A DNA stretch of 64,000 nt. It comes from Plebeiibacterium marinum (lineage in GTDB: Bacteria; Bacteroidota; Bacteroidia; Bacteroidales; Marinilabiliaceae). This document shows, in pieces, positions 1 to 64,000 of the stretch. Where the stretch lies: positions 1 through 64,000 of the forward strand of contig NZ_JAPDPI010000017.1 of NCBI RefSeq assembly GCF_026013615.1. The letters run 5' to 3'. The position numbers were made by a program, and so were the translations under genes. Numbering within the stretch: the first letter of the stretch is position 1; each line of letters opens with the position of its first letter. The notes beneath the pieces were generated by a model that saw only the letters and a list, made by a program, of their open reading frames with translations, had not been told where the DNA came from and ran no database searches.

Positions 1-26
1 CATACGTAAAGGTTTCTGGGATAATG

Positions 27-95
27 TTTAGTTCAACAAACCCTCCAATGTGTAGGGTATGCAAGCAACCCTACATTAGAGGCTAAGTGTTGTGC
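27..95 (-). repeat. attC-like site A (downstream end of cassette 1)
   Basis: Imperfect hairpin: left arm GTTCAACAAACCCTCCAATGTGTAGGGT (31-58), loop atgcaagca, right arm ACCCTACATTAGAGGCTAAGTGTTGTGC (68-95). Minus-strand core GTTGAACTA-AA at 27-37. Confidence 0.75.
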
Positions 96-99
96 TTAG

Positions 100-924
100 T
101 TATTTTATCCAATCACTTCTAAATTTCATTTTATTATAATCTAATATATTTTGATTTAGAGTATTTGCTGAAGCTTTTAAAGCAATCTCATATTCTAAAA
201 CTTTCACTTGAAATTGCTTTAATGTTATATCATAGTATTCAAAGTCTTTTTGATACATTGAAGTTAGTTCAAGGTATTCAATAAGATTAGGATAATTCTC
301 ATTTAGTAATAAACTCTCAATCTTATTTGTTAATTCAGAATGGACAATACTCCTTTTTTTTATTTTAATCCTACAAAAATCATCATAAATCTTAAAAACT
401 TCATTATCCATTAAATTTGGTTCTGATTTAGAATTTGAATCCATTATTTTCTGATATAATTTGATTCCTGTATCATCTAATTTTACTTCATAAGTTAGGA
501 TTTCATTGTTAATCTTCTCAAACATTTTATTAGTTTCATCCAATATTGATTTCACAATCAAACATTGAGATACTATATTATTAAAGATTCTATTCTTATC
601 CTTTTTATTGCCTTTCTTTCTATTAAATATGAGTTTATGTAGAAGTTCCTCATTTTGTATCACAATTTCAGGTTTTAGGCTTGGCTCAATATACCAATTT
701 CGATAATCTTCTTCTTTAATATTATTAACTAACCTTATATAACCATCTATTTGTTTAGGTAAACTTTCAATTAATCTATTTAAATTCCACTGTATGTATC
801 CATTTGAATTTCTTATGCGATTATTGTTCGAATAAAGTATTATCCATTCACGAATTATAAACCCAAGGAAGAAAGTCATTATGGATATTGATGTTGTAAA
901 TATTACTGTATCAGGAATGTTCAT
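100..924 (-). CDS. Hypothetical protein with an N-terminal transmembrane segment (cassette 1 cargo)
   Basis: ORF 100..954; GTG-initiated extension overlaps site B, ATG at 922-924 (MNIPDTVIFTT...) more likely. Hydrophobic N-terminus, helical/charged remainder. Confidence 0.7.
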   Translation of the reverse strand: MNIPDTVIFTTSISIMTFFLGFIIREWIILYSNNNRIRNSNGYIQWNLNRLIESLPKQIDGYIRLVNNIKEEDYRNWYIEPSLKPEIVIQNEELLHKLIFNRKKGNKKDKNRIFNNIVSQCLIVKSILDETNKMFEKINNEILTYEVKLDDTGIKLYQKIMDSNSKSEPNLMDNEVFKIYDDFCRIKIKKRSIVHSELTNKIESLLLNENYPNLIEYLELTSMYQKDFEYYDITLKQFQVKVLEYEIALKASANTLNQNILDYNKMKFRSDWIK

Positions 925-937
925 CGTTTTTTCATAA

Positions 938-1076
938 TTAAGCACAACGGCCACGTATATGAAACGTTTGGCATTTCGGAGAGCAAACCTGTCAAACCGC
1001 TACAATTTTCATTAAATGTAACGGCCTTAAAATTAGCACTATCCGCCAAATGTTTTATATACTTTGTTAGGTGCTG
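938..1076 (-). repeat. attC-like site B (between cassettes 1 and 2)
   Basis: Large imperfect inverted repeat: minus strand GCACCTAACAAAGTATATAAAACATTTGGC ... GCCAAACGTTTCATATACGTGGCCGTTGTGC; minus core GTTGTGCTT-AA. Confidence 0.8.
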
Positions 1077-1231
1077 GGCTTTATTCATTTTCAATCACTT
1101 ACGTTTCATTTATGCACTAATTTTTGTTTTATCAGGGTCGGCATTTTCCAGTGCGTTTGGGCAGGCATACTCTTTGACAAGTTTTGGTCGTGCGTCGGCT
1201 TTTTTGAGCGACTTGGCAATGTGTATGACTG

Positions 1232-3823
1232 CTATGCGTTGGCTAATTTAAGTCCGTGTGCAACTAAATAATTCTCTAAAACTTTTAGGCGTTCCTTTTC
1301 AATCACAGCCATATATTTTTCAATAAAATCAAAATCAATTTTTCCATCCTTAGTTGGTAGTTGAATCTTTGTTTTATTCATTGCATCACGGTTAAACTTG
1401 TTTCCATAATCATATTTTTTTGTCGTAACAACTCTACAAGCTGAGATTATCATTTTAGCAATTGATTTATTAAATGGTTTAAATCTTGGAACTAAATGTT
1501 GAATATGGGAATAGCCAATAAAGTCTTTCTCTTGATAAAACATAGTTTCAGCTCCCATTGTTGTGTCAGAGCAAGTAATGGTGTTTCCTTTATTTTTAGC
1601 TTCTAAATTAGAAAACCCCATTACTCCGTTGTCTGTTGAAGAATTTGAGATTAAAGGTACAGTACCATCTTTGCTTAATATTTCTTCGTTCTTGAGTTTG
1701 TAATATTTTGTTGGGTTAATATCAAATAAGTCACCTAGATTATACTCACCCCATTCAATATCCTCTAACGACAATTCAGAAGGAATTACTATCTGACCAT
1801 TGTTTTGATTTTTTAAAATTGTCCCAACTTCCCAAGCTAGATATTCACCAACAGTTTCCTTAAAATCTTTTAAGGTCGGTGTAGTATCAACAGGAGCTGT
1901 CTGATTCCAATCTGCACCGTGGTTAGGGTCAATAAAACCCTCATAATATTCACGTTCTGTAAAAATATTCAATTTACTTTTGCCAAAACGAACCAAGTTG
2001 ACAACTTCTTCATACCGTTCTTTAGCGCGGTCAGTATCCTTTAGGTTGTTACTTGCTTTTTTTCTATTTGCTCTTGTGTAACCGTCATTTGAGAAATCTA
2101 TGAATTTTACAATGTCATCTTTATGATGTTTTTCATTTACTTTAAACACATAGATATTAGTGTTTACGCTAGATTTACCTATAAAGACATCCACAGGCAT
2201 TTTAATACTTGCCAAAAGGGTATGTTTTGCTAAAATTCTTTTGTTGTAGTCAATAGCTTTACCCGAACCTGATGAGTTTTGGATAATAATTGCAGCATAA
2301 CCCTTATTCATCATGCCTAAAGCACGCTCAACGAAGTTCATTCCATTGCCAGGAGCTGAGTAGGGTGGATTGAGTATGAATGCGTCAGCAGGGAATTGAT
2401 TACCTGATTTACCAAAACCATATTTACCATCAAAGTCTTTAATGGAGTCGAGATTTAAGATATTTGAACTACCATCGCCCATCAAAATCATATTTAAGAT
2501 AGCCAACATATAAATATCTGGTAATAGTTCTAATCCAAGTAATTGTTCAGCTTTTATTTGGACTTCCTTTTTTGTAAGTTCAGATGGTGATTTAATAGTA
2601 TTTTTTGCATCATTCAACATTTCATTCATTGCTGCAACCAATAAACCTGCTGAACCTGTGGCAAAATCCCATACAAACGAATCTTTGTTTACTCGTGTTA
2701 ATTTTACAAGGAGCGAAGCAACATAAGACGGAGTTAGCACAACATCATTTAATTTGTCTTGTGAAAATCCTAGCCAGCCATACATTTCATTGAAGAGTTT
2801 GCCTGTAAAGTCAGTTGTTAAACCAATTTTATAGTAAATACCTAAATCGTCTACGATTTTTGTAAATACTCTTTTTAGTTGACTTTCACCATTTTCAACT
2901 TTGTTAATATTCTCCGTAGTAAGTGTGTTATCTAAAGCTCTTGTAACAAATAGTTTTTTTTCGTTCGGTATATCCTTAATATCTAAAAAGGCTTTTATTT
3001 TCCGTAAAACAATATCACCATCTGTATTACCTTTTTCATTAGAAGATTTCAAATCAGATTTATCTAACGCTGAAACTTTATTAGGCACCCCAATTGTTGC
3101 CATAATAGAGGCTGCGACTAAATAAACACGGTCTTTTTCACTTATCCCTTTTTCGTTATCAAAAATATGTTGGTTTAGTTTGGTTAAAGTTTGGTCTATT
3201 TCACTTTCTCGCTGCTCCTTTAGTTTGTCAAGTTCTTCTTGTGTAAGTTCAAGCGTTTTAACCTTTTCTATGAAAGCGTCAAAATTATTAGGTGCTAAAA
3301 ATGAAAAGTCAGTGTAATCATCAATCTTTTGACCTGCCCCTAGATTGTTTTTTGAAACATAGTACACACCTATTTCGTGATGAATTTGCCCTGTTTCATC
3401 TTTGTAACCAGTCATTCCGATAGAAATAATATCGGTGTAACTTGTGTGATGAAGTAAAGCATTGGCATAATGAACAGCACCGTTTACTGCAAACGAGTTT
3501 ATGTTTTTAAAATTAGGTTCGTTCTTTGCCGTTCTATTTTCAACTTGACCGTCTTTATCAAGTTTTACGAGTTTATCCTTATAGCCTTTATACTCAATGA
3601 GCACAGGATAGAAGTCTAAATTTTTATCTTGAAGTAATATTTTGGCATCTGGTCGATTTGCACCTGTACCTCCGTTTTTTGTGAAGTAATCAGAAAGAGC
3701 TTTATCTATTTCTTCATTAACTGATTCTTGCTCTAATTTATAAGGTAGTTTATATGATTTTAGCCAACCGTTTGCTAAATCTGCTATATTTGGTTCTATT
3801 GATTGGATATTTTTCTTTGCCAT
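1232..3823 (-). CDS. Type IIG-like restriction-modification enzyme (nuclease + N6-adenine methylase + specificity domain in one polypeptide; cassette 2 cargo)
   Basis: 863 aa. N-terminal PD-(D/E)xK-like PDAKILL...VLIEYKG; methylase motifs [12 protein letters not shown] and NPPYSAPG; C-terminal HsdS-like segment ([21 protein letters not shown]...[15 protein letters not shown]). Confidence 0.85.
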
Positions 3824-4053
3824 TATATATTATATTCTCCTAATTCTTCAATTTCATTTATAAAATTTCGCAATTTACAATTTTCTGTTGTTAATCTGTC
3901 AGCTGAGCGTCGGCAAAAATTTGGCTCTTTTGCAAGCAGAAGCATCGGCTTGTGTGTCGGAGCTTGTAAATGTGCCAAATGTGCGTTGGCTTTTCGTTTT
4001 ATTTGCGGGTTGGCAAAACAAAAATTAAGTTTGCACTGTCGCTCGTTTTTTAG

Positions 4054-4120
4054 CCTTGCACCTAACGTCAAGAATAAACCGTCGTTTTAATGCGGTTTTA
4101 TTTAGTGTTGTACGTTGTGC
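4054..4120 (-). repeat. attC-like site D (between cassettes 2 and 3)
   Basis: GCACCTAACGTCAAGAATAAACCG / tcgttttaatg / CGGTTTTATTTAGTGTTGTACGTTGTGC imperfect hairpin; minus core GTTAGGTGC-AA. Confidence 0.8.
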
Positions 4121-4305
4121 GGTTTTACCTTATTTATACGAATTTCAATTTTTTGCCCCAGTCTTATGTTGTAAAAATACTCTATTTTGTTTAATCATTT
4201 TACCTTCTTTGGGGTATTCTTTATGAAAAAACACCTGACAACTGATACGTTTTCCCTTCCAAAACACCAATTTCTCACAACAGGACATACCTTTCCCATT
4301 GCTTT

Positions 4306-5526
4306 TTATGCTGCATTATTATCGATAAACTCATTTTTTATTAAATTTCTTCTTCTAAAAATATTTTGTTCCCCTTTGTACATTTGCTTTATACTGGTAT
4401 ATAAATATTCCTTTCTAATATTACAGTGTGGACATATTAAACAATCCTCTTCTTTTTCCTCCTTATCTTCTTTTTTTTGTTCGGTTTCTTCTTCCTTTTC
4501 TCCTTTATAGTAGTATTCTTCCGGTATTCGTCCTTTATTGGAATACAGTCCATAATACCTTACTATTCTAAAATATTTTAGGGGAACATGTTGTAATAAT
4601 CGTGAAAAAAAATCTTCGTAATCTAATTCCAATTCCCGTTCTATAGCTTTGCCATTTATATCTTTATGCTTATTATCCTTATACCTAAACGATATAGAAC
4701 GCCCTTCTATGCTGGTTATCTTGTATTCACTTATACAAGCTCTTTTGGAGTACCTTCCTATATATCGGATAACCTGAGCGGGTATTTGCATGGATGGTTC
4801 TAAATGTAATATCCATCGTTTTGCATTGATATTATTTATGAATCGTAAAAACTTTTGTCTGTTTTCAAAATCATGTACTAAAAACCCTTTATCGAACAAG
4901 TTGATTAATCCATCTTCAAATATTACCTGAAACTTCTGCTTTAAAAATTTATAGTTAACGTAATCACCTTTTATCTCCTTTAACAATCCTGTCTCCCTCT
5001 CAATGCCTCCCCATGATACAATCATATGCACATGACAATGATATTCTTTGGTCTCTCCAAACGTATGCAGTACACTTATTATCCCAGGTTGTAGTTTATA
5101 TTTATGTAACATCCAATCTTTTAATGTTGCGGATGCACTGCGTAGTAATAAATCCAATAAGGGTTTTCTATTTCCTTTTATTAGGCTATTCAATCCATGC
5201 GGTAATGTCATGACTACGTGGCGATGAGACAAATTTAGCATTTGACTTTTTATCCGGTCTGCCCATTGTAAGGTATCCTGCCAACTGCATGTCGGACAAA
5301 ATCTATTCTTGCAGCTATGGTATACCTGGGTTATCTCTCCACATTCCTTACATACGTAATGATCTACGCCTAAGGCTTCTGTTCTGCATAACCGTAAGGC
5401 ATTAACTGCCTTATATTGTTCCGGGGTGATGTATTCTTTGGGGTTTTGCTTATAAATATCCCACCATTGGTCAAAATAATCGGCTAATCGATATTTTTTG
5501 GGTTCCGGGTGTGATAGTTTATTCAT
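4306..5526 (-). mobile_element. IS91-family (HUH, Y-transposase) transposase
   Basis: 406 aa; N-terminal zinc-binding cysteines (CKECGEITQVYHSCKNRFCPTCSWQDT), HUH motif in CHVHMIVSW, C-terminal CPHC. Confidence 0.85.
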
Positions 5527-5793
5527 TTATTCTTCTTTCACCTCTCTGGCTATATCATACGCTTCCATCACAAACTCCATTATCAACTCCTTTTTTCCTT
5601 CTTTTATGCCATAGATATTATCATCATAATCTACAACTATTACTGCATATTTGCTATACAGTTTATCAACTTCTTCGTCAAATATTTCATCTGCATCTTT
5701 TCGAGGAAAGCCATCTTCATCATAGAAGAATCCAAATTGATCATCTTGGTTGAATAATTTAAACTCTTCTTTACTTATACTTAGTTCTTTCAT
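5527..5793 (-). CDS. Hypothetical acidic 88-aa protein, stop codon abuts transposase start
   Basis: ORF stop at 5527-5529 immediately precedes transposase ATG at 5524-5526 (minus strand), suggesting translational coupling. Confidence 0.6.
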   Translation of the reverse strand: MKELSISKEEFKLFNQDDQFGFFYDEDGFPRKDADEIFDEEVDKLYSKYAVIVVDYDDNIYGIKEGKKELIMEFVMEAYDIAREVKEE

Positions 5794-5830
5794 TGCCTGT
5801 TGTCTTTTGGGTGCCTACTGGGTTATGCTA

Positions 5831-5904
5831 GCATTACGTACAACGTAAAGTATATGTTGCAGCGATAGCGACCCGTAGGGTGCAATATATACAGTGTTAG
5901 TAGC
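5831..5904 (-). repeat. attC-like site F (between cassettes 3 and 4)
   Basis: GTACAACGTAAAGTATATGTTGCA / gcgatagcgacccgtaggg / TGCAATATATACAGTGTTAGTAGC imperfect hairpin; minus core GTTGTACGT-AA. Confidence 0.75.
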
Positions 5905-5988
5905 TGGCGGTTTAATTACCCACCACCGCTACTACGAAGCACTAAAAAAGAAAAGCGAAGCGTGGGGGTTATTTTAAAACATACAGAT

Positions 5989-6630
5989 ATGAAAATTATT
6001 GGATTAAGAATTGAAAAGTATATTGGCAAAAAAATTTCTGGACATAATTTAGACTTTGAGTATAATGATGCTGAATTTGAAAAGCACATTATACTTGGAT
6101 TGCTTGAAGACAACAGAAAGGTAGAAATTGAACTAACCAATGAAGAAGGTGTATGTGGCTCTGGTTGGTGTACTGCTTCTTGGGGTAACTTTGAAGTGAA
6201 GCACGTTGATAAATTTAATGGGTACACACATAAGCCGATTAAGGAGCTTATTGTTGATGATGTTAATGAAAGCGCAGAATATATAAGCAATAATGTTTTT
6301 AGTGTAGACCATAATGGAGGCTGTGATTATTATCCAAGTGGAGGGTATAATGTAAATATGGACTTATTTAAAGCTAATGGCAGAGGTAAGGAACTTAGAC
6401 CAACCTATATATTTTCTGGTGAAAGCGGAATAGGTAAAAGTGCATTAGCCTTGAAATTTAATAAAGACACTGTAGTGTTTGAAACTGACGCATACGACAC
6501 TTTACCAGATGTGATAATTGCCGATGTTATTGTTTTGGGAAACAAGCATAAATACACTATTAATGACATTAAAACTAAGGTTGAAGATACTGAATTGATA
6601 GTGTGCTCTTTTACCCCAATTGCCCAATAG
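5989..6630 (+). CDS. Hypothetical protein with C-terminal P-loop (Walker A) module; cassette 4 cargo, antisense to the other cassettes
   Basis: ORF 5962..6630; ATG at 5989 (MKIIGLRIEKYIG...). Walker A FSGESGIGKSALAL. Confidence 0.7.
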   Translation: MKIIGLRIEKYIGKKISGHNLDFEYNDAEFEKHIILGLLEDNRKVEIELTNEEGVCGSGWCTASWGNFEVKHVDKFNGYTHKPIKELIVDDVNESAEYISNNVFSVDHNGGCDYYPSGGYNVNMDLFKANGRGKELRPTYIFSGESGIGKSALALKFNKDTVVFETDAYDTLPDVIIADVIVLGNKHKYTINDIKTKVEDTELIVCSFTPIAQ

Positions 6631-6702
6631 GGCAAAAGCGGGTGGGGCTTTTCTTTTTTTTTGTTCCAATTACGCAGGAACTTTGATACGAGAACAGAAC
6701 CC

Positions 6703-6845
6703 CCGCTTGCTACTAACGTGTTGCGGCTATGGCCTGTTCCGCTTTTTGTTTGATTCATATAGTTACATAAAATCACCCAACCTCGCAAATCCATTTTACT
6801 TACCAAATTGAGCAGCGGTATAGGCTATTAGCCGCTGTTGGCAAC
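6703..6845 (-). repeat. attC-like site G (between cassettes 4 and 5)
   Basis: CTAACGTGTTGCGGCTATGGCCTGTTCCGCT ... AGCGGTATAGGCTATTAGCCGCTGTTGG imperfect stem with ~68-nt terminal loop; minus core GTTAGTAGC-AA. Confidence 0.8.
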
Positions 6846-7256
6846 TGCCATTCTTATTTTTTCTTTAAATTCATTTATCGTCTTGCGATTTCCTCCTATT
6901 TTTAATATTCTATCACTAAAAGAAGGTGAAAATTTCACTTTTACAATTTCATCATCTGTTTTAATTGATATTATATAAGAATCAAAGAAAGTACGATATA
7001 CACTTGTTATATCTTCTAGATTGTATCTATATTTTTTTATAAAATTTGAAACGAATAGATATTTTTCATCATATGATACTTTCTTAATTTTACCCAATTG
7101 AATATACTGTATAACAGTAATAATCAAAAAAAACACAATCATTCCCCGTGAATTCTCTTCAATTACAGAATTTAAAACTAATGCTAATAAAATCGGAATC
7201 AAGGGAACAATAAATTTATAAATAGCAGTAAAAGAACTTGATATAATAATTGTCAT
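6828..7256 (-). CDS. Small membrane protein, PH-like C-terminal half (cassette 5 cargo)
   Basis: 142 aa; two hydrophobic N-terminal helices then a beta-rich segment (YDEKYLFVSNFIKKYRYNLEDITSVYRTFF). Stop codon overlaps site G. Confidence 0.6.
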   Translation of the reverse strand: MTIIISSSFTAIYKFIVPLIPILLALVLNSVIEENSRGMIVFFLIITVIQYIQLGKIKKVSYDEKYLFVSNFIKKYRYNLEDITSVYRTFFDSYIISIKTDDEIVKVKFSPSFSDRILKIGGNRKTINEFKEKIRMAVANSG

Positions 7257-7289
7257 TTCTTTATTTGTTTTTTTTGCAGTATTGCTTTA

Positions 7290-7375
7290 GGGTTGTTGCC
7301 AACGTTTCGCTAAATACATTGGCTTTATATATATTATATGCAAGGACAACCACCCTTGTAACTAACTGATTTAAC
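7290..7375 (-). other. Putative primary attachment site (attI-like), first cassette boundary next to the recombinase
   Basis: Minus core GTTGGCAAC-AA-CCC (7290-7303) matching the cassette-end pattern, but no long attC-type hairpin arm on the recombinase side. Confidence 0.5.
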
Positions 7376-7479
7376 GAACATATATATGTTTTATATATAT
7401 TTGTTTATGATTTTTTTTTGATTTTCTATTCTCTGGATATATAGCCATTATTTTTTGATTTCTTTTGTTGTTCACCAAA

Positions 7480-7509
7480 CAAATATACTAATTTGTTCTT
7501 CTATTCAAT
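7480..7509 (-). promoter_or_regulatory. Putative Bacteroidota-type promoter in the leader, firing into the cassette array
   Basis: Minus strand TATATTTG (matches TAnnTTTG, 7480-7487), ATTG 18 nt upstream (7506-7509; 3/4 match to TTTG). Confidence 0.35.
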
Positions 7510-7643
7510 AACGCATGTCATTAATTTAACAACTGCATACAGCTCCGCCAACTGAGTCACATAATATATACTCATTATCTATTATTTTTAAATAAAATCC
7601 CTACAATCCATCACCCCATATTTTTTTTATTATTTATATGATC

Positions 7644-9707
7644 TCAGCCTGGACCAGCTCTTTTTCTTCGTTGCAAATCTCTTACTACAATATCCAAAGG
7701 ACTAACAACTGTTTTTAATGCATCATTAATAATGTGTGTATACCGTTGAGTTGTTTGTATACTATTATGACCAAGCAATTCCTGTACATACCTAATGTCT
7801 TGCCCTTGCTCTAACAAATGAGTAGCAAAACTATGACGTAACATATGCAAATACACTCTTCGCCTGATACCTGCCCTAACTGCCGCATCTTTTATAACAT
7901 TCGACATACTAGTCGTGCTATATGTTTTGCCCGGCTTTGATCCTTCAAACAAATATTTCTCAGGCCTGTATTCTTTTAAATATTTTTCTAATATTGATTT
8001 TACATGTCCCGATATAACCGAATATCGATCCTTCCCTCCTTTTCCGTCTTTTATAAAGATGCGATTCTTCTTAACATCTACATCTCTTAACATTAGTTTT
8101 TGGGCTTCACTTCTACGTAATCCAGCTCCATATATAACAGCTATCAATAATTTATGCTTTATATTATCTGTTACCAACAACATAGCCCCAACTTCATCAG
8201 TCGTAAAATAATCAGGTAAATAATGCTTCCTGCGCGGGCGTATAACACTATTTTCCGATATTTGATAAGAATGCACTCTCTCAAAGAAAAACTTAAAGGC
8301 GTTAATCATGTTATCCTGCATCGCTGTTGATTTTTCACGGTGCAACAACAAATAATCTCTAATATTTTCGTTTGTAATAAATGCCGGATGCAAATAATTG
8401 TTATACTCAATAAAACGCATAAAAGCACTCAGATACATAGCCTTGGTTTGTTTACTATATTCACTACCATTTAATGCATGTTCGTATTGTAACTTAAACA
8501 AATCATGCATTTTATGATATTGCATCACCCGGTAAAGTTTGGTTTCTATCTTTTCCTTTCCATACGGTTTCTGGTTGAATTCCCATAAAACATTACGAGA
8601 AGGATGCTTTAATGTAAACTCATTAAATAATGATCTAAAATAGCTGACACTTTTTTCTGTTTGTCCTGGCAGTCTGTAGGCTCTGCTAAAAAGTATTTCC
8701 TCATCTGCAGGCAACTTACTAATCTCTTCAAAATTATAATTGCCATGAAAATATAAAAACAAAATCATCCTGTCGGCAACGGGCACTACTCCTTCCAGAA
8801 TTCTGGAAATATCATTATAGGGTACATGAACTATCCCCGCTTCTATTCTCTCAGCTCTTTTAATATTAAAATAGAGGGTTTCCCAACTTAAACCTTTTTC
8901 ATAAAAAAACTTTATAGCTGCAATACATTGTTTTAATTGGGTTTCCCCTAAAATTTCTGACTGTTTTTTAACGTAGTGAAATAAATCTTTATATTCTAAT
9001 TCCTTAACATCCCTCCCCTCAAATCCCTTTAAAAAAACAGCAAAAAAATATGAATAAACATCCTTTGTCGAAGGACTTAATCGCTTTAAGTCAAGTAGCT
9101 TATTATAAAAATCATAAAACTCCTTTTCCGAAGCCTGTAGCGATTTTAACACCTTGATTTTTTTTGATATATATATAGATGTTTCACTCCTTCTATAATT
9201 CTTTACCTCAACTTCCTCCCTTGTAAAATCATAGCCTTCTTGTAAAAGAATATCTTTAATTTTCAGATACACCTCATTTGTACCCTCAAACATCCAATTC
9301 TTTTGCTTCTTCAGCCATAAACCTTTTCCCAGATTATTTATCCTGCTATACAAATCTGGACGATAGCCATGATCCAGGTAGATCTTTTTATTTATCTTAT
9401 CTATTTTTATTTTAACAGATGAAGTTGCCCCTGAGTTTGTATTTAATTGTTTTTCTGCATATGCTTCCAGATTATTTACTTCTCCAAAAATTAGTTTCGC
9501 AAAATTTAAACTTGCAAAACACCCCTGTAAATAGGATTTATAATCCTCCCGATATGGGATATACCAAAATTTATTAGATGAGCTATATTGTCTTCCCGGT
9601 AATAGTTTTACAACTTGATCAACTGGATTATTTGACTTATAATCAAATTTTAACACAATACTTTTTTGCTTTTTATAGGTGGCAGGATAAATAAAGATTG
9701 TACTCAT
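7644..9707 (-). CDS. Tyrosine recombinase, composite domain architecture, adjacent to attC-like array
   Basis: ORF 7644..9752; MSTIFIYP start at 9707 more likely. Active-site segments YGAGLRRSEAQKL, HMLRHSFATHLLEQGQDIRYVQELLGHNSIQTTQRYTH. N-terminal W-rich repeats (KFWYIPYREDY, WLKKQKNWMFEG). Confidence 0.9.
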   Translation of the reverse strand: MSTIFIYPATYKKQKSIVLKFDYKSNNPVDQVVKLLPGRQYSSSNKFWYIPYREDYKSYLQGCFASLNFAKLIFGEVNNLEAYAEKQLNTNSGATSSVKIKIDKINKKIYLDHGYRPDLYSRINNLGKGLWLKKQKNWMFEGTNEVYLKIKDILLQEGYDFTREEVEVKNYRRSETSIYISKKIKVLKSLQASEKEFYDFYNKLLDLKRLSPSTKDVYSYFFAVFLKGFEGRDVKELEYKDLFHYVKKQSEILGETQLKQCIAAIKFFYEKGLSWETLYFNIKRAERIEAGIVHVPYNDISRILEGVVPVADRMILFLYFHGNYNFEEISKLPADEEILFSRAYRLPGQTEKSVSYFRSLFNEFTLKHPSRNVLWEFNQKPYGKEKIETKLYRVMQYHKMHDLFKLQYEHALNGSEYSKQTKAMYLSAFMRFIEYNNYLHPAFITNENIRDYLLLHREKSTAMQDNMINAFKFFFERVHSYQISENSVIRPRRKHYLPDYFTTDEVGAMLLVTDNIKHKLLIAVIYGAGLRRSEAQKLMLRDVDVKKNRIFIKDGKGGKDRYSVISGHVKSILEKYLKEYRPEKYLFEGSKPGKTYSTTSMSNVIKDAAVRAGIRRRVYLHMLRHSFATHLLEQGQDIRYVQELLGHNSIQTTQRYTHIINDALKTVVSPLDIVVRDLQRRKRAGPG

Positions 9708-9819
9708 AATGTTAGCGTTGCAAAAATTTAAGGCATCTAAATATAGAAACAATGAACATCATTTACAAAAATACGGCTTATTTTTTATTCAAAAATTATG
9801 ATGTTTTATTGAACAAACA

Positions 9820-9852
9820 TTGAAGGAACCTTGAAGGAACCTCGAAGGAACC
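9820..9852. repeat. Three tandem 11-bp direct repeats upstream of the recombinase
   Basis: TTGAAGGAACC / TTGAAGGAACC / TCGAAGGAACC. Confidence 0.9.
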
Positions 9853-10009
9853 CTTAATCATTCTTTCTTCAGTCTACAACCTTTTCCCCCAGGAATCTCT
9901 ATATCTTGTAATTTAACTTTTAAACTTTAATTAACATTCTGCACCTTGCAAACAAGTCTCACATCTCTTATCTCAAGTCTGACGATCAAATGTTATAGGT
10001 ATCTCCATA

Positions 10010-10041
10010 AAACACAAAAGCCACCCGGAATCCGGATGGCT
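10010..10041 (-). terminator. Rho-independent terminator of the etfBA-acd operon
   Basis: Minus strand AGCCATCCGG-att-CCGGGTGGCT followed by TTTGTGTTTT. Confidence 0.75.
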
Positions 10042-10075
10042 CTATAACTATCATTTAAAAATATCTACTCCTTAC

Positions 10076-11782
10076 TTAAACATGTTTGTACAAACCAAGC
10101 TGGTCAAGATTAAAGCTATGGATAAACTCGGCCCTTGACTGGTTCTCTGCCTTTCCATAATTAATATAAATCTCAGTTGATGTTTTAAAAGAATCATCTC
10201 TTTGGGTATCTAACAACAACAAGTATCCCATAACAATATGACCAGCCATTTCAACCAAACGACGTGCATGAAAATCAACATACTCCAGATCTTTTACACT
10301 TGTAACGGTTTTAACAGCGTGAACATACTCTTCTGTCATACCGATTAATATGCGACGATAACCGTGCAACTCTGGCTTAAGTTCCATAGCCTCATACTCA
10401 CGAATCCTATCTACATAGCCTCCGGTTGTAACCCCCCTAATGGCAGCTACTACCTGAAGCTGAGTTGTTCCTTCGTAAATTGAAGTAATACGGGCATCCC
10501 GGTAAATACGCTCAATAGGGTAATCCTTCATAAACCCGGAGCCCCCATGAATTTGTAACGAATCGTAGGCCAATTGGTTACTATATTCACTACTCATACC
10601 TTTTAATAGCGGAGTAAAGAAATCAGCCATTTTTTGATAACGCTTCAATTCTTTTCTTTCTTCCGGCTCAAGCTTACGCTCCTCGCTAATGTGCATATAT
10701 GTTTTATATACATCAACCATACGCGATGTTTCATACAATAAGGTACGCGAAGCATCAAGTTTGGCCTTCATCAAAGAAAGCATTTCATATACTGCCGGGA
10801 ATTGAATAATAGGTTTACCAAACTGCTCACGCTCTTTGGCATATTGCAAAGCCTCGCGATAAGCAGACTCAGAAACACCTACCGATTGAGCGCCGATACC
10901 CAAACGGGCACCATTCATTAATGCCATCACATATTTGATTAATCCCATCTTACGCGAACCAACCAATTCTGCAGGCGCATTTTTAAATACAAGCTCACAA
11001 GTAGGCGAACCTTTAATACCCATTTTATTTTCTATACGACGAACAATAACAGCTTTCTCATTTCTATCGTATATAAACATAGATAAACCACGGCCATCAG
11101 TTGTTCCTTCCTCCGAACGGGCTAAAACTAATGAAACATGGCCATCTCCATTGGTAATAAAACGTTTTACTCCATTTAAGTACCACTTGCCATCCTCCTC
11201 ATTGTATGTTGCTTTTAACTGAACCGCCTGAAGGTCAGAACCTGCATCAGGCTCGGTTAAATCCATTGCTGCTGTTTCTCCGTTAGAGATACGGGGCAAA
11301 TATTTTTGCTTTTGCTCTTCGCTGGCGAATTCATTAATTGTTTCGGCACAATCCTGTAGTCCCCATATATTAACAAACCCGGCATCTGCACGCGACACGA
11401 TATCGGCAGCCATAATATAAGGAACAATCGGGAAATTCAACCCTTCGTACTTACGCGGCAAAGTAATTCCCATTAAACCTGCCTTAACCAGAGCATCAAG
11501 GTTCTCCTGGGTGCCTTTGGCATAAATTACTTCATTATCCACAATTTTTGGACCTTCCTGATCCACACTCTCTGCATTTGGAGCTACAATATCACCACAA
11601 ATCTCTCCCACAATTTCCAAAACCTTTTCATAGCTATCCATGGCATCTTCAAAATCCATTGGGGCATAATCAAACTTATCCTTATCGGTAAAATTACGCT
11701 CTTTCAATGCCACAATTTTCTCCATCAACGGATGTGTTAGATGGAACTTTAATTCGGGGTTATCTGTAAAAAAATTAGCCAT
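10076..11782 (-). CDS. Acyl-CoA dehydrogenase
   Basis: 568 aa; AMDLTEPDAGSDLQAVQLKA, QIHGGSGFMKDYPIERIYRDARITSIYEGTTQLQ; next to etfA/etfB. Confidence 0.95.
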   Translation of the reverse strand: MANFFTDNPELKFHLTHPLMEKIVALKERNFTDKDKFDYAPMDFEDAMDSYEKVLEIVGEICGDIVAPNAESVDQEGPKIVDNEVIYAKGTQENLDALVKAGLMGITLPRKYEGLNFPIVPYIMAADIVSRADAGFVNIWGLQDCAETINEFASEEQKQKYLPRISNGETAAMDLTEPDAGSDLQAVQLKATYNEEDGKWYLNGVKRFITNGDGHVSLVLARSEEGTTDGRGLSMFIYDRNEKAVIVRRIENKMGIKGSPTCELVFKNAPAELVGSRKMGLIKYVMALMNGARLGIGAQSVGVSESAYREALQYAKEREQFGKPIIQFPAVYEMLSLMKAKLDASRTLLYETSRMVDVYKTYMHISEERKLEPEERKELKRYQKMADFFTPLLKGMSSEYSNQLAYDSLQIHGGSGFMKDYPIERIYRDARITSIYEGTTQLQVVAAIRGVTTGGYVDRIREYEAMELKPELHGYRRILIGMTEEYVHAVKTVTSVKDLEYVDFHARRLVEMAGHIVMGYLLLLDTQRDDSFKTSTEIYINYGKAENQSRAEFIHSFNLDQLGLYKHV

Positions 11783-11867
11783 TTTCTTATTTTTTAGATA
11801 ATAGACTCAGAGACACAAGATCATAGACATCATCTGTCTAAAAACCTCTCATCCCTTATTTAACAGT

Positions 11868-12887
11868 CTATTTTGTGTTCTTTTTATAAAGTTTAATCAG
11901 TTTTGGAACAATGTCGTTCACATCGCCATTAATCACATAATCAGCAATTTTATTGATAGGTGCATTTGAATCGTTATTGATTGCAATAATCATTGATGAT
12001 TCTTCCATACCTGCCGTATGCTGAATTTGCCCGGATATACCACAAGCAATATATAATTTAGGACGAACCGTAACCCCGGTTTGTCCGATTTGACGCTCAT
12101 GATCGGCAAATCCTGCATCAACTGCAGCCCTTGACGCACCAACTTCGGCACTTAGCACATCTGCCAGTTGATATAACTGATTAAACCCTTCTTTTGAACC
12201 CATACCATAACCTCCGGCAACAATAATCGAAGAATTTTTTATGTTGACTTTTGATTTTTCCATATGACGTTCAATTACCTTAACAACCAAATCTTCTGGT
12301 TTTAGGATTTTATCAACGTCAATTTCCTTTATTTCACCTTTATAGCTAGCATCATGAATTTCCATTTTCATAACCCCTTCACGAACGGTAGCCATTTGCG
12401 GACGACAATCCGGGTTAATAATAGTGGCTACAATGTTGCCTCCAAAAGCAGGTCGGATCTGATAAAGAAGATCTTTATATTCTTTACCCGCCTTCTTATC
12501 TGAATGATCTCCAATTTCCAATGCAGTACAGTCTGCAGTTAACCCACTAAACAAAGCAGAAGAAACCCTTGGTCCCAGGTCCCTGCCTAATGTAGACGCC
12601 CCCAGCAAACAAACTTCCGGCTTTTCGGCTTTAAATAAATCAACAATTATTGAAGTATATGGAAGAGTAGTATAAAACTCCAACCTTTTGTCATCTCCCA
12701 GGTGTATAACATCAACACCATAAGGATAAATCTGACTTTCAATTCCTTTTATATTATGACCCAAAGCTACTGCTTCCAGTTTGCAATTAAGGTCGTTGGC
12801 TAAAGATCTCCCTTTAGTAAGCAATTCTAAACTTACATCAGCAACCTTGCCTTCTTCTATTTCGCAAATTACAAATACGTTACCCAT
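11868..12887 (-). CDS. etfA: Electron transfer flavoprotein alpha subunit (FixB family)
   Basis: C-terminal FAD-binding segment VAGGYGMGSKEGFNQL...SRAAVDAGF...QIGQTGVTVRPKLYIACGISGQIQHTAGM. Confidence 0.95.
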   Translation of the reverse strand: MGNVFVICEIEEGKVADVSLELLTKGRSLANDLNCKLEAVALGHNIKGIESQIYPYGVDVIHLGDDKRLEFYTTLPYTSIIVDLFKAEKPEVCLLGASTLGRDLGPRVSSALFSGLTADCTALEIGDHSDKKAGKEYKDLLYQIRPAFGGNIVATIINPDCRPQMATVREGVMKMEIHDASYKGEIKEIDVDKILKPEDLVVKVIERHMEKSKVNIKNSSIIVAGGYGMGSKEGFNQLYQLADVLSAEVGASRAAVDAGFADHERQIGQTGVTVRPKLYIACGISGQIQHTAGMEESSMIIAINNDSNAPINKIADYVINGDVNDIVPKLIKLYKKNTK

Positions 12888-12987
12888 TTTTTCTTTAAGA
12901 TTTTTAGATATGAGATAAGAGATTATAGACTATAACTCCAAACTTTATCTCATCTAATAAATAAAAATGATTACAATAATTATCACT

Positions 12988-13935
12988 TTATCCGATAGTG
13001 TGGTTTTCGATCAACTCTACTATTAACTCTTCCAGCTCAGATTCATCAGATGAAATCTTTTTTGCTTCCTTTGCCTGGAAAACAACGTTTTCAATCTTTT
13101 TAACCTTTGTTGGAGAACCAGAAAGACCTAACCAATTGATATCTGTTTCAATATCATTAACGCTCCACTCCTCAATTTTTAAATAAGGACGGTCAGCTGT
13201 TAAATCCATGTAATCTTCACTTTGATCCTGAATTTCGGTAACTGTTTTGGCATGTTTATATTTCTGAACCTTCTTGGCATTTCTTGGGCGACAATCAGGG
13301 GCAGAAGCATTTACTGTCAGAACACACGGAAATGTGGTTCCTACTGTTTCAACACCTCTTTCAAGCCTTCTTTTAATTACTAAAGATCCCTTAATATTTA
13401 ATGATACTTCATCTGCCAGTATGGCATGGGGCACACCATATTTATCATCTTCAGCAACTATACCTTCTGTAACCGATACAATTTCCTCGGCATAAGTAAC
13501 CTGAGGCAATCCTAATTTTTCGGCAACCTGAGGCCCTACTTGAGCGGTGTCTCCATCAATAGCCTGTCTTCCTGCAATAATGATATCGTAATCACTTATT
13601 TTTTTAATGGCACATGAAATGGCGTATGAAGTTGCAAGTGTGTCTGATCCGGCAAAAGCCCTGTCTGTTAACAAATAACCATTATCCGCACCTCTGTATA
13701 AGCCTTCGCGAATAATATCAGCAGCACGTCCAGGCCCCATCGTTAAAATGGTTACTTCTGAACCTGGATATCTATCCTTTAACCTTAAAGCTTGCTCCAA
13801 TGCATTTAAATCTTCCGGGTTGAAGATGGCAGGCAAAGCCGCACGGTTAACCGTTCCATCTGCCTTCATTGCATCTTTTCCAACATTTCTGGTGTCGGGA
13901 ACCTGCTTAGCAAGGACAATAATTTTTAATCCCAT
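12988..13935 (-). CDS. etfB: Electron transfer flavoprotein beta subunit (FixA family)
   Basis: KIIVLAKQVPDT...INPEDLNALEQALRLKD...AGRQAIDGDTAQVGPQVAEKLGLPQVTY. Confidence 0.95.
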   Translation of the reverse strand: MGLKIIVLAKQVPDTRNVGKDAMKADGTVNRAALPAIFNPEDLNALEQALRLKDRYPGSEVTILTMGPGRAADIIREGLYRGADNGYLLTDRAFAGSDTLATSYAISCAIKKISDYDIIIAGRQAIDGDTAQVGPQVAEKLGLPQVTYAEEIVSVTEGIVAEDDKYGVPHAILADEVSLNIKGSLVIKRRLERGVETVGTTFPCVLTVNASAPDCRPRNAKKVQKYKHAKTVTEIQDQSEDYMDLTADRPYLKIEEWSVNDIETDINWLGLSGSPTKVKKIENVVFQAKEAKKISSDESELEELIVELIENHTIG

Positions 13936-14097
13936 ATTTTATATGATTTTAAGAGTGAGAAATTTTTTCAATGGCTAGCAAATTTAAAAAATCCATTGAA
14001 TTACACAATCTATCAGAAGTAAAAATCAACAAAACAGTATAAATTTTGTTTTAAATAATACTAACAAGAAAAATACTATTTCATTGTAAAACCGAAT

Positions 14098-14216
14098 TTC
14101 TCACCCCTTGTCCCCCGAAAGGGGAAGCCTCTCGCACTATGTGGGTTGAGACTCTCCCTTCAGAGCCTGTCCCGAAATTGTATTCGGGAGAGTTGGAGGG
14201 CGCGGGTTGGAATAAA
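14098..14216. repeat. Dispersed palindromic repeat, copy 1
   Basis: TCACCCCTTGTCCCCCGAAAGGGGAAGCC...TGTGGGTTGAGACTCTCCCTTCAG...; resembles the element at 59862-59997. Confidence 0.65.
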
Positions 14217-14263
14217 TTCGGGTTTTAGTGCAGAGATTAATTATAAACACAAAAACCAACCAT

Positions 14264-14728
14264 ATGAAAACGCTATTATTTATTATTTTATCATTTACAA
14301 TATCAAACAAAATGGACGCTCAAAAAAAACAATACAACCCTTTAACCCAAGATGAAAAAAGGGTAATTATTGACAAGGGGACAGAAATGCCCTTTACAGG
14401 AAAATATAACAGCAATAAAAATTCGGGCACATACATTTGTAAACAATGCAACGCTCCTTTATACAAAAGCTCTGATAAATTTGACTCTAATTGTGGATGG
14501 CCTAGTTTTGATGACGAAATACGAGGGGCTGTAAAACGGATTCCTGACAAAGATGGCAGAAGAACTGAGATTGTATGCAATAACTGTAATGGTCATTTAG
14601 GACACGTATTTTTTAACGAAGGCTTTACTACTAAAAACACAAGACATTGTGTAAATTCTATTTCACTTAACTTTATCCACACAGACTCGATTCCTCCCGA
14701 AATAATAAAAACAGAAAAAAGGGAGTAG
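14264..14728 (+). CDS. msrB: Peptide-methionine (R)-S-oxide reductase MsrB, probably exported
   Basis: GTYICKQCNAPLYKSSDKFDSNCGWPSFDD...CNNCNGHLGHVF...NTRHCVNSISLNF; signal-peptide-like MKTLLFIILSF. ORF 14228..14728. Confidence 0.93.
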   Translation: MKTLLFIILSFTISNKMDAQKKQYNPLTQDEKRVIIDKGTEMPFTGKYNSNKNSGTYICKQCNAPLYKSSDKFDSNCGWPSFDDEIRGAVKRIPDKDGRRTEIVCNNCNGHLGHVFFNEGFTTKNTRHCVNSISLNFIHTDSIPPEIIKTEKRE

Positions 14729-14836
14729 TAATTTTAATTAAGAAAAAATCAGTTTATTTTTGCACACAATATTTTATATGTTGAGAATTTATATCTCATT
14801 GTATAATTTACATTAAGGAAGTGTTCATCTAATAAA

Positions 14837-16267
14837 TTGCATTATATCAATATGTTTTCATTTCAGTCAACTCAACTTTATTTTCTGCGTTTATTATTAA
14901 TTTTATGCATCCCTGCAACTTTCAATACCAATGATATTACTGCACAAAAAGGCATGTATCATACCTTTTATATAGATTCCCTAATTAAGAACACCACAAT
15001 AAACGATAGCCTTGACTATAACATTGAAAAATGGAAAGCCTTACCTCTTGATCAACGTTTTTTTATTTTAGACACTATAGAATATAATAGAAATCAAACA
15101 TCCACCTTGATTCCTAATGTAAGAAATTACAAAGACTTTGTGATGAGCTTAAAGTTTTATCCCGATCCAAACCTTAAAATAGATTTTAAACCAACCCTGG
15201 TAAACAAGGAACTGTTATATCAGGAAGATGGCTATTTTTTTGTTTTGAACAACAACAGGCAAACTGATTTTATTAAAACAGAACCTTTTTCAATCAAAAA
15301 GAAAAATGAAGAAATCTTTATTTCAAATCCTCACCTGGTAAAACACGTATTAAAAACCATACCCGAACCACATAGGTTAATCACCGACAGGCAACATTTA
15401 AACAAAAGATCTGCTGAAGAGGGGATCAGGAGTCTTTTAACACGCGATATAAACAAACCCGACAAACTAAAAGAAAAGAAAAAAATTAAAGGCCCCTGGA
15501 CATTAACAGGTATAGAAAGCATTCAACTATCGCAGGCATATCTTGAAAACTGGACAAAAGGTGGTGAAAACTCGGTATCCTTATTGAGTGATTTGCTTTT
15601 AAATGCCAATTACAAAAAGGATAAAAATGAATGGGAAAACTACGTACGCCATAAAGTAGGAGTAATAAGCTCTGAAAGCTATGCCACACAAATTAATACC
15701 GACCAGATTGAAATGAATAGTAAATACGGTATGAAAGCATCAAAAAGATGGTACTATTCTGCATTATACGATTTTAAGACTCAATTCTTCAATGGTTACA
15801 ATAATAAAAACAGGGAAGAAATAATCTCGGGATTTATGTCGCCGGCCTATTTTACCGTTGCCTTAGGCATGGATTACAAAAAAGATAAAGTTTTTACTTT
15901 GCTGCTCTCTCCCCTTACTGCCAAACTAACCTACGTTATGGATACGGTTAAGGTGAATCAGGATAAATACATTAAAAACGGTAAGCTGGAAGGAAAAAGA
16001 TCTGCATTTAGTAACGGAGCATCGATAGTAAACAATATCAACTGGAAAATATCCACCGAATTATCCCTTGTCTCAAAAATAGATGCCTATATTAGTTATT
16101 TTACTAAAGACGACATACAACAAGTTGATTGGGAATTGATTTTTAACATGAGAGTAAACAGGTTTTTATCAACCAGAATCAACACGCAACTCAGATATTT
16201 TAATAATGAATCAGATAAAATTCAGTTAAGAGAGAATTTTACCATTGGGTTTAATTACAAATTTTAG
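14837..16267 (+). CDS. DUF3078-like outer-membrane-associated protein
   Basis: 476 aa; TGIESIQLSQAYLENWTKGGENSVSLLSDLLLNANYKKDKNEWEN pattern, beta-rich C-terminus ending F-x-F. Confidence 0.75.
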   Translation: MHYINMFSFQSTQLYFLRLLLILCIPATFNTNDITAQKGMYHTFYIDSLIKNTTINDSLDYNIEKWKALPLDQRFFILDTIEYNRNQTSTLIPNVRNYKDFVMSLKFYPDPNLKIDFKPTLVNKELLYQEDGYFFVLNNNRQTDFIKTEPFSIKKKNEEIFISNPHLVKHVLKTIPEPHRLITDRQHLNKRSAEEGIRSLLTRDINKPDKLKEKKKIKGPWTLTGIESIQLSQAYLENWTKGGENSVSLLSDLLLNANYKKDKNEWENYVRHKVGVISSESYATQINTDQIEMNSKYGMKASKRWYYSALYDFKTQFFNGYNNKNREEIISGFMSPAYFTVALGMDYKKDKVFTLLLSPLTAKLTYVMDTVKVNQDKYIKNGKLEGKRSAFSNGASIVNNINWKISTELSLVSKIDAYISYFTKDDIQQVDWELIFNMRVNRFLSTRINTQLRYFNNESDKIQLRENFTIGFNYKF

Positions 16268-16325
16268 CCTTTCATCAAATAATTTATGCTTTTCGTAAAT
16301 TTTAACATTTTTTCACTAAATATTT

Positions 16326-16356
16326 TTTGGCACAAACAATTAAGCCATTATATTTG
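16326..16356 (+). promoter_or_regulatory. Bacteroidota-type promoter (TTTG - 19 bp - TAnnTTTG)
   Basis: TTTG at 16326-16329, 19-bp spacer, TATATTTG at 16349-16356. Confidence 0.6.
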
Positions 16357-16362
16357 TAATAG

Positions 16363-16496
16363 CAATTAAGAAATGAAATACCCAAATAGGGTAACAAAAT
16401 ATTTAAAGTCTTAAATTTTCTCATAGTTTAGGGTTAGGTTTGGTTAAAGATCGAAAGCCGTTGTCATTTTCTAAGACAGCGGCTTTCACTTTTTTA
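16363..16496 (+). ncRNA. Candidate ~130-nt small RNA / short transcript
   Basis: Bounded by the promoter above and the perfectly placed terminator at 16453-16496; only a 13-codon ORF inside (MKYPNRVTKYLKS*). Confidence 0.45.
16453..16496 (+). terminator. Rho-independent terminator
   Basis: GAAAGCCGTTGTC-attttctaa-GACAGCGGCTTTC-actTTTTTTA (one G-T wobble in the stem). Confidence 0.85.
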
Positions 16497-16564
16497 TAGC
16501 AGTTAGTTTAAATAATTATCGTTAAATTTCAGATCTTTATAATCATCTATAAAACAATTAATTT

Positions 16565-17179
16565 ATGCTATTAAAGATATATCCGGAAAACCCGAATCCC
16601 AAGGACATTATATATGTTACAGAAGAACTTCGCAAAGGTGCCGTAGTGATATACCCCACAGACACTGTATACGGAATTGGGTGCGATATCAATAATTCAA
16701 AGGCCGTAGAACGTGTTGCCAGGTTAAAAAACATAAACCTTAAAAAAGAACACCTCTCATTTATCTGTTACGACCTAAGCCACATTTCCGATTATACAAA
16801 AAGCCTGAGCAACAATACATTTAAAATCATGAAACGTAACCTGCCCGGGCCTTTCACCTTTATTTTAAATGCCAACAGCAACGTTCCCAAACTTTTTAAA
16901 AACAACAAAAAAACAGTAGGGATCAGGATACCTGACAATAATATCATTCGCGATTTAGTAAAAGAACTGGGGAATCCCATCCTGAGCACTTCCGTTATAG
17001 ATGAGGACGACATTATTGAATACACCACTGATCCGGAGTTAATATACGAAAAGTTCTCAAAACATGTGGATATTGTCATTGATGGCGGTTACGGAAACAA
17101 CACCCCCTCTACAATTGTCAACTGCACAAATGGAGACCTTGAAATTATCAGACAAGGGAAAGGCGAATTAGAACACTAA
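16565..17179 (+). CDS. L-threonylcarbamoyladenylate synthase (Sua5/YciO/YrdC family)
   Basis: 204 aa; GAVVIYPTDTVYGIGCDI...PGPFTFIL...VGIRIPDN...ILSTSV. Confidence 0.93.
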   Translation: MLLKIYPENPNPKDIIYVTEELRKGAVVIYPTDTVYGIGCDINNSKAVERVARLKNINLKKEHLSFICYDLSHISDYTKSLSNNTFKIMKRNLPGPFTFILNANSNVPKLFKNNKKTVGIRIPDNNIIRDLVKELGNPILSTSVIDEDDIIEYTTDPELIYEKFSKHVDIVIDGGYGNNTPSTIVNCTNGDLEIIRQGKGELEH

Positions 17180-17197
17180 AAACCAATTATCAACCCA

Positions 17198-18649
17198 TTA
17201 GTTTTTCCAAAAATACGGAGAAAACAACAACACCACCGTAAATATCTCCAAACGCCCAATCAGCATCAAAAACGACAAAAACCACTTACCAAAGTCAGGA
17301 ACATGTGCAAAATTAACTGCAGGGCCAACCTCACCTAACCCGGGACCTATATTTCCTATACACGTAGCAACAGCACCTATTGATGTATCCAGGTTATACC
17401 CCATTACTGACATGATTATCATACTTACCCCTACAATCAACATATAGATTACAATAAAAGCCAAAACATTAGTTACTACCTGCGAAGAAACAGCCTTAGA
17501 GTTAAACCTTACTGGTATTACGGCATTGGGATGTATCAACCTCTTTAATTCAAAGTAAGCATTTTTCAACAAAATAACTATCCTCATTACCTTAATTCCC
17601 CCACCTGTAGAACCAGCACTACCTCCAACAAACATCAACATAAACATGACAATGCTTAAAGTTGGAAACCACACCAAATAATCAGCAGTAGCATATCCTG
17701 TGGTGGTTATTAAAGAAACAACCTGAAATAAGGAATCCCGTATCGCTCTTTCTACCGTATCCACATCACCTGAAACATACAAAACAACAGCAACCAAAGC
17801 TGATACCAACAAAACAAACCCCAGGTAATACTTAAACTCCTCATCCTTATAAATACGTTTAAACCTTCCCATAAATGCGCTGTACGACAAAGTGAAATTT
17901 GCCCCGGCCACAAACATAAAAACGATTATCACATATTGAATAAAAGCAGAATCATAGAAAGCAACACTGGCCTGCTTTGTTGAGTAACCTCCCGTAGCCA
18001 TTGTGGTAAAGGAATGACATACTGCATCAAACAAAGTCATGCCACCACCCCATAGCAAAATGGTTTCCACAGCTGTATATACAACATATATACCCCATAA
18101 CCTTTTAGCCGTATCGGCTATACGCGGATGCAACTTATCAGGTACCGGCCCAGGAACCTCTGCCATAAACAACTGCATCCCTCCTACACCCAACACCGGC
18201 AAAATGGCCAATGATAAAACAATTATCCCCATTCCTCCAAGCCACTGGATGATACTGCGCCAAAATAAGATCCCGTGAGGCAGAGCTTCAATATCATTTA
18301 AAATAGATGAACCCGTAGTGGTGAAACCCGACATGGTTTCAAAAAAAGCATCTGTAAATGATGGGATTGCCTTACTCAAATAAAAAGGAAGTAAACCAAA
18401 AAACGAAAATACCAGCCAAACCATCGTTACAATAACATAGCCCTCCCGCTTACCAATACTTTTGGGAGCCTTATGATTTGCAAGCCACAATACACCCCCT
18501 GTTGCAATACATATAAGTGCTGATTGCAAAAAGTACGGCATATCGTATTCACCATAACCTGCTGCCACAAGGGCCGACAACAACATAAAAACCCCTTCAA
18601 CTACCAGTAAAAGTCCCATAACCAACAGGACTACACGAACATTAAGCAT
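17198..18649 (-). CDS. trkH: Trk potassium uptake protein TrkH
   Basis: Selectivity filter segments MSGFTTTGSSI, FTTMATGGYSTK, ITTTGYATADY, CIGNIGPGLGEVGPA; GGSAGSTGGGIKVMR. Confidence 0.95.
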   Translation of the reverse strand: MLNVRVVLLVMGLLLVVEGVFMLLSALVAAGYGEYDMPYFLQSALICIATGGVLWLANHKAPKSIGKREGYVIVTMVWLVFSFFGLLPFYLSKAIPSFTDAFFETMSGFTTTGSSILNDIEALPHGILFWRSIIQWLGGMGIIVLSLAILPVLGVGGMQLFMAEVPGPVPDKLHPRIADTAKRLWGIYVVYTAVETILLWGGGMTLFDAVCHSFTTMATGGYSTKQASVAFYDSAFIQYVIIVFMFVAGANFTLSYSAFMGRFKRIYKDEEFKYYLGFVLLVSALVAVVLYVSGDVDTVERAIRDSLFQVVSLITTTGYATADYLVWFPTLSIVMFMLMFVGGSAGSTGGGIKVMRIVILLKNAYFELKRLIHPNAVIPVRFNSKAVSSQVVTNVLAFIVIYMLIVGVSMIIMSVMGYNLDTSIGAVATCIGNIGPGLGEVGPAVNFAHVPDFGKWFLSFLMLIGRLEIFTVVLLFSPYFWKN

Positions 18650-18717
18650 ACTCTAATGTGGTTTAGCTTTAAACATAAGCTTTAAATCAAACAATCCCAA
18701 TGCAATATGCACCAAAA

Positions 18718-20058
18718 CTAACTAAACATCTTTTCTATCTTACGTATTCCGGAAGGCATAGCAAAAACAACTACTTTATCGTTAGGTATAATCTGAGTAT
18801 TTCCTGTAACAATAATAGCCTGACCACTCCTTATTACACCTCCAACATTTACATCTTTAGGCAACTTTAGTTCACTCAAACGACCTTTCGTAATTTTGGA
18901 TCCTTCACTGGCCACAAACTCCAAAACTTCAGCTTCGGAGGAAGTTAAACATTTAACATGCGAAACCCTGGCCTTAACCGTATAACGATATATATAACTT
19001 GCCGCTATCAGCTTTTTATTAATCAAAGTACCAATACCAATATTTTCAGCCAAATCTATGTAATCCATATTTTCAACCTCGGCCACCGTTTTTCTTACCC
19101 CCATCTTTTTTGCAAGCTGACAGGCCAGGATATTTACTTCTGAATTAGCCGTAACTGCAACAAATGCATCCATTTTTTTGATTCCCTCATCCTTTAAGAG
19201 CTCCAGATTTCTCCCATCACCATTTATCACCAGCGTGCTCTCCAAGGTATCTGCCAGGCGGGTACTTTTATCCCTATCTATTTCAATAAGCTTTACATTA
19301 TAATAACCTTCGAGGCGTTGGGCTACTTTTTTCCCTATCCTACTTCCCCCAAGAATCATTACATTTTTTACATCAAACTGCTCTTTTCCACTATCTTCCA
19401 TAACCTGCTTTGCCCCTTCAGGAGTAGTAATAAAGTAAGCCAGGTCATTATGCCTGAACGTTTCATTACCCCTTGGAATAATAGTGTACCCCTCACGGTT
19501 AATTGCCACGGTGTTATACAGCTTCTGGTCGTGCATTTCAGCAACTTCGGCCAAAGTTTTATTTACGATAGGGGCATTATCTCGGATCTTTACACCATAC
19601 AAAATCAGCTTCCCATCAGAAAAATCTATTTGCTGACGGATACCAACCCTTTTTAATGAAGTTCGAATCTCTTTAGCTGCAAGCTGTTCGGGATAAATCA
19701 ACTCATCCACTCCCAACTGCTTGAAAAACTCCTTGTTCTCAGGTAATAAATACTCGTAATTATTAATACGCGCTATGGTGACTTTTGCACCCAGTTTTTT
19801 TGCCAATATTGCAGACATGATACTAAGTTCCTCATATGGAGGAACAGCAATAAACAGATCACACGAGCTAACATTGGCCTGCTTCAAATCTTCAATAGAA
19901 GACACCGACCCCACTATGGTCATCAAATCAAAATGAGCATCAATCTGACGTAAACGCTCCTCGTTATCATCAATCAATATTACATCATGGTTCGCATTGC
20001 ACATCATTTTTGCCACATGCGTACCAACTTCTCCTGCTCCTGCAATAATTATTCTCAT
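18718..20058 (-). CDS. trkA: Trk potassium transporter regulatory subunit TrkA
   Basis: 446 aa; two Rossmann NAD-binding repeats (MRIIIAGAGEVGTHVAKMM; VMILGGSRIGKKVAQRL), TrkA-C domains; adjacent to trkH. Confidence 0.95.
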   Translation of the reverse strand: MRIIIAGAGEVGTHVAKMMCNANHDVILIDDNEERLRQIDAHFDLMTIVGSVSSIEDLKQANVSSCDLFIAVPPYEELSIMSAILAKKLGAKVTIARINNYEYLLPENKEFFKQLGVDELIYPEQLAAKEIRTSLKRVGIRQQIDFSDGKLILYGVKIRDNAPIVNKTLAEVAEMHDQKLYNTVAINREGYTIIPRGNETFRHNDLAYFITTPEGAKQVMEDSGKEQFDVKNVMILGGSRIGKKVAQRLEGYYNVKLIEIDRDKSTRLADTLESTLVINGDGRNLELLKDEGIKKMDAFVAVTANSEVNILACQLAKKMGVRKTVAEVENMDYIDLAENIGIGTLINKKLIAASYIYRYTVKARVSHVKCLTSSEAEVLEFVASEGSKITKGRLSELKLPKDVNVGGVIRSGQAIIVTGNTQIIPNDKVVVFAMPSGIRKIEKMFS

Positions 20059-20192
20059 CGCTATATTAATTCAAAGTATTTCTGTAATGATACATTTTTG
20101 CGAAAAAACGCAGCAAATTTAAAAGATAATATTAAAAACAACTCATTGCAAGCGAAATTTTTACTGACTATTTGAAACTAATTTTAAATACT

Positions 20193-22226
20193 TCACAAAG
20201 ACACTGCTCCCCCCAGGGAAACAAAATAAAGATTTTCATAGGTTGATTTAAAACGCCTTAGCAAAGCCCTTGCCTTATATTTTGGTACCGACGAATCAAA
20301 AACTACTTTTTTATCGCCACAAAATTCCAATATATCACAAACTACTTTTTGGGGAACCCGCTGTGTTAGAACTATAAAATCAATCTCTTCTTTTACACAC
20401 TCCAAAACATCAACATCAAGCAATCCATTGATTACAACTCCATGCTGATAACCATTTGCAACAAAGCAAATAGAAGAATCTTCTATACCCATCCTTTTTG
20501 CTTCACTTCGTAAATGATAATTCCACAAAGGCAAAACAGATTGCGACATAGTTTTGGAATCAATACTATCACTTATTAAACTGTCTGCCATTTGGGATGA
20601 CAAACAAGATACTGCAGTATGCCCTTTTACATCATGTACAACAATCAAATCTTTCGACATTCGTGAAATTGAAGCCATTATATTGGTTCCCACTACAAAT
20701 ACAAAGGCAACAAGAGTCATCTTTAAAAAGAAAATCCGCTTATTTTGCTGAAAAATAACCAGCGCACTCATTCCTGCATAAATCCCAAACATTTCCACTT
20801 CGCCAATCTGAATGCCTGAAAATTTTGAAAAAGGCAATTCGTTTATCCAATGCGAAAACTGCAACATAAAACCCATCACATCTTCCACTCCCCCTATTAT
20901 TAATTCATTGATCACAGAACCTCTATCAAAAACCATTAAAACAAATCCCCCCACAAACACAAATGGAACAACAGGGACTATTATCACATTAGAAATCAAA
21001 AACCAAACAGGAAAATAACCAAACGCATATATACTTAATGGAGCAGTACCTATTTGCGCCGCTAACGAAAGAGAACACAAATTCCACACAAGCCTCATCC
21101 AGGGAGTTTTAAAATACCAAACTCCATTTATCTTAGGGTAAAAATAAACAATGGATGCAACAGCAAAAAAACTTAACCAAAACCCCAGGTTCAAGATAGC
21201 TTCGGGCGTAAAAAGTAATATCACAAACGCAGAAATAGCCAGCGAATGATAAATATTATAATGAAGGTTTGAGTATTTTGAAATTGCAAATACCGAAAAC
21301 ATAACCGAAGCGCGGAATACAGAAGGCGACATACCTGTGAGAGAGGCATAAAACCACAAACAGAATAAAACAACGGACAATTTGAAAAACTTTAGTCCAG
21401 GCCCTTTTATTGGCGATAAAAGAAACATCAATAAAAGATATATGATCCCCACATGCATGCCAGAAATGGAAATAACATGAATAATCCCTGCTCCGGAAAA
21501 CTCCAACCTGGTATCATAATCCATGTCTGCCTTAGAACCAATCAATAACGCAGACAGGACACCTCTTTCTTTATCAGGAAAACCCAAACAGGCTATCCTT
21601 TTTTCACACCACTTTCGTAACAAATACAAGTGACAATTAACAGAAAAACCCCTTTTAAATTTGACACAATCGTTGCTATGAATAAAAAATTGCCCCAACA
21701 CCCCACGCTTTTGAAGATACAGGGAGTAATCGAAGGTATAAGGGTTGCTATTGGGCACAACTTTTTGCAAGCAAGCCCTAAACGCAATTCTATCGCCCGG
21801 AACCAAAGCCCGGGACAAACTATCCACATAATAGAATATATGGGCTTTAAATCCTTCTGCCTTACTGTTTTGTTCACTATTACACCTCACTTCTACCGTT
21901 TGCCCCTTTAAATTTTCTCTCAAAACTTTTGAAATGGTAGCTGTATATACAAACTCGTGGTTATAATCCGGTTCAAAATCATTAACCATTCCATTACTCC
22001 AGCCACCCACCAGCAACACTAAAGAAATGCCAATACCCGTCAACCAGCGGGCGGAATATTTTCTTTCAAGGCGAAAAACAAGATAGAACAACAAAAACAG
22101 ACTCAACAACAAAAACACTCCATAAAAAACCGGCTTTATTGGAATAAAAAAAGACAAAAAGCGTCCCAGAATAAATGGTATAAGAATACGGACAAATGGG
22201 AACGCCCCAAAAGGAAAAGTTTTCAT
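20193..22226 (-). CDS. ComEC/Rec2 family competence protein
   Basis: 677 aa polytopic protein; GIIHVISISGMHVGIIYLLL motif, DUF4131-like N-terminus. Confidence 0.9.
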   Translation of the reverse strand: MKTFPFGAFPFVRILIPFILGRFLSFFIPIKPVFYGVFLLLSLFLLFYLVFRLERKYSARWLTGIGISLVLLVGGWSNGMVNDFEPDYNHEFVYTATISKVLRENLKGQTVEVRCNSEQNSKAEGFKAHIFYYVDSLSRALVPGDRIAFRACLQKVVPNSNPYTFDYSLYLQKRGVLGQFFIHSNDCVKFKRGFSVNCHLYLLRKWCEKRIACLGFPDKERGVLSALLIGSKADMDYDTRLEFSGAGIIHVISISGMHVGIIYLLLMFLLSPIKGPGLKFFKLSVVLFCLWFYASLTGMSPSVFRASVMFSVFAISKYSNLHYNIYHSLAISAFVILLFTPEAILNLGFWLSFFAVASIVYFYPKINGVWYFKTPWMRLVWNLCSLSLAAQIGTAPLSIYAFGYFPVWFLISNVIIVPVVPFVFVGGFVLMVFDRGSVINELIIGGVEDVMGFMLQFSHWINELPFSKFSGIQIGEVEMFGIYAGMSALVIFQQNKRIFFLKMTLVAFVFVVGTNIMASISRMSKDLIVVHDVKGHTAVSCLSSQMADSLISDSIDSKTMSQSVLPLWNYHLRSEAKRMGIEDSSICFVANGYQHGVVINGLLDVDVLECVKEEIDFIVLTQRVPQKVVCDILEFCGDKKVVFDSSVPKYKARALLRRFKSTYENLYFVSLGGAVSL

Positions 22227-22264
22227 TAAATTAACAGCTTGATTAAAGATGGATTTATGCAGAC

Positions 22265-22654
22265 TTAATCTTCTTCAAAAAATTCTTTTATGGCTCCAAG
22301 ATAGTAGTCATTCCATCCTTCACAAATATCATCAAAATCATCTTCAGGAATATTGGTGTGCACCAACTCCACCTGGCAGAGATTTTTTTGTTCAAAAATC
22401 TTTATTGTAACAATAGATGGTTCCTCCTGCTCACCAAAATACCATTGCTGAACTACTTTTTTATTTGTTTCAAACTCAATATTCTTACCTGCAATATCTC
22501 CTTCCCATAGTGAAAACTCCGACCCCGGCTCAGTACTCATCACGGCAGGATACCCCGACCACAATTCAATTGTAAATGGATTTGTTAATGCTGCATATAT
22601 GTCCTCAGCCTCAGCCTTAATTTTCAATCTGGTTTTATAGTCTTTAAAACTCAT
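22265..22654 (-). CDS. START-like (SRPBCC) domain protein
   Basis: MSFKDYKTRLKIKAEAEDIYAALTNPFTIELWSGYPA; upstream extension of the supplied ORF overlaps the terminator at 22700-22733. Confidence 0.8.
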   Translation of the reverse strand: MSFKDYKTRLKIKAEAEDIYAALTNPFTIELWSGYPAVMSTEPGSEFSLWEGDIAGKNIEFETNKKVVQQWYFGEQEEPSIVTIKIFEQKNLCQVELVHTNIPEDDFDDICEGWNDYYLGAIKEFFEED

Positions 22655-22699
22655 TTTATATATTTTTTTAAAATTTTTTCTTAGCTCCAAAACAAAGAT

Positions 22700-22733
22700 A
22701 TAAAAAAAGCCACCTCTTAAAAGAGATGGCCTC
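22700..22733 (-). terminator. Rho-independent terminator of the C1B peptidase gene
   Basis: Minus strand GCCATCTCTT-tt-AAGAGGTGGC followed by T-tract. Confidence 0.75.
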
Positions 22734-22817
22734 ATCCTGATACCATAATTTACTTGATTGGGTAAAACGTTGATGATGATATCGGAATTTTTTATTTAAT
22801 TCAAAAGACAATGCTTA

Positions 22818-24035
22818 TTACTTTAAACCTAACTTCTTCTTTAGTTCTTTTGGAAGAACATTTTTATTGATCATTATGTTCATGGTTTTAAGCAAAACAA
22901 AAGGTTCTGAGGCATAAAAGTACCCATCATACTTATTATTAGTATCCCATGAATTTTTTACTTTATAATAGCATTTTCCTTCCTGATCCTTTACCATCCC
23001 GGTAATATGCATTCCATGATCATCTGTTGTAAGGTAATTATCAAACAATTCCTGACGCATTTCTGCCGATACCGACTTTTCTTTTACAGGACCATCAAAA
23101 CTAAACATCATTCTTTCCCTTTCAGCTTTGGTCATACTCTCCCATTTTGATCTTTCCGAATCAGATAATTCTTCAATATCATTTTCAGGAACTATGGCTA
23201 CCCCATTTCTGAATGAAAAACCCTTTTCACTAACATCCGAAGCCCAGGCAAACGTATGTCCCTGTTCAAGCGACGAATGCATAACCTCTTTTAAATCATC
23301 CAGCGTAACATTATATACCTCACCCCAAACCCAGTTATCAGGCACCTCAAAAATAAACTTTGAATAATAGGGGTGATGGGTAAAAGATGTAACGATGATA
23401 TAATCTTCAGGATTAATCCCTGTATATTCTTTAGCAAACGACTGTGGAGTATATTCTTTACCTTTATATGAAAAAGTTTCAGGGTAAACACCCAGGTAAG
23501 CATCCAAAATACCATTAAAACCCTTATGCCATACAGTAGACAACTTCTTGTTTTTATTTGTGATTACAGCATCTACATATGATTTTAACAAGGCATCCAT
23601 TTCACCATGTACATGCTTCGACTCACCATAATGCAAACCATCATAGGCACCTTCCGGAACCAAACCATAATTACGCCAAACATACAACAAATCTTCAAAC
23701 GAACCTCCTGCGCCAAAATTTAAGTTACCATGTAAACGAACATACTTGCTTGCCTTATCTGAATAACAGTTTCTTACTACAAACATTTCAGATAAGTCAA
23801 CAGGCTCCTTTCCTGCTTTTAACATTTCTGATTCCAAAAACGATAATCCTGAAAAACTCCAACACGTACCTGATCTGTTTTGATTCTTAACTGATGTAGC
23901 CTCTAAATCATAAATAGTTTCAAATTGATATCCCTCTTTAGCTTCATCTTGCGCCCAACTTGACTGAATGGTCAACACAATTAACAACAAGCTACAAAGC
24001 ATTTTCATTTTCATCATTTTCCTTATATTATTCAT
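22818..24035 (-). CDS. C1B family aminopeptidase (PepC / bleomycin hydrolase-like)
   Basis: Signal peptide; QNRSGTCWSFSGLSFLESEML; DDHGMHITGMVKD; VKNSWDTNNKYDGYFYAS catalytic Cys/His/Asn. Confidence 0.92.
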   Translation of the reverse strand: MNNIRKMMKMKMLCSLLLIVLTIQSSWAQDEAKEGYQFETIYDLEATSVKNQNRSGTCWSFSGLSFLESEMLKAGKEPVDLSEMFVVRNCYSDKASKYVRLHGNLNFGAGGSFEDLLYVWRNYGLVPEGAYDGLHYGESKHVHGEMDALLKSYVDAVITNKNKKLSTVWHKGFNGILDAYLGVYPETFSYKGKEYTPQSFAKEYTGINPEDYIIVTSFTHHPYYSKFIFEVPDNWVWGEVYNVTLDDLKEVMHSSLEQGHTFAWASDVSEKGFSFRNGVAIVPENDIEELSDSERSKWESMTKAERERMMFSFDGPVKEKSVSAEMRQELFDNYLTTDDHGMHITGMVKDQEGKCYYKVKNSWDTNNKYDGYFYASEPFVLLKTMNIMINKNVLPKELKKKLGLK

Positions 24036-24198
24036 TATTAGATAAATATTCTACAAAAAAGCACCCCTTCTTTGGAAAGTTCACAAAGAAAATAAATATC
24101 ATATTATTATTTAATGATATATTACAGGTTTTCAGCCAATATCTAAACCCAACACATAAATCAACTTAAAATGCAGTAGAAAGCTTACTTCTCCAGCC

Positions 24199-25272
24199 TT
24201 ATTTATTTAAAATCCTGCCTATAAGATTTTTAACCTCTCCCCTCTGGATTTTATCTGTGTCAGTACAGGGGAATGAAGGGATTTGCACTATTTCTTTAGG
24301 CTTTTCATATTTAGATAAAGAAGTATTTAGGGACAGGATTGTTTTCACCTCATTAATATTACAACCTTCCAAAACCACCAACACTACCTTCTCCCCAAGC
24401 ACCTCATCTTCAACAGAAGACACTAAACAGGCAGCAGACAGGACTTTACTTAGCTTTTTCTCAATTTCTTCAGGAAACAGTTTAATCCCTCCTGAATTAA
24501 TCACATTATCATACCTCCCTTTCCATTTAAACTCTAACGGAGATACTAAATCAACAATATCGTTAGTAATTAATTTTTCATTTAAAACATCCGGCGCATC
24601 AATTACCAGGCAATTTCTTGAATCAACTTGAAACAACACATTTGGCATGGCTCTAAAATTAGCCTCTCCCACCCTGCGGACCGCCACATGCGAAACTGTT
24701 TCCGTCATTCCATAAGTCTCATAGCAGACCGTACCTGCATTATGCAATCCACTTTTAATATCCTCATTTAAAGCCCCCCCTCCAATAATTACAACACCAA
24801 CCTTATCGCCCTGGCAAATACTATTGAGACAATTAGTTACTTGCATGGGTATCATGGCAGCAAAATCAACTTTTGTTTGAATTTCATTTAAAGGATTGCC
24901 CGTAGGCTCTTTTAACAACAAATTAAACCCACCAACAAAGGCACGAACCAACATCATTTTTCCGGCTATATAATTGGCTGACAAACACAAAAGCACTGTT
25001 TTTTCGGATGACAAGTTAAAATACTTTACTGTTTTGGCAGCAGAAGCAATCATATGTTTTTTATACAATCGGATCGTTTTAGGTTTACCTGTAGATCCGG
25101 ATGTACACCCCATAACATGAGCTGAATCACTTACCCATTCAAGTATAAAAGAATATACAGGCTTTATCCATTCCGGGATTGCTTTATCACTCAACTTTTC
25201 TTCACAAAAGGAAACCAACCCCTCTTTTTCCCTGTAAATCCCATCAAGTTTTATTCCCTGATAACCCTTCAT
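24199..25272 (-). CDS. menE: o-Succinylbenzoate-CoA ligase (AMP-binding)
   Basis: MGCTSGSTGKPKTIRL, YGMTETVSH; overlaps menC. Confidence 0.9.
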   Translation of the reverse strand: MKGYQGIKLDGIYREKEGLVSFCEEKLSDKAIPEWIKPVYSFILEWVSDSAHVMGCTSGSTGKPKTIRLYKKHMIASAAKTVKYFNLSSEKTVLLCLSANYIAGKMMLVRAFVGGFNLLLKEPTGNPLNEIQTKVDFAAMIPMQVTNCLNSICQGDKVGVVIIGGGALNEDIKSGLHNAGTVCYETYGMTETVSHVAVRRVGEANFRAMPNVLFQVDSRNCLVIDAPDVLNEKLITNDIVDLVSPLEFKWKGRYDNVINSGGIKLFPEEIEKKLSKVLSAACLVSSVEDEVLGEKVVLVVLEGCNINEVKTILSLNTSLSKYEKPKEIVQIPSFPCTDTDKIQRGEVKNLIGRILNK

Positions 25273-26315
25273 GGCAAATCCCCCCAGCTTTCATTTTGAT
25301 CATAGCAAAGACGGCCCCCATTAACTTTTAATGGAGAATTAATGTTATTTGAAAACACCTGTCCGGTACCCAAGCCCTGTGGCATTGAATTATTTTGTAA
25401 TGAAGTCCACTGCGCAATGGCATTGAGTCCGATGTTGCCTTCAAGTGCAGATGTAGCCCACCATTTAATTCCGGCACATTCAGCTATATGCACCCATTCC
25501 TCTGAAGCTTTAAACCCTCCAAGCAACGAAGGTTTTAAAATGATATAATCCGGTTTTATGGTATCAATAAGCCTTTGCTTTTGAGATACCCCGTTTATGC
25601 CAATCAATTCCTCATCAAGGGCTATGGGCAGAATTCCTTTCGAACACAGATCTGCCATCAATTCCCACTGTCCTGCCTTTACAGGCTGCTCTATTGAATG
25701 TATTCCCAGTTCACTCAACCTTTTTAGCTTTGATTCTGCATCATTTTTAGTAAAAGCTCCATTGGCATCCACCCGTATTTCAATTTCGGCAGGAGAAAAT
25801 GATTGACGTATCCCCCTTATCAGCTCAATTTCTTTCTCAAAATCGATAGCTCCAACCTTTATTTTAATACAGTTAAAACCATCATCCAGCTTCTGCTTTA
25901 ACTGTGATTTCATATAGGCAACCTCCCCCATCCAAATAAGGCCATTAATTGGAATACTTGCGTTTCCGCTATAAAAACCACTTGAATATACCATTCTTTT
26001 TCCACCGTTTTCCAAATCAAGCAAAGCCATTTCTAATCCAAACCTCACAGATGGAAAATCGATCAGTGCAACATGCAAATTTTGAGCATACTCATTTATA
26101 TTTTCGCACACTTCTTGAATCTTTGATTCATACCCTGGCACATAGTCAATACTGAGACCAGGTAAAACGGAACATTCACCAACTCCAACAACTTCAGCAT
26201 TTTGGGAATCACAAACAAATAAATACCAACTATCTTTATGCGTTAACACACCACGGGAAGTTCCACCCGGTGTAATAAACCGGAATCTATGCTTTTTATA
26301 ATATGCTCTTAACAT
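25269..26315 (-). CDS. menC: o-Succinylbenzoate synthase (enolase superfamily)
   Basis: CIKIKVGAIDFEKE, IRVDANGAF, IEQPVKAGQW, IALDEEL, DYIILKPSLLGG. Confidence 0.92.
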   Translation of the reverse strand: MLRAYYKKHRFRFITPGGTSRGVLTHKDSWYLFVCDSQNAEVVGVGECSVLPGLSIDYVPGYESKIQEVCENINEYAQNLHVALIDFPSVRFGLEMALLDLENGGKRMVYSSGFYSGNASIPINGLIWMGEVAYMKSQLKQKLDDGFNCIKIKVGAIDFEKEIELIRGIRQSFSPAEIEIRVDANGAFTKNDAESKLKRLSELGIHSIEQPVKAGQWELMADLCSKGILPIALDEELIGINGVSQKQRLIDTIKPDYIILKPSLLGGFKASEEWVHIAECAGIKWWATSALEGNIGLNAIAQWTSLQNNSMPQGLGTGQVFSNNINSPLKVNGGRLCYDQNESWGDLP

Positions 26316-26331
26316 TTTGCGGACTAATTTA

Positions 26332-27234
26332 TTATATACACAATGCTACGCCCGACAATAAAACAAGGAAAAATGTAGCCAGTGCAAGTTTTTTCAGATA
26401 GGGATAAAGATTAGAAGGATCCTGATTTTTATAAACAAAAACCAAGTCTTTAACCAAAAGAATATATACAGGAATAAAAAACCAACGCCAAATAGACTCA
26501 AAGCAAACCAATCCGTAAATAACAAACAGAAGCATTGAACCAACAATTAAAAACAAATGGTATTTTTTACCCCAACTACTTCCTTTAATAACAACAAGTG
26601 TTCTTTTCCCCGATTTGGCATCACTATCCACATCGCGTAAATTATTCAGGTTTAATACACCAACACTCAACAGCCCAACTGTAGTTGCAGGTAGCAACAA
26701 CCAAAAGTTCAAGGTGCCTACGTGCAAAAAATACGTTCCTAAAACCCCAACCAATCCGAAGAATACAAACACAAACAAATCGCCCATTCCCCTATAACCA
26801 TATGGATTTTTGCCTACAGTATATTTTATAGCAGCTACAATAGATGCCATTCCCAACAATAAGAAAAGCCAACTTTTTAAACTTATTGCCTCAAAATCTG
26901 CAAAAACTATCAGTGTTACACCTGACACCAATGATAAAAAAGCAAAAACAATGACGGTCAGCTTCATTTCTTTCATTGATATTTTACCAGAAGCCACCAT
27001 TCGCTCAGGACCAACCCGCTCCATATTATCAGCGCCGGAAACCGCATCTCCATAATCATTGGCAACATTGGATAAAATTTGTAAAAAGATAGTGGTTAAT
27101 ATGGCAAGAAAACCCACCGCTTCATTGTAATTTCCATCATATGAGGCTAAAAAATTACCCATTAACACAGTTGATACTGCCAACGGAAGCGTACGCAAAC
27201 GAAAGGATGAAATGTAAGATTTTATTTTGGACAT
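26332..27234 (-). CDS. menA: 1,4-Dihydroxy-2-naphthoate polyprenyltransferase
   Basis: UbiA family: NVANDYGDAVSGAD, NNLRDVDSDAKSGKRTL. Confidence 0.93.
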   Translation of the reverse strand: MSKIKSYISSFRLRTLPLAVSTVLMGNFLASYDGNYNEAVGFLAILTTIFLQILSNVANDYGDAVSGADNMERVGPERMVASGKISMKEMKLTVIVFAFLSLVSGVTLIVFADFEAISLKSWLFLLLGMASIVAAIKYTVGKNPYGYRGMGDLFVFVFFGLVGVLGTYFLHVGTLNFWLLLPATTVGLLSVGVLNLNNLRDVDSDAKSGKRTLVVIKGSSWGKKYHLFLIVGSMLLFVIYGLVCFESIWRWFFIPVYILLVKDLVFVYKNQDPSNLYPYLKKLALATFFLVLLSGVALCI

Positions 27235-27260
27235 GGCTTAAAAAATAAGCCCCAAAGATA

Positions 27261-29357
27261 TTAAAAGGTATCAAAACCCTTTTCAAAATCTTCGTCAAAA
27301 TCTTTATCTATATTCTTAACGACCTTACCCAGATTAACAGGAGGATGGTTTTGAACCACGCTATCTTTATCCTTATGCACTATTCTTGTCTGTTTTTTAG
27401 GATTCGCTTTCTTTGGGGCGGAATTTTTCTGCTGTGAGATTTCTGTGTGTCCGTTAATTTTAAAATAACTAATCAACTCCTTAAGCTTATCTGCCTGAGC
27501 AGACAATTGCTGAGCACTTGCTGCCAATTCCTCACTTGCCGAAGCATTCTGCTGTGTCAAATTATTTAGCTCTTGTATTACGGTATTGACTTGTTCTGCG
27601 CCCTTTAATTGCTCTTCACTTGATGTAGATATTTCCTGAACCATTTCAGTTGTTTTCTCTATCTCCGGTGCCATTTCATTCACCTGGTCACCTGCCGATT
27701 GAACAACTTCAATACTCTTTCTGGACAATTCTGAAATAGCATTGGCAGCTACTTTACTAACTTCAGCCAATTTCCGTACCTCTTCTGCAACAACCGCAAA
27801 ACCTCTCCCTTCGCTACCAGCCCTTGCTGCCTCCACGGCTGCATTCAAACTCAAAATATTGGTTTGTGCAGCAATGTCTTCTATTACCTTAATTTTTTGT
27901 GAAATGCTATTGGTAACCTCAATTGACTTATGAGTCCCCTCATATACACCCTTCATTGTTTTATGTGCATTTTCGGAAATTTGCCCGGTGCTTTTAGCAT
28001 TTTGAGCATTCATCTCTATGTTACTTACCATTTCTTCCATAGTAGAAGATACCTCCTCTACAGAAGCAGCCTGTTGAGTTGCCCCTTGCGATATTTGCAT
28101 TGAAGTTGAACTAACCTGGTGCCCGGCCGAAGCAATATTAGATGAACCTGTAATAATCTCTGACACAACCTCTTTGAGTTTGCCTACCATCTCATTTAAA
28201 GCAGATGCCATTTGACCAATTTCATCTTTCTGATTTATTTGTACTTTAGCAGACAGATCACCACTGGCCAGATGTTTGGCAAACTCCATAGTATTCTCTA
28301 AAGGTTTACTAATTGAACGTGCCACATATCTGTTTACAACAATAAAAACCACAATACCAATAAACAAGGCAACCAATATTGCTATTAGCAATTTTACTAT
28401 TACCTTATCAATATCTGACTTATAATAAGATACGGCCACAAACGATTCAATTGCCGGTATATATTCAAAATACAACACCTTTCCTTTACCCTCAAAATCA
28501 TAATAAAACTTCCCCTTATCTGCACTTTTTGAATACTCTGTTATCTTTTTAAAAAAATCATCTTCAGTAAAGTATTCACCTTCTCCGGTTGGATGTATTA
28601 ACATCTTCCCCTCCTTATCTATAATAAACGGATAGCCCGTTTCCAGATATTTTTTACCGGCAAATATCTGCTTAACTTTTGCCAGATCTTTTTCTTTCAT
28701 TCCTACATAAAGAATTCCCTCCACTTCACCATCAACATAAATAGGTTCATAAACAGTAAGATACCAATCATCAACAACAAAGGCCCGTCCCCTGAAGGTA
28801 TCTCCTTTTACCACTGCCTTTGCAACAGGAGAATCATTGGGTATATAAGTGTTTACAGCCCTATTTCCTTGTTGATCCTTTATATTGGTTGATATTCTTA
28901 AAAAGCCATCCGGAATTTTTTGGAATACAGTAACCGAACCATTAGTCATTTCGCCCAACCTGTCCACAAATAGATTATTGCCATAAACAGCCTGTCCTCC
29001 ACGCATAAAACCAGGTAGTTCAACTACAGATACTTGTTTTGTTTTCTGGTTAACAGCCTGAACCATGGTGGCCTTGCGCTCGTTTATACCCACTTCTTCC
29101 TGATAAAAAAAATCATGAGCTACTAACATAGAGGAATTGACAAACTCTTGTTTGGTTTCAATTTGTAACTCAATCATTGTTTTAAGGTTATGAGTTTCTT
29201 CATACGACAGGTAATCCATTGACAGACTTACCGTTTTGTACTCTGATAGTAAGGCAAAAATCCCAAAGGCCGAAATGATAATCACTACTACCGAACCCAA
29301 TACTAAATTCAACCTTCTCCCAATCCTGATATTCTTTAATGACCAACTCTTTTTCAT
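27261..29357 (-). CDS. Methyl-accepting chemotaxis protein (Cache sensor, HAMP, MCP signal domain)
   Basis: Extracytoplasmic Cache region, [45 protein letters not shown] 27261..29426; MKKSWS start likely. Confidence 0.93.
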
Positions 29358-29574
29358 ACCGTTCCATATTAAATTCAACAACCGCACTTTAGAGTTAGCC
29401 TTAACAACCACACTAATTATCAACACATTAATGCAATCATTGTATAAGTTACAACTTTATTCATTTAAAGTCACTGCTTCATATGAAAATGAGTTTATCG
29501 AATAGATTAGTCAATAAATACAGAAAACCCATTACCTAAATTGGATTTTAATTATATTAGTGTTCGATTAAATT

Positions 29575-30048
29575 ATGCAAACTATGGAAAATAAATACTC
29601 ATCATTACTACTTTCGGACAAAGCCATTTCTCATATATACGGAATTGCCAGATGGACAAAATTCCTTGCAGTACTAGGGTTTGTTTTTTGGACTCTCTAT
29701 ATCCTAATAGCCCTGTTTACTAATTTTATGATTTTGGTAGAAAGCACAAAACAAGTTCTTCCATTTTCTCCCATATCCTTTTTTATCACTACTATTGCAT
29801 TTATTGTGATAATGTTTTTCCCCATATATTTTTTAAATGGATTCTCAAATAAAATTAAGCGTGGATTAAAAAAACAGAATGGACAGGATGTTGATTTGGC
29901 ATTTAAAAATTTAAGGTCGTATTACCGGTTTATTGGGATACTAACCATTATCTCATTAATACTATATACGGTGTCTGTAATTGTATTCTACAACCTCCTA
30001 TCAACAACTATTACAGAGATACTTCAAGGCTATCCAACTGTAGTATAG
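29575..30048 (+). CDS. DUF5362-like membrane protein
   Basis: 157 aa, four hydrophobic segments. Confidence 0.55.
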   Translation: MQTMENKYSSLLLSDKAISHIYGIARWTKFLAVLGFVFWTLYILIALFTNFMILVESTKQVLPFSPISFFITTIAFIVIMFFPIYFLNGFSNKIKRGLKKQNGQDVDLAFKNLRSYYRFIGILTIISLILYTVSVIVFYNLLSTTITEILQGYPTVV

Positions 30049-30050
30049 TA

Positions 30051-30085
30051 AAAAACTCTGACAATCGTTTATTGCCAGAGTTTTT
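30051..30085 (+). terminator. Rho-independent terminator
   Basis: AAAAACTCTG-a-CAAT-cgttt-ATTG-c-CAGAGTTTTT. Confidence 0.8.
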
Positions 30086-30239
30086 ATAGTTCTTTTTATC
30101 ATAACAGATCGTTAGATTTTAGATAAGAGATAAGAGACTTATTTGCAAGATACTTAAAATCAGATTTTTACCTAACTTAAGTTGATTTCATTAAGCATCT
30201 CATAATCTAACACTTATAAAAAACTAACGAACTAATGTA

Positions 30240-31061
30240 TCAGGGAAACTTCGGAAATTGTCCAAAATCAGGATCCCTTTTCTCTAAAAATGCATTTTTC
30301 CCTTCCTGGGCCTCCTGCATCAAATAATACATTAAAGTTGCATCACCTGCCATCTCCATTATCCCATGCTGTCCGTCGAGTTCGGCATTAAGTCCCCTTT
30401 TTATCATTCGTAAAGCCAACGGGCTTCTTTTCATAATTGTTCTGCACCACTGCACTGTTATATCTTCCAGTTCTTCCAGAGGCACTACTTTATTGACCAT
30501 ACCCATTTTTTCAGCTTCCTCTGCGGTATATTGTTCACATAGGAACCATATTTCACGAGCTTTCTTTTGTCCCACCTGGCGGGCTAAATACGAGGAACCA
30601 AAACCTGCATCAAAACTACCTACTTTAGGCCCGGTTTGTCCAAATCGTGCATTGTCCGAAGCAATAGTCAGATCACAAACAACATGCAATACATGACCAC
30701 CTCCAATGGCATAACCATTTACCATAGCTATTACCGGCTTAGGAAGAGAGCGTATTTTTTTATGCAAATCAAGCACATTCAGGCGAGGCACCCCATTCTC
30801 ATCAATATAGCCTCCAACACCTTTCACCTTCTGGTCTCCGCCTGAGCAAAAGGCCTTATCCCCTGTCCCTGTTAAAACTACAACATTAATATCCTGACGC
30901 TCTCTACATATTTCAAAAGCATCCAGCATTTCCATGTTTGTTTCAGGTCGAAATGCATTATAAACCTCTGGCCGGTTAATAGTAACCTTTGCAATACCTT
31001 CAAAAAATTCAAACTTGATGTCGGTATACTCTTTTATTGTTTCCCAGCTATATTTACTCAT
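30240..31061 (-). CDS. menB: 1,4-Dihydroxy-2-naphthoyl-CoA synthase
   Basis: Crotonase fold; [52 protein letters not shown]. Confidence 0.96.
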
Positions 31062-31074
31062 TACAAAAATGTTT

Positions 31075-32781
31075 TTATATTTTAAACACTAAACTCTTAA
31101 AGTAGTTTCGAAGTATTTCACCATTCAAATCACCTGGCGTAAATACCTCTAATATAGAAGCTTGTTCATTTTCAAGCAAAAACTCATTATATACAGTCCT
31201 TAATTCATCTTCACCCGAACATGAATAATACCTTAATCCAAAAGCTTTAGCAATATATTTTGCCGATTGATTATGTTTTGCCTCAAAAAATTCTTCCAGC
31301 TCTTCTGTTTGTGACGGGCCAGGTATAAACCTGAAAATACCGCCACCTCCATTATTGATCAATACAATTTTAAAATCCTTACGAAGGTATTTATTCCACA
31401 GGCCATTTGAATCGTAAAAAAAAGACATATCGCCAGTAATAAGAAGCGTAGCCTTTTGAGATACATAAGCAGCTCCGACAGCAGTACTGGTAGATCCATC
31501 AATTCCGCTCGTCCCCCTGTTGGCAAAAGTATCCTCATGAATTTCATCCTGAAACAATTGGGCATACCTTACTGGCGTACTATTGGCCAACTGTAAATTG
31601 ATATTCTGTGGCAAATTTGTAAATATGTGTGATAAAGCTTTAAAATCACTCCATTCAACATCATTGCAATAATCCAGATGCAACAATCGGTTTTTAACAC
31701 TTAAGCCCATCCACAAATCCCTATAATCTGAATCCTGAGATTGCACACAGCCGGCCATTTGCAAAAAAAACATTTCAGGCTTCACTTTTACTGCTAATGA
31801 CAAATGCTGAAACGTATCAATAACCTCCTCATTTAATGAAATATGCCAATGATTTTGGGGAGCATTGTTCCTTAAAAACTTTTTGATCTGTTTACTTACT
31901 ATTTGTCCCCCAAAAGAGATTAACAGCTCGGGCGAAAAATCAACTGCCTTGTCTTCTTCAATACTAAAAACCTGCCTGTCTATGCACTCTACAATATTTT
32001 CACCCTTAATATTTGAGGTGGTTTCTGTAAGAAAAACAGTATTGGGTTGCTGCGATAAGACATTAATAGCTTTATTCAACTCTTCATTTGGGTGACAAAC
32101 TCCACAGACTACCATCACCTTTTTAGCATAGCTCCACTGTTGAGCTAAAGCACGTAAATTTTCCTCGCTTAGCGCACTTGATGGTTCAACAACATCAATG
32201 GTGTTATATGAACCCGGTTTCAACTCCCCTTTTTTATACAATGGTTCACGTAACGGAACATTAATATGAACAGGACCTGACACATTTCCATTTGCTCTGT
32301 TAAAGGCCTCTGACACCAGTCGTTTTACATACCAGTGATCATCCTGTAAAATAGCTTCTACAGGCAAATTTGCCTGAAACCTCACATAATTTTGATACAA
32401 TCCCTGCTGGGGAATAGTCTGTCCATCCGCCTGACCAAGCCATTCCACAGGCCTGTCAGCTGTTAAAACCACCAACGGAACTTCCTGATAAAATGCCTCT
32501 GCTATGGCAGGAGCATAATTTAGCGCTGCCGTACCGCTTGTGCACAATAATGCCACAGGCCTTTGTAACTGTTGCGCCATCCCCAGTGCAAAAAAGCCTG
32601 CACTTCTTTCATCTACTATGGTAAAGCATTTTATTTCAGGGATAGAGCTAAATGAGAGAATTAAAGGCGCATTGCGTGAACCGGGAGAAATCACTACCTC
32701 CTTCAGTCCTTTGGCAATTAATACCTGAACCAATATTTTAACAGACGATTTATCAGATATTTCGTAAGACATACTTTTCAA
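31075..32781 (-). CDS. menD: SEPHCHC synthase
   Basis: ThDP enzyme: [68 protein letters not shown]. Confidence 0.96.
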
Positions 32782-33879
32782 TTAACCTTTTATCTCATTT
32801 ATAACATCCAAAAGAGTACTTGCTTTCAATTCTGTTTCATTCCACTCCTGCTCAGGCTTCGAACCAACAGTAATACCCCCACCCAAAAACATATCAACAC
32901 CACCATCATTAAACTTCATGCATCGGATATTAACAAACAACTCTACATTCCCATTGTTAATTCTGCCAATAAAACCTGCATAATAACTGCGCATATGCTC
33001 TTCTACCCGGCGAATAACCTCCATTGCTTCATTTTTAGGCAAGCCACAAACAGCTGGTGTAGGATGAAGATCTTTAACAAAATCTCCAAGCTTATCTCGC
33101 AATCCGTTTACTGCAAACCTGTAGATTGTTTTAAGATGAAATAACCTACCTGCTTTTACACTTTTAGGACCATCAACATCTGCCTCATCCACCCCATATC
33201 TTTTTAAAACATCTGTGACAAAATCAGTAACAATCTGCTGCTCCTCCTCTTCTTTATTCTGCCATTGCGAATGCTCTCCTTCACTGATGGTTCCGGCTAA
33301 CGAAACTGTTGTGCCCAAATTGTTTTCGACCTTGAAAAGAAGCTCAGGACTGGCACCAACCCACAAGCCTGAATTTAAGGTATAATACATAAAGGCATAA
33401 GCCTCCGGGTATTTGCTGCACAACTTATAAAACAAATCAGCAGCACAAGAATCATCAACCCCATCAACTCTTTTTATTCTCGAAAGAATGGCTTTTTCTA
33501 TTTTACCTGATTCTATTGCTTTGTATAATTGGCGATATTGTTTTTCATATGAATTATAGGTAGCATAGCATTTACTTTCAGTAGTTTGATCACCTGACGT
33601 TTTGATTTGTTTAATTGCTTCAAATACTTCGGCAGAAGTTGATCCTTCAACAACAAAATCATCTTTTAAAAACAATCCGGCATCATGCTGCAGATCAAAA
33701 GGTGCTATAACAAAACCGCTTTTTTTTAAGTATCCTGAAAGCTCTTTGTCTCCATACACTCCCACTTCTTCACTAATGAGCAGAGTTATTTTTTCTTCTC
33801 CTGGATTCTTATATATTGCAAAAGGAGCATTGATTCCAATACAATACTCCAATACTTTCTTCTGACTAATTTCTGCCAC
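32782..33879 (-). CDS. menF: Isochorismate synthase
   Basis: Chorismate-binding domain: ILSRIKRV, VGASPELLFKV, LAGTISEGE, LHPTPAVCGLPK, YAGFIG. Confidence 0.92.
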   Translation of the reverse strand: MAEISQKKVLEYCIGINAPFAIYKNPGEEKITLLISEEVGVYGDKELSGYLKKSGFVIAPFDLQHDAGLFLKDDFVVEGSTSAEVFEAIKQIKTSGDQTTESKCYATYNSYEKQYRQLYKAIESGKIEKAILSRIKRVDGVDDSCAADLFYKLCSKYPEAYAFMYYTLNSGLWVGASPELLFKVENNLGTTVSLAGTISEGEHSQWQNKEEEEQQIVTDFVTDVLKRYGVDEADVDGPKSVKAGRLFHLKTIYRFAVNGLRDKLGDFVKDLHPTPAVCGLPKNEAMEVIRRVEEHMRSYYAGFIGRINNGNVELFVNIRCMKFNDGGVDMFLGGGITVGSKPEQEWNETELKASTLLDVINEIKG

Positions 33880-33902
33880 AATAAATTCTCTATTTAGGCA
33901 AT

Positions 33903-34952
33903 TTAACTTTCCACTTCGTAATAAAGAGTATAGTAATTCAATCCTTTTTGCTGATCATATCCTCGTTCCACATAATCTCTGCGTCCATGGATATAAACAT
34001 GAAAGTTCTTATCTAGTTTCAAAATTGATTTAAATGTACCCTTCTGACCTTTTACTGCACTCTTTGAAATATCAAACTCTTCTTTTAAAGGCATACTACC
34101 CTCCTGCTGAAAGCTTTCCTTATAATCTTTAAAAGCATCAATTATTTCAGGTTGCCCCATAACCTCGTGTTCAAAATTGGCTTCATTAAAGCTATCTTTA
34201 TTATTAAAGAAATCCATTGAACGGTTAAGCATATCAATCTGATCAGCTCTGGCTACGTCATTTTCTTTATTATAAACATTATCCACAAAGCCCCGGCACA
34301 TTTCAAGGTAATTCTTTGTAAAGTAATAATTATCTTCCCTGGGCTGAAGACCTAAAAAATCATCGACCCAAAACCGAGCTTCATTTCCTTTATTAATATT
34401 ATCCACTGAACAGATCTTATATCCATCTTCCTTTTCGGTATTGAATATCAAACAGCCTTTATCCAGTTTTTTAATATTGATTCCTTCCTGAGTACCCAGT
34501 TCAAAATTCTGGTTATTCAGATACACCTTTAAAAATGTTTCCTTGTTCTCCGATTTAAAAACCCCCATGGCATCAACCAGTTCTCCATCCACTACCACAT
34601 TTTTAAAAACTGCCAGATACAATTCTCCACCCCTTATTTTGGGATGATTGGAATTTTCATAAAGCCATTCTGAAATCTGAATAGACGACTGATAAAAATC
34701 TCCGGCTCCTTCAAAAAGATCCCTCACATTGGTATAAACAATATTCTGTTCCAAATCTTCCGGATGAAAAAAGGTATAATATGAATCATCCTTAAATGGC
34801 TTAAAAAAATAATTCAACAACACATCCTTTACCATCTCATCATCCTGCAAATCCATGGTATCCTTTGAAAATCTAATTGGTTCAGCTTCTGACCTTGACC
34901 CAATATGATGTACAACCATACTTTCAATGGTTGCCTGCGAAAAATCAATCAT
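33903..34952 (-). CDS. 37-kDa nucleoid-associated protein (NdpA/YejK-like)
   Basis: 349 aa; VHHIGSRSEAE N-terminus, RFWVDDFLGLQPREDNYYFTKNYLEM. Confidence 0.8.
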   Translation of the reverse strand: MIDFSQATIESMVVHHIGSRSEAEPIRFSKDTMDLQDDEMVKDVLLNYFFKPFKDDSYYTFFHPEDLEQNIVYTNVRDLFEGAGDFYQSSIQISEWLYENSNHPKIRGGELYLAVFKNVVVDGELVDAMGVFKSENKETFLKVYLNNQNFELGTQEGINIKKLDKGCLIFNTEKEDGYKICSVDNINKGNEARFWVDDFLGLQPREDNYYFTKNYLEMCRGFVDNVYNKENDVARADQIDMLNRSMDFFNNKDSFNEANFEHEVMGQPEIIDAFKDYKESFQQEGSMPLKEEFDISKSAVKGQKGTFKSILKLDKNFHVYIHGRRDYVERGYDQQKGLNYYTLYYEVES

Positions 34953-35030
34953 CTTAATTTGTTTTTATCTAAACAGCCTACAAATATAATAATAACCTAA
35001 ACTCGGCATAATTTATATTTCAGTCATTTT

Positions 35031-38000
35031 TTATTTTTTCCCTACCGAAAAACCGGAAATATTCAAGCCCAGTAAAAATTCATGATGATTACTGTTTATA
35101 TCTAACAATCGTGCATATCTATAACCCACCGATAGCGGATAAATAAACCGCAATACATGAACTTCGCCTCTAAATTCTACTCCCAATGATTTAAGCTCAT
35201 ACGATGCTGTATTATTTTGCCGTGTTACTGCATCAGTGATCTCCTGCCATCCTTTTGTATAATCAAAAAACACATTTGATGTTATGCGTTTTAAATATAA
35301 AATCCCCGGTAACGATATATCCGGATTACAAAGGGGGAAGATATAATCAGCTTTAAAGGAGTATAACCGATTGTTTGCATACCTCCCGTATCCCCGTGCA
35401 AAATTCACATAATCTCCCAATGTCCTATATGCAACAATTTCAGTACTACCGTTATCATATTCTTCGCCTTTTAATTTTGTTTGGTATTCGTTATCAACCC
35501 TGACCGAATGATGCTTTAGAAAACCGGGAAAATACAAACGGGAACTGAAACCCCAAATACTACCTGCATCAATTCCATTGAATGGAGTACTTTGATAATT
35601 TAACTGAAACAGCTGCCCCCAACGGGTAGTTACATCCCTTTCCGAACGCTTCATTAAGTGATGATAATAAAGTCCATACTCCATTGTTGAATAGTCAACA
35701 CTGGAGTTATAAATTATCGATTCAGAACCTTGCACAGGAATCCACCGATTAATACCCTGAGTATATTCGGTCCGGTTTATTTCATATCCCGACCGATGAA
35801 AAAAGTTATAATCAACAGATGGTTGTAACAAACTATAATACTTATTTTTAGTCAGGTTTAAAGGAAGTTTCAATCCTGCTTCAATCTGTGTTTGGTGAAT
35901 TTTTTCATTAGCCAGCAAATAAAAAGCTTCATTGTCATTTCCATATAGTCCATCATATACTACTTTGTCATCTCCATGCTTAACATCCACTTCAAAAACA
36001 GGATAAAAGCCCCTGTACTGAAAATTAAAGTGATATTTCTCCAGTTTTTTTTGCGAATCTGCATTATATCCAACCGAAGTAATGGCCGTTCCCAATAAGT
36101 TCTGCGAAAATGTAGATAAGCCTGCATTAACAACTTCATCATTGATACTTATAAAAGCCGGTGCCCAACTATGGAAATTAAATAAATTCCATTTTGAATA
36201 TTTTTTTACCTGATAATCCTGGATAGTATCTATCGATATAAAATCAGGTTGCCCGGATTCCTGTTTTGAAATGGTATGATACAACTTTTTTGAGTGATTG
36301 CTTACCCGCGACAAAGGTACATTCAACAAATCCCCTTCTGATGCTTTAGCCACCATAAATCCATCAGCAGTATATGTATTAAATACAATTTCTCCAGAAT
36401 GGTTATTAAATACAGCATGGGAACAACCATATTGCGACTGCGTTAACTGTTTCACCTCTTTTGATCCCCTATCAACGGCATAAATCTCCTCTGTTCCACT
36501 AAAACCAGCTGTTAGTAAAATCGTATTGTTATCTTTCCATGACACATACCTGATATCCTGATACGAATCCACTACAACATCATTCACATCTCCACCATTC
36601 GCACCAACCACACAAACCCTTTTCCCCTTATCCGACAAGGAGATATACACAATCTCATCTCCATTCATATTCCATGATGGCGACATGATGTAATCTGATG
36701 CATTATTTACAAATTCTTTAACCTCTTTACCCGAAAACCTATCAACAATCACCAGGTTATATTTATTATCAGTACTTACTTTTACTGCGGCAATGAATTT
36801 TCCATCCGGACTAATTTCCGGAGCAAAATACCTTGATTTTTTTGTTACAACACTCAATTTTGAATTTGACAAATCGAAGCATTTAATTACAGACCATGCC
36901 TGGTTTTCCCAACGTGCATCAGGGGTATATTCTGCCCAACAAACAACATGGTTTCCATACGAAAATGGCTCATCATTTTTTTGTCCGGGAGTAAAAATTG
37001 TAGAATAATTGCCCAAGGAGTCTATTTTTACAAAACGAGTTATTTCTCCAGGTCCGGAAATTTCTGCAATAATATTTCCCTCTTCAGTAACAAGCGGGTA
37101 TTTGAAATTTATATAGGCATCATTCCTTTTCGAAATCAACTGGAAATTTGTTTTTACCGTTTCACCATCCTGGCTCTCCCAATCTTTATGCAAACCAGCA
37201 AAAACGTTTTTATATAGCTGATCTTTATTATATCCAATCTTATTTATAATTCCATTACTAAAAGGGTAAAACCACATACTATTCCTGCCCGTATTGAATA
37301 AAGCCTCCTCCCAAATTTGGGCACCATACCGAGCCCTTGCTCCCGCCACCAATTGATACCCCATTTCGTAATAATTGGGCGTAAAATCACGATACGATCC
37401 AAAATACGCCTTATCATATGAATAAATACCCTTTTCCATTATCTGCGCCCGGATTCTCTGTTCGAACCATGGCGAGCGCCCCCTTCCCGATTTTGATAGT
37501 GCCGTTTCTGCAGCAACAGCATCCCCTTCCAAAAACCACATAGGCACATTTAAACCCAACACTGCACCTACAGCCTGTTCTCCCAAAACATAACTCAAAA
37601 TCTTTGTAAAACCTGTATTAAGTTTATCTATCTGTACTACATGCCTGAATTCGTGCATGGCCAATTGTTGCAACCATTCTTGCGCATGCATCTGTTGATT
37701 TGGGGTAGGAAATAACTCAATCCGCTTGGGCGCCCAGCTTACAAAACCATTTGAATATGAAGTTTCCGGATGAATTAAAACACTTATTTTTTTAGGCTGA
37801 TGATTTAATGATTCTGAACCATATTTGTAAACCTCTTCAAAAACTTTAGCGAGATACTGTGCCTTCCCAATATAACCGGAAGGGAATACCAATTTAAAAT
37901 TATCCGTTTCTATTTTATTCCATTTTAAGGAGGCGGGATCTTCTCCCGAAGTATAATACTGCGAAAATGTTACGAGAGGAAAACAAAGAAAAATACCCAG

Positions 38001-38033
38001 TATAAGAAGAAAAACTTTACAATTCATTATCAT
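35031..38033 (-). CDS. Secreted metallopeptidase-like / TolB-propeller / outer-membrane barrel protein
   Basis: 1000 aa; signal peptide; HEFRHVVQ (HExxH) ... WFLEGDAVAAET; WD40-like (TolB) repeats; beta-rich C-terminal third. Confidence 0.75.
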   Translation of the reverse strand: MIMNCKVFLLILGIFLCFPLVTFSQYYTSGEDPASLKWNKIETDNFKLVFPSGYIGKAQYLAKVFEEVYKYGSESLNHQPKKISVLIHPETSYSNGFVSWAPKRIELFPTPNQQMHAQEWLQQLAMHEFRHVVQIDKLNTGFTKILSYVLGEQAVGAVLGLNVPMWFLEGDAVAAETALSKSGRGRSPWFEQRIRAQIMEKGIYSYDKAYFGSYRDFTPNYYEMGYQLVAGARARYGAQIWEEALFNTGRNSMWFYPFSNGIINKIGYNKDQLYKNVFAGLHKDWESQDGETVKTNFQLISKRNDAYINFKYPLVTEEGNIIAEISGPGEITRFVKIDSLGNYSTIFTPGQKNDEPFSYGNHVVCWAEYTPDARWENQAWSVIKCFDLSNSKLSVVTKKSRYFAPEISPDGKFIAAVKVSTDNKYNLVIVDRFSGKEVKEFVNNASDYIMSPSWNMNGDEIVYISLSDKGKRVCVVGANGGDVNDVVVDSYQDIRYVSWKDNNTILLTAGFSGTEEIYAVDRGSKEVKQLTQSQYGCSHAVFNNHSGEIVFNTYTADGFMVAKASEGDLLNVPLSRVSNHSKKLYHTISKQESGQPDFISIDTIQDYQVKKYSKWNLFNFHSWAPAFISINDEVVNAGLSTFSQNLLGTAITSVGYNADSQKKLEKYHFNFQYRGFYPVFEVDVKHGDDKVVYDGLYGNDNEAFYLLANEKIHQTQIEAGLKLPLNLTKNKYYSLLQPSVDYNFFHRSGYEINRTEYTQGINRWIPVQGSESIIYNSSVDYSTMEYGLYYHHLMKRSERDVTTRWGQLFQLNYQSTPFNGIDAGSIWGFSSRLYFPGFLKHHSVRVDNEYQTKLKGEEYDNGSTEIVAYRTLGDYVNFARGYGRYANNRLYSFKADYIFPLCNPDISLPGILYLKRITSNVFFDYTKGWQEITDAVTRQNNTASYELKSLGVEFRGEVHVLRFIYPLSVGYRYARLLDINSNHHEFLLGLNISGFSVGKK

Positions 38034-38210
38034 TTTTTATATAATGGATAAAAATAGTTTAAAATTTCAAAGTAACACAAGGTTATTGATTCCTGTTAAA
38101 ATCTTTGATATTGTTACAAATTTAAAACTTGATGCACTTACATTTTTAATACCAAAATTGTATTTTTAGTGATTTGAAACCTGAATCTTTTAACATCATT
38201 CTACACACAT

Positions 38211-39896
38211 ATGCAAAAAATAGTTATTTACCAGATATTTACCCGCCTCTTTGGCAACAATAACACATCAAAAATAAAGAATGGCACCATTGAACAAAAT
38301 GGATGTGGAAAGATGAACAGCTTTACTCCAAAAGCACTCCACGAAATTAAAAACATGGGTATCACTCACGTTTGGTATACAGGCATTATAGAACACGCCA
38401 CTACTACCGATTATTCCAGCCTTGGCATTTCAAAAGACTATCCTGAGGTAATCAAGGGAAAAGCAGGATCTCCTTATGCAATTAAGGATTACTATGATGT
38501 GTGCCCGGATTTAGCTACAAATGTTACTGAAAGAATGAATGAATTTGAGGGCTTGGTCAGTAGAAGCCATGACGCCGGCTTAAAAGTTATCATTGATTTT
38601 GTCCCCAATCATCTGGCCCGACATTATATTTCCGACAACAAACCTCAAGGCATAAATGACTTTGGAGAAAATGATGACACTTCTGTAAATTTCAGTGCCA
38701 GTAACAATTTTTATTATTTACCCGACGAAACTTTTGATGGCCCTATAACCCCCAAAAATGCGGATCGCCTGATAGAAAAACCTGCAAAAGTAACCGGGAA
38801 CGACTGCTTATCTTCAAAACCGGGCATAAACGATTGGTATGAAACCATCAAACTTAATTATGGGATAAACATATTTGATGGCAGCAAACACTTCGACCCC
38901 ATTCCGGATACATGGCAAAAAATGTATGATGTACTCCTGTTTTGGGCGGATAAAAAAATTGACGGTTTTAGATGCGACATGGCCGAAATGGTACCTGTTG
39001 AGTTTTGGCATTGGGTAATTCCTAAGATAAAAGAAAAATATCCTAAAGTTATTTTCATTGCCGAGGTGTACAACCCCGACCTGTATCGTCAGTACATTAC
39101 TTATGGTGGTTTTGATTTTTTATACGATAAAGTTGGCATGTACGACACCTTAAAAGATATTATCCAGGGACATAAACAACCCAATGCCATTACCAAAGCC
39201 TGGGACGTTTTAAATGGAATACATCAACACATGCTTTTCTTCCTGGAAAACCATGATGAACAAAGGATCGCCTCTCCGTATTTTGCTGGCAACCCCCATA
39301 AAGCAATTCCAGCATTAATTATATCCGGTTTAATGTACTCCAATCCCTTAATGATATACTTTGGTCAGGAACTGGGAGAACCCGGTATGGAAGAAGAAGG
39401 ATTTAGCGGGAAGGACGGAAGAACCACAATCTTTGATTATTGGAGTATCGATTTAATCGAAAAATGGATTAACAATGGTTCCTTTGACAATGCCATGCTG
39501 CCTGAGGACAATGCTGACCTTCAAAAGTGGTATAAAAAATTCCTGAATATACTGCACGACTACGAGGAAATTAAAGAAGGGAAGTTTTACGATCTGATGT
39601 GGGCAAACGAAGACAATCCATATTTTGACAGCTCTAAACTCTATGCATTTTTAAGGTATCACGAAGGCAACATTCTATTGGTTGTTGTAAACTTCTCACC
39701 CGAAAAAATAAAATGCAGAATAAAAATTCCGGCACATGCATTTTTTACTATAGGAGTTGAAAGCAATAAGTTTTTTAAAGGAGTTGATATTTTAACCCAA
39801 AAGAACAAAGTGAGTTTTCCTCAGGAAGTAGCCATAACCAATGGGCTTGGCGTTAAAGTGGCACCATATTCGGGACGGGTTTATGAACTAAAATAA
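38211..39896 (+). CDS. GH13 alpha-amylase family glycosidase
   Basis: VIIDFVPNHLARH, GFRCDMAEMVP, VIFIAEVYNPD, FLENHDEQRI. Confidence 0.93.
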   Translation: MQKIVIYQIFTRLFGNNNTSKIKNGTIEQNGCGKMNSFTPKALHEIKNMGITHVWYTGIIEHATTTDYSSLGISKDYPEVIKGKAGSPYAIKDYYDVCPDLATNVTERMNEFEGLVSRSHDAGLKVIIDFVPNHLARHYISDNKPQGINDFGENDDTSVNFSASNNFYYLPDETFDGPITPKNADRLIEKPAKVTGNDCLSSKPGINDWYETIKLNYGINIFDGSKHFDPIPDTWQKMYDVLLFWADKKIDGFRCDMAEMVPVEFWHWVIPKIKEKYPKVIFIAEVYNPDLYRQYITYGGFDFLYDKVGMYDTLKDIIQGHKQPNAITKAWDVLNGIHQHMLFFLENHDEQRIASPYFAGNPHKAIPALIISGLMYSNPLMIYFGQELGEPGMEEEGFSGKDGRTTIFDYWSIDLIEKWINNGSFDNAMLPEDNADLQKWYKKFLNILHDYEEIKEGKFYDLMWANEDNPYFDSSKLYAFLRYHEGNILLVVVNFSPEKIKCRIKIPAHAFFTIGVESNKFFKGVDILTQKNKVSFPQEVAITNGLGVKVAPYSGRVYELK

Positions 39897-40043
39897 TCTG
39901 TAAACAATTTTAAGCCAAAGCGATATATTCAATTTTTATGCATTCTAAATTGAATATCAATACACAATTCCTCTTTTAATTGGAAAGAATATGTAGTATA
40001 TTATAAGTACTATTTGTTAATCTAAATTTAGGAGGAATTCTAT

Positions 40044-40370
40044 ATGTCAAAAGTCGATTTTTCTTTCAACATTTCTTTAGATGATTCAGAATTTATTCAG
40101 GTGGGAGATAATATTTATACAACACAAGAATCTATTCACAGAGAACAGCCAGCCATTCATTTCATAGGCTCCAGATGCCTTGATATACTGAAACACTTTG
40201 AAGGAAGGCTAACTACTAAAATAATTAACGACTGGCTGCTGCTTATCAAAGCCATGGATCAAACAACCAGCTCCAGAAATAAATGGGATAATTATAAAAT
40301 TATAGAAGAGCTCATAAACGGACAGGATCACTCTGTATCCTGGTACGTTAATAATTGTGCAGTAGCATAA
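40044..40370 (+). CDS. Hypothetical protein (108 aa)
   Basis: Clear ORF preceded by Shine-Dalgarno-like TTAGGAGGAATTC. Confidence 0.6.
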   Translation: MSKVDFSFNISLDDSEFIQVGDNIYTTQESIHREQPAIHFIGSRCLDILKHFEGRLTTKIINDWLLLIKAMDQTTSSRNKWDNYKIIEELINGQDHSVSWYVNNCAVA

Positions 40371-40393
40371 TTCTCAGTTAACAATTATCGTTT

Positions 40394-40435
40394 ATCAGTA
40401 ATCAATTAAAAAAATTGGTTACTGATATTTTTTTA
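40394..40435 (+). terminator. Rho-independent terminator (bidirectional?)
   Basis: ATCAGTAATCAATT-aaaaa-AATTGGTTACTGAT-ATTTTTTT. Confidence 0.7.
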
Positions 40436-41719
40436 CATAGGCTCTGTACCTACAGGCCCTTTACTTAACTGAATAACCGTAATTTCAGGGGGCATCCCTA
40501 TTCGGGCTGGCATTCCTAAAAAGCCCAGTCCCCTGTTCACATACATAAACTGGTTTTTGTTTTGATACAAACCATCCCACTTTTTAAACTTATATTTTGC
40601 CGGGCTCCATTTAAATCCTTTCCAGTCAATACCAAACTGCATGCCGTGTGTATGCCCTGCTAGCATTAAATCATATGCTGTTTTATCCACAACCTCTGCA
40701 TCCCAGTGATCCGGATCATGCGACAATAGTATTTTAAACGGGAATCCATCTGTACCTGCCATAGCTTTCTGAAGGTCTCCATAACGGGGAAAAGGATCAT
40801 GCCCCCAGTTTTCAACTCCTGTTAAAGCAATTTCTTCCCCTTCTTTTTCTATAGAAACAGAATGATCACGCAGCAGCCTGAAACCAAACTTTTTATGGGC
40901 ATCTACAATACCCTGAAAATTCCTCTGTTTCTCTTCCGGCGTATTCCAATCTGTATAATCACCATAATCATGATTCCCTAAAATAGAAAACTTACCGTAT
41001 CGGGCTTTAAGTTGTGTAAATACTTTCTCCCATCCGTAGGTTTCTTCCTGAAAATTATTCACCAAATCTCCGGTAAAAAATATAGCGTCGGCATGTTCAT
41101 CATTAATAATATCAACAATACCTTCAAGTTTGTGATAATTGCTGGCAAAAGATCCCAGGTGAATATCTGATATGTGGATAATCTTAAAACCATCAAAAGC
41201 TGATGGCAAATTTGGGAAACTCAAACGTTGGTGTCGGGTAAAAAAGTTAAAGCGACCTTTGTGCATCCCAAAAATAAGGGATATAAATGGTGCGGTAGCA
41301 AAGATTATTCCTACCTGACTCAGGAATTTTTTACGGCTGATGCGCGGATACCTGATCGTTGTCTGCTCCTTTGAATACTTTTTATTTTTCCATAGTTGGG
41401 TTATAGCTGAAACCACCATAAATAAACCATAATAAAATAAGAAGAATGCCTTTGGCAAGTATATAAACAAGCATATGGCATTAGCCATCATAAACCAAAT
41501 ATAAAATTCTGGCGATGATGCATCACGAATAGATTGCGTTAAATAATAATAGGAAACAATTTCAAATACAGGAACTATAAAAAAGAGAAAAGTCCCCAAC
41601 CATTTAGTTGTTTTATCCATTGGTTTTTCAACTTCCCGTTTCCAAACCAAAAATGCCAAGGCATCAACAACTAAAATAAAAACAGCAATAAATAAAAACG
41701 CTACAAAAGTTAGCTTCAT
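40433..41719 (-). CDS. Membrane-anchored metallophosphoesterase
   Basis: ISDIHLGSF, FFTGDLVNN, LGNHDYGDY, LLSHDPDHWD, AGHTHGMQFG; N-terminal TM helices. Confidence 0.92.
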   Translation of the reverse strand: MKLTFVAFLFIAVFILVVDALAFLVWKREVEKPMDKTTKWLGTFLFFIVPVFEIVSYYYLTQSIRDASSPEFYIWFMMANAICLFIYLPKAFFLFYYGLFMVVSAITQLWKNKKYSKEQTTIRYPRISRKKFLSQVGIIFATAPFISLIFGMHKGRFNFFTRHQRLSFPNLPSAFDGFKIIHISDIHLGSFASNYHKLEGIVDIINDEHADAIFFTGDLVNNFQEETYGWEKVFTQLKARYGKFSILGNHDYGDYTDWNTPEEKQRNFQGIVDAHKKFGFRLLRDHSVSIEKEGEEIALTGVENWGHDPFPRYGDLQKAMAGTDGFPFKILLSHDPDHWDAEVVDKTAYDLMLAGHTHGMQFGIDWKGFKWSPAKYKFKKWDGLYQNKNQFMYVNRGLGFLGMPARIGMPPEITVIQLSKGPVGTEPM

Positions 41720-41869
41720 ATCAACAATTTAATACCCCACCATCATTCTTATTGCCGACAGTTTTGTTTTTAAGGTTGTGCAATGTTACGCATTATATTA
41801 TAAAAGGTTATATTAATAAAGGTTAAACTTTTAAGAAAGAGGAATAAAGCAACATTTTCAACGTTTAAA

Positions 41870-42109
41870 TTAACTATTCAACACCTCTCCAGTCATCTCA
41901 TAAACCAAATATTCCTTACCCCCAACTGTAGTACCCCTATGGCTTTGTTTCATCCCACATTTTTCAAGAATTTCCAACCTCGACCATTTGCTTTTCCCAT
42001 TGGATACATATCTCATATTCTCTTCTTTGTTATAGATTTTATGAAAGTAATCAATATCATCAGGTACGATATGCCGAAGAAGTATTCTGGACGATTGAGC
42101 AATGACCAT
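41870..42109 (-). pseudogene. GNAT N-acetyltransferase remnant (internal deletion)
   Basis: N-terminus RILLRHIVPDDIDYFHKIYNKEENMRYVSNG and C-terminus LEILEKCGMKQSHRG..KEYLVYEM of a RimJ-like GNAT joined without the acetyl-CoA-binding core. Confidence 0.6.
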
Positions 42110-42127
42110 ATGTTTCCAAACAAATAA

Positions 42128-42382
42128 TTACAGGTTCTTATTTATATGATTAAAATATTCATCTACCAACTTTTTTGCCTGCTCCATTTCCGAATCCGGA
42201 ACAAAAATCTTAACCGGATTAGCTCCGCCGGCAGAAACATTCCAAGGGGCAATAGTACCCATATATTCATCTTTTAAATATGCTTCAATGCCAGAATCCG
42301 ACAAATAGCTTTTTACAATTCCGGCTTCTACAGAAGGACCGGAATATATTTCCACTAAATTATTTCCTGTGTCTGTTTTCAT
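42128..42382 (-). CDS. DUF2007-like putative signal-transducing protein
   Basis: 84 aa; VEIYSGPSVEAGIVKSYLSDSGIEAYLKDEYMG. Confidence 0.8.
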   Translation of the reverse strand: MKTDTGNNLVEIYSGPSVEAGIVKSYLSDSGIEAYLKDEYMGTIAPWNVSAGGANPVKIFVPDSEMEQAKKLVDEYFNHINKNL

Positions 42383-42848
42383 ATCTATTTAGTATATAAA
42401 AATGCAACCCCAAGATAACAAACTCTTAATAATATTCTGAGGAATAAAGTCAATAATTATATCTTAAGATAGACTACAACCTCACATCGCCTATACTACC
42501 CGCAGAAATAGAATGTCCGGTTATGCCCTTACTTAAAATGATTCAATCAGGATAATTTATGCATTAAAAAAAGCAGAAACCTGTAACCTTTTAACAGACT
42601 TCTGCTCTTTTGCGCAATTATATAATTATAATTGTAATTGGATAGTGAAAATGCAATTTTCCAGACTGCGGCTGAACAAACTTTAACTTATATTATTCGT
42701 ATAAAGCTTATTCCGCTTTGTTCTTTCTTTAACAAATTTAGTTAATGGTTTTTCTAATCTCACACCCTTCATCACCATAAAACTGCCATTCGTCAAAATA
42801 ATTATTGCATTTCTCTATCCTTTACAATTATCTACAGTACAATCAGCA

Positions 42849-43352
42849 TTATTTTTTTGCAGTATTTTTCCTATTCAGAACCTGCTCAAATAGTATCATA
42901 AAAAATCCAAGAGTAACAGATATATCTGCCATATTTACAATTCCGGTATGGAAAATCACAAAATCAAAATAAAGAAAATCGGTAACAGACCCGAACAAAA
43001 TCCGATCCCATATATTACCAATGCCACCGCCAATAATAAAACAAATGGCAACGAACACAACCAATGATATCTCTTTATGCTTTACCAGATAATAAACACC
43101 GTACCCAATAGCTATCAATGGCAAAAGGATCATCAGCAATATATATAAGGGTTTGGGAAGAGAATCTCCCATACCCAAAAAAGCTCCAGTATTTTCAACC
43201 TTTGTAAGTATTAAATACTTCCCTACAACTTCTGTTTGCTTATGGTATTCAACCTTATCCCGTACTATTTCTTTAGTTATTTGATCACAAGCTACATTAG
43301 CTATAATCAATAAGAATATTACAATTATTCTGTTAGTGGTTTTCGCTATCAT
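42849..43352 (-). CDS. lspA: Lipoprotein signal peptidase
   Basis: VACDQITKEIVRDK, VENTGAFLG, GGIGNIWDRILFGSVTDFLYF, NMADISVTLG. Confidence 0.95.
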   Translation of the reverse strand: MIAKTTNRIIVIFLLIIANVACDQITKEIVRDKVEYHKQTEVVGKYLILTKVENTGAFLGMGDSLPKPLYILLMILLPLIAIGYGVYYLVKHKEISLVVFVAICFIIGGGIGNIWDRILFGSVTDFLYFDFVIFHTGIVNMADISVTLGFFMILFEQVLNRKNTAKK

Positions 43353-43513
43353 TTTACCAATATTTTAAAACATTTTCTTTTATTATTCACGAGCTAAATT
43401 TAGATATTTATCAATAAAATATTTCCTAAACTATTTACATTATTCAAAAAATAATCTTTCTTTGCCATGTTAAACATTTATACATAAACACTTATTTTGA
43501 AACACATAAAAAG

Positions 43514-44707
43514 ATGGGAAAAGTCTTGATAATAGGTGCCGGTGGTGTAGGCACTGTGGTAGCCACAAAAATGGCTGGATTACCTGAGGTTTTTACTGAA
43601 ATTATGTTGGCAAGCCGCACAAAAAGCAAATGCGATGTTATTGCTGAAAAAATTGGAAACAACCGTGTTAAAACCGCTCAGGTTGATGCTGATAATGTTC
43701 CTGAATTGGTTGAGTTGATCAAATCCTTTGGTCCGGATATCGTTGTAAATGTGGCCTTGCCATATCAAGACCTTCATATTATGGATGCCTGTTTGGAAAC
43801 TGGTGTTGCTTATTTAGATACAGCAAACTATGAGCCACTGGATGAAGCCAAATATGAATACAAATGGCAATGGGCTTATCACGATAAGTTTAAAGATGCT
43901 GGTATCACCGCCATTCTTGGATGTGGATTTGACCCAGGCGTAACAAGCATTTATACAGCACATGCCGCCAAACATCATTTTGACGAGATCCAGTATCTGG
44001 ATATTGTTGACTGTAACGGAGGCGACCATGGTAAAGCTTTTGCCACTAACTTTAATCCCGAAATCAATATTCGTGAAGTAACCCAAAAAGGAAAATACTG
44101 GCAGGATGGAAAATGGGTTGAAACAGAGCCACATGAAATCCATAAGCCTTTAAATTACCCGAACATAGGTGATCGTGAATCATATTTGATTTACCATGAA
44201 GAATTAGAATCGTTGGTGAAAAACTTCCCAACAATTAAACGTGCCCGTTTTTGGATGACTTTTGGTCAGGAATACCTTACCCACCTTAGGGTAATCCAAA
44301 ATATTGGTATGGCAGGTATTGAACCAATTATGTACGAAGGTAAGGAGATTGTACCTATACAATTCTTAAAAGCCGTACTTCCTGATCCGGGTGATCTTGG
44401 CGAAAACTATACCGGCGAAACATCTATAGGATGTAGAATAAAAGGATTAAAAGACGGGAAAGAAAAAACATATTATATCTATAACAACTGTAGCCATCAG
44501 GCTGCTTTTGAAGAAACCGGTGCACAAGGGGTAAGTTATACAACCGGTGTTCCCGCTACTATTGGAGCAATGATGTATCTTCAGGGATTATGGAAAAAAG
44601 CAGGTGTTTATAATGTTGAGGAATTTAATCCAGATCCATTTATGGAAAAATTAAATCAACTTGGATTGCCATGGGTTGAAGAACACGATATTGATTTAGA
44701 GTTATAA
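43514..44707 (+). CDS. Saccharopine dehydrogenase-like carboxynorspermidine synthase
   Basis: 397 aa; KVLIIGAGGVGTVVATKMA; followed by nspC. Confidence 0.88.
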   Translation: MGKVLIIGAGGVGTVVATKMAGLPEVFTEIMLASRTKSKCDVIAEKIGNNRVKTAQVDADNVPELVELIKSFGPDIVVNVALPYQDLHIMDACLETGVAYLDTANYEPLDEAKYEYKWQWAYHDKFKDAGITAILGCGFDPGVTSIYTAHAAKHHFDEIQYLDIVDCNGGDHGKAFATNFNPEINIREVTQKGKYWQDGKWVETEPHEIHKPLNYPNIGDRESYLIYHEELESLVKNFPTIKRARFWMTFGQEYLTHLRVIQNIGMAGIEPIMYEGKEIVPIQFLKAVLPDPGDLGENYTGETSIGCRIKGLKDGKEKTYYIYNNCSHQAAFEETGAQGVSYTTGVPATIGAMMYLQGLWKKAGVYNVEEFNPDPFMEKLNQLGLPWVEEHDIDLEL

Positions 44708-44742
44708 TATAATTGCTCGCAAAGAGCACCATGGATATTTAC

Positions 44743-44777
44743 AAAGCTCGCAAAGTTATATTATGCGAGCTTTTTTT
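44743..44777 (+). terminator. Rho-independent terminator
   Basis: AAAGCTCGCA-aagttatatta-TGCGAGCTTT-TTTT. Confidence 0.85.
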
Positions 44778-44829
44778 AATTTTAAACTCTTTACGATAAA
44801 ACCTTGTGCATACTTGCGCATAACAAAAA

Positions 44830-45972
44830 ATGCATATGAATTACTCCAACATCCCCTCACCTTGTTATGTTTTAAACGAAGATATACTTCGTAAAAACCT
44901 GGAATTAATCAAATCAGTAAAGGATCGCTCTGGTGCAGAAATTATCCTGGCATTTAAATCTTTTGCTATGTGGGGAGCTTTTCCAATTATCAGGGAATAC
45001 ATTAAAGTGGCTACTGCAAGTTCTGTAAACGAGGCCCAACTGGCATTTGAAGAAATGGGAAGTAAAGCTCACACCTATGCCCCGGCATATACCGATGCTG
45101 ACTTTGATACTATTATGGGCTATAGCTCGCATATTACATTCAATTCTTTAAACCAGTACAACCGTTTTAAAGATAAAGTGCTTGCTCACCCTCATAAAAT
45201 ATCGATGGGCTTGCGTATCAACCCAGAATACTCAACCGTTGAAACGGATTTATACAACCCATGCTCGCCAGGAACCCGCCTGGGAATTGCCATAGAAGAT
45301 ATGCCTTCGGAACTTCCTGATGGAATTGAAGGATTACACTTCCATACCCTGTGCGAATCCAAATCATTCGACCTGCAAAAGACACTGGAAGCTGTAGAAA
45401 GTAAATTTGGCAAATACTTGTCAAAAATTAAATGGCTAAATATGGGAGGCGGTCATTTAATGACTCATAAAGATTATGACGTAGAGCATCTGGTAACCGT
45501 ACTTAAAGCCTTTAAAAAGAAGTGGAATATACAGCTCATACTGGAACCGGGAAGTGCATTCAACTGGGGAACAGGTGTTTTGGTAAGTTCGGTAGTTGAT
45601 ATAGTTGAAAATAAAGGAATAAAGACGGCGCTTTTAGATGTTTCGTTTGCTGCCCATATGCCCGACTGCCTTGAAATGCCATATCAACCCGGCATAAAGA
45701 ATGCGTATATGCAGGCTGTTGACGGAAAGCCAACATACAGGATGGGAGGCAACAGTTGTTTGGCTGGTGATTTTGTGGGAGACTATTCATTTGATAAGGA
45801 GCTTCAGGTTGGTGATTTAGTTGTATTTGAAGATATGATTCACTACACCATGGTAAAAACAACCATGTTTAATGGCGTAAACCATCCTTCTATTGGCATA
45901 TGGAACTCTAAGGAAGGTTTCAGGCTGCTTAGAAAATTTGGATATGAAGATTACAAAGGTAGAATGGGGTAA
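44830..45972 (+). CDS. nspC: Carboxynorspermidine decarboxylase
   Basis: PLP fold III; LAFKSFAMWG, GLHFHTLCE, LNMGGGHLMT, LEPGSAF, GNSCLAGDFVGDY. Confidence 0.92.
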   Translation: MHMNYSNIPSPCYVLNEDILRKNLELIKSVKDRSGAEIILAFKSFAMWGAFPIIREYIKVATASSVNEAQLAFEEMGSKAHTYAPAYTDADFDTIMGYSSHITFNSLNQYNRFKDKVLAHPHKISMGLRINPEYSTVETDLYNPCSPGTRLGIAIEDMPSELPDGIEGLHFHTLCESKSFDLQKTLEAVESKFGKYLSKIKWLNMGGGHLMTHKDYDVEHLVTVLKAFKKKWNIQLILEPGSAFNWGTGVLVSSVVDIVENKGIKTALLDVSFAAHMPDCLEMPYQPGIKNAYMQAVDGKPTYRMGGNSCLAGDFVGDYSFDKELQVGDLVVFEDMIHYTMVKTTMFNGVNHPSIGIWNSKEGFRLLRKFGYEDYKGRMG

Positions 45973-46035
45973 ATATTGAAATCCTCCAATTATTTTATTG
46001 GTAAAAAATTCGTTATTTAACTTCAAAATCCTACA

Positions 46036-47952
46036 TTGTTGCAAAAAAGAAGTTCGGGTATGATTAAATTCAAAAAAATAAGATTTCAGCTACAGTTAAT
46101 ATTAGGAATCTTTGTTTTGCTAATCATATCCTTACTTGTTATTATACATATAACCACCTTAAAAAGATCATTAATAAACGAGTACAGGGAAAAAAACCTG
46201 TTTACTGTTTTAAAAGCGTCCCAGAGTTCTTTTCACACCATATTACACAAAGCCATTGAAACCTCTGAATTGCTTGCTGAAGATCCAACTCTTACCTCCT
46301 GGTTTTTAAGTGGTGAAAAGGATGACAAACTCAAACAGCTTGCACTTTCCCGACTTGACTTCCTGCAAAAAAATTACAATTACCCTACCGTTTTTGCTGT
46401 AAACAGCATTACCAAAAACTACTGGAGTGAAGATTTCAACCTATTGGATGTTGTATCAGGCTTTGATCCTGACGATAGCTGGTTTTACAACACGATAGAC
46501 AACAAAATAAAAACATCATTAAATTTTGATTACAACCGGGATCTGAATAAATCGATTCTTTTTGTCAATGTAATAATGGGAAAAACAACCAATCCCATTG
46601 GAGTTGCCGGTGTTGGCATAGATCCATCAATGATAATTACTGATTTTAACCAACACAAACCATCACCAAACTCAAGACTATGGCTCGTTGAAGGAAACGG
46701 GAATGTGATCATGAGCCAGAATGTAAAAGAAATCAACTTCCCGATATCGCGCCAGTTTAACCCGGAGGTTGTGGATATGATTTTGTCGGACAATAAAGAA
46801 AATGCCATTTCAAATATAAAACATAACAAAACAAAGGTTGAACTTGCCTATATGCCTTTATATAATGGCAGGTACAAACTTATTATGACAGTCCCCAGAG
46901 TTGAGCTTTTCCCCATATTTTCTGCTGTTGAAAAGCAGACTGCTATTTTTAGTGTTTTGTTTTTACTAATAACCCTGGTAATTGTAAATTTTTTGTCGCG
47001 AGGTATAACCACCCCTTTGTTACGCTTAAAAAAACTATCGGACAGTATTGCTAAAGGAAATCTTGAAACTTCAACCGATAATTTTTTATTGTCAAGAGAA
47101 GATGAAATCGGAAGTCTGGCCAGAGCTTTTGAGAACATGAAAATGCAGATTTCGAATTATATCCATGAAATTAACACTACAAATGACAATTTAAAAACAG
47201 ATAAAGAAAAACTTAGAAAAACCAATCAAAGGCTAAATCAGGCATTAATCAAAGCCTCAGAAAGCGAAAAACTAACCCAGGCATTTTTAGCAAACATCAG
47301 TCATGAAATCAGGACGCCCATGAATAGTATTATGGGATTTTCACAGATTCTGGAAGCCTGCGAATCAGATCCTAAAGAATTCAAGGAATACACTGATTTG
47401 ATTTTAAAAGGAAGCGAACAATTATTATCTATTTTGGATAGTATTATCAATTTATCAAAAATTGAATCAGGGGTGATGAAACCCAAGTGGGATAAAATAA
47501 ACCTGGCAAAGGTTATTAAGGAAACCTATGATATATATACCATTGCAGCCGAAAGGGAAAACCTAAAAATGATACTTGATATACCGGATGAAAACAATTC
47601 CGTTCATATCGTATCTGATTATGCTTTAATTCAGCAAGTACTCAACAACCTTATTTCTAATTCATTAAAATACACCAAAGAGGGCTATATAAAAATTGGG
47701 TATACCATACAACCAAAAATGGTAGTGGTATATGTTGAGGATAGTGGAATTGGCATCTCAAACAAAGATCAAAAGTATATTTTTGAACCGTTTAGACAAG
47801 TTACTTCAAACCATTCGGTAAAAACAACCGGTGCCGGATTGGGGCTGGCCATTGTAAACAAGATTTCGAATATTTTACACGGTAAAATCAGCGTTGAAAG
47901 CACAAAAGGTAAAGGAAGTATATTTTACTTTAAGCTCCCAAACACAATTTAA
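46036..47952 (+). CDS. Sensor histidine kinase (Cache, HAMP, HisKA, HATPase)
   Basis: FLANISHEIRTPMNSIMGF H-box, NNLISNSLKYT N-box, GAGLGLAIV G-box. Confidence 0.93.
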   Translation: MLQKRSSGMIKFKKIRFQLQLILGIFVLLIISLLVIIHITTLKRSLINEYREKNLFTVLKASQSSFHTILHKAIETSELLAEDPTLTSWFLSGEKDDKLKQLALSRLDFLQKNYNYPTVFAVNSITKNYWSEDFNLLDVVSGFDPDDSWFYNTIDNKIKTSLNFDYNRDLNKSILFVNVIMGKTTNPIGVAGVGIDPSMIITDFNQHKPSPNSRLWLVEGNGNVIMSQNVKEINFPISRQFNPEVVDMILSDNKENAISNIKHNKTKVELAYMPLYNGRYKLIMTVPRVELFPIFSAVEKQTAIFSVLFLLITLVIVNFLSRGITTPLLRLKKLSDSIAKGNLETSTDNFLLSREDEIGSLARAFENMKMQISNYIHEINTTNDNLKTDKEKLRKTNQRLNQALIKASESEKLTQAFLANISHEIRTPMNSIMGFSQILEACESDPKEFKEYTDLILKGSEQLLSILDSIINLSKIESGVMKPKWDKINLAKVIKETYDIYTIAAERENLKMILDIPDENNSVHIVSDYALIQQVLNNLISNSLKYTKEGYIKIGYTIQPKMVVVYVEDSGIGISNKDQKYIFEPFRQVTSNHSVKTTGAGLGLAIVNKISNILHGKISVESTKGKGSIFYFKLPNTI

Positions 47953-47961
47953 AACTACTGA

Positions 47962-48924
47962 TTACTCAAGAAATTTAGCCAACATATTATTGCACTGAAT
48001 ATCGGGCACATCATAAAACAACACGCCATAATTATTCATAAAAGTAGATTCTTTACTGTTCAGGTCCAGTTTATTACCATAAATATCAGAAACAGGGACA
48101 CCCAGTTCTGTAAAAATACAGGCTGTAGCGGCAAAATCCCAAATACTACCGCCGCCTTTTTCTTTTTTGGGTAATTTAAAATAACATGCAGGTCTGTTTT
48201 CCAATACCCAAATGGCATTCATAACTGCGCCCCCCTGCTTTATCATTTTAAAAGTTGAATAGCCGGAATCCATTGCCACGTCATTAACACACATGGTAAT
48301 GTCCTTAAACTTCGGATGTTTTGTAAAACTCCTGTCATTAATAAGGGTAAAATATTTATCCCCCGGTCTTTTATCATCAGTCCAGGAATTTCCATTTTTA
48401 AAAGCTCCTCCTCCTAAAAAAGCATGATACACATCCATTGTTACCGGATTGCAAACTACGCCTATTACCGGTGTACCATCTTTTGCGACCAATGCTATCG
48501 ACACTGAATATCCCTGATATCCCTGGGTATACGGCAATGTTCCATCCAAAGGATCGATACACCAAAAACAATCCTTTTCAAAACGACTGTTATCATCAAC
48601 AATTTCTTCGGCTAAAATACCCAGGTCATACTCCCGGATGGTAGGATTAAGAATATTAAGGATTATTTCCTGACTTTTGATATCAACTTCGGTTACCACC
48701 TGCGAAGCTACAGACGTACCCCCCTGTGGTGTTAAACACCCCACTTCGTTTTTCTTTATATCAACAGTTACGTTTTCTATATCATATGATGAAATAAAAG
48801 TAGCGGCTTCTTTGGCAGCCTCTATCGCTTTTTGGCTTAATAACTGTAATACTTGTGTGCTTAACATTTCTGTGAGGTTTAAAACTGGCGCTGAAGATAA
48901 AAATATCTTCTTGAAGCGCATCAC
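47962..48924 (-). CDS. Inositol monophosphatase / CysQ-like phosphatase
   Basis: LAEEIVDDN, FWCIDPLDGTLPYTQG, SIWDFAATACIFTELG. Confidence 0.88.
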   Translation of the reverse strand: MMRFKKIFLSSAPVLNLTEMLSTQVLQLLSQKAIEAAKEAATFISSYDIENVTVDIKKNEVGCLTPQGGTSVASQVVTEVDIKSQEIILNILNPTIREYDLGILAEEIVDDNSRFEKDCFWCIDPLDGTLPYTQGYQGYSVSIALVAKDGTPVIGVVCNPVTMDVYHAFLGGGAFKNGNSWTDDKRPGDKYFTLINDRSFTKHPKFKDITMCVNDVAMDSGYSTFKMIKQGGAVMNAIWVLENRPACYFKLPKKEKGGGSIWDFAATACIFTELGVPVSDIYGNKLDLNSKESTFMNNYGVLFYDVPDIQCNNMLAKFLE

Positions 48925-48929
48925 TATTT

Positions 48930-49907
48930 TTACTTTTTTAATTGTTGAATAATCTCCCGGGATACCTTTTCACTATAATCATTTATTTTCCAATGTCCCG
49001 GGCTCCATCCTTTTAAAAACCTGTGAAAATCAGTCCATGCATAATAATACAAAGCTCTCCACTCATTTTCAAGTCCTTCAAAATCAACGTGCTTATTCAT
49101 ACGTGACAAAGCCGCAGAAAGTTCTAAAAAATAGCAATTTAATATTTCCGATTCCAGTCGTTCACAATCTTCTTCATACAAACAACTCCCTACAAAGTAG
49201 GCCACATCCTTCATTCCACAACCTCCTCCAACATATTGAAAGTCGACTGCAGCAACTTTTTCACCATCATTTGAAAAGCAAAAATTGGCAAGTTTGGCAT
49301 CGCCATGTACAAAGGTCTGGTATTTTGCATTGTTTAAAACACAATCAATTGCAGAAGCTGAGTTTTTCAGCTCCACATCCTCAATAACTTTTAATTCATC
49401 AGGCCGGGTATCCAAATGCCAGTATGTTCCAACCGGCCAAAGTCCCTGGGGGTTTACATTTAAAAATGTAGCATGAAAATTCGCCAGCCATTTGAGGCAG
49501 GTTTCGATATGTTTCCATTCAACAGAAGATAACCTTCTGCCAAAACCACTTGCATCCAAGTCCTCCATCACCATAAAGACCTCACTCCCGCGTTGCTCTA
49601 CAGCAAGACATTCAGGCACCTTACAATATTCATCGCACATGGTTGCATATTTTTTATACCAATATGTTTCAACCTCATAGGAACGCACTTTTCTTTGATG
49701 CGAGAAATCGGTATTCCATCCCCGGGGGTGCTTATTGTTATTGGGCATCTTTACATGCTTTGCAACAACACTTTTTAGCTCACTCCCTTTCAAATCAATC
49801 CTTACAATGCTTCCATATCCACTCCATAAACTCTGGATTTCTTCATGGACAGACATTTCCTTAGCCCCTGTTGATTGTAATGTAATTTCTTTAAAATGAT
49901 TGTTCAT
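48930..49907 (-). CDS. Phosphotransferase (APH/EcKinase-like)
   Basis: [42 protein letters not shown]. Confidence 0.85.
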
Positions 49908-50175
49908 TTTATTTATTAATAAGATATACTATACCAATTTTCAAGCTTGCAAATATAGCAAATGATGAAAAAATCATTGCTTTTTAGTAAAAATTCCCGT
50001 CCATAGAATTGGACAATGAAATATTTACTCCCTATTGAGAGGTTAAGTCGATTGATATTAAACAAGCCCATTGTACACCTATAATAAATAAAATACTAAC
50101 AACGATTTTTTTATATACATACCACTCCTTCTGCACAACTTATTTTATCTTTGGTAATCTTAAAAATAACACAAC

Positions 50176-50955
50176 ATGATTAGAAATATTATTTTAATTG
50201 GAGCAGGTAACCTGGCTTCACAACTAGGCTACACCCTATCCAAAAAGGGATTTAATATCAGACAGGTATATAGTTATACACTGGCTAATGCAGAATTATT
50301 GGCTGATAAAGTAAACGCATATGCTACCGATAACCTGAATGAGATACAAAAAGATGCCGACTTATATATTATCTCTGTAAAAGATGGAGCTTTATTACAA
50401 GTTATTAATCAGTTGCCCATAGTTAAAGGAATTGTGGTTCATACCGCAGGCAGTGTAAATATTGATGCTCTGTTGAAGTTTGAGAATAATGGAATTTTGT
50501 ACCCTTTTCAAACTTTTAGTAAAGACCGGGATGTGGAGTTTGACTCAATACCCATTCTTATAGAATCGGACAAACCTGAAATAGAAGATAAACTAACGAA
50601 ATTTGCCAAATGCTTTTCCAAAACTGTATCAAGTTGCAACTCAAATCAAAGAAAGAACATCCACCTGGCTGCTGTTTTTGCATGTAACTTTTCGAACCAC
50701 ATGTATGCCATTGCAGAAGAGTTGCTAAGTAAAAACAATATTAGTTTTGATGTTATTAAACCTTTAATAATAGAAACTGCATTAAAAACAGAATCGTTGA
50801 GCCCTGCTAAAGCTCAAACCGGGCCGGCTATCAGAGGGGATAAAGCTATTATGGATTCGCACCTTGAAATGCTATCCGATGACCATGAACTTCATGCTTT
50901 ATATAAAAATCTAAGCAACAGAATTATTAAAATGGGCAACCAACCCAACGAATAA
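50176..50955 (+). CDS. Rossmann/DUF2520 domain protein
   Basis: IILIGAGNLASQLGYTLSKKGF, VVHTAGSV, YPFQTFSKDR, C-terminal DUF2520-like. Confidence 0.85.
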   Translation: MIRNIILIGAGNLASQLGYTLSKKGFNIRQVYSYTLANAELLADKVNAYATDNLNEIQKDADLYIISVKDGALLQVINQLPIVKGIVVHTAGSVNIDALLKFENNGILYPFQTFSKDRDVEFDSIPILIESDKPEIEDKLTKFAKCFSKTVSSCNSNQRKNIHLAAVFACNFSNHMYAIAEELLSKNNISFDVIKPLIIETALKTESLSPAKAQTGPAIRGDKAIMDSHLEMLSDDHELHALYKNLSNRIIKMGNQPNE

Positions 50956-50956
50956 T

Positions 50957-51019
50957 AAAAAGTGCGTGTCAAAAAAAACAGATCATTTACATACCTGCTT
51001 GTTTGACACGCACTTTTTT
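50957..51019. terminator. Bidirectional terminator between convergent genes
   Basis: AAAAAGTGCGTGTCAA ... TTGACACGCACTTTTT, 16-bp perfect stem. Confidence 0.8.
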
Positions 51020-51095
51020 CTCTTTCAAAAAGTTGAAACCGGACAATAAAACCATACACCCCCATTTGCCCTGCCGGTTGAGGGAGATGATACGA

Positions 51096-53252
51096 TCACA
51101 TTACAATATCCATCTCTTCGAGTAAATATCCTGCTCCGGCAAACTTGTCAATTAAAAATAGAACATACCTGATATCCAAGGTAATATTGCGGCATTGAAC
51201 CGGATTAAACATCAGGTCGCTCATTACACCTTCCCAGGCTCTGTCAAAGTTTATCCCAATCAGTTCACCGTTGGCATTGATTACAGGACTACCAGAGTTT
51301 CCACCCGTTGTATGGTTTGTGGCAATAAAACAAACCGGAACAGTTCCATCCACTTCATATTTTCCATAATCTTTATTTTTATGCAATTCCTTTAAACGTT
51401 CAGGAACCCTATAGTCATAAATATCCGGATTATCTTTTTCAATGATACCCTCGAGTGTTGTTGTGTTTTTATACAGCACCCCATCCCTGGGTTCATATGC
51501 CCTTACTTTGCCATACGAAACCCTTAATGTCAGATTGGCATCCGGATAAAAAACTTTATCATCCTGATATTCCATTTGAGCTGCCATATACCTTTTGTTC
51601 AATCCTTCTATCTTTGAATTCAATTCACCATAAACTACAGCAACCTTGTTTCGGTATAAATTATAAAAGCTGGAATACAACACATAAGCAGGGTCTCGCT
51701 GGACTTTATTAATGCTTTTAGCTGAAAATTTATCAATAAAAGAAAATACTAATTCAGGTTCGGCAAAAACCGATTTGGCAAAAAGCTTATCAACATACTT
51801 TTCTATATTGTTTTTATGCTTCTTCTGAATTTCATTATAGATATCAGGCAAAAATTCAGGTTTCATCCTTTGTTGGTATATAGAAAGCAACATGGCCGTC
51901 ATCTCCTTATCCAGTGGTTTATGATAGTCCTTAAAAAGCTTTTCGAACGAGCTACGGGCCTCTGCCTTATAAAGATTAACCATAACAGAATCCGGCTTTG
52001 GCTTTTTAAACTCCCTTACCAACTTATCCAGGTATGAAGAAGCACGAACCATTTCAGCACCATTGCGAAAAATTACTTCGTTTATGTAATAATAAACCAA
52101 TCTATAATCGCCATAATCCTCATACAACCTATCATATTCATCAAAGATATCTTCATACTTGTTAGTGGATGCTGCCCAGGATTTAAATCCAGCTTCAAAA
52201 TCTTTCTTTTTATTAATGGCATCCAACTTTTCCAATCCCCTGATTTCACCTATCCATCTTTTCCATGAGTTTGATATACTGGCATCTTTTGCCGCATATT
52301 TAATCCGTATCGCCGGATCACTCTTATAGGAATCAATTATTTCAAGTTTCCTGGTTCTTACATCAATCAATTCAGGATTAATTTTTTGGGTGATCATGGT
52401 TAAATGGTTCGACGGGGCGTATTGTTCTGTTGACCCGGGGTATCCAAAAACCATTGTAAAATCATCTTCCTGAACCCCTTTCATGGAAATTGCGAAGTGT
52501 TTTCCAGGCTTATAAGGTACGTTATCTGCAGCATACTCAGCCGGCTGGTTATCTTTGTTGGCATAGATCCTAAACAATGAAAAGTCGCCTGTATGACGGG
52601 GCCACATCCAGTTATCGGTATCCCCGCCAAATTTCCCAATGGCCGAAGGAGGCGCCCCTACCAACCTTATGTCTTTGTATACCTCGTTTATAAACAGAAA
52701 ATACTGGTTACTATGGAAAAACGGTTTAAGTTCAGCTTTGTAATGGGTATCCTTAATGGCTTCTTTCTTAATGCTTGAAATATTTTTCTCTATGATTTTG
52801 TCCTTCTCCTCCTCACTCAAATCATCCGAAATCCCTTCCATCACTTCATTAGTAACATCCTTCATGCTCTTTAAAAAAGTAACGCTCAGGTTGTCGTTGG
52901 GCAACTCCTCATCCCTGCTTTTTGCCCAAAAACCATCAGTTAAATAATCATGCTCAACGGAACTATGCGACTGGATTGCCCTGTATCCGCAATGATGGTT
53001 TGTTATTAATAAACCCTGATCCGAAATCAATTCTCCGGTACACCCGCTTCCAAATAGCACAACAGCATCTTTCATACAGGCTTTGTTAACGCTGTATATA
53101 TCTTCGGCTGTTAGTTTAAAGCCCATTTGCTGCATTTCTTCTATATTATACTTTTCTAAAAGTATCGGAATCCACATTCCTTCCTTTGCTTTAACCCCCA
53201 AAGTGGAATAAACCACAATAAAGAGTACCGCTATCCATCGCTTCATAATCAT
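51096..53252 (-). CDS. S46 family dipeptidyl peptidase (DPP7/DPP11-like)
   Basis: 718 aa; GLLITNHHCGYRAIQ, GGDTDNWMWPRHTGDFSLFRIYA, TGGNSGSPVINANGELIGINFDRAWEG. Confidence 0.95.
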   Translation of the reverse strand: MIMKRWIAVLFIVVYSTLGVKAKEGMWIPILLEKYNIEEMQQMGFKLTAEDIYSVNKACMKDAVVLFGSGCTGELISDQGLLITNHHCGYRAIQSHSSVEHDYLTDGFWAKSRDEELPNDNLSVTFLKSMKDVTNEVMEGISDDLSEEEKDKIIEKNISSIKKEAIKDTHYKAELKPFFHSNQYFLFINEVYKDIRLVGAPPSAIGKFGGDTDNWMWPRHTGDFSLFRIYANKDNQPAEYAADNVPYKPGKHFAISMKGVQEDDFTMVFGYPGSTEQYAPSNHLTMITQKINPELIDVRTRKLEIIDSYKSDPAIRIKYAAKDASISNSWKRWIGEIRGLEKLDAINKKKDFEAGFKSWAASTNKYEDIFDEYDRLYEDYGDYRLVYYYINEVIFRNGAEMVRASSYLDKLVREFKKPKPDSVMVNLYKAEARSSFEKLFKDYHKPLDKEMTAMLLSIYQQRMKPEFLPDIYNEIQKKHKNNIEKYVDKLFAKSVFAEPELVFSFIDKFSAKSINKVQRDPAYVLYSSFYNLYRNKVAVVYGELNSKIEGLNKRYMAAQMEYQDDKVFYPDANLTLRVSYGKVRAYEPRDGVLYKNTTTLEGIIEKDNPDIYDYRVPERLKELHKNKDYGKYEVDGTVPVCFIATNHTTGGNSGSPVINANGELIGINFDRAWEGVMSDLMFNPVQCRNITLDIRYVLFLIDKFAGAGYLLEEMDIVM

Positions 53253-53362
53253 CTATTAATTTCTAAATAATGTTTTTGTTTTTGAGCTACTTTCAATTTG
53301 AAAGTTTAATTCTTAGTTAGTCTCTGCAAGAAAACCCCTGTTTTATAGTGACTCCAATCAGC

Positions 53363-53950
53363 TTAAAACTTCATCAACTCAGTATAAAGTTTTTGAACCG
53401 GCAAGCCCACTACATTAAAATAGGATCCTTCAATCGTTTCAATGCCTGTCATTCCAATCCATTCCTGTATACCATAGGCGCCTGCCTTATCAAAAGGTTT
53501 ATAATGGTCTACATAATACTCAATCTCTTGATTTGACATTTGTTTAAAATACACCTTAGTATCAACAGCGAAGGTTACTTTTTTGTTTTTGCTCATCAGG
53601 GTAACTCCTGTAATAACCGAATGTTTATTTCCTGAGAGTTTTTGAAGCATTTTGATGGCATCTTGCCTGTCTGCAGGTTTTCCGAGAACCTCATCTCCTA
53701 AACAAACAATAGTGTCAGCCGTAATAATCAGTTTATTACTTTCAGTCACTTCATCCTGATACACCGATGATTTTAACTCTGACAGGTATTTTGCCACTTC
53801 TTGATGAGATAGTCCCCGGGGAAATATTTCCTCAACGCCAGACTTTGTTCCAATGGTAAAATCAACACCTACTTCCTTTAATAATTGTGCTCTGCGGGGA
53901 GATTTTGAAGCGAGCACGACTTCAAAATCCTTTAAATGTTCTGAAATCAT
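53363..53950 (-). CDS. Maf family nucleotide pyrophosphatase
   Basis: LASKSPRRAQLLKEVGVDF, ITADTIVCLGDEVLGKP, DKAGAYGIQEW. Confidence 0.94.
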   Translation of the reverse strand: MISEHLKDFEVVLASKSPRRAQLLKEVGVDFTIGTKSGVEEIFPRGLSHQEVAKYLSELKSSVYQDEVTESNKLIITADTIVCLGDEVLGKPADRQDAIKMLQKLSGNKHSVITGVTLMSKNKKVTFAVDTKVYFKQMSNQEIEYYVDHYKPFDKAGAYGIQEWIGMTGIETIEGSYFNVVGLPVQKLYTELMKF

Positions 53951-53958
53951 TATTTAAA

Positions 53959-54906
53959 CTACTGTAATAATTTACTGATAACAATAATATATAATATACC
54001 CATTAGCATAATAAGCTTGAGCATCAGGCTTATTTTATGATAGGCTTTGGGGGTGTTTGCCTTAAAAAGCATCAGGAGTGATACTATAAACGGAACTGTT
54101 ATCAGTGCTATTAAATAATATAATGTTATTGTATTTGAATTAAGAAAATCTATATAAAAATATAAGATCCATATAGATATTAAAGTAAATGAGCTTATGA
54201 GCACAACGAGTATTTTGCTATACTTTACACCAATAACCACAGGCAAGGTAGAGCAACCTTCTTCTTTGTCGCCATGCATATCTTCCAGATCTTTTACAAT
54301 TTCACGTATAAGGGTGGTTATAAACGAAAAGAAGGCAAAGCCCAATGTCCAATACCAGGCCATTGAACAAGCCTGGCTGTTAATGATTTCCTGGCCGTGA
54401 ACCCTTTCCAGAGCGCCAAACTCCAACGATACGACCAGAATTCCGACCAAAGCTGTGAGTGCCGACACCACCAGGTTGCCGATAAACCCCTGCTTTTTAA
54501 ATGTTGTAGAATAATACCATAAAAATACCGGGATAAACAAAAACATCAGTGCCCAGGATTCCTTTCTGGTTACATATGACAGAAACAAGCCTATAAATAC
54601 GCCGATAAAGGTAAGCAGAACATGAAAAAACATGGCATCGCGTCGGCCAAATTCATTATCTATCACCACTCTTTCCGGTCGGTTAAGCCGATCAATCTTT
54701 ACATCAAAATAATCGTTAATAACATAGCCCGAAGCAGCTAAAAGCATTGATGCCAACACCAATAAACCAAAGCGAAAATGAGACAATACCGGTTCGTAAC
54801 CAAAGTTATTTAATACGGGAATAATCAATCCATAACGAATTAAGCATTGAAACAGAGCTATAATTATTAAGTTTTTGAATCGTACTAGTTGAAATAGTGC
54901 TATCAT
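53959..54906 (-). CDS. UbiA family prenyltransferase
   Basis: YVINDYFDVKIDRLNRPERVV; EIVKDLEDMHGDKEEGCSTLPVV. Confidence 0.9.
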   Translation of the reverse strand: MIALFQLVRFKNLIIIALFQCLIRYGLIIPVLNNFGYEPVLSHFRFGLLVLASMLLAASGYVINDYFDVKIDRLNRPERVVIDNEFGRRDAMFFHVLLTFIGVFIGLFLSYVTRKESWALMFLFIPVFLWYYSTTFKKQGFIGNLVVSALTALVGILVVSLEFGALERVHGQEIINSQACSMAWYWTLGFAFFSFITTLIREIVKDLEDMHGDKEEGCSTLPVVIGVKYSKILVVLISSFTLISIWILYFYIDFLNSNTITLYYLIALITVPFIVSLLMLFKANTPKAYHKISLMLKLIMLMGILYIIVISKLLQ

Positions 54907-54968
54907 GCCATAATTGTTAATTGATCATTGATCATTGTTAATTGGTCATTGTTAGTTGCTCCCTGCCT

Positions 54969-55484
54969 CTACCAGGTGTGGTCTGTTCCCCATTGGTTGT
55001 GAACACGCAATACCTGCTCCAATACATCACGGACACAACCTTCACCTCCGTTTTTATGACTGATATATTTGCAAAGGCTCTTGATCTCTTCCACTGCATC
55101 AGCCGGACAAACAGGAACACCCACTACTTTCATTACCGGGTGATCAGGCAAGTCATCTCCCATATACATGATATTCTCAGGCTTTAAATCTCTCTTTTTT
55201 ATCCATTCATTAAACTGAACCATTTTATCGGAAGCTCCCATATAAACATCCTGTACCCCAAGGTTTAAATACCTTTTGCGCACAGCTTCGGTATTTCCAC
55301 CTGTAATTATAGCAACCGGGTACCCTAACTTTACTGCCAGCTGCATGGCAAATCCATCTTTAATATTTGCAGTACGCATGGGTTCTCCGTTGGGATGGAT
55401 CGGGATTATTTGTGCCGATAAAACTCCATCTACATCAAAGGCAAAAGCCTTCACATTTTTTAAATCTTCTTTAAAATTACTCAT
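54969..55484 (-). CDS. KdsC-like 3-deoxy-manno-octulosonate-8-phosphatase (HAD)
   Basis: FAFDVDGVLSAQI, IITGGNTEAVRKR, MYMGDDLPDHPVMKVVGVPVCPADA. Confidence 0.9.
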   Translation of the reverse strand: MSNFKEDLKNVKAFAFDVDGVLSAQIIPIHPNGEPMRTANIKDGFAMQLAVKLGYPVAIITGGNTEAVRKRYLNLGVQDVYMGASDKMVQFNEWIKKRDLKPENIMYMGDDLPDHPVMKVVGVPVCPADAVEEIKSLCKYISHKNGGEGCVRDVLEQVLRVHNQWGTDHTW

Positions 55485-55605
55485 GTATATTGATTGTATA
55501 ATGCTACAGCTGCGAATTTACGAAAATTTAGTTAATAGGGGGGGGGTAGCTTTTAGCGGATAGCTATTGGCTATAAGCTTTTGGCCCTTTGCTATCAGCT
55601 ATTGG

Positions 55606-56409
55606 CTATTGACTATTACCCCCCTTAAAAATCCCCTCCTTTAATCTGCCGTAACCATCAAAAACAAATCTATTGGACAACAGTATTCCAAGAAAAAGAT
55701 TGATAGTACAGCCGGTAAAAATGGCCAGCATAATCATTATCTGGTATTTAATAGCAACGGTTGGCGAACTCCCTCCCAAAATCTGCCCAGTCATCATACC
55801 GGGCAATGATATTAACCCCATCACAGTCATCATAGCAATCATGGGGTTTAGCCCGCGTTTAACCGATTCGGAAATATAAGGGCGCAATGCCATTTTAGAA
55901 TCTGAAGCGTTGGTCAGCAAAAAGAAATACAAATCACTTTTTTCTGAAAGACCTTTAAAATAGGCGGTCAGCCCCACAATATTATGATTTAACGAATTGC
56001 CAATTATCATACCGGTTATAGGAATAAAATACCGCGCATCAAAAACATAATCGAGCCGGATAACAAACCCTAAAAAGAATGTATCGATAATTAAAACAGA
56101 AATAAACGAAGAAAGAAACATGGGCAGGATAAAAAACCTCCAGTTTAATCCAATCCTTTTTATCGAAGCCGAAGCTCCAACCACTATCATCACAAATACC
56201 CATAAGGAATTAATCCAGGCATTGTTCTGTTCAAAAATCCATTCAAGGTATACAGCCACCAACGATAACTGTAGCGACATGCGCACGATGGCCAACAAAA
56301 TGCTTTTTACCAGTTTTATTTTGTAGTACAGCAACAATAAAACTGGAATAATCATGATTGAAAACCCCAATATCAAATCAATAAGGTCTATATCTGTTAT
56401 TTGTTTCAT
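55606..56409 (-). CDS. FetB-like ABC transporter permease (UPF0014)
   Basis: Polytopic; GMIIGNSLN, GLNPMIAMMTVMGLISLPGMMTGQILGGSSP. Confidence 0.88.
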   Translation of the reverse strand: MKQITDIDLIDLILGFSIMIIPVLLLLYYKIKLVKSILLAIVRMSLQLSLVAVYLEWIFEQNNAWINSLWVFVMIVVGASASIKRIGLNWRFFILPMFLSSFISVLIIDTFFLGFVIRLDYVFDARYFIPITGMIIGNSLNHNIVGLTAYFKGLSEKSDLYFFLLTNASDSKMALRPYISESVKRGLNPMIAMMTVMGLISLPGMMTGQILGGSSPTVAIKYQIMIMLAIFTGCTINLFLGILLSNRFVFDGYGRLKEGIFKGGNSQ

Positions 56410-56432
56410 ACCTATATAAAATTAGATAGATG

Positions 56433-57029
56433 TTATCCTAACTCTATAATCCTATCAGAATGCTCCATCCATGTTTTATTATGCGATGCGGTGAAAAAAG
56501 TTTTATCGCCGGTGCTTTTTACTACATCCAACAGCATTTTGATGCTTTCTTCATCAAGCGATGATGTGGGTTCATCCATTAAAACCAAAGGCCTGTTAAT
56601 GCCCAAACAGATAGCTACAACCACACGTTGCTTTTGTCCGCCACTTATTTTCTTAAAACTCTTTGACAAAAAATCAGAATCCAATCCCAGTTTATCCAAA
56701 ACCTGTTTTATTGAATTGATATTAGACTTTAAATTAAGCATTTCAATTAACTCCATACCGCAATCAACAGGAAGGTTCACATTCTGCGGAATCCATATTA
56801 TCTGTTCCCGTATTTTATTAATTGTATGCTCCCCCAGCTCAACACCGTTTATCAAAACAGTTCCCGAAGCAGGCAACACATAGCCTTGCAGTATTTTTAA
56901 CAGTGATGTTTTCCCTTTTCCAGAAGCTGCATTTACAGTTACAAATTCTCCTTTATAAATTTCAAAACTCAAATCACGAAAAACAGGAATACGATCAAAC
57001 GAAAGCGAAAGTTTATTACATACAATCAT
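56433..57029 (-). CDS. FetA-like ABC transporter ATP-binding protein
   Basis: NAASGKGKTSLLK, KKISGGQKQRVVVAI, LVLMDEPTSSLDEES; adjacent to permease. Confidence 0.92.
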   Translation of the reverse strand: MIVCNKLSLSFDRIPVFRDLSFEIYKGEFVTVNAASGKGKTSLLKILQGYVLPASGTVLINGVELGEHTINKIREQIIWIPQNVNLPVDCGMELIEMLNLKSNINSIKQVLDKLGLDSDFLSKSFKKISGGQKQRVVVAICLGINRPLVLMDEPTSSLDEESIKMLLDVVKSTGDKTFFTASHNKTWMEHSDRIIELG

Positions 57030-57137
57030 TGTTGCATATTAAATTTTAAGCTAAAAATACAATGTAATTCCATCCTTCACAACGTTTCATCGACTATTTA
57101 CATTAATTTTAATGTAGCATTAAACAAATTAAGGGGT

Positions 57138-57680
57138 ATGAGGATATTTATAGGCATAAAATTGGATTTGGCAAAACAACTGAACCAGGTTCAAACTATT
57201 TTTCATGAGGATACCAAAATAAAATGGGTAAAAGAAAACAACCTGCACCTTACACTCTTGTTTATAGGAAACATCGACCGTGATATTGTTCCGGAGTTGA
57301 AACAAAATCTGGAAACCACCTTATCCTCAGAAAACACATTTACCATACAGGTTCAGGACTACGGCACATTTATAAAACGAAGAAAACCGGGCATTTTATG
57401 GTTAAAGGTGCATCAAAACGATGTGTTAGAATCCTTACAATCAAAAATAACAAAGGCTACTTTAAAAATCATTCCGGATTTAAACATCCAGCACAACCAA
57501 TATACCCCTCACATTACACTGGCAAGGTATCATCATTCATTAAAAATAGACCCTGAGCTGTTGAATGCCTCAAGTAACAACGCTATAGACACTCATCATA
57601 TCACCGAAATCCAAATTATTGAAAGCAAATCTCAGCCCGGAGGTGTGGTTTACAACATACTGGAAAGAATTTCACTTTAA
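57138..57680 (+). CDS. thpR: RNA 2',3'-cyclic phosphodiesterase
   Basis: Two HxT/S motifs: NLHLTLLFIG and YTPHITLARY. Confidence 0.9.
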   Translation: MRIFIGIKLDLAKQLNQVQTIFHEDTKIKWVKENNLHLTLLFIGNIDRDIVPELKQNLETTLSSENTFTIQVQDYGTFIKRRKPGILWLKVHQNDVLESLQSKITKATLKIIPDLNIQHNQYTPHITLARYHHSLKIDPELLNASSNNAIDTHHITEIQIIESKSQPGGVVYNILERISL

Positions 57681-57725
57681 AAAACGCCGAAATGGTTTCC
57701 AATAAACTTTTTTAGCTTTCGGCAA

Positions 57726-58035
57726 TTACCGAAGAACCTTTTTATGAATTAAAGAGCATTTCGGCAATAACGAACACTTATATAAATCCCTATAATATTT
57801 TAAACTGTCTTCATACGACAGATATTCTTCATGAGAAAATTTTGCAATCTCTGCAACCTCAAACACTCGCTCAAACACCCTTTCTTTCAAATTTTCAGGA
57901 AGTCTATCAAGCTTATGCAGATTTTTAAGTACATACAACCACTTGTCATAATGAGATTCTAGTTCGTCAATTGTTTTATTAAACTTAGGCATCTCAAAAT
58001 AATGGATTGATGTATTTTTCTTTAATGTCGCTCAT
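57726..58035 (-). pseudogene. PD-(D/E)XK (Rpn/PDDEXK_2) transposase-like remnant
   Basis: MSDIKEKYINPLF* then, one base out of frame, EMPKFNKTIDELESHYDKWLYVLKNL...ERVFEVAEIAKFSHEEYLSYEDSLKYYRDL: family N- and C-termini without the nuclease core. Confidence 0.65.
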
Positions 58036-58132
58036 AATGCAATTTTTATTTCAAAAGTACATTTTTTTATAAAAAAATCACCAAACTATTGATCAGAAGC
58101 CCCTTTTAGCAAATTACCTTGAATATACAGCA

Positions 58133-58166
58133 AAAAAAAGGGCTTCACGTTTGAAGCCCTTTTTCT
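58133..58166 (-). terminator. Rho-independent terminator
   Basis: AAAAAGGGCTTC-acgttt-GAAGCCCTTTTT. Confidence 0.85.
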
Positions 58167-58183
58167 TGTGATAACAATCCGGA

Positions 58184-58765
58184 TTAAATTCCGAAAAGCC
58201 TATATCCTAATGTAAATGTTAACACATTTGTTTTTTGACCAATATCAAATGTTTTTAAGTCAGAAATATCTGACAATCCCCATTCGTAACGCACATCAGC
58301 AGTCAGTTTCCAAATTGAGATTCCGCCACCTGCCTGAAAGGTCCAGTTTGATGTTTTTAAGTCGTTTAAATCATCTTTAGATATAAACGAAGCTACAGGA
58401 CCTGCTAAACCATAAATTCGGGCCACTTTTAAATCCAACAGCTGCAAGTTTACCAACAATGGAACATCCCATGTTTTGATATCGCCACCATAGTTAACCC
58501 CTTCAATAGTTAATCCGGCTTGCTTTTTAGCATAATAAATCTCTGGCTGAAATGACACATCACCAAACAGTTTAATTTTTCCATAAGCTCCAAATAAAAA
58601 TCCGTTTTTAGCTTCATCTTTAACCAAATTCTTATCAACGTTGTTATAATCAAGTTTCAGTTTAGTACTGTTAAAACCGGTTTTTAATCCTAATTCCAAT
58701 CTATTTTGAGCATTTACTCCCAGCATCATAACCACCAATGCTGATAAAAGAAATAATTTCTTCAT
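58184..58765 (-). CDS. Outer-membrane beta-barrel (porin family) protein
   Basis: 193 aa; signal peptide MKKLFLLSALVVMMLGVNAQ, LGLKTGFN start, terminal FTLGYRLFGI. Confidence 0.85.
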   Translation of the reverse strand: MKKLFLLSALVVMMLGVNAQNRLELGLKTGFNSTKLKLDYNNVDKNLVKDEAKNGFLFGAYGKIKLFGDVSFQPEIYYAKKQAGLTIEGVNYGGDIKTWDVPLLVNLQLLDLKVARIYGLAGPVASFISKDDLNDLKTSNWTFQAGGGISIWKLTADVRYEWGLSDISDLKTFDIGQKTNVLTFTLGYRLFGI

Positions 58766-58838
58766 AATCTAAAAGATTTGTTTATTGTTATTGTGTTTGT
58801 AAAAATATAGACAAGTTTATGTGATATGACACGTAAAT

Positions 58839-59771
58839 TTATTTCAAAAAAATTGCTCTCGCTTCTTGTTCCTGCGGCAACAGGCAATGGTAAATAAAAT
58901 AATTAACCGGAACTTCAATCCCATGTTTTGCTGCCAGTTTTACCACACTACCATTTTGATACTCCAGCTCCGATGGACGACCGGCCCAAATATCACGCGC
59001 CATTGATGAATTAGCAGATGGGGCAAAGGACATAGTTGCCGCCAATGTTTTTTCCTTTACTGTTTCAGGAAGTTTTACACCTTCTGCCTGAGAAACAAAA
59101 TACATCTCATCAATCATTTTAACCATCATCTCCTTTAACTCCGGGGTTTGGCACAGAACGCCATAATTGGCTTTGGTAAGTGCTCCCAGTCCTCCCAAAC
59201 ATATTAAAAGAAACTTTTTCCAGGTGTCCGCCTGTATATAATCCGAAAGCTTATTTTTGATCCCGGCTCTGTTAAACACCTCCTGAATACGCCTGGCTCT
59301 GTCAGAAATGGAGTGATCCAACTCTCCAAAAATCAGATATGGTTCGGCACTCATATGCTCTATTACGCCTGGTTCTTTTATTTTACTAAAGATATTACAC
59401 AAACCTCCCATCACATTTTCATCGGGAAGCTCTTCCTGCAACTCTTTGGCAGCCATTACCCCATTTTGCAAAGGGATTACGATTGTACGTTCTGAAACAA
59501 TTTCCTTTAATTGTTCAGCTACCTCTTTTACCTGCCATGCTTTGGTACCTACCAACACCAATTCTACATCCTTTAACCTGGATACTGAATCAACAACAGA
59601 GGCATCCTGAAGCAAATAATCACCTTTAGGACTTAGTAACTGAAGCCCTTTTTCAGCGATTACTTTTCCATGTGCTCCGCGAGCCACAAAAGTTACGTTA
59701 TTACCTGCTTGAGCCAAACGGGCACCAAAGTACCCACCTACCCCTCCTGTTCCTATAATTGCTATGTTCAT
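58839..59771 (-). CDS. panE: 2-Dehydropantoate 2-reductase
   Basis: MNIAIIGTGGVGGYFGARLAQAG, VIPLQNGVMAAKEL, SSMARDIWAGRPSELEYQNGSVVKLAAKHGIEVPVN. Confidence 0.9.
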   Translation of the reverse strand: MNIAIIGTGGVGGYFGARLAQAGNNVTFVARGAHGKVIAEKGLQLLSPKGDYLLQDASVVDSVSRLKDVELVLVGTKAWQVKEVAEQLKEIVSERTIVIPLQNGVMAAKELQEELPDENVMGGLCNIFSKIKEPGVIEHMSAEPYLIFGELDHSISDRARRIQEVFNRAGIKNKLSDYIQADTWKKFLLICLGGLGALTKANYGVLCQTPELKEMMVKMIDEMYFVSQAEGVKLPETVKEKTLAATMSFAPSANSSMARDIWAGRPSELEYQNGSVVKLAAKHGIEVPVNYFIYHCLLPQEQEARAIFLK

Positions 59772-59861
59772 GGTATATAGATTTTTGTCAATTGGAAAAT
59801 TAGTCATTGGTCATTAGTCATTGGTTGTTGATAATTTTTATGCAAAAGTATGTATATTATC

Positions 59862-59997
59862 TGCAAGAAAACTCCTAAAACAATTATAACTCCAATCGCT
59901 CATCCCTAGCCACTAAAGGGGAAATCCCTACCTCTGTGCGGATTGACGGTTCTCCCTTTAGTCAAAGGGTATGAGGAAGGGAGAAATTGGACTTTTC
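59862..59997. repeat. Dispersed palindromic repeat, copy 2
   Basis: TCATCCCTAGCCACTAAAGGGGAAATCC...TGTGCGGATTGACGGTTCTCCCTTTAG...; resembles 14098-14216; 5' edge shared with 53322-53360. Confidence 0.65.
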
Positions 59998-60050
59998 TTA
60001 CCAACACTACATAACAACCATTGACTATTGACTATTGACTAATGACCATT

Positions 60051-60929
60051 TTATTGACGAAATGATGGTGAAGTTAATATTTTTGATTGGATGATATTAT
60101 CAGGAAGGCATTCCTTTTTATTGGCCCTGACCGGACAAATATCTATTCCGCCCCTACGGGTATACAAACAAGAAACCATCAATATCTCAGGATCAAATTT
60201 ATCCAGTAAACGCTTATAAACCATTTCACAAATCTCTTCATGAAAATGGTTTTCATCACGAATTGAAACTAAATATTTTAGCAATGAAATTTTATCAATA
60301 TCATATTTCGATTTGATATGAATAAATGCGCTACCCCAATCCGGTTGATGGGTGATTTTACAATTGCTACGTAGCAAATGGGTTGACACTTTAATCTCGG
60401 CAACTGATTCCGTGGCAATTCCAGTCAGCAAGCTTTCTTCTTCATTATAAATATCAAAGGAAACTTTATCTGCATCGGGTAGTGCTTCTAACAATTGATA
60501 ATCATTAAAATCATACTTCCCCAAATTATATTCAGAATGAAAAGAAAGGCTGATGTTTGTTTTTAACAAACCAGATAAATCATTTTTTATCGTTTCCAGT
60601 ACAATTTCAATCCCTTCTTCCCTGTTTTGTCCGTACCCCCCCATATTAAATGAGTTTAAGTACAGCTTTAAAGACTTGCTTTCAACCAAACATTCACTAC
60701 AACAAGAATACACCACTTTTAAAACTCCGGTAACTGGCAAACCCTTTTGTGTTAAAAAGCCCAACTCATATGCATGCCAGGCATCCATTCCTACAAAAGG
60801 AAGATTATCATCTTTAATATGATACTGCTCACGGTTTAAATAACGGGGTACCGCAACCAAAATTTCGGGTGCATATTCACGCGGGTGACTTATTTGTTTG
60901 CCTAATACTTTTCCTTCTATGGGGTTCAT
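60051..60929 (-). CDS. queF: NADPH-dependent preQ0 reductase QueF (long form)
   Basis: GVLKVVYSCCSECLVESKSLKLYLNSFNM; FHEEICEMVYKRL. Confidence 0.93.
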   Translation of the reverse strand: MNPIEGKVLGKQISHPREYAPEILVAVPRYLNREQYHIKDDNLPFVGMDAWHAYELGFLTQKGLPVTGVLKVVYSCCSECLVESKSLKLYLNSFNMGGYGQNREEGIEIVLETIKNDLSGLLKTNISLSFHSEYNLGKYDFNDYQLLEALPDADKVSFDIYNEEESLLTGIATESVAEIKVSTHLLRSNCKITHQPDWGSAFIHIKSKYDIDKISLLKYLVSIRDENHFHEEICEMVYKRLLDKFDPEILMVSCLYTRRGGIDICPVRANKKECLPDNIIQSKILTSPSFRQ

Positions 60930-61124
60930 GTTGTTAAATAAGATATTATTCTTTCTTTCAAAATTACATTAATCTATGATAAAAATTTGCAACGAAATAT
61001 AAGAAATTTATTCACTACACAAGAACAACTAAAACAACGCGTTCCAAGTCTGTTAACTCCAACAAGCGATTCGCATAATTACCTATTTCAAACCTACAAT
61101 TGACAATTGTTAATTGCTAACTGA

Positions 61125-62042
61125 TCACACTCCCTGTTTGCTTCCAAATAAATCGATATGAACCCTTGGAGTAAATTTCCATCCATTCTGGATACACATC
61201 TTAAGTACAATTGGTGTTGATTGCGCAATTTGCTGCTGACTGGCACCCAGGGGCATCAACAAAATATCATTTTGACTATAGCCCATTAGTAAATCCAGAT
61301 AATCATTTTTAATTTCAGCTGCATCACTGGCTTTACCCACAACAAATTTCAACTGCAAATCCTTTTCTAAACTATTGGCAAAATAAATATAACTCTGCAA
61401 AACATTTAAATTACGACGCACCTCATGATGAAATTTTGAAGCACCAGTTTCCCCTTCCGCAAAGTATTCAAGCTTATCTTTTGAAGGAACCGAATTACTC
61501 AATTTTGGAGAAATACTGAATAAATCAATATATTGAGCTACTTCTTTATCGAAAATAGTACCGTTGGTTTCTACTGTGATATGTAGGTGTAATTCCTTTT
61601 TGATCAACCTGCATAACTCAGCCAATCCCTCTTTCTGTAACATAGGTTCTCCACCGGTGATCACCACATGTTGCATGTTTCCGATGTTATGCCGCACCAG
61701 GTCAACTATATCCCCGACTTGCAAAACACTTTTATTTTCAGGACGAAAAGAGGCATATGAAGTATCACACTTACAAAAGCTTCCATCATCCATTTGCCAC
61801 ACACAACGCAAGTTACAACTGGCCAACCGTATAAATAACGATGGCGTTCCAGCAAGCTTCCCTTCTCCCTGAATGGTACCGGCAATGTCGATACCCGTAT
61901 TGGGCTGATGCTTTAATATGTTTCCATGCTTATCTTTGGTAATAGGAAAAACTCCATCCCCTGCCAAAACAAGCCTGGCCGATCCTGTAATCCCTGTTTC
62001 TGTATGATTAACTTTTAACTCTTCTCCAACAAGTAATTCCAT
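61125..62042 (-). CDS. queE: 7-Carboxy-7-deazaguanine synthase (radical SAM)
   Basis: GTIQGEGKLAGTPSLFIRLASCNLRCVWQMDDGSFCKCDTSYASF; VVITGGEPMLQ; adjacent to queC. Confidence 0.88.
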   Translation of the reverse strand: MELLVGEELKVNHTETGITGSARLVLAGDGVFPITKDKHGNILKHQPNTGIDIAGTIQGEGKLAGTPSLFIRLASCNLRCVWQMDDGSFCKCDTSYASFRPENKSVLQVGDIVDLVRHNIGNMQHVVITGGEPMLQKEGLAELCRLIKKELHLHITVETNGTIFDKEVAQYIDLFSISPKLSNSVPSKDKLEYFAEGETGASKFHHEVRRNLNVLQSYIYFANSLEKDLQLKFVVGKASDAAEIKNDYLDLLMGYSQNDILLMPLGASQQQIAQSTPIVLKMCIQNGWKFTPRVHIDLFGSKQGV

Positions 62043-62090
62043 ATTCCTAATCTACAAATAACTAATTCTTCAACACTAATAACCAATTTA

Positions 62091-62139
62091 CAATGATCAA
62101 TGATCAATGAACAATTGACTAATGACTAATGACCAATAA
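62091..62139. repeat. Degenerate heptanucleotide tandem repeat
   Basis: CAATGAT CAATGAT CAATGAA CAATTGA CTAATGA CTAATGA CCAATAA. Confidence 0.8.
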
Positions 62140-62805
62140 CTACAATGCCGGATCTTCAAATCCAGCTTCTGCAAAGGCTTTTGCCCTTAACAAACAGCTA
62201 TCACATGTTCCACAAGGCTTTTCTCCTCCCCTGTAGCACGACCAGGTTAACCCAAAGTCAACGCCCAACTCCATTCCAAGCTGTATCTCTTCTGCCTTGG
62301 TTTTATTCACAAAAGGAGCATTAATTTTTATCGGTTTGCCGCTTTCTGCACCCATCACTGTTCCCTTGTTTATGGCAGCTTCCATCGCATCAATAAACTC
62401 CTGCCTGCAATCAACATATCCGGAATAATCTACCTGACTCACTCCTATAAAAATATCCTGAGCTTCAATGCTCTCTGCATATGAGGCTGCTATAGATAAA
62501 AACACCATGTTTCGCGCAGGTACATAAGTCACCGGAATATCTGTGCGGTTCACATCACCATCCTCAACCTCTATATTTTTATCAGTTAATGATGAACCTC
62601 CAAAATCGCCAAGGTTAAGAGTTACAATTTTATGTGCGGCAACACCCGCCTTTTCTGCTATTGCTTTTGCATGGTTTAATTCTGTTTCATGCCTTTGCCC
62701 ATAATCAAATGATATGGCATGAACCTCATCAAAACCTTTACTTTTTGCTAAATATAATGCTACGGCAGAATCCAATCCGCCCGATAATAATACTACTGCT
62801 TTCAT
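62140..62805 (-). CDS. queC: 7-Cyano-7-deazaguanine synthase
   Basis: [53 protein letters not shown]. Confidence 0.96.
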
Positions 62806-63260
62806 TCTACTTAGTTATTAGTTGTTGGCTTTTAGTTATTAGTTATTTCTACTTAAGCTTAGAAATAAGGCTATTAATCATTTTTTGCTCACCATTTAGT
62901 TGGTTCATTATGAAAGAAACACTATAATCTCCTACAAGTTTTAGCTCGTCAATAACAACCAATTGCGTTTCCAATTCATAAGACGAACCTAAAGCAAATT
63001 CCAGAAATCTTTTAAATAGCTAAAAACTATTATCTAATTTCAATATAAAAACGAAGGTAAAATGTACAGAAATATTACGTTGAAAGCACACTGTATAAAT
63101 ACCCTGGTTTTGTTTATAGACAGGATGGCGTAAACGAACTGTCTTGAATTATGAGTGCAAAAATATAAAATAATAGCTTATCCACCTCGCTTATTCTAAC
63201 TTTTTAAATAATAATGATTAGTTTAGTGTTTCTTAAAAAAAGCCCACAATAAAAACATAA

Positions 63261-64000
63261 ATGAGCGAATACCATCAAATACTTGGAGTTACAACCAATG
63301 CCACACTTGACCAGATAAAGAAAGCATATCGCTCAAAAGCAAAAAAACTACATCCCGACATCAATAAATCAGAAAATGCCCATGATGAATTCATTCTTTT
63401 AAACGAAGCTTATGAATACCTTTTAAACACAAGCGGCACCCATTTTAATAGATTTAAAAGAGCTCAGGAACAGGCACAAAAACAAGCAGCATATCATAAA
63501 GCATGGGAAAAGCAAGAACGTGAAAATGCAAAAAAAAGAGCCAGGGAATATGCCCAAATGAAATATGATGAATACCTGAAATCGGATATTTACAGAACAA
63601 CGGAAGCGATTAACGCAGCTCTTGATATTTTTGTAACCGCCATTGTTTTATTGTTTATAATTGGATTGCCGGTTTTAACTTATATTGAACATGGCCCCAT
63701 TTCTTTAATATTAAGTGCCCTGATAATTCTACCAACCTCCCCTATATGGTTTCGGTTTCTGGTGAGAACTTTCCACAGCTTAAACTTCCACAGTCTACTT
63801 TCCCTCAATAAGATGTCTATGCAAAACAGAATACGCTACATTGTTATTTTGTCCTTTTTCAATTTTTTCATCTTTTTAAAAGTTACCCTCTGCACTTTTA
63901 TCGAACTGAGATGGATATTTACTCTATATATTTCCCTCTATCTTGTTACATCTATTTTTACCTGGAACTCAAAGAACAACAATAAAAAACATTTTATCCG
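63261..64000 (+). CDS. Membrane-anchored J-domain (DnaJ-like) protein, truncated by window end
   Basis: Manual translation: MSEYHQILGVTTNATLDQIKKAYRSKAKKLHPDINKSENAHDEFILLNEAYEYLL..., HPD motif, then TM helices; open to 64000. Confidence 0.88.
   Translation, partial: MSEYHQILGVTTNATLDQIKKAYRSKAKKLHPDINKSENAHDEFILLNEAYEYLLNTSGTHFNRFKRAQEQAQKQAAYHKAWEKQERENAKKRAREYAQMKYDEYLKSDIYRTTEAINAALDIFVTAIVLLFIIGLPVLTYIEHGPISLILSALIILPTSPIWFRFLVRTFHSLNFHSLLSLNKMSMQNRIRYIVILSFFNFFIFLKVTLCTFIELRWIFTLYISLYLVTSIFTWNSKNNNKKHFI

Follow-up and report, generated by a model that had tools for sequence, protein, structure and literature searches.

The window analysed here, a 64,000-nt stretch of Plebeiibacterium marinum DNA (contig NZ_JAPDPI010000017.1, positions 1 to 64,000), holds a compact predicted transcription unit between a DUF3078-family gene and tsaC, with the following features.

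14852–16267, plus strand: DUF3078-family gene (PF11276, Pfam 97 bits), the upstream neighbour
16326–16356, plus strand: sigmaAB-type Bacteroidota promoter, TTTG-N19-TATATTTG, seen in the sequence (TTTG at 16326–16329, a 19-nt spacer, TATATTTG at 16349–16356)
16361–16495, plus strand: predicted sRNA of ~135 nt, its start placed from the promoter to within ±3 nt
16373–16414, plus strand: 13-codon ORF, incidental, absent from orthologous long forms
16379–16393, plus strand: 5′ hairpin TACCC-AAATA-GGGTA, conserved in structure and not in sequence
16396–16419, plus strand: AU-rich linker AAAATATTTAAAGTCTTAAATTTT, conserved among the long forms of the genus
16420–16450, plus strand: single-stranded core CTCATAGTTTAGGGTTAGGTTTGGTTAAAGA, the defining element, recognized by conservation, copies and model match
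16453–16495, plus strand: intrinsic terminator, recognized in the sequence and by family covariation, with a 13-bp stem (GAAAGCCGTTGTC, 16453–16465, paired with GACAGCGGCTTTC, 16475–16487), a 9-nt loop, then AC and T6 (16490–16495)
16565–17179, plus strand: tsaC/Sua5-YrdC gene (PF01300, Pfam 177 bits), a neighbour outside the unit

The promoter and the terminator, with its 13-bp stem and T6, had been described in a sequence-only reading of this DNA, and their coordinates were confirmed; our own terminator scan, limited to loops of ≤8 nt, made no call at the site, where the actual loop is 9 nt. The decisive conserved block, which lies between the 13-codon ORF and the terminator, was absent from that reading. 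The predicted transcript folds with a z score of −4.7 against shuffled sequences (0 of 200 as good), and ~60 nt of 5′ sequence lie ahead of its core; in this long form, folding predicts a stem that may partly cover the core. On the minus strand, a 40-codon ORF (16302–16424) begins at an ATG within the core's complement and reads MRKFKTLNIL..., resembling a gene start, and the sRNA might have originated as an inverted copy of one.

Searching the genome with the whole unit returned five places, four of which share only the part from window position 16420 onward. The block common to all five copies is CTCATAGTTTAGGGTTAGGTTTGGTTAAAGATTG; each copy has its own terminator, different in sequence. The four copies outside the window have a Bacteroidota −7 box immediately ahead of the block, and two of these boxes are weaker. 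Within the Marinilabiliaceae, the central ~20 nt occur in 46 of 71 genomes and in 16 of 21 genera (counted with a 23-mer at ≤3 mismatches, for which control matches were ~0), and outside this family, within the same order, only a shorter 20-mer was found, at 2 mismatches. The named matches are all Marinilabiliaceae, including Labilibacter, Saccharicrinis, Plebeiobacterium, Carboxylicivirga, Marinilabilia, Anaerophaga, Thermophagus, Geofilum, Alkaliflexus and others. A terminator follows 0–8 nt past the core in 60 of the 62 distinct occurrences from relatives, with stems that differ and are well formed, and the remaining two lie on contigs of one bacterium MAG and one Bacteroidales MAG. Alignment of 42 core sequences gives 19 invariant columns in a row, and in the corresponding 42-unit alignment 11 of 12 terminator pairs show two-sided changes, a signal that falls sharply when the partners are slid against each other. 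Both sides have changed in 98 cells, compared with 34 ± 5 after shuffling, and the covariation score is 0.584 against 0.296; these and the other shuffle tests and E values reported here were run on related sequences and are hence optimistic. Copy number is five in the window genome, up to 11 pattern matches in the genus and usually one or two in other genera. Since the core recurs five times in the genome and terminators follow 60 of 62 occurrences, the window unit is not a product of chance; judged by these comparisons, it is a real free-standing sRNA gene and belongs to a group of near-identical RNAs that appears to have been kept through most of the history of the Marinilabiliaceae.

The window copy is, from its synteny, of the ancestral type, which invariably comes shortly after the DUF3078 gene: at each of the 39 distinct family loci in which this gene could be traced, it lies on the same strand, 154–656 nt after the stop codon. 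This linkage, together with the lack in the window of any other terminator between the DUF3078 gene and the unit, would fit an RNA that is mainly a 3′-UTR product, the DUF3078 mRNA running into the unit and ending at its terminator and the sRNA arising partly by processing. We regard such an origin as improbable, however, since the unit has its own promoter in the window and in orthologues, free-standing paralogues occur elsewhere, and Marinilabilia-type loci carry another sRNA, with its own terminator, between the DUF3078 gene and the main RNA. Nor is conservation limited to a terminator of the DUF3078 gene: the unpaired core is the most conserved part, and four of the five genome copies lie away from the DUF3078 locus, with promoters of their own.

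A leader or attenuator of tsaC, which the sequence-only reading had entertained and which the position of tsaC, codirectional and 70 nt further on, would allow, is very improbable; tsaC adjoins the RNA at only one relative's locus (L068; several flanks are short), the conserved neighbour is the upstream DUF3078 gene (39 of 39 loci), and tsaC appears to be there by chance. The 13-codon ORF is indeed present, but it does not encode a conserved peptide, being absent from the orthologues, which at that position preserve a hairpin although its arms have changed. We find it hardly credible that the unit is a coding or antisense element, whether through this peptide or through the minus-strand ORF at 16302–16424: both ORFs exist and the minus-strand start MRKFK recurs in several relatives, yet the plus-strand ORF is not conserved, the minus-strand ORF diverges after ~9 codons and is missing in short copies, and the core is conserved at the nucleotide level. 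The suggestion of a 6S-like RNA falls away as well, with no Rfam 6S match in the window and none even at E ≤ 10 in 16250–16570, and with a core that is an open single strand. Among the options first proposed, a trans-acting sRNA proved the best, and it is well supported.

The long form of the genus has, ahead of the core, a promoter ~70 nt upstream, a small 5′ hairpin and an AU-rich linker. TAnnTTTG lies at −69 to −75 in five orthologues (L056, L057, L068, L092, L122) and is also visible in two more (L073, L075). The hairpin is kept in 8 of 8 genus long forms while its arms have changed (among others TACCC/GGGTA, CAACC/GGTTG, AGCTC/GAGCT, TAGCAA/TTGCTA), with combined shuffle p values of 3e-6 for the genus and 1e-8 for Carboxylicivirga that are optimistic, the sequences being related. 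Short extra copies occur mainly in the window's genus. An exact TAnnTTTG is found at 16 of 23 of them, mostly at −14 from the core and usually with TTG 19–20 nt further upstream, and because this promoter stands at a fixed distance, the short RNA should begin at or near the core. Many short copies (L002–L004, L048, L049, L059–L065) keep an AACGTT palindrome in the terminator loop, which could mediate loop-loop contact between copies; alternatively, it may reflect recent duplication. In one genome of the genus (G045, loci L195 and L196) the family has expanded to 28 model matches, in which tandem cores share one leader and some copies have a predicted RNA start at GGGUUAGG, lacking the CUCAUAG part.

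FopS RNAs, reported for Bacteroidaceae, are multicopy, have sigmaABfr promoters and consist of a single-stranded 5′ stretch followed by a terminator; they bind RbpB in their 5′ part, and pairing of that part with the susC start region represses translation (PMC11697453). The window RNA resembles FopS of B. thetaiotaomicron in architecture, with several paralogues per genome, a canonical sigmaABfr promoter and a predicted single-stranded 5′ seed ahead of an intrinsic terminator, the short copies opening with the core and continuing into their sole hairpin. Their 5′ sequences also look related, UUUUUCAU(A/G)G...UUAG...GGUUAA. Unlike FopS, the window RNA has an inserted base (CUCAUAG), an extra invariant block, GGGUUAGGUUUGG, and a 5′ hairpin in the long form, and it does not prefer SusC starts.

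Further relatives, of the TTTTCATAATTTTGGGTTAGGGTTAAGG and TTTTTCATAGATTAGGGTTTAGG types, were reached through a covariance model built on the window type and through a degenerate pattern; matches of this model outside the family that score below ~40 bits are real relatives mixed with plain terminators. In the window genome the TTTTTCATAGATTAGGGTTTAGG type forms two tandem pairs, on C98 (93600–94000, L190) and C132 (70100–70650, L357), behind sigma54-like −24/−12 sequences (GTGGCATATCATTTGCAAAT; TCGGCACGGGTTTTGATA). The sigma54 promoters described here are consensus matches, and a gene for RpoN is present in 68 of 71 Marinilabiliaceae genomes. One relative's locus (L199) carries TTGGCACAGGGTTTGCTTT, a near-perfect sigma54 promoter. 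In Marinilabilia, Alkaliflexus and other loci a second tandem RNA, TTTTTTCATAGGTTTAGGTTAGGTTAATTAGG with a terminator, lies upstream of the main one, and one family has tandem FopS-like arrays in which every unit has its own promoter and terminator. Two such arrays (L358, G252:C89:1-1100; L360, G149:C58:18100-19100) have a spacing of roughly 180–310 nt and a terminator hairpin of the GCUGYGAAGC type.

Outside the Marinilabiliaceae, TTTTTCATAGTTAAGGTTTAGGTTAA is kept in several families in the order miaB, element, small membrane-protein gene, acetyl-CoA hydrolase gene. This miaB-type element occurs in Bacteroides finegoldii, Phocaeicola massiliensis (record unannotated) and Parabacteroides distasonis, and the loci found (L368, Bacteroides, 1501–1580; L369, Phocaeicola; L370, Parabacteroides; L315–L326) are mostly single copy. 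It shares with the window RNA the TTTTTCATAGTTAAGGTTTAGGTTAA 5′ element (GGTTTTGGTTAA in Parabacteroides), a TAnnTTTG-like promoter and a hairpin, and differs from it in being mostly single copy, in its fixed synteny and in being nearer to FopS (31 bits). Two IMG/VR viral contigs (L366, L367) carry the exact miaB-type element, through either phage carriage or mis-sorted host DNA. Counted on family handles (f1, f12, f20, f22, f59, f60, f80, f88, f91, f105, f109), RNAs of predicted FopS type span at least 10 Bacteroidales families and often stand behind sigma54-like promoters. Vibrio Qrr sRNAs likewise exist in several near-identical copies, a likeness that is analogy only and extends to the multicopy state and to the sigma54-like promoters of some relatives, whereas the window copy has a sigmaABfr-type promoter.

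By score, the window RNA stands outside the Rfam FopS family (RF04319), whose model gave no match to the window element even at E ≤ 10; no Rfam family reached threshold in the 64-kb window, and none relevant appeared at E ≤ 10 around the unit. With its threshold at 56 bits, RF04319 does align end to end, below threshold, with a member of the C98/C132 pairs (38.7 bits), with a tandem element (36.8 bits) and with others (36.6, 33.0, 32.1 and 30.1 bits), and it scores 31.3 bits, also below threshold, against the Bacteroides miaB element. Conversely, a primary-sequence model built from 26 non-window FopS-like elements found the window core as its single match in the 64 kb (E 9e-6). Across 1.44 Mb of the window genome, the same model gave nine matches at E < 0.01, comprising the five window-type copies and four sister units that belonged to the training set, with the next match at E 0.16. 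From this model match and the RF04319 alignments to the sister RNAs, we infer kinship with FopS-like RNAs, the window RNA apparently being a diverged FopS-type branch related through its 5′ element. GibS of B. thetaiotaomicron, which has the seed R1 in common with FopS, resembles the window RNA in its conserved unpaired 5′ seed and terminator and is unlike it in its length of 145 nt, two seeds, two middle hairpins, other promoter motif and response to N-acetylglucosamine (PMC7366714).

Together, the comparisons establish at the sequence level a promoter of its own, a core predicted to be mostly unpaired, a covarying terminator, paralogues with promoters of their own and a 5′ element that looks related to FopS-like RNAs. 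That this is a free-standing FopS-type sRNA gene acting by pairing in trans has, in our judgement, about an even chance of being correct, and it is the FopS precedent that leads us to place trans pairing first and protein capture second. An RNA of ~135 nt (~70–75 nt for the short paralogues) would be transcribed and act in trans by base-pairing to target RNAs through its unpaired block GGGUUAGGUUUGGUUAA, probably assisted, as FopS is, by RbpB or a similar RRM protein. The translation or stability of the paired targets would be lowered, and copies behind different promoters would allow this regulation to be engaged in different conditions. Read as its complement, the 5′ element resembles a start region (...CUAUGAAAA), which fits the FopS mode of pairing with the susC start.

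Over ~1000 start regions from ~25% of the window genome, with start codons picked mechanically, shuffled cores paired at least as well as the real core and tended to pair better, with stronger best pairings. A stretch scanned in a relative showed no excess of long complementary matches, and a search of the window genome for a perfect antisense partner (22-mer, ≤3 mismatches) returned only the copies themselves. At SusC start regions the window core showed no preference in the genome sample (SusC mean +0.5 kcal/mol relative to other genes), whereas the sister RNAs of the same genome pair more strongly there than at other genes by −2.3 to −3.8 kcal/mol, weak evidence that derives mostly from a U-run and CAU. 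SusC mRNAs are not favoured as targets of the window branch.

CUCAUAG, which would pair with a start codon, has been lost at L196, L106 and L011 and in units two and three of L073, with GGGUUAGGUUUGGUUAA standing at the transcript start in some of these copies (L196, L106). All of them keep GGGUUAGGUUUGGUUAA, which points to the G/U-rich block as the selected part. The same retention favours a protein-binding or decoy RNA, in which the GG steps every 5–6 nt in GGGUUAGGUUUGG would be sites for an RNA-binding protein, for example an RRM protein like RbpA or RbpB, which the extra copies would titrate. The block is kept more strictly than pairing usually demands, the 5–6-nt GG spacing occurs in most types, start regions avoid the core rather than match it, and RbpB is bound by the 5′ part of FopS (PMC11697453). 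On the other hand, the related FopS works by pairing, and the analysis yielded no protein partner; a regex scan of 2.2 Mb, uninformative on presence, found no RRM proteins. As the window type, unlike its sisters, does not prefer SusC start sites, we consider protein capture a serious, though less likely, account. Eukaryotic RRM proteins bind UAGGG-like repeats, which for the window core is an analogy only. A G-quadruplex in the window copy was considered and dropped, the fourth GG run being missing.

While trans pairing is our preferred reading, the RNA could also be a FopS descendant whose mechanism has switched, start-codon pairing having been lost and the GG-rich block, with GG every 5–6 nt, now capturing an RRM protein. 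We judge this unlikely; if true, extra copies behind different promoters would tune the whole FopS-like network.

Few Bacteroidota sRNAs have a known mechanism, and FopS and GibS are two of them. The comparisons presented here would extend the FopS type beyond the Bacteroidaceae, to the Marinilabiliaceae and several other Bacteroidales families, and they add a conserved single-copy miaB locus in common gut genera and sigma54-like promoters. They also add a branch whose core is unusually invariant and shows no SusC preference, which makes the binding partner of the conserved 5′ element directly testable.
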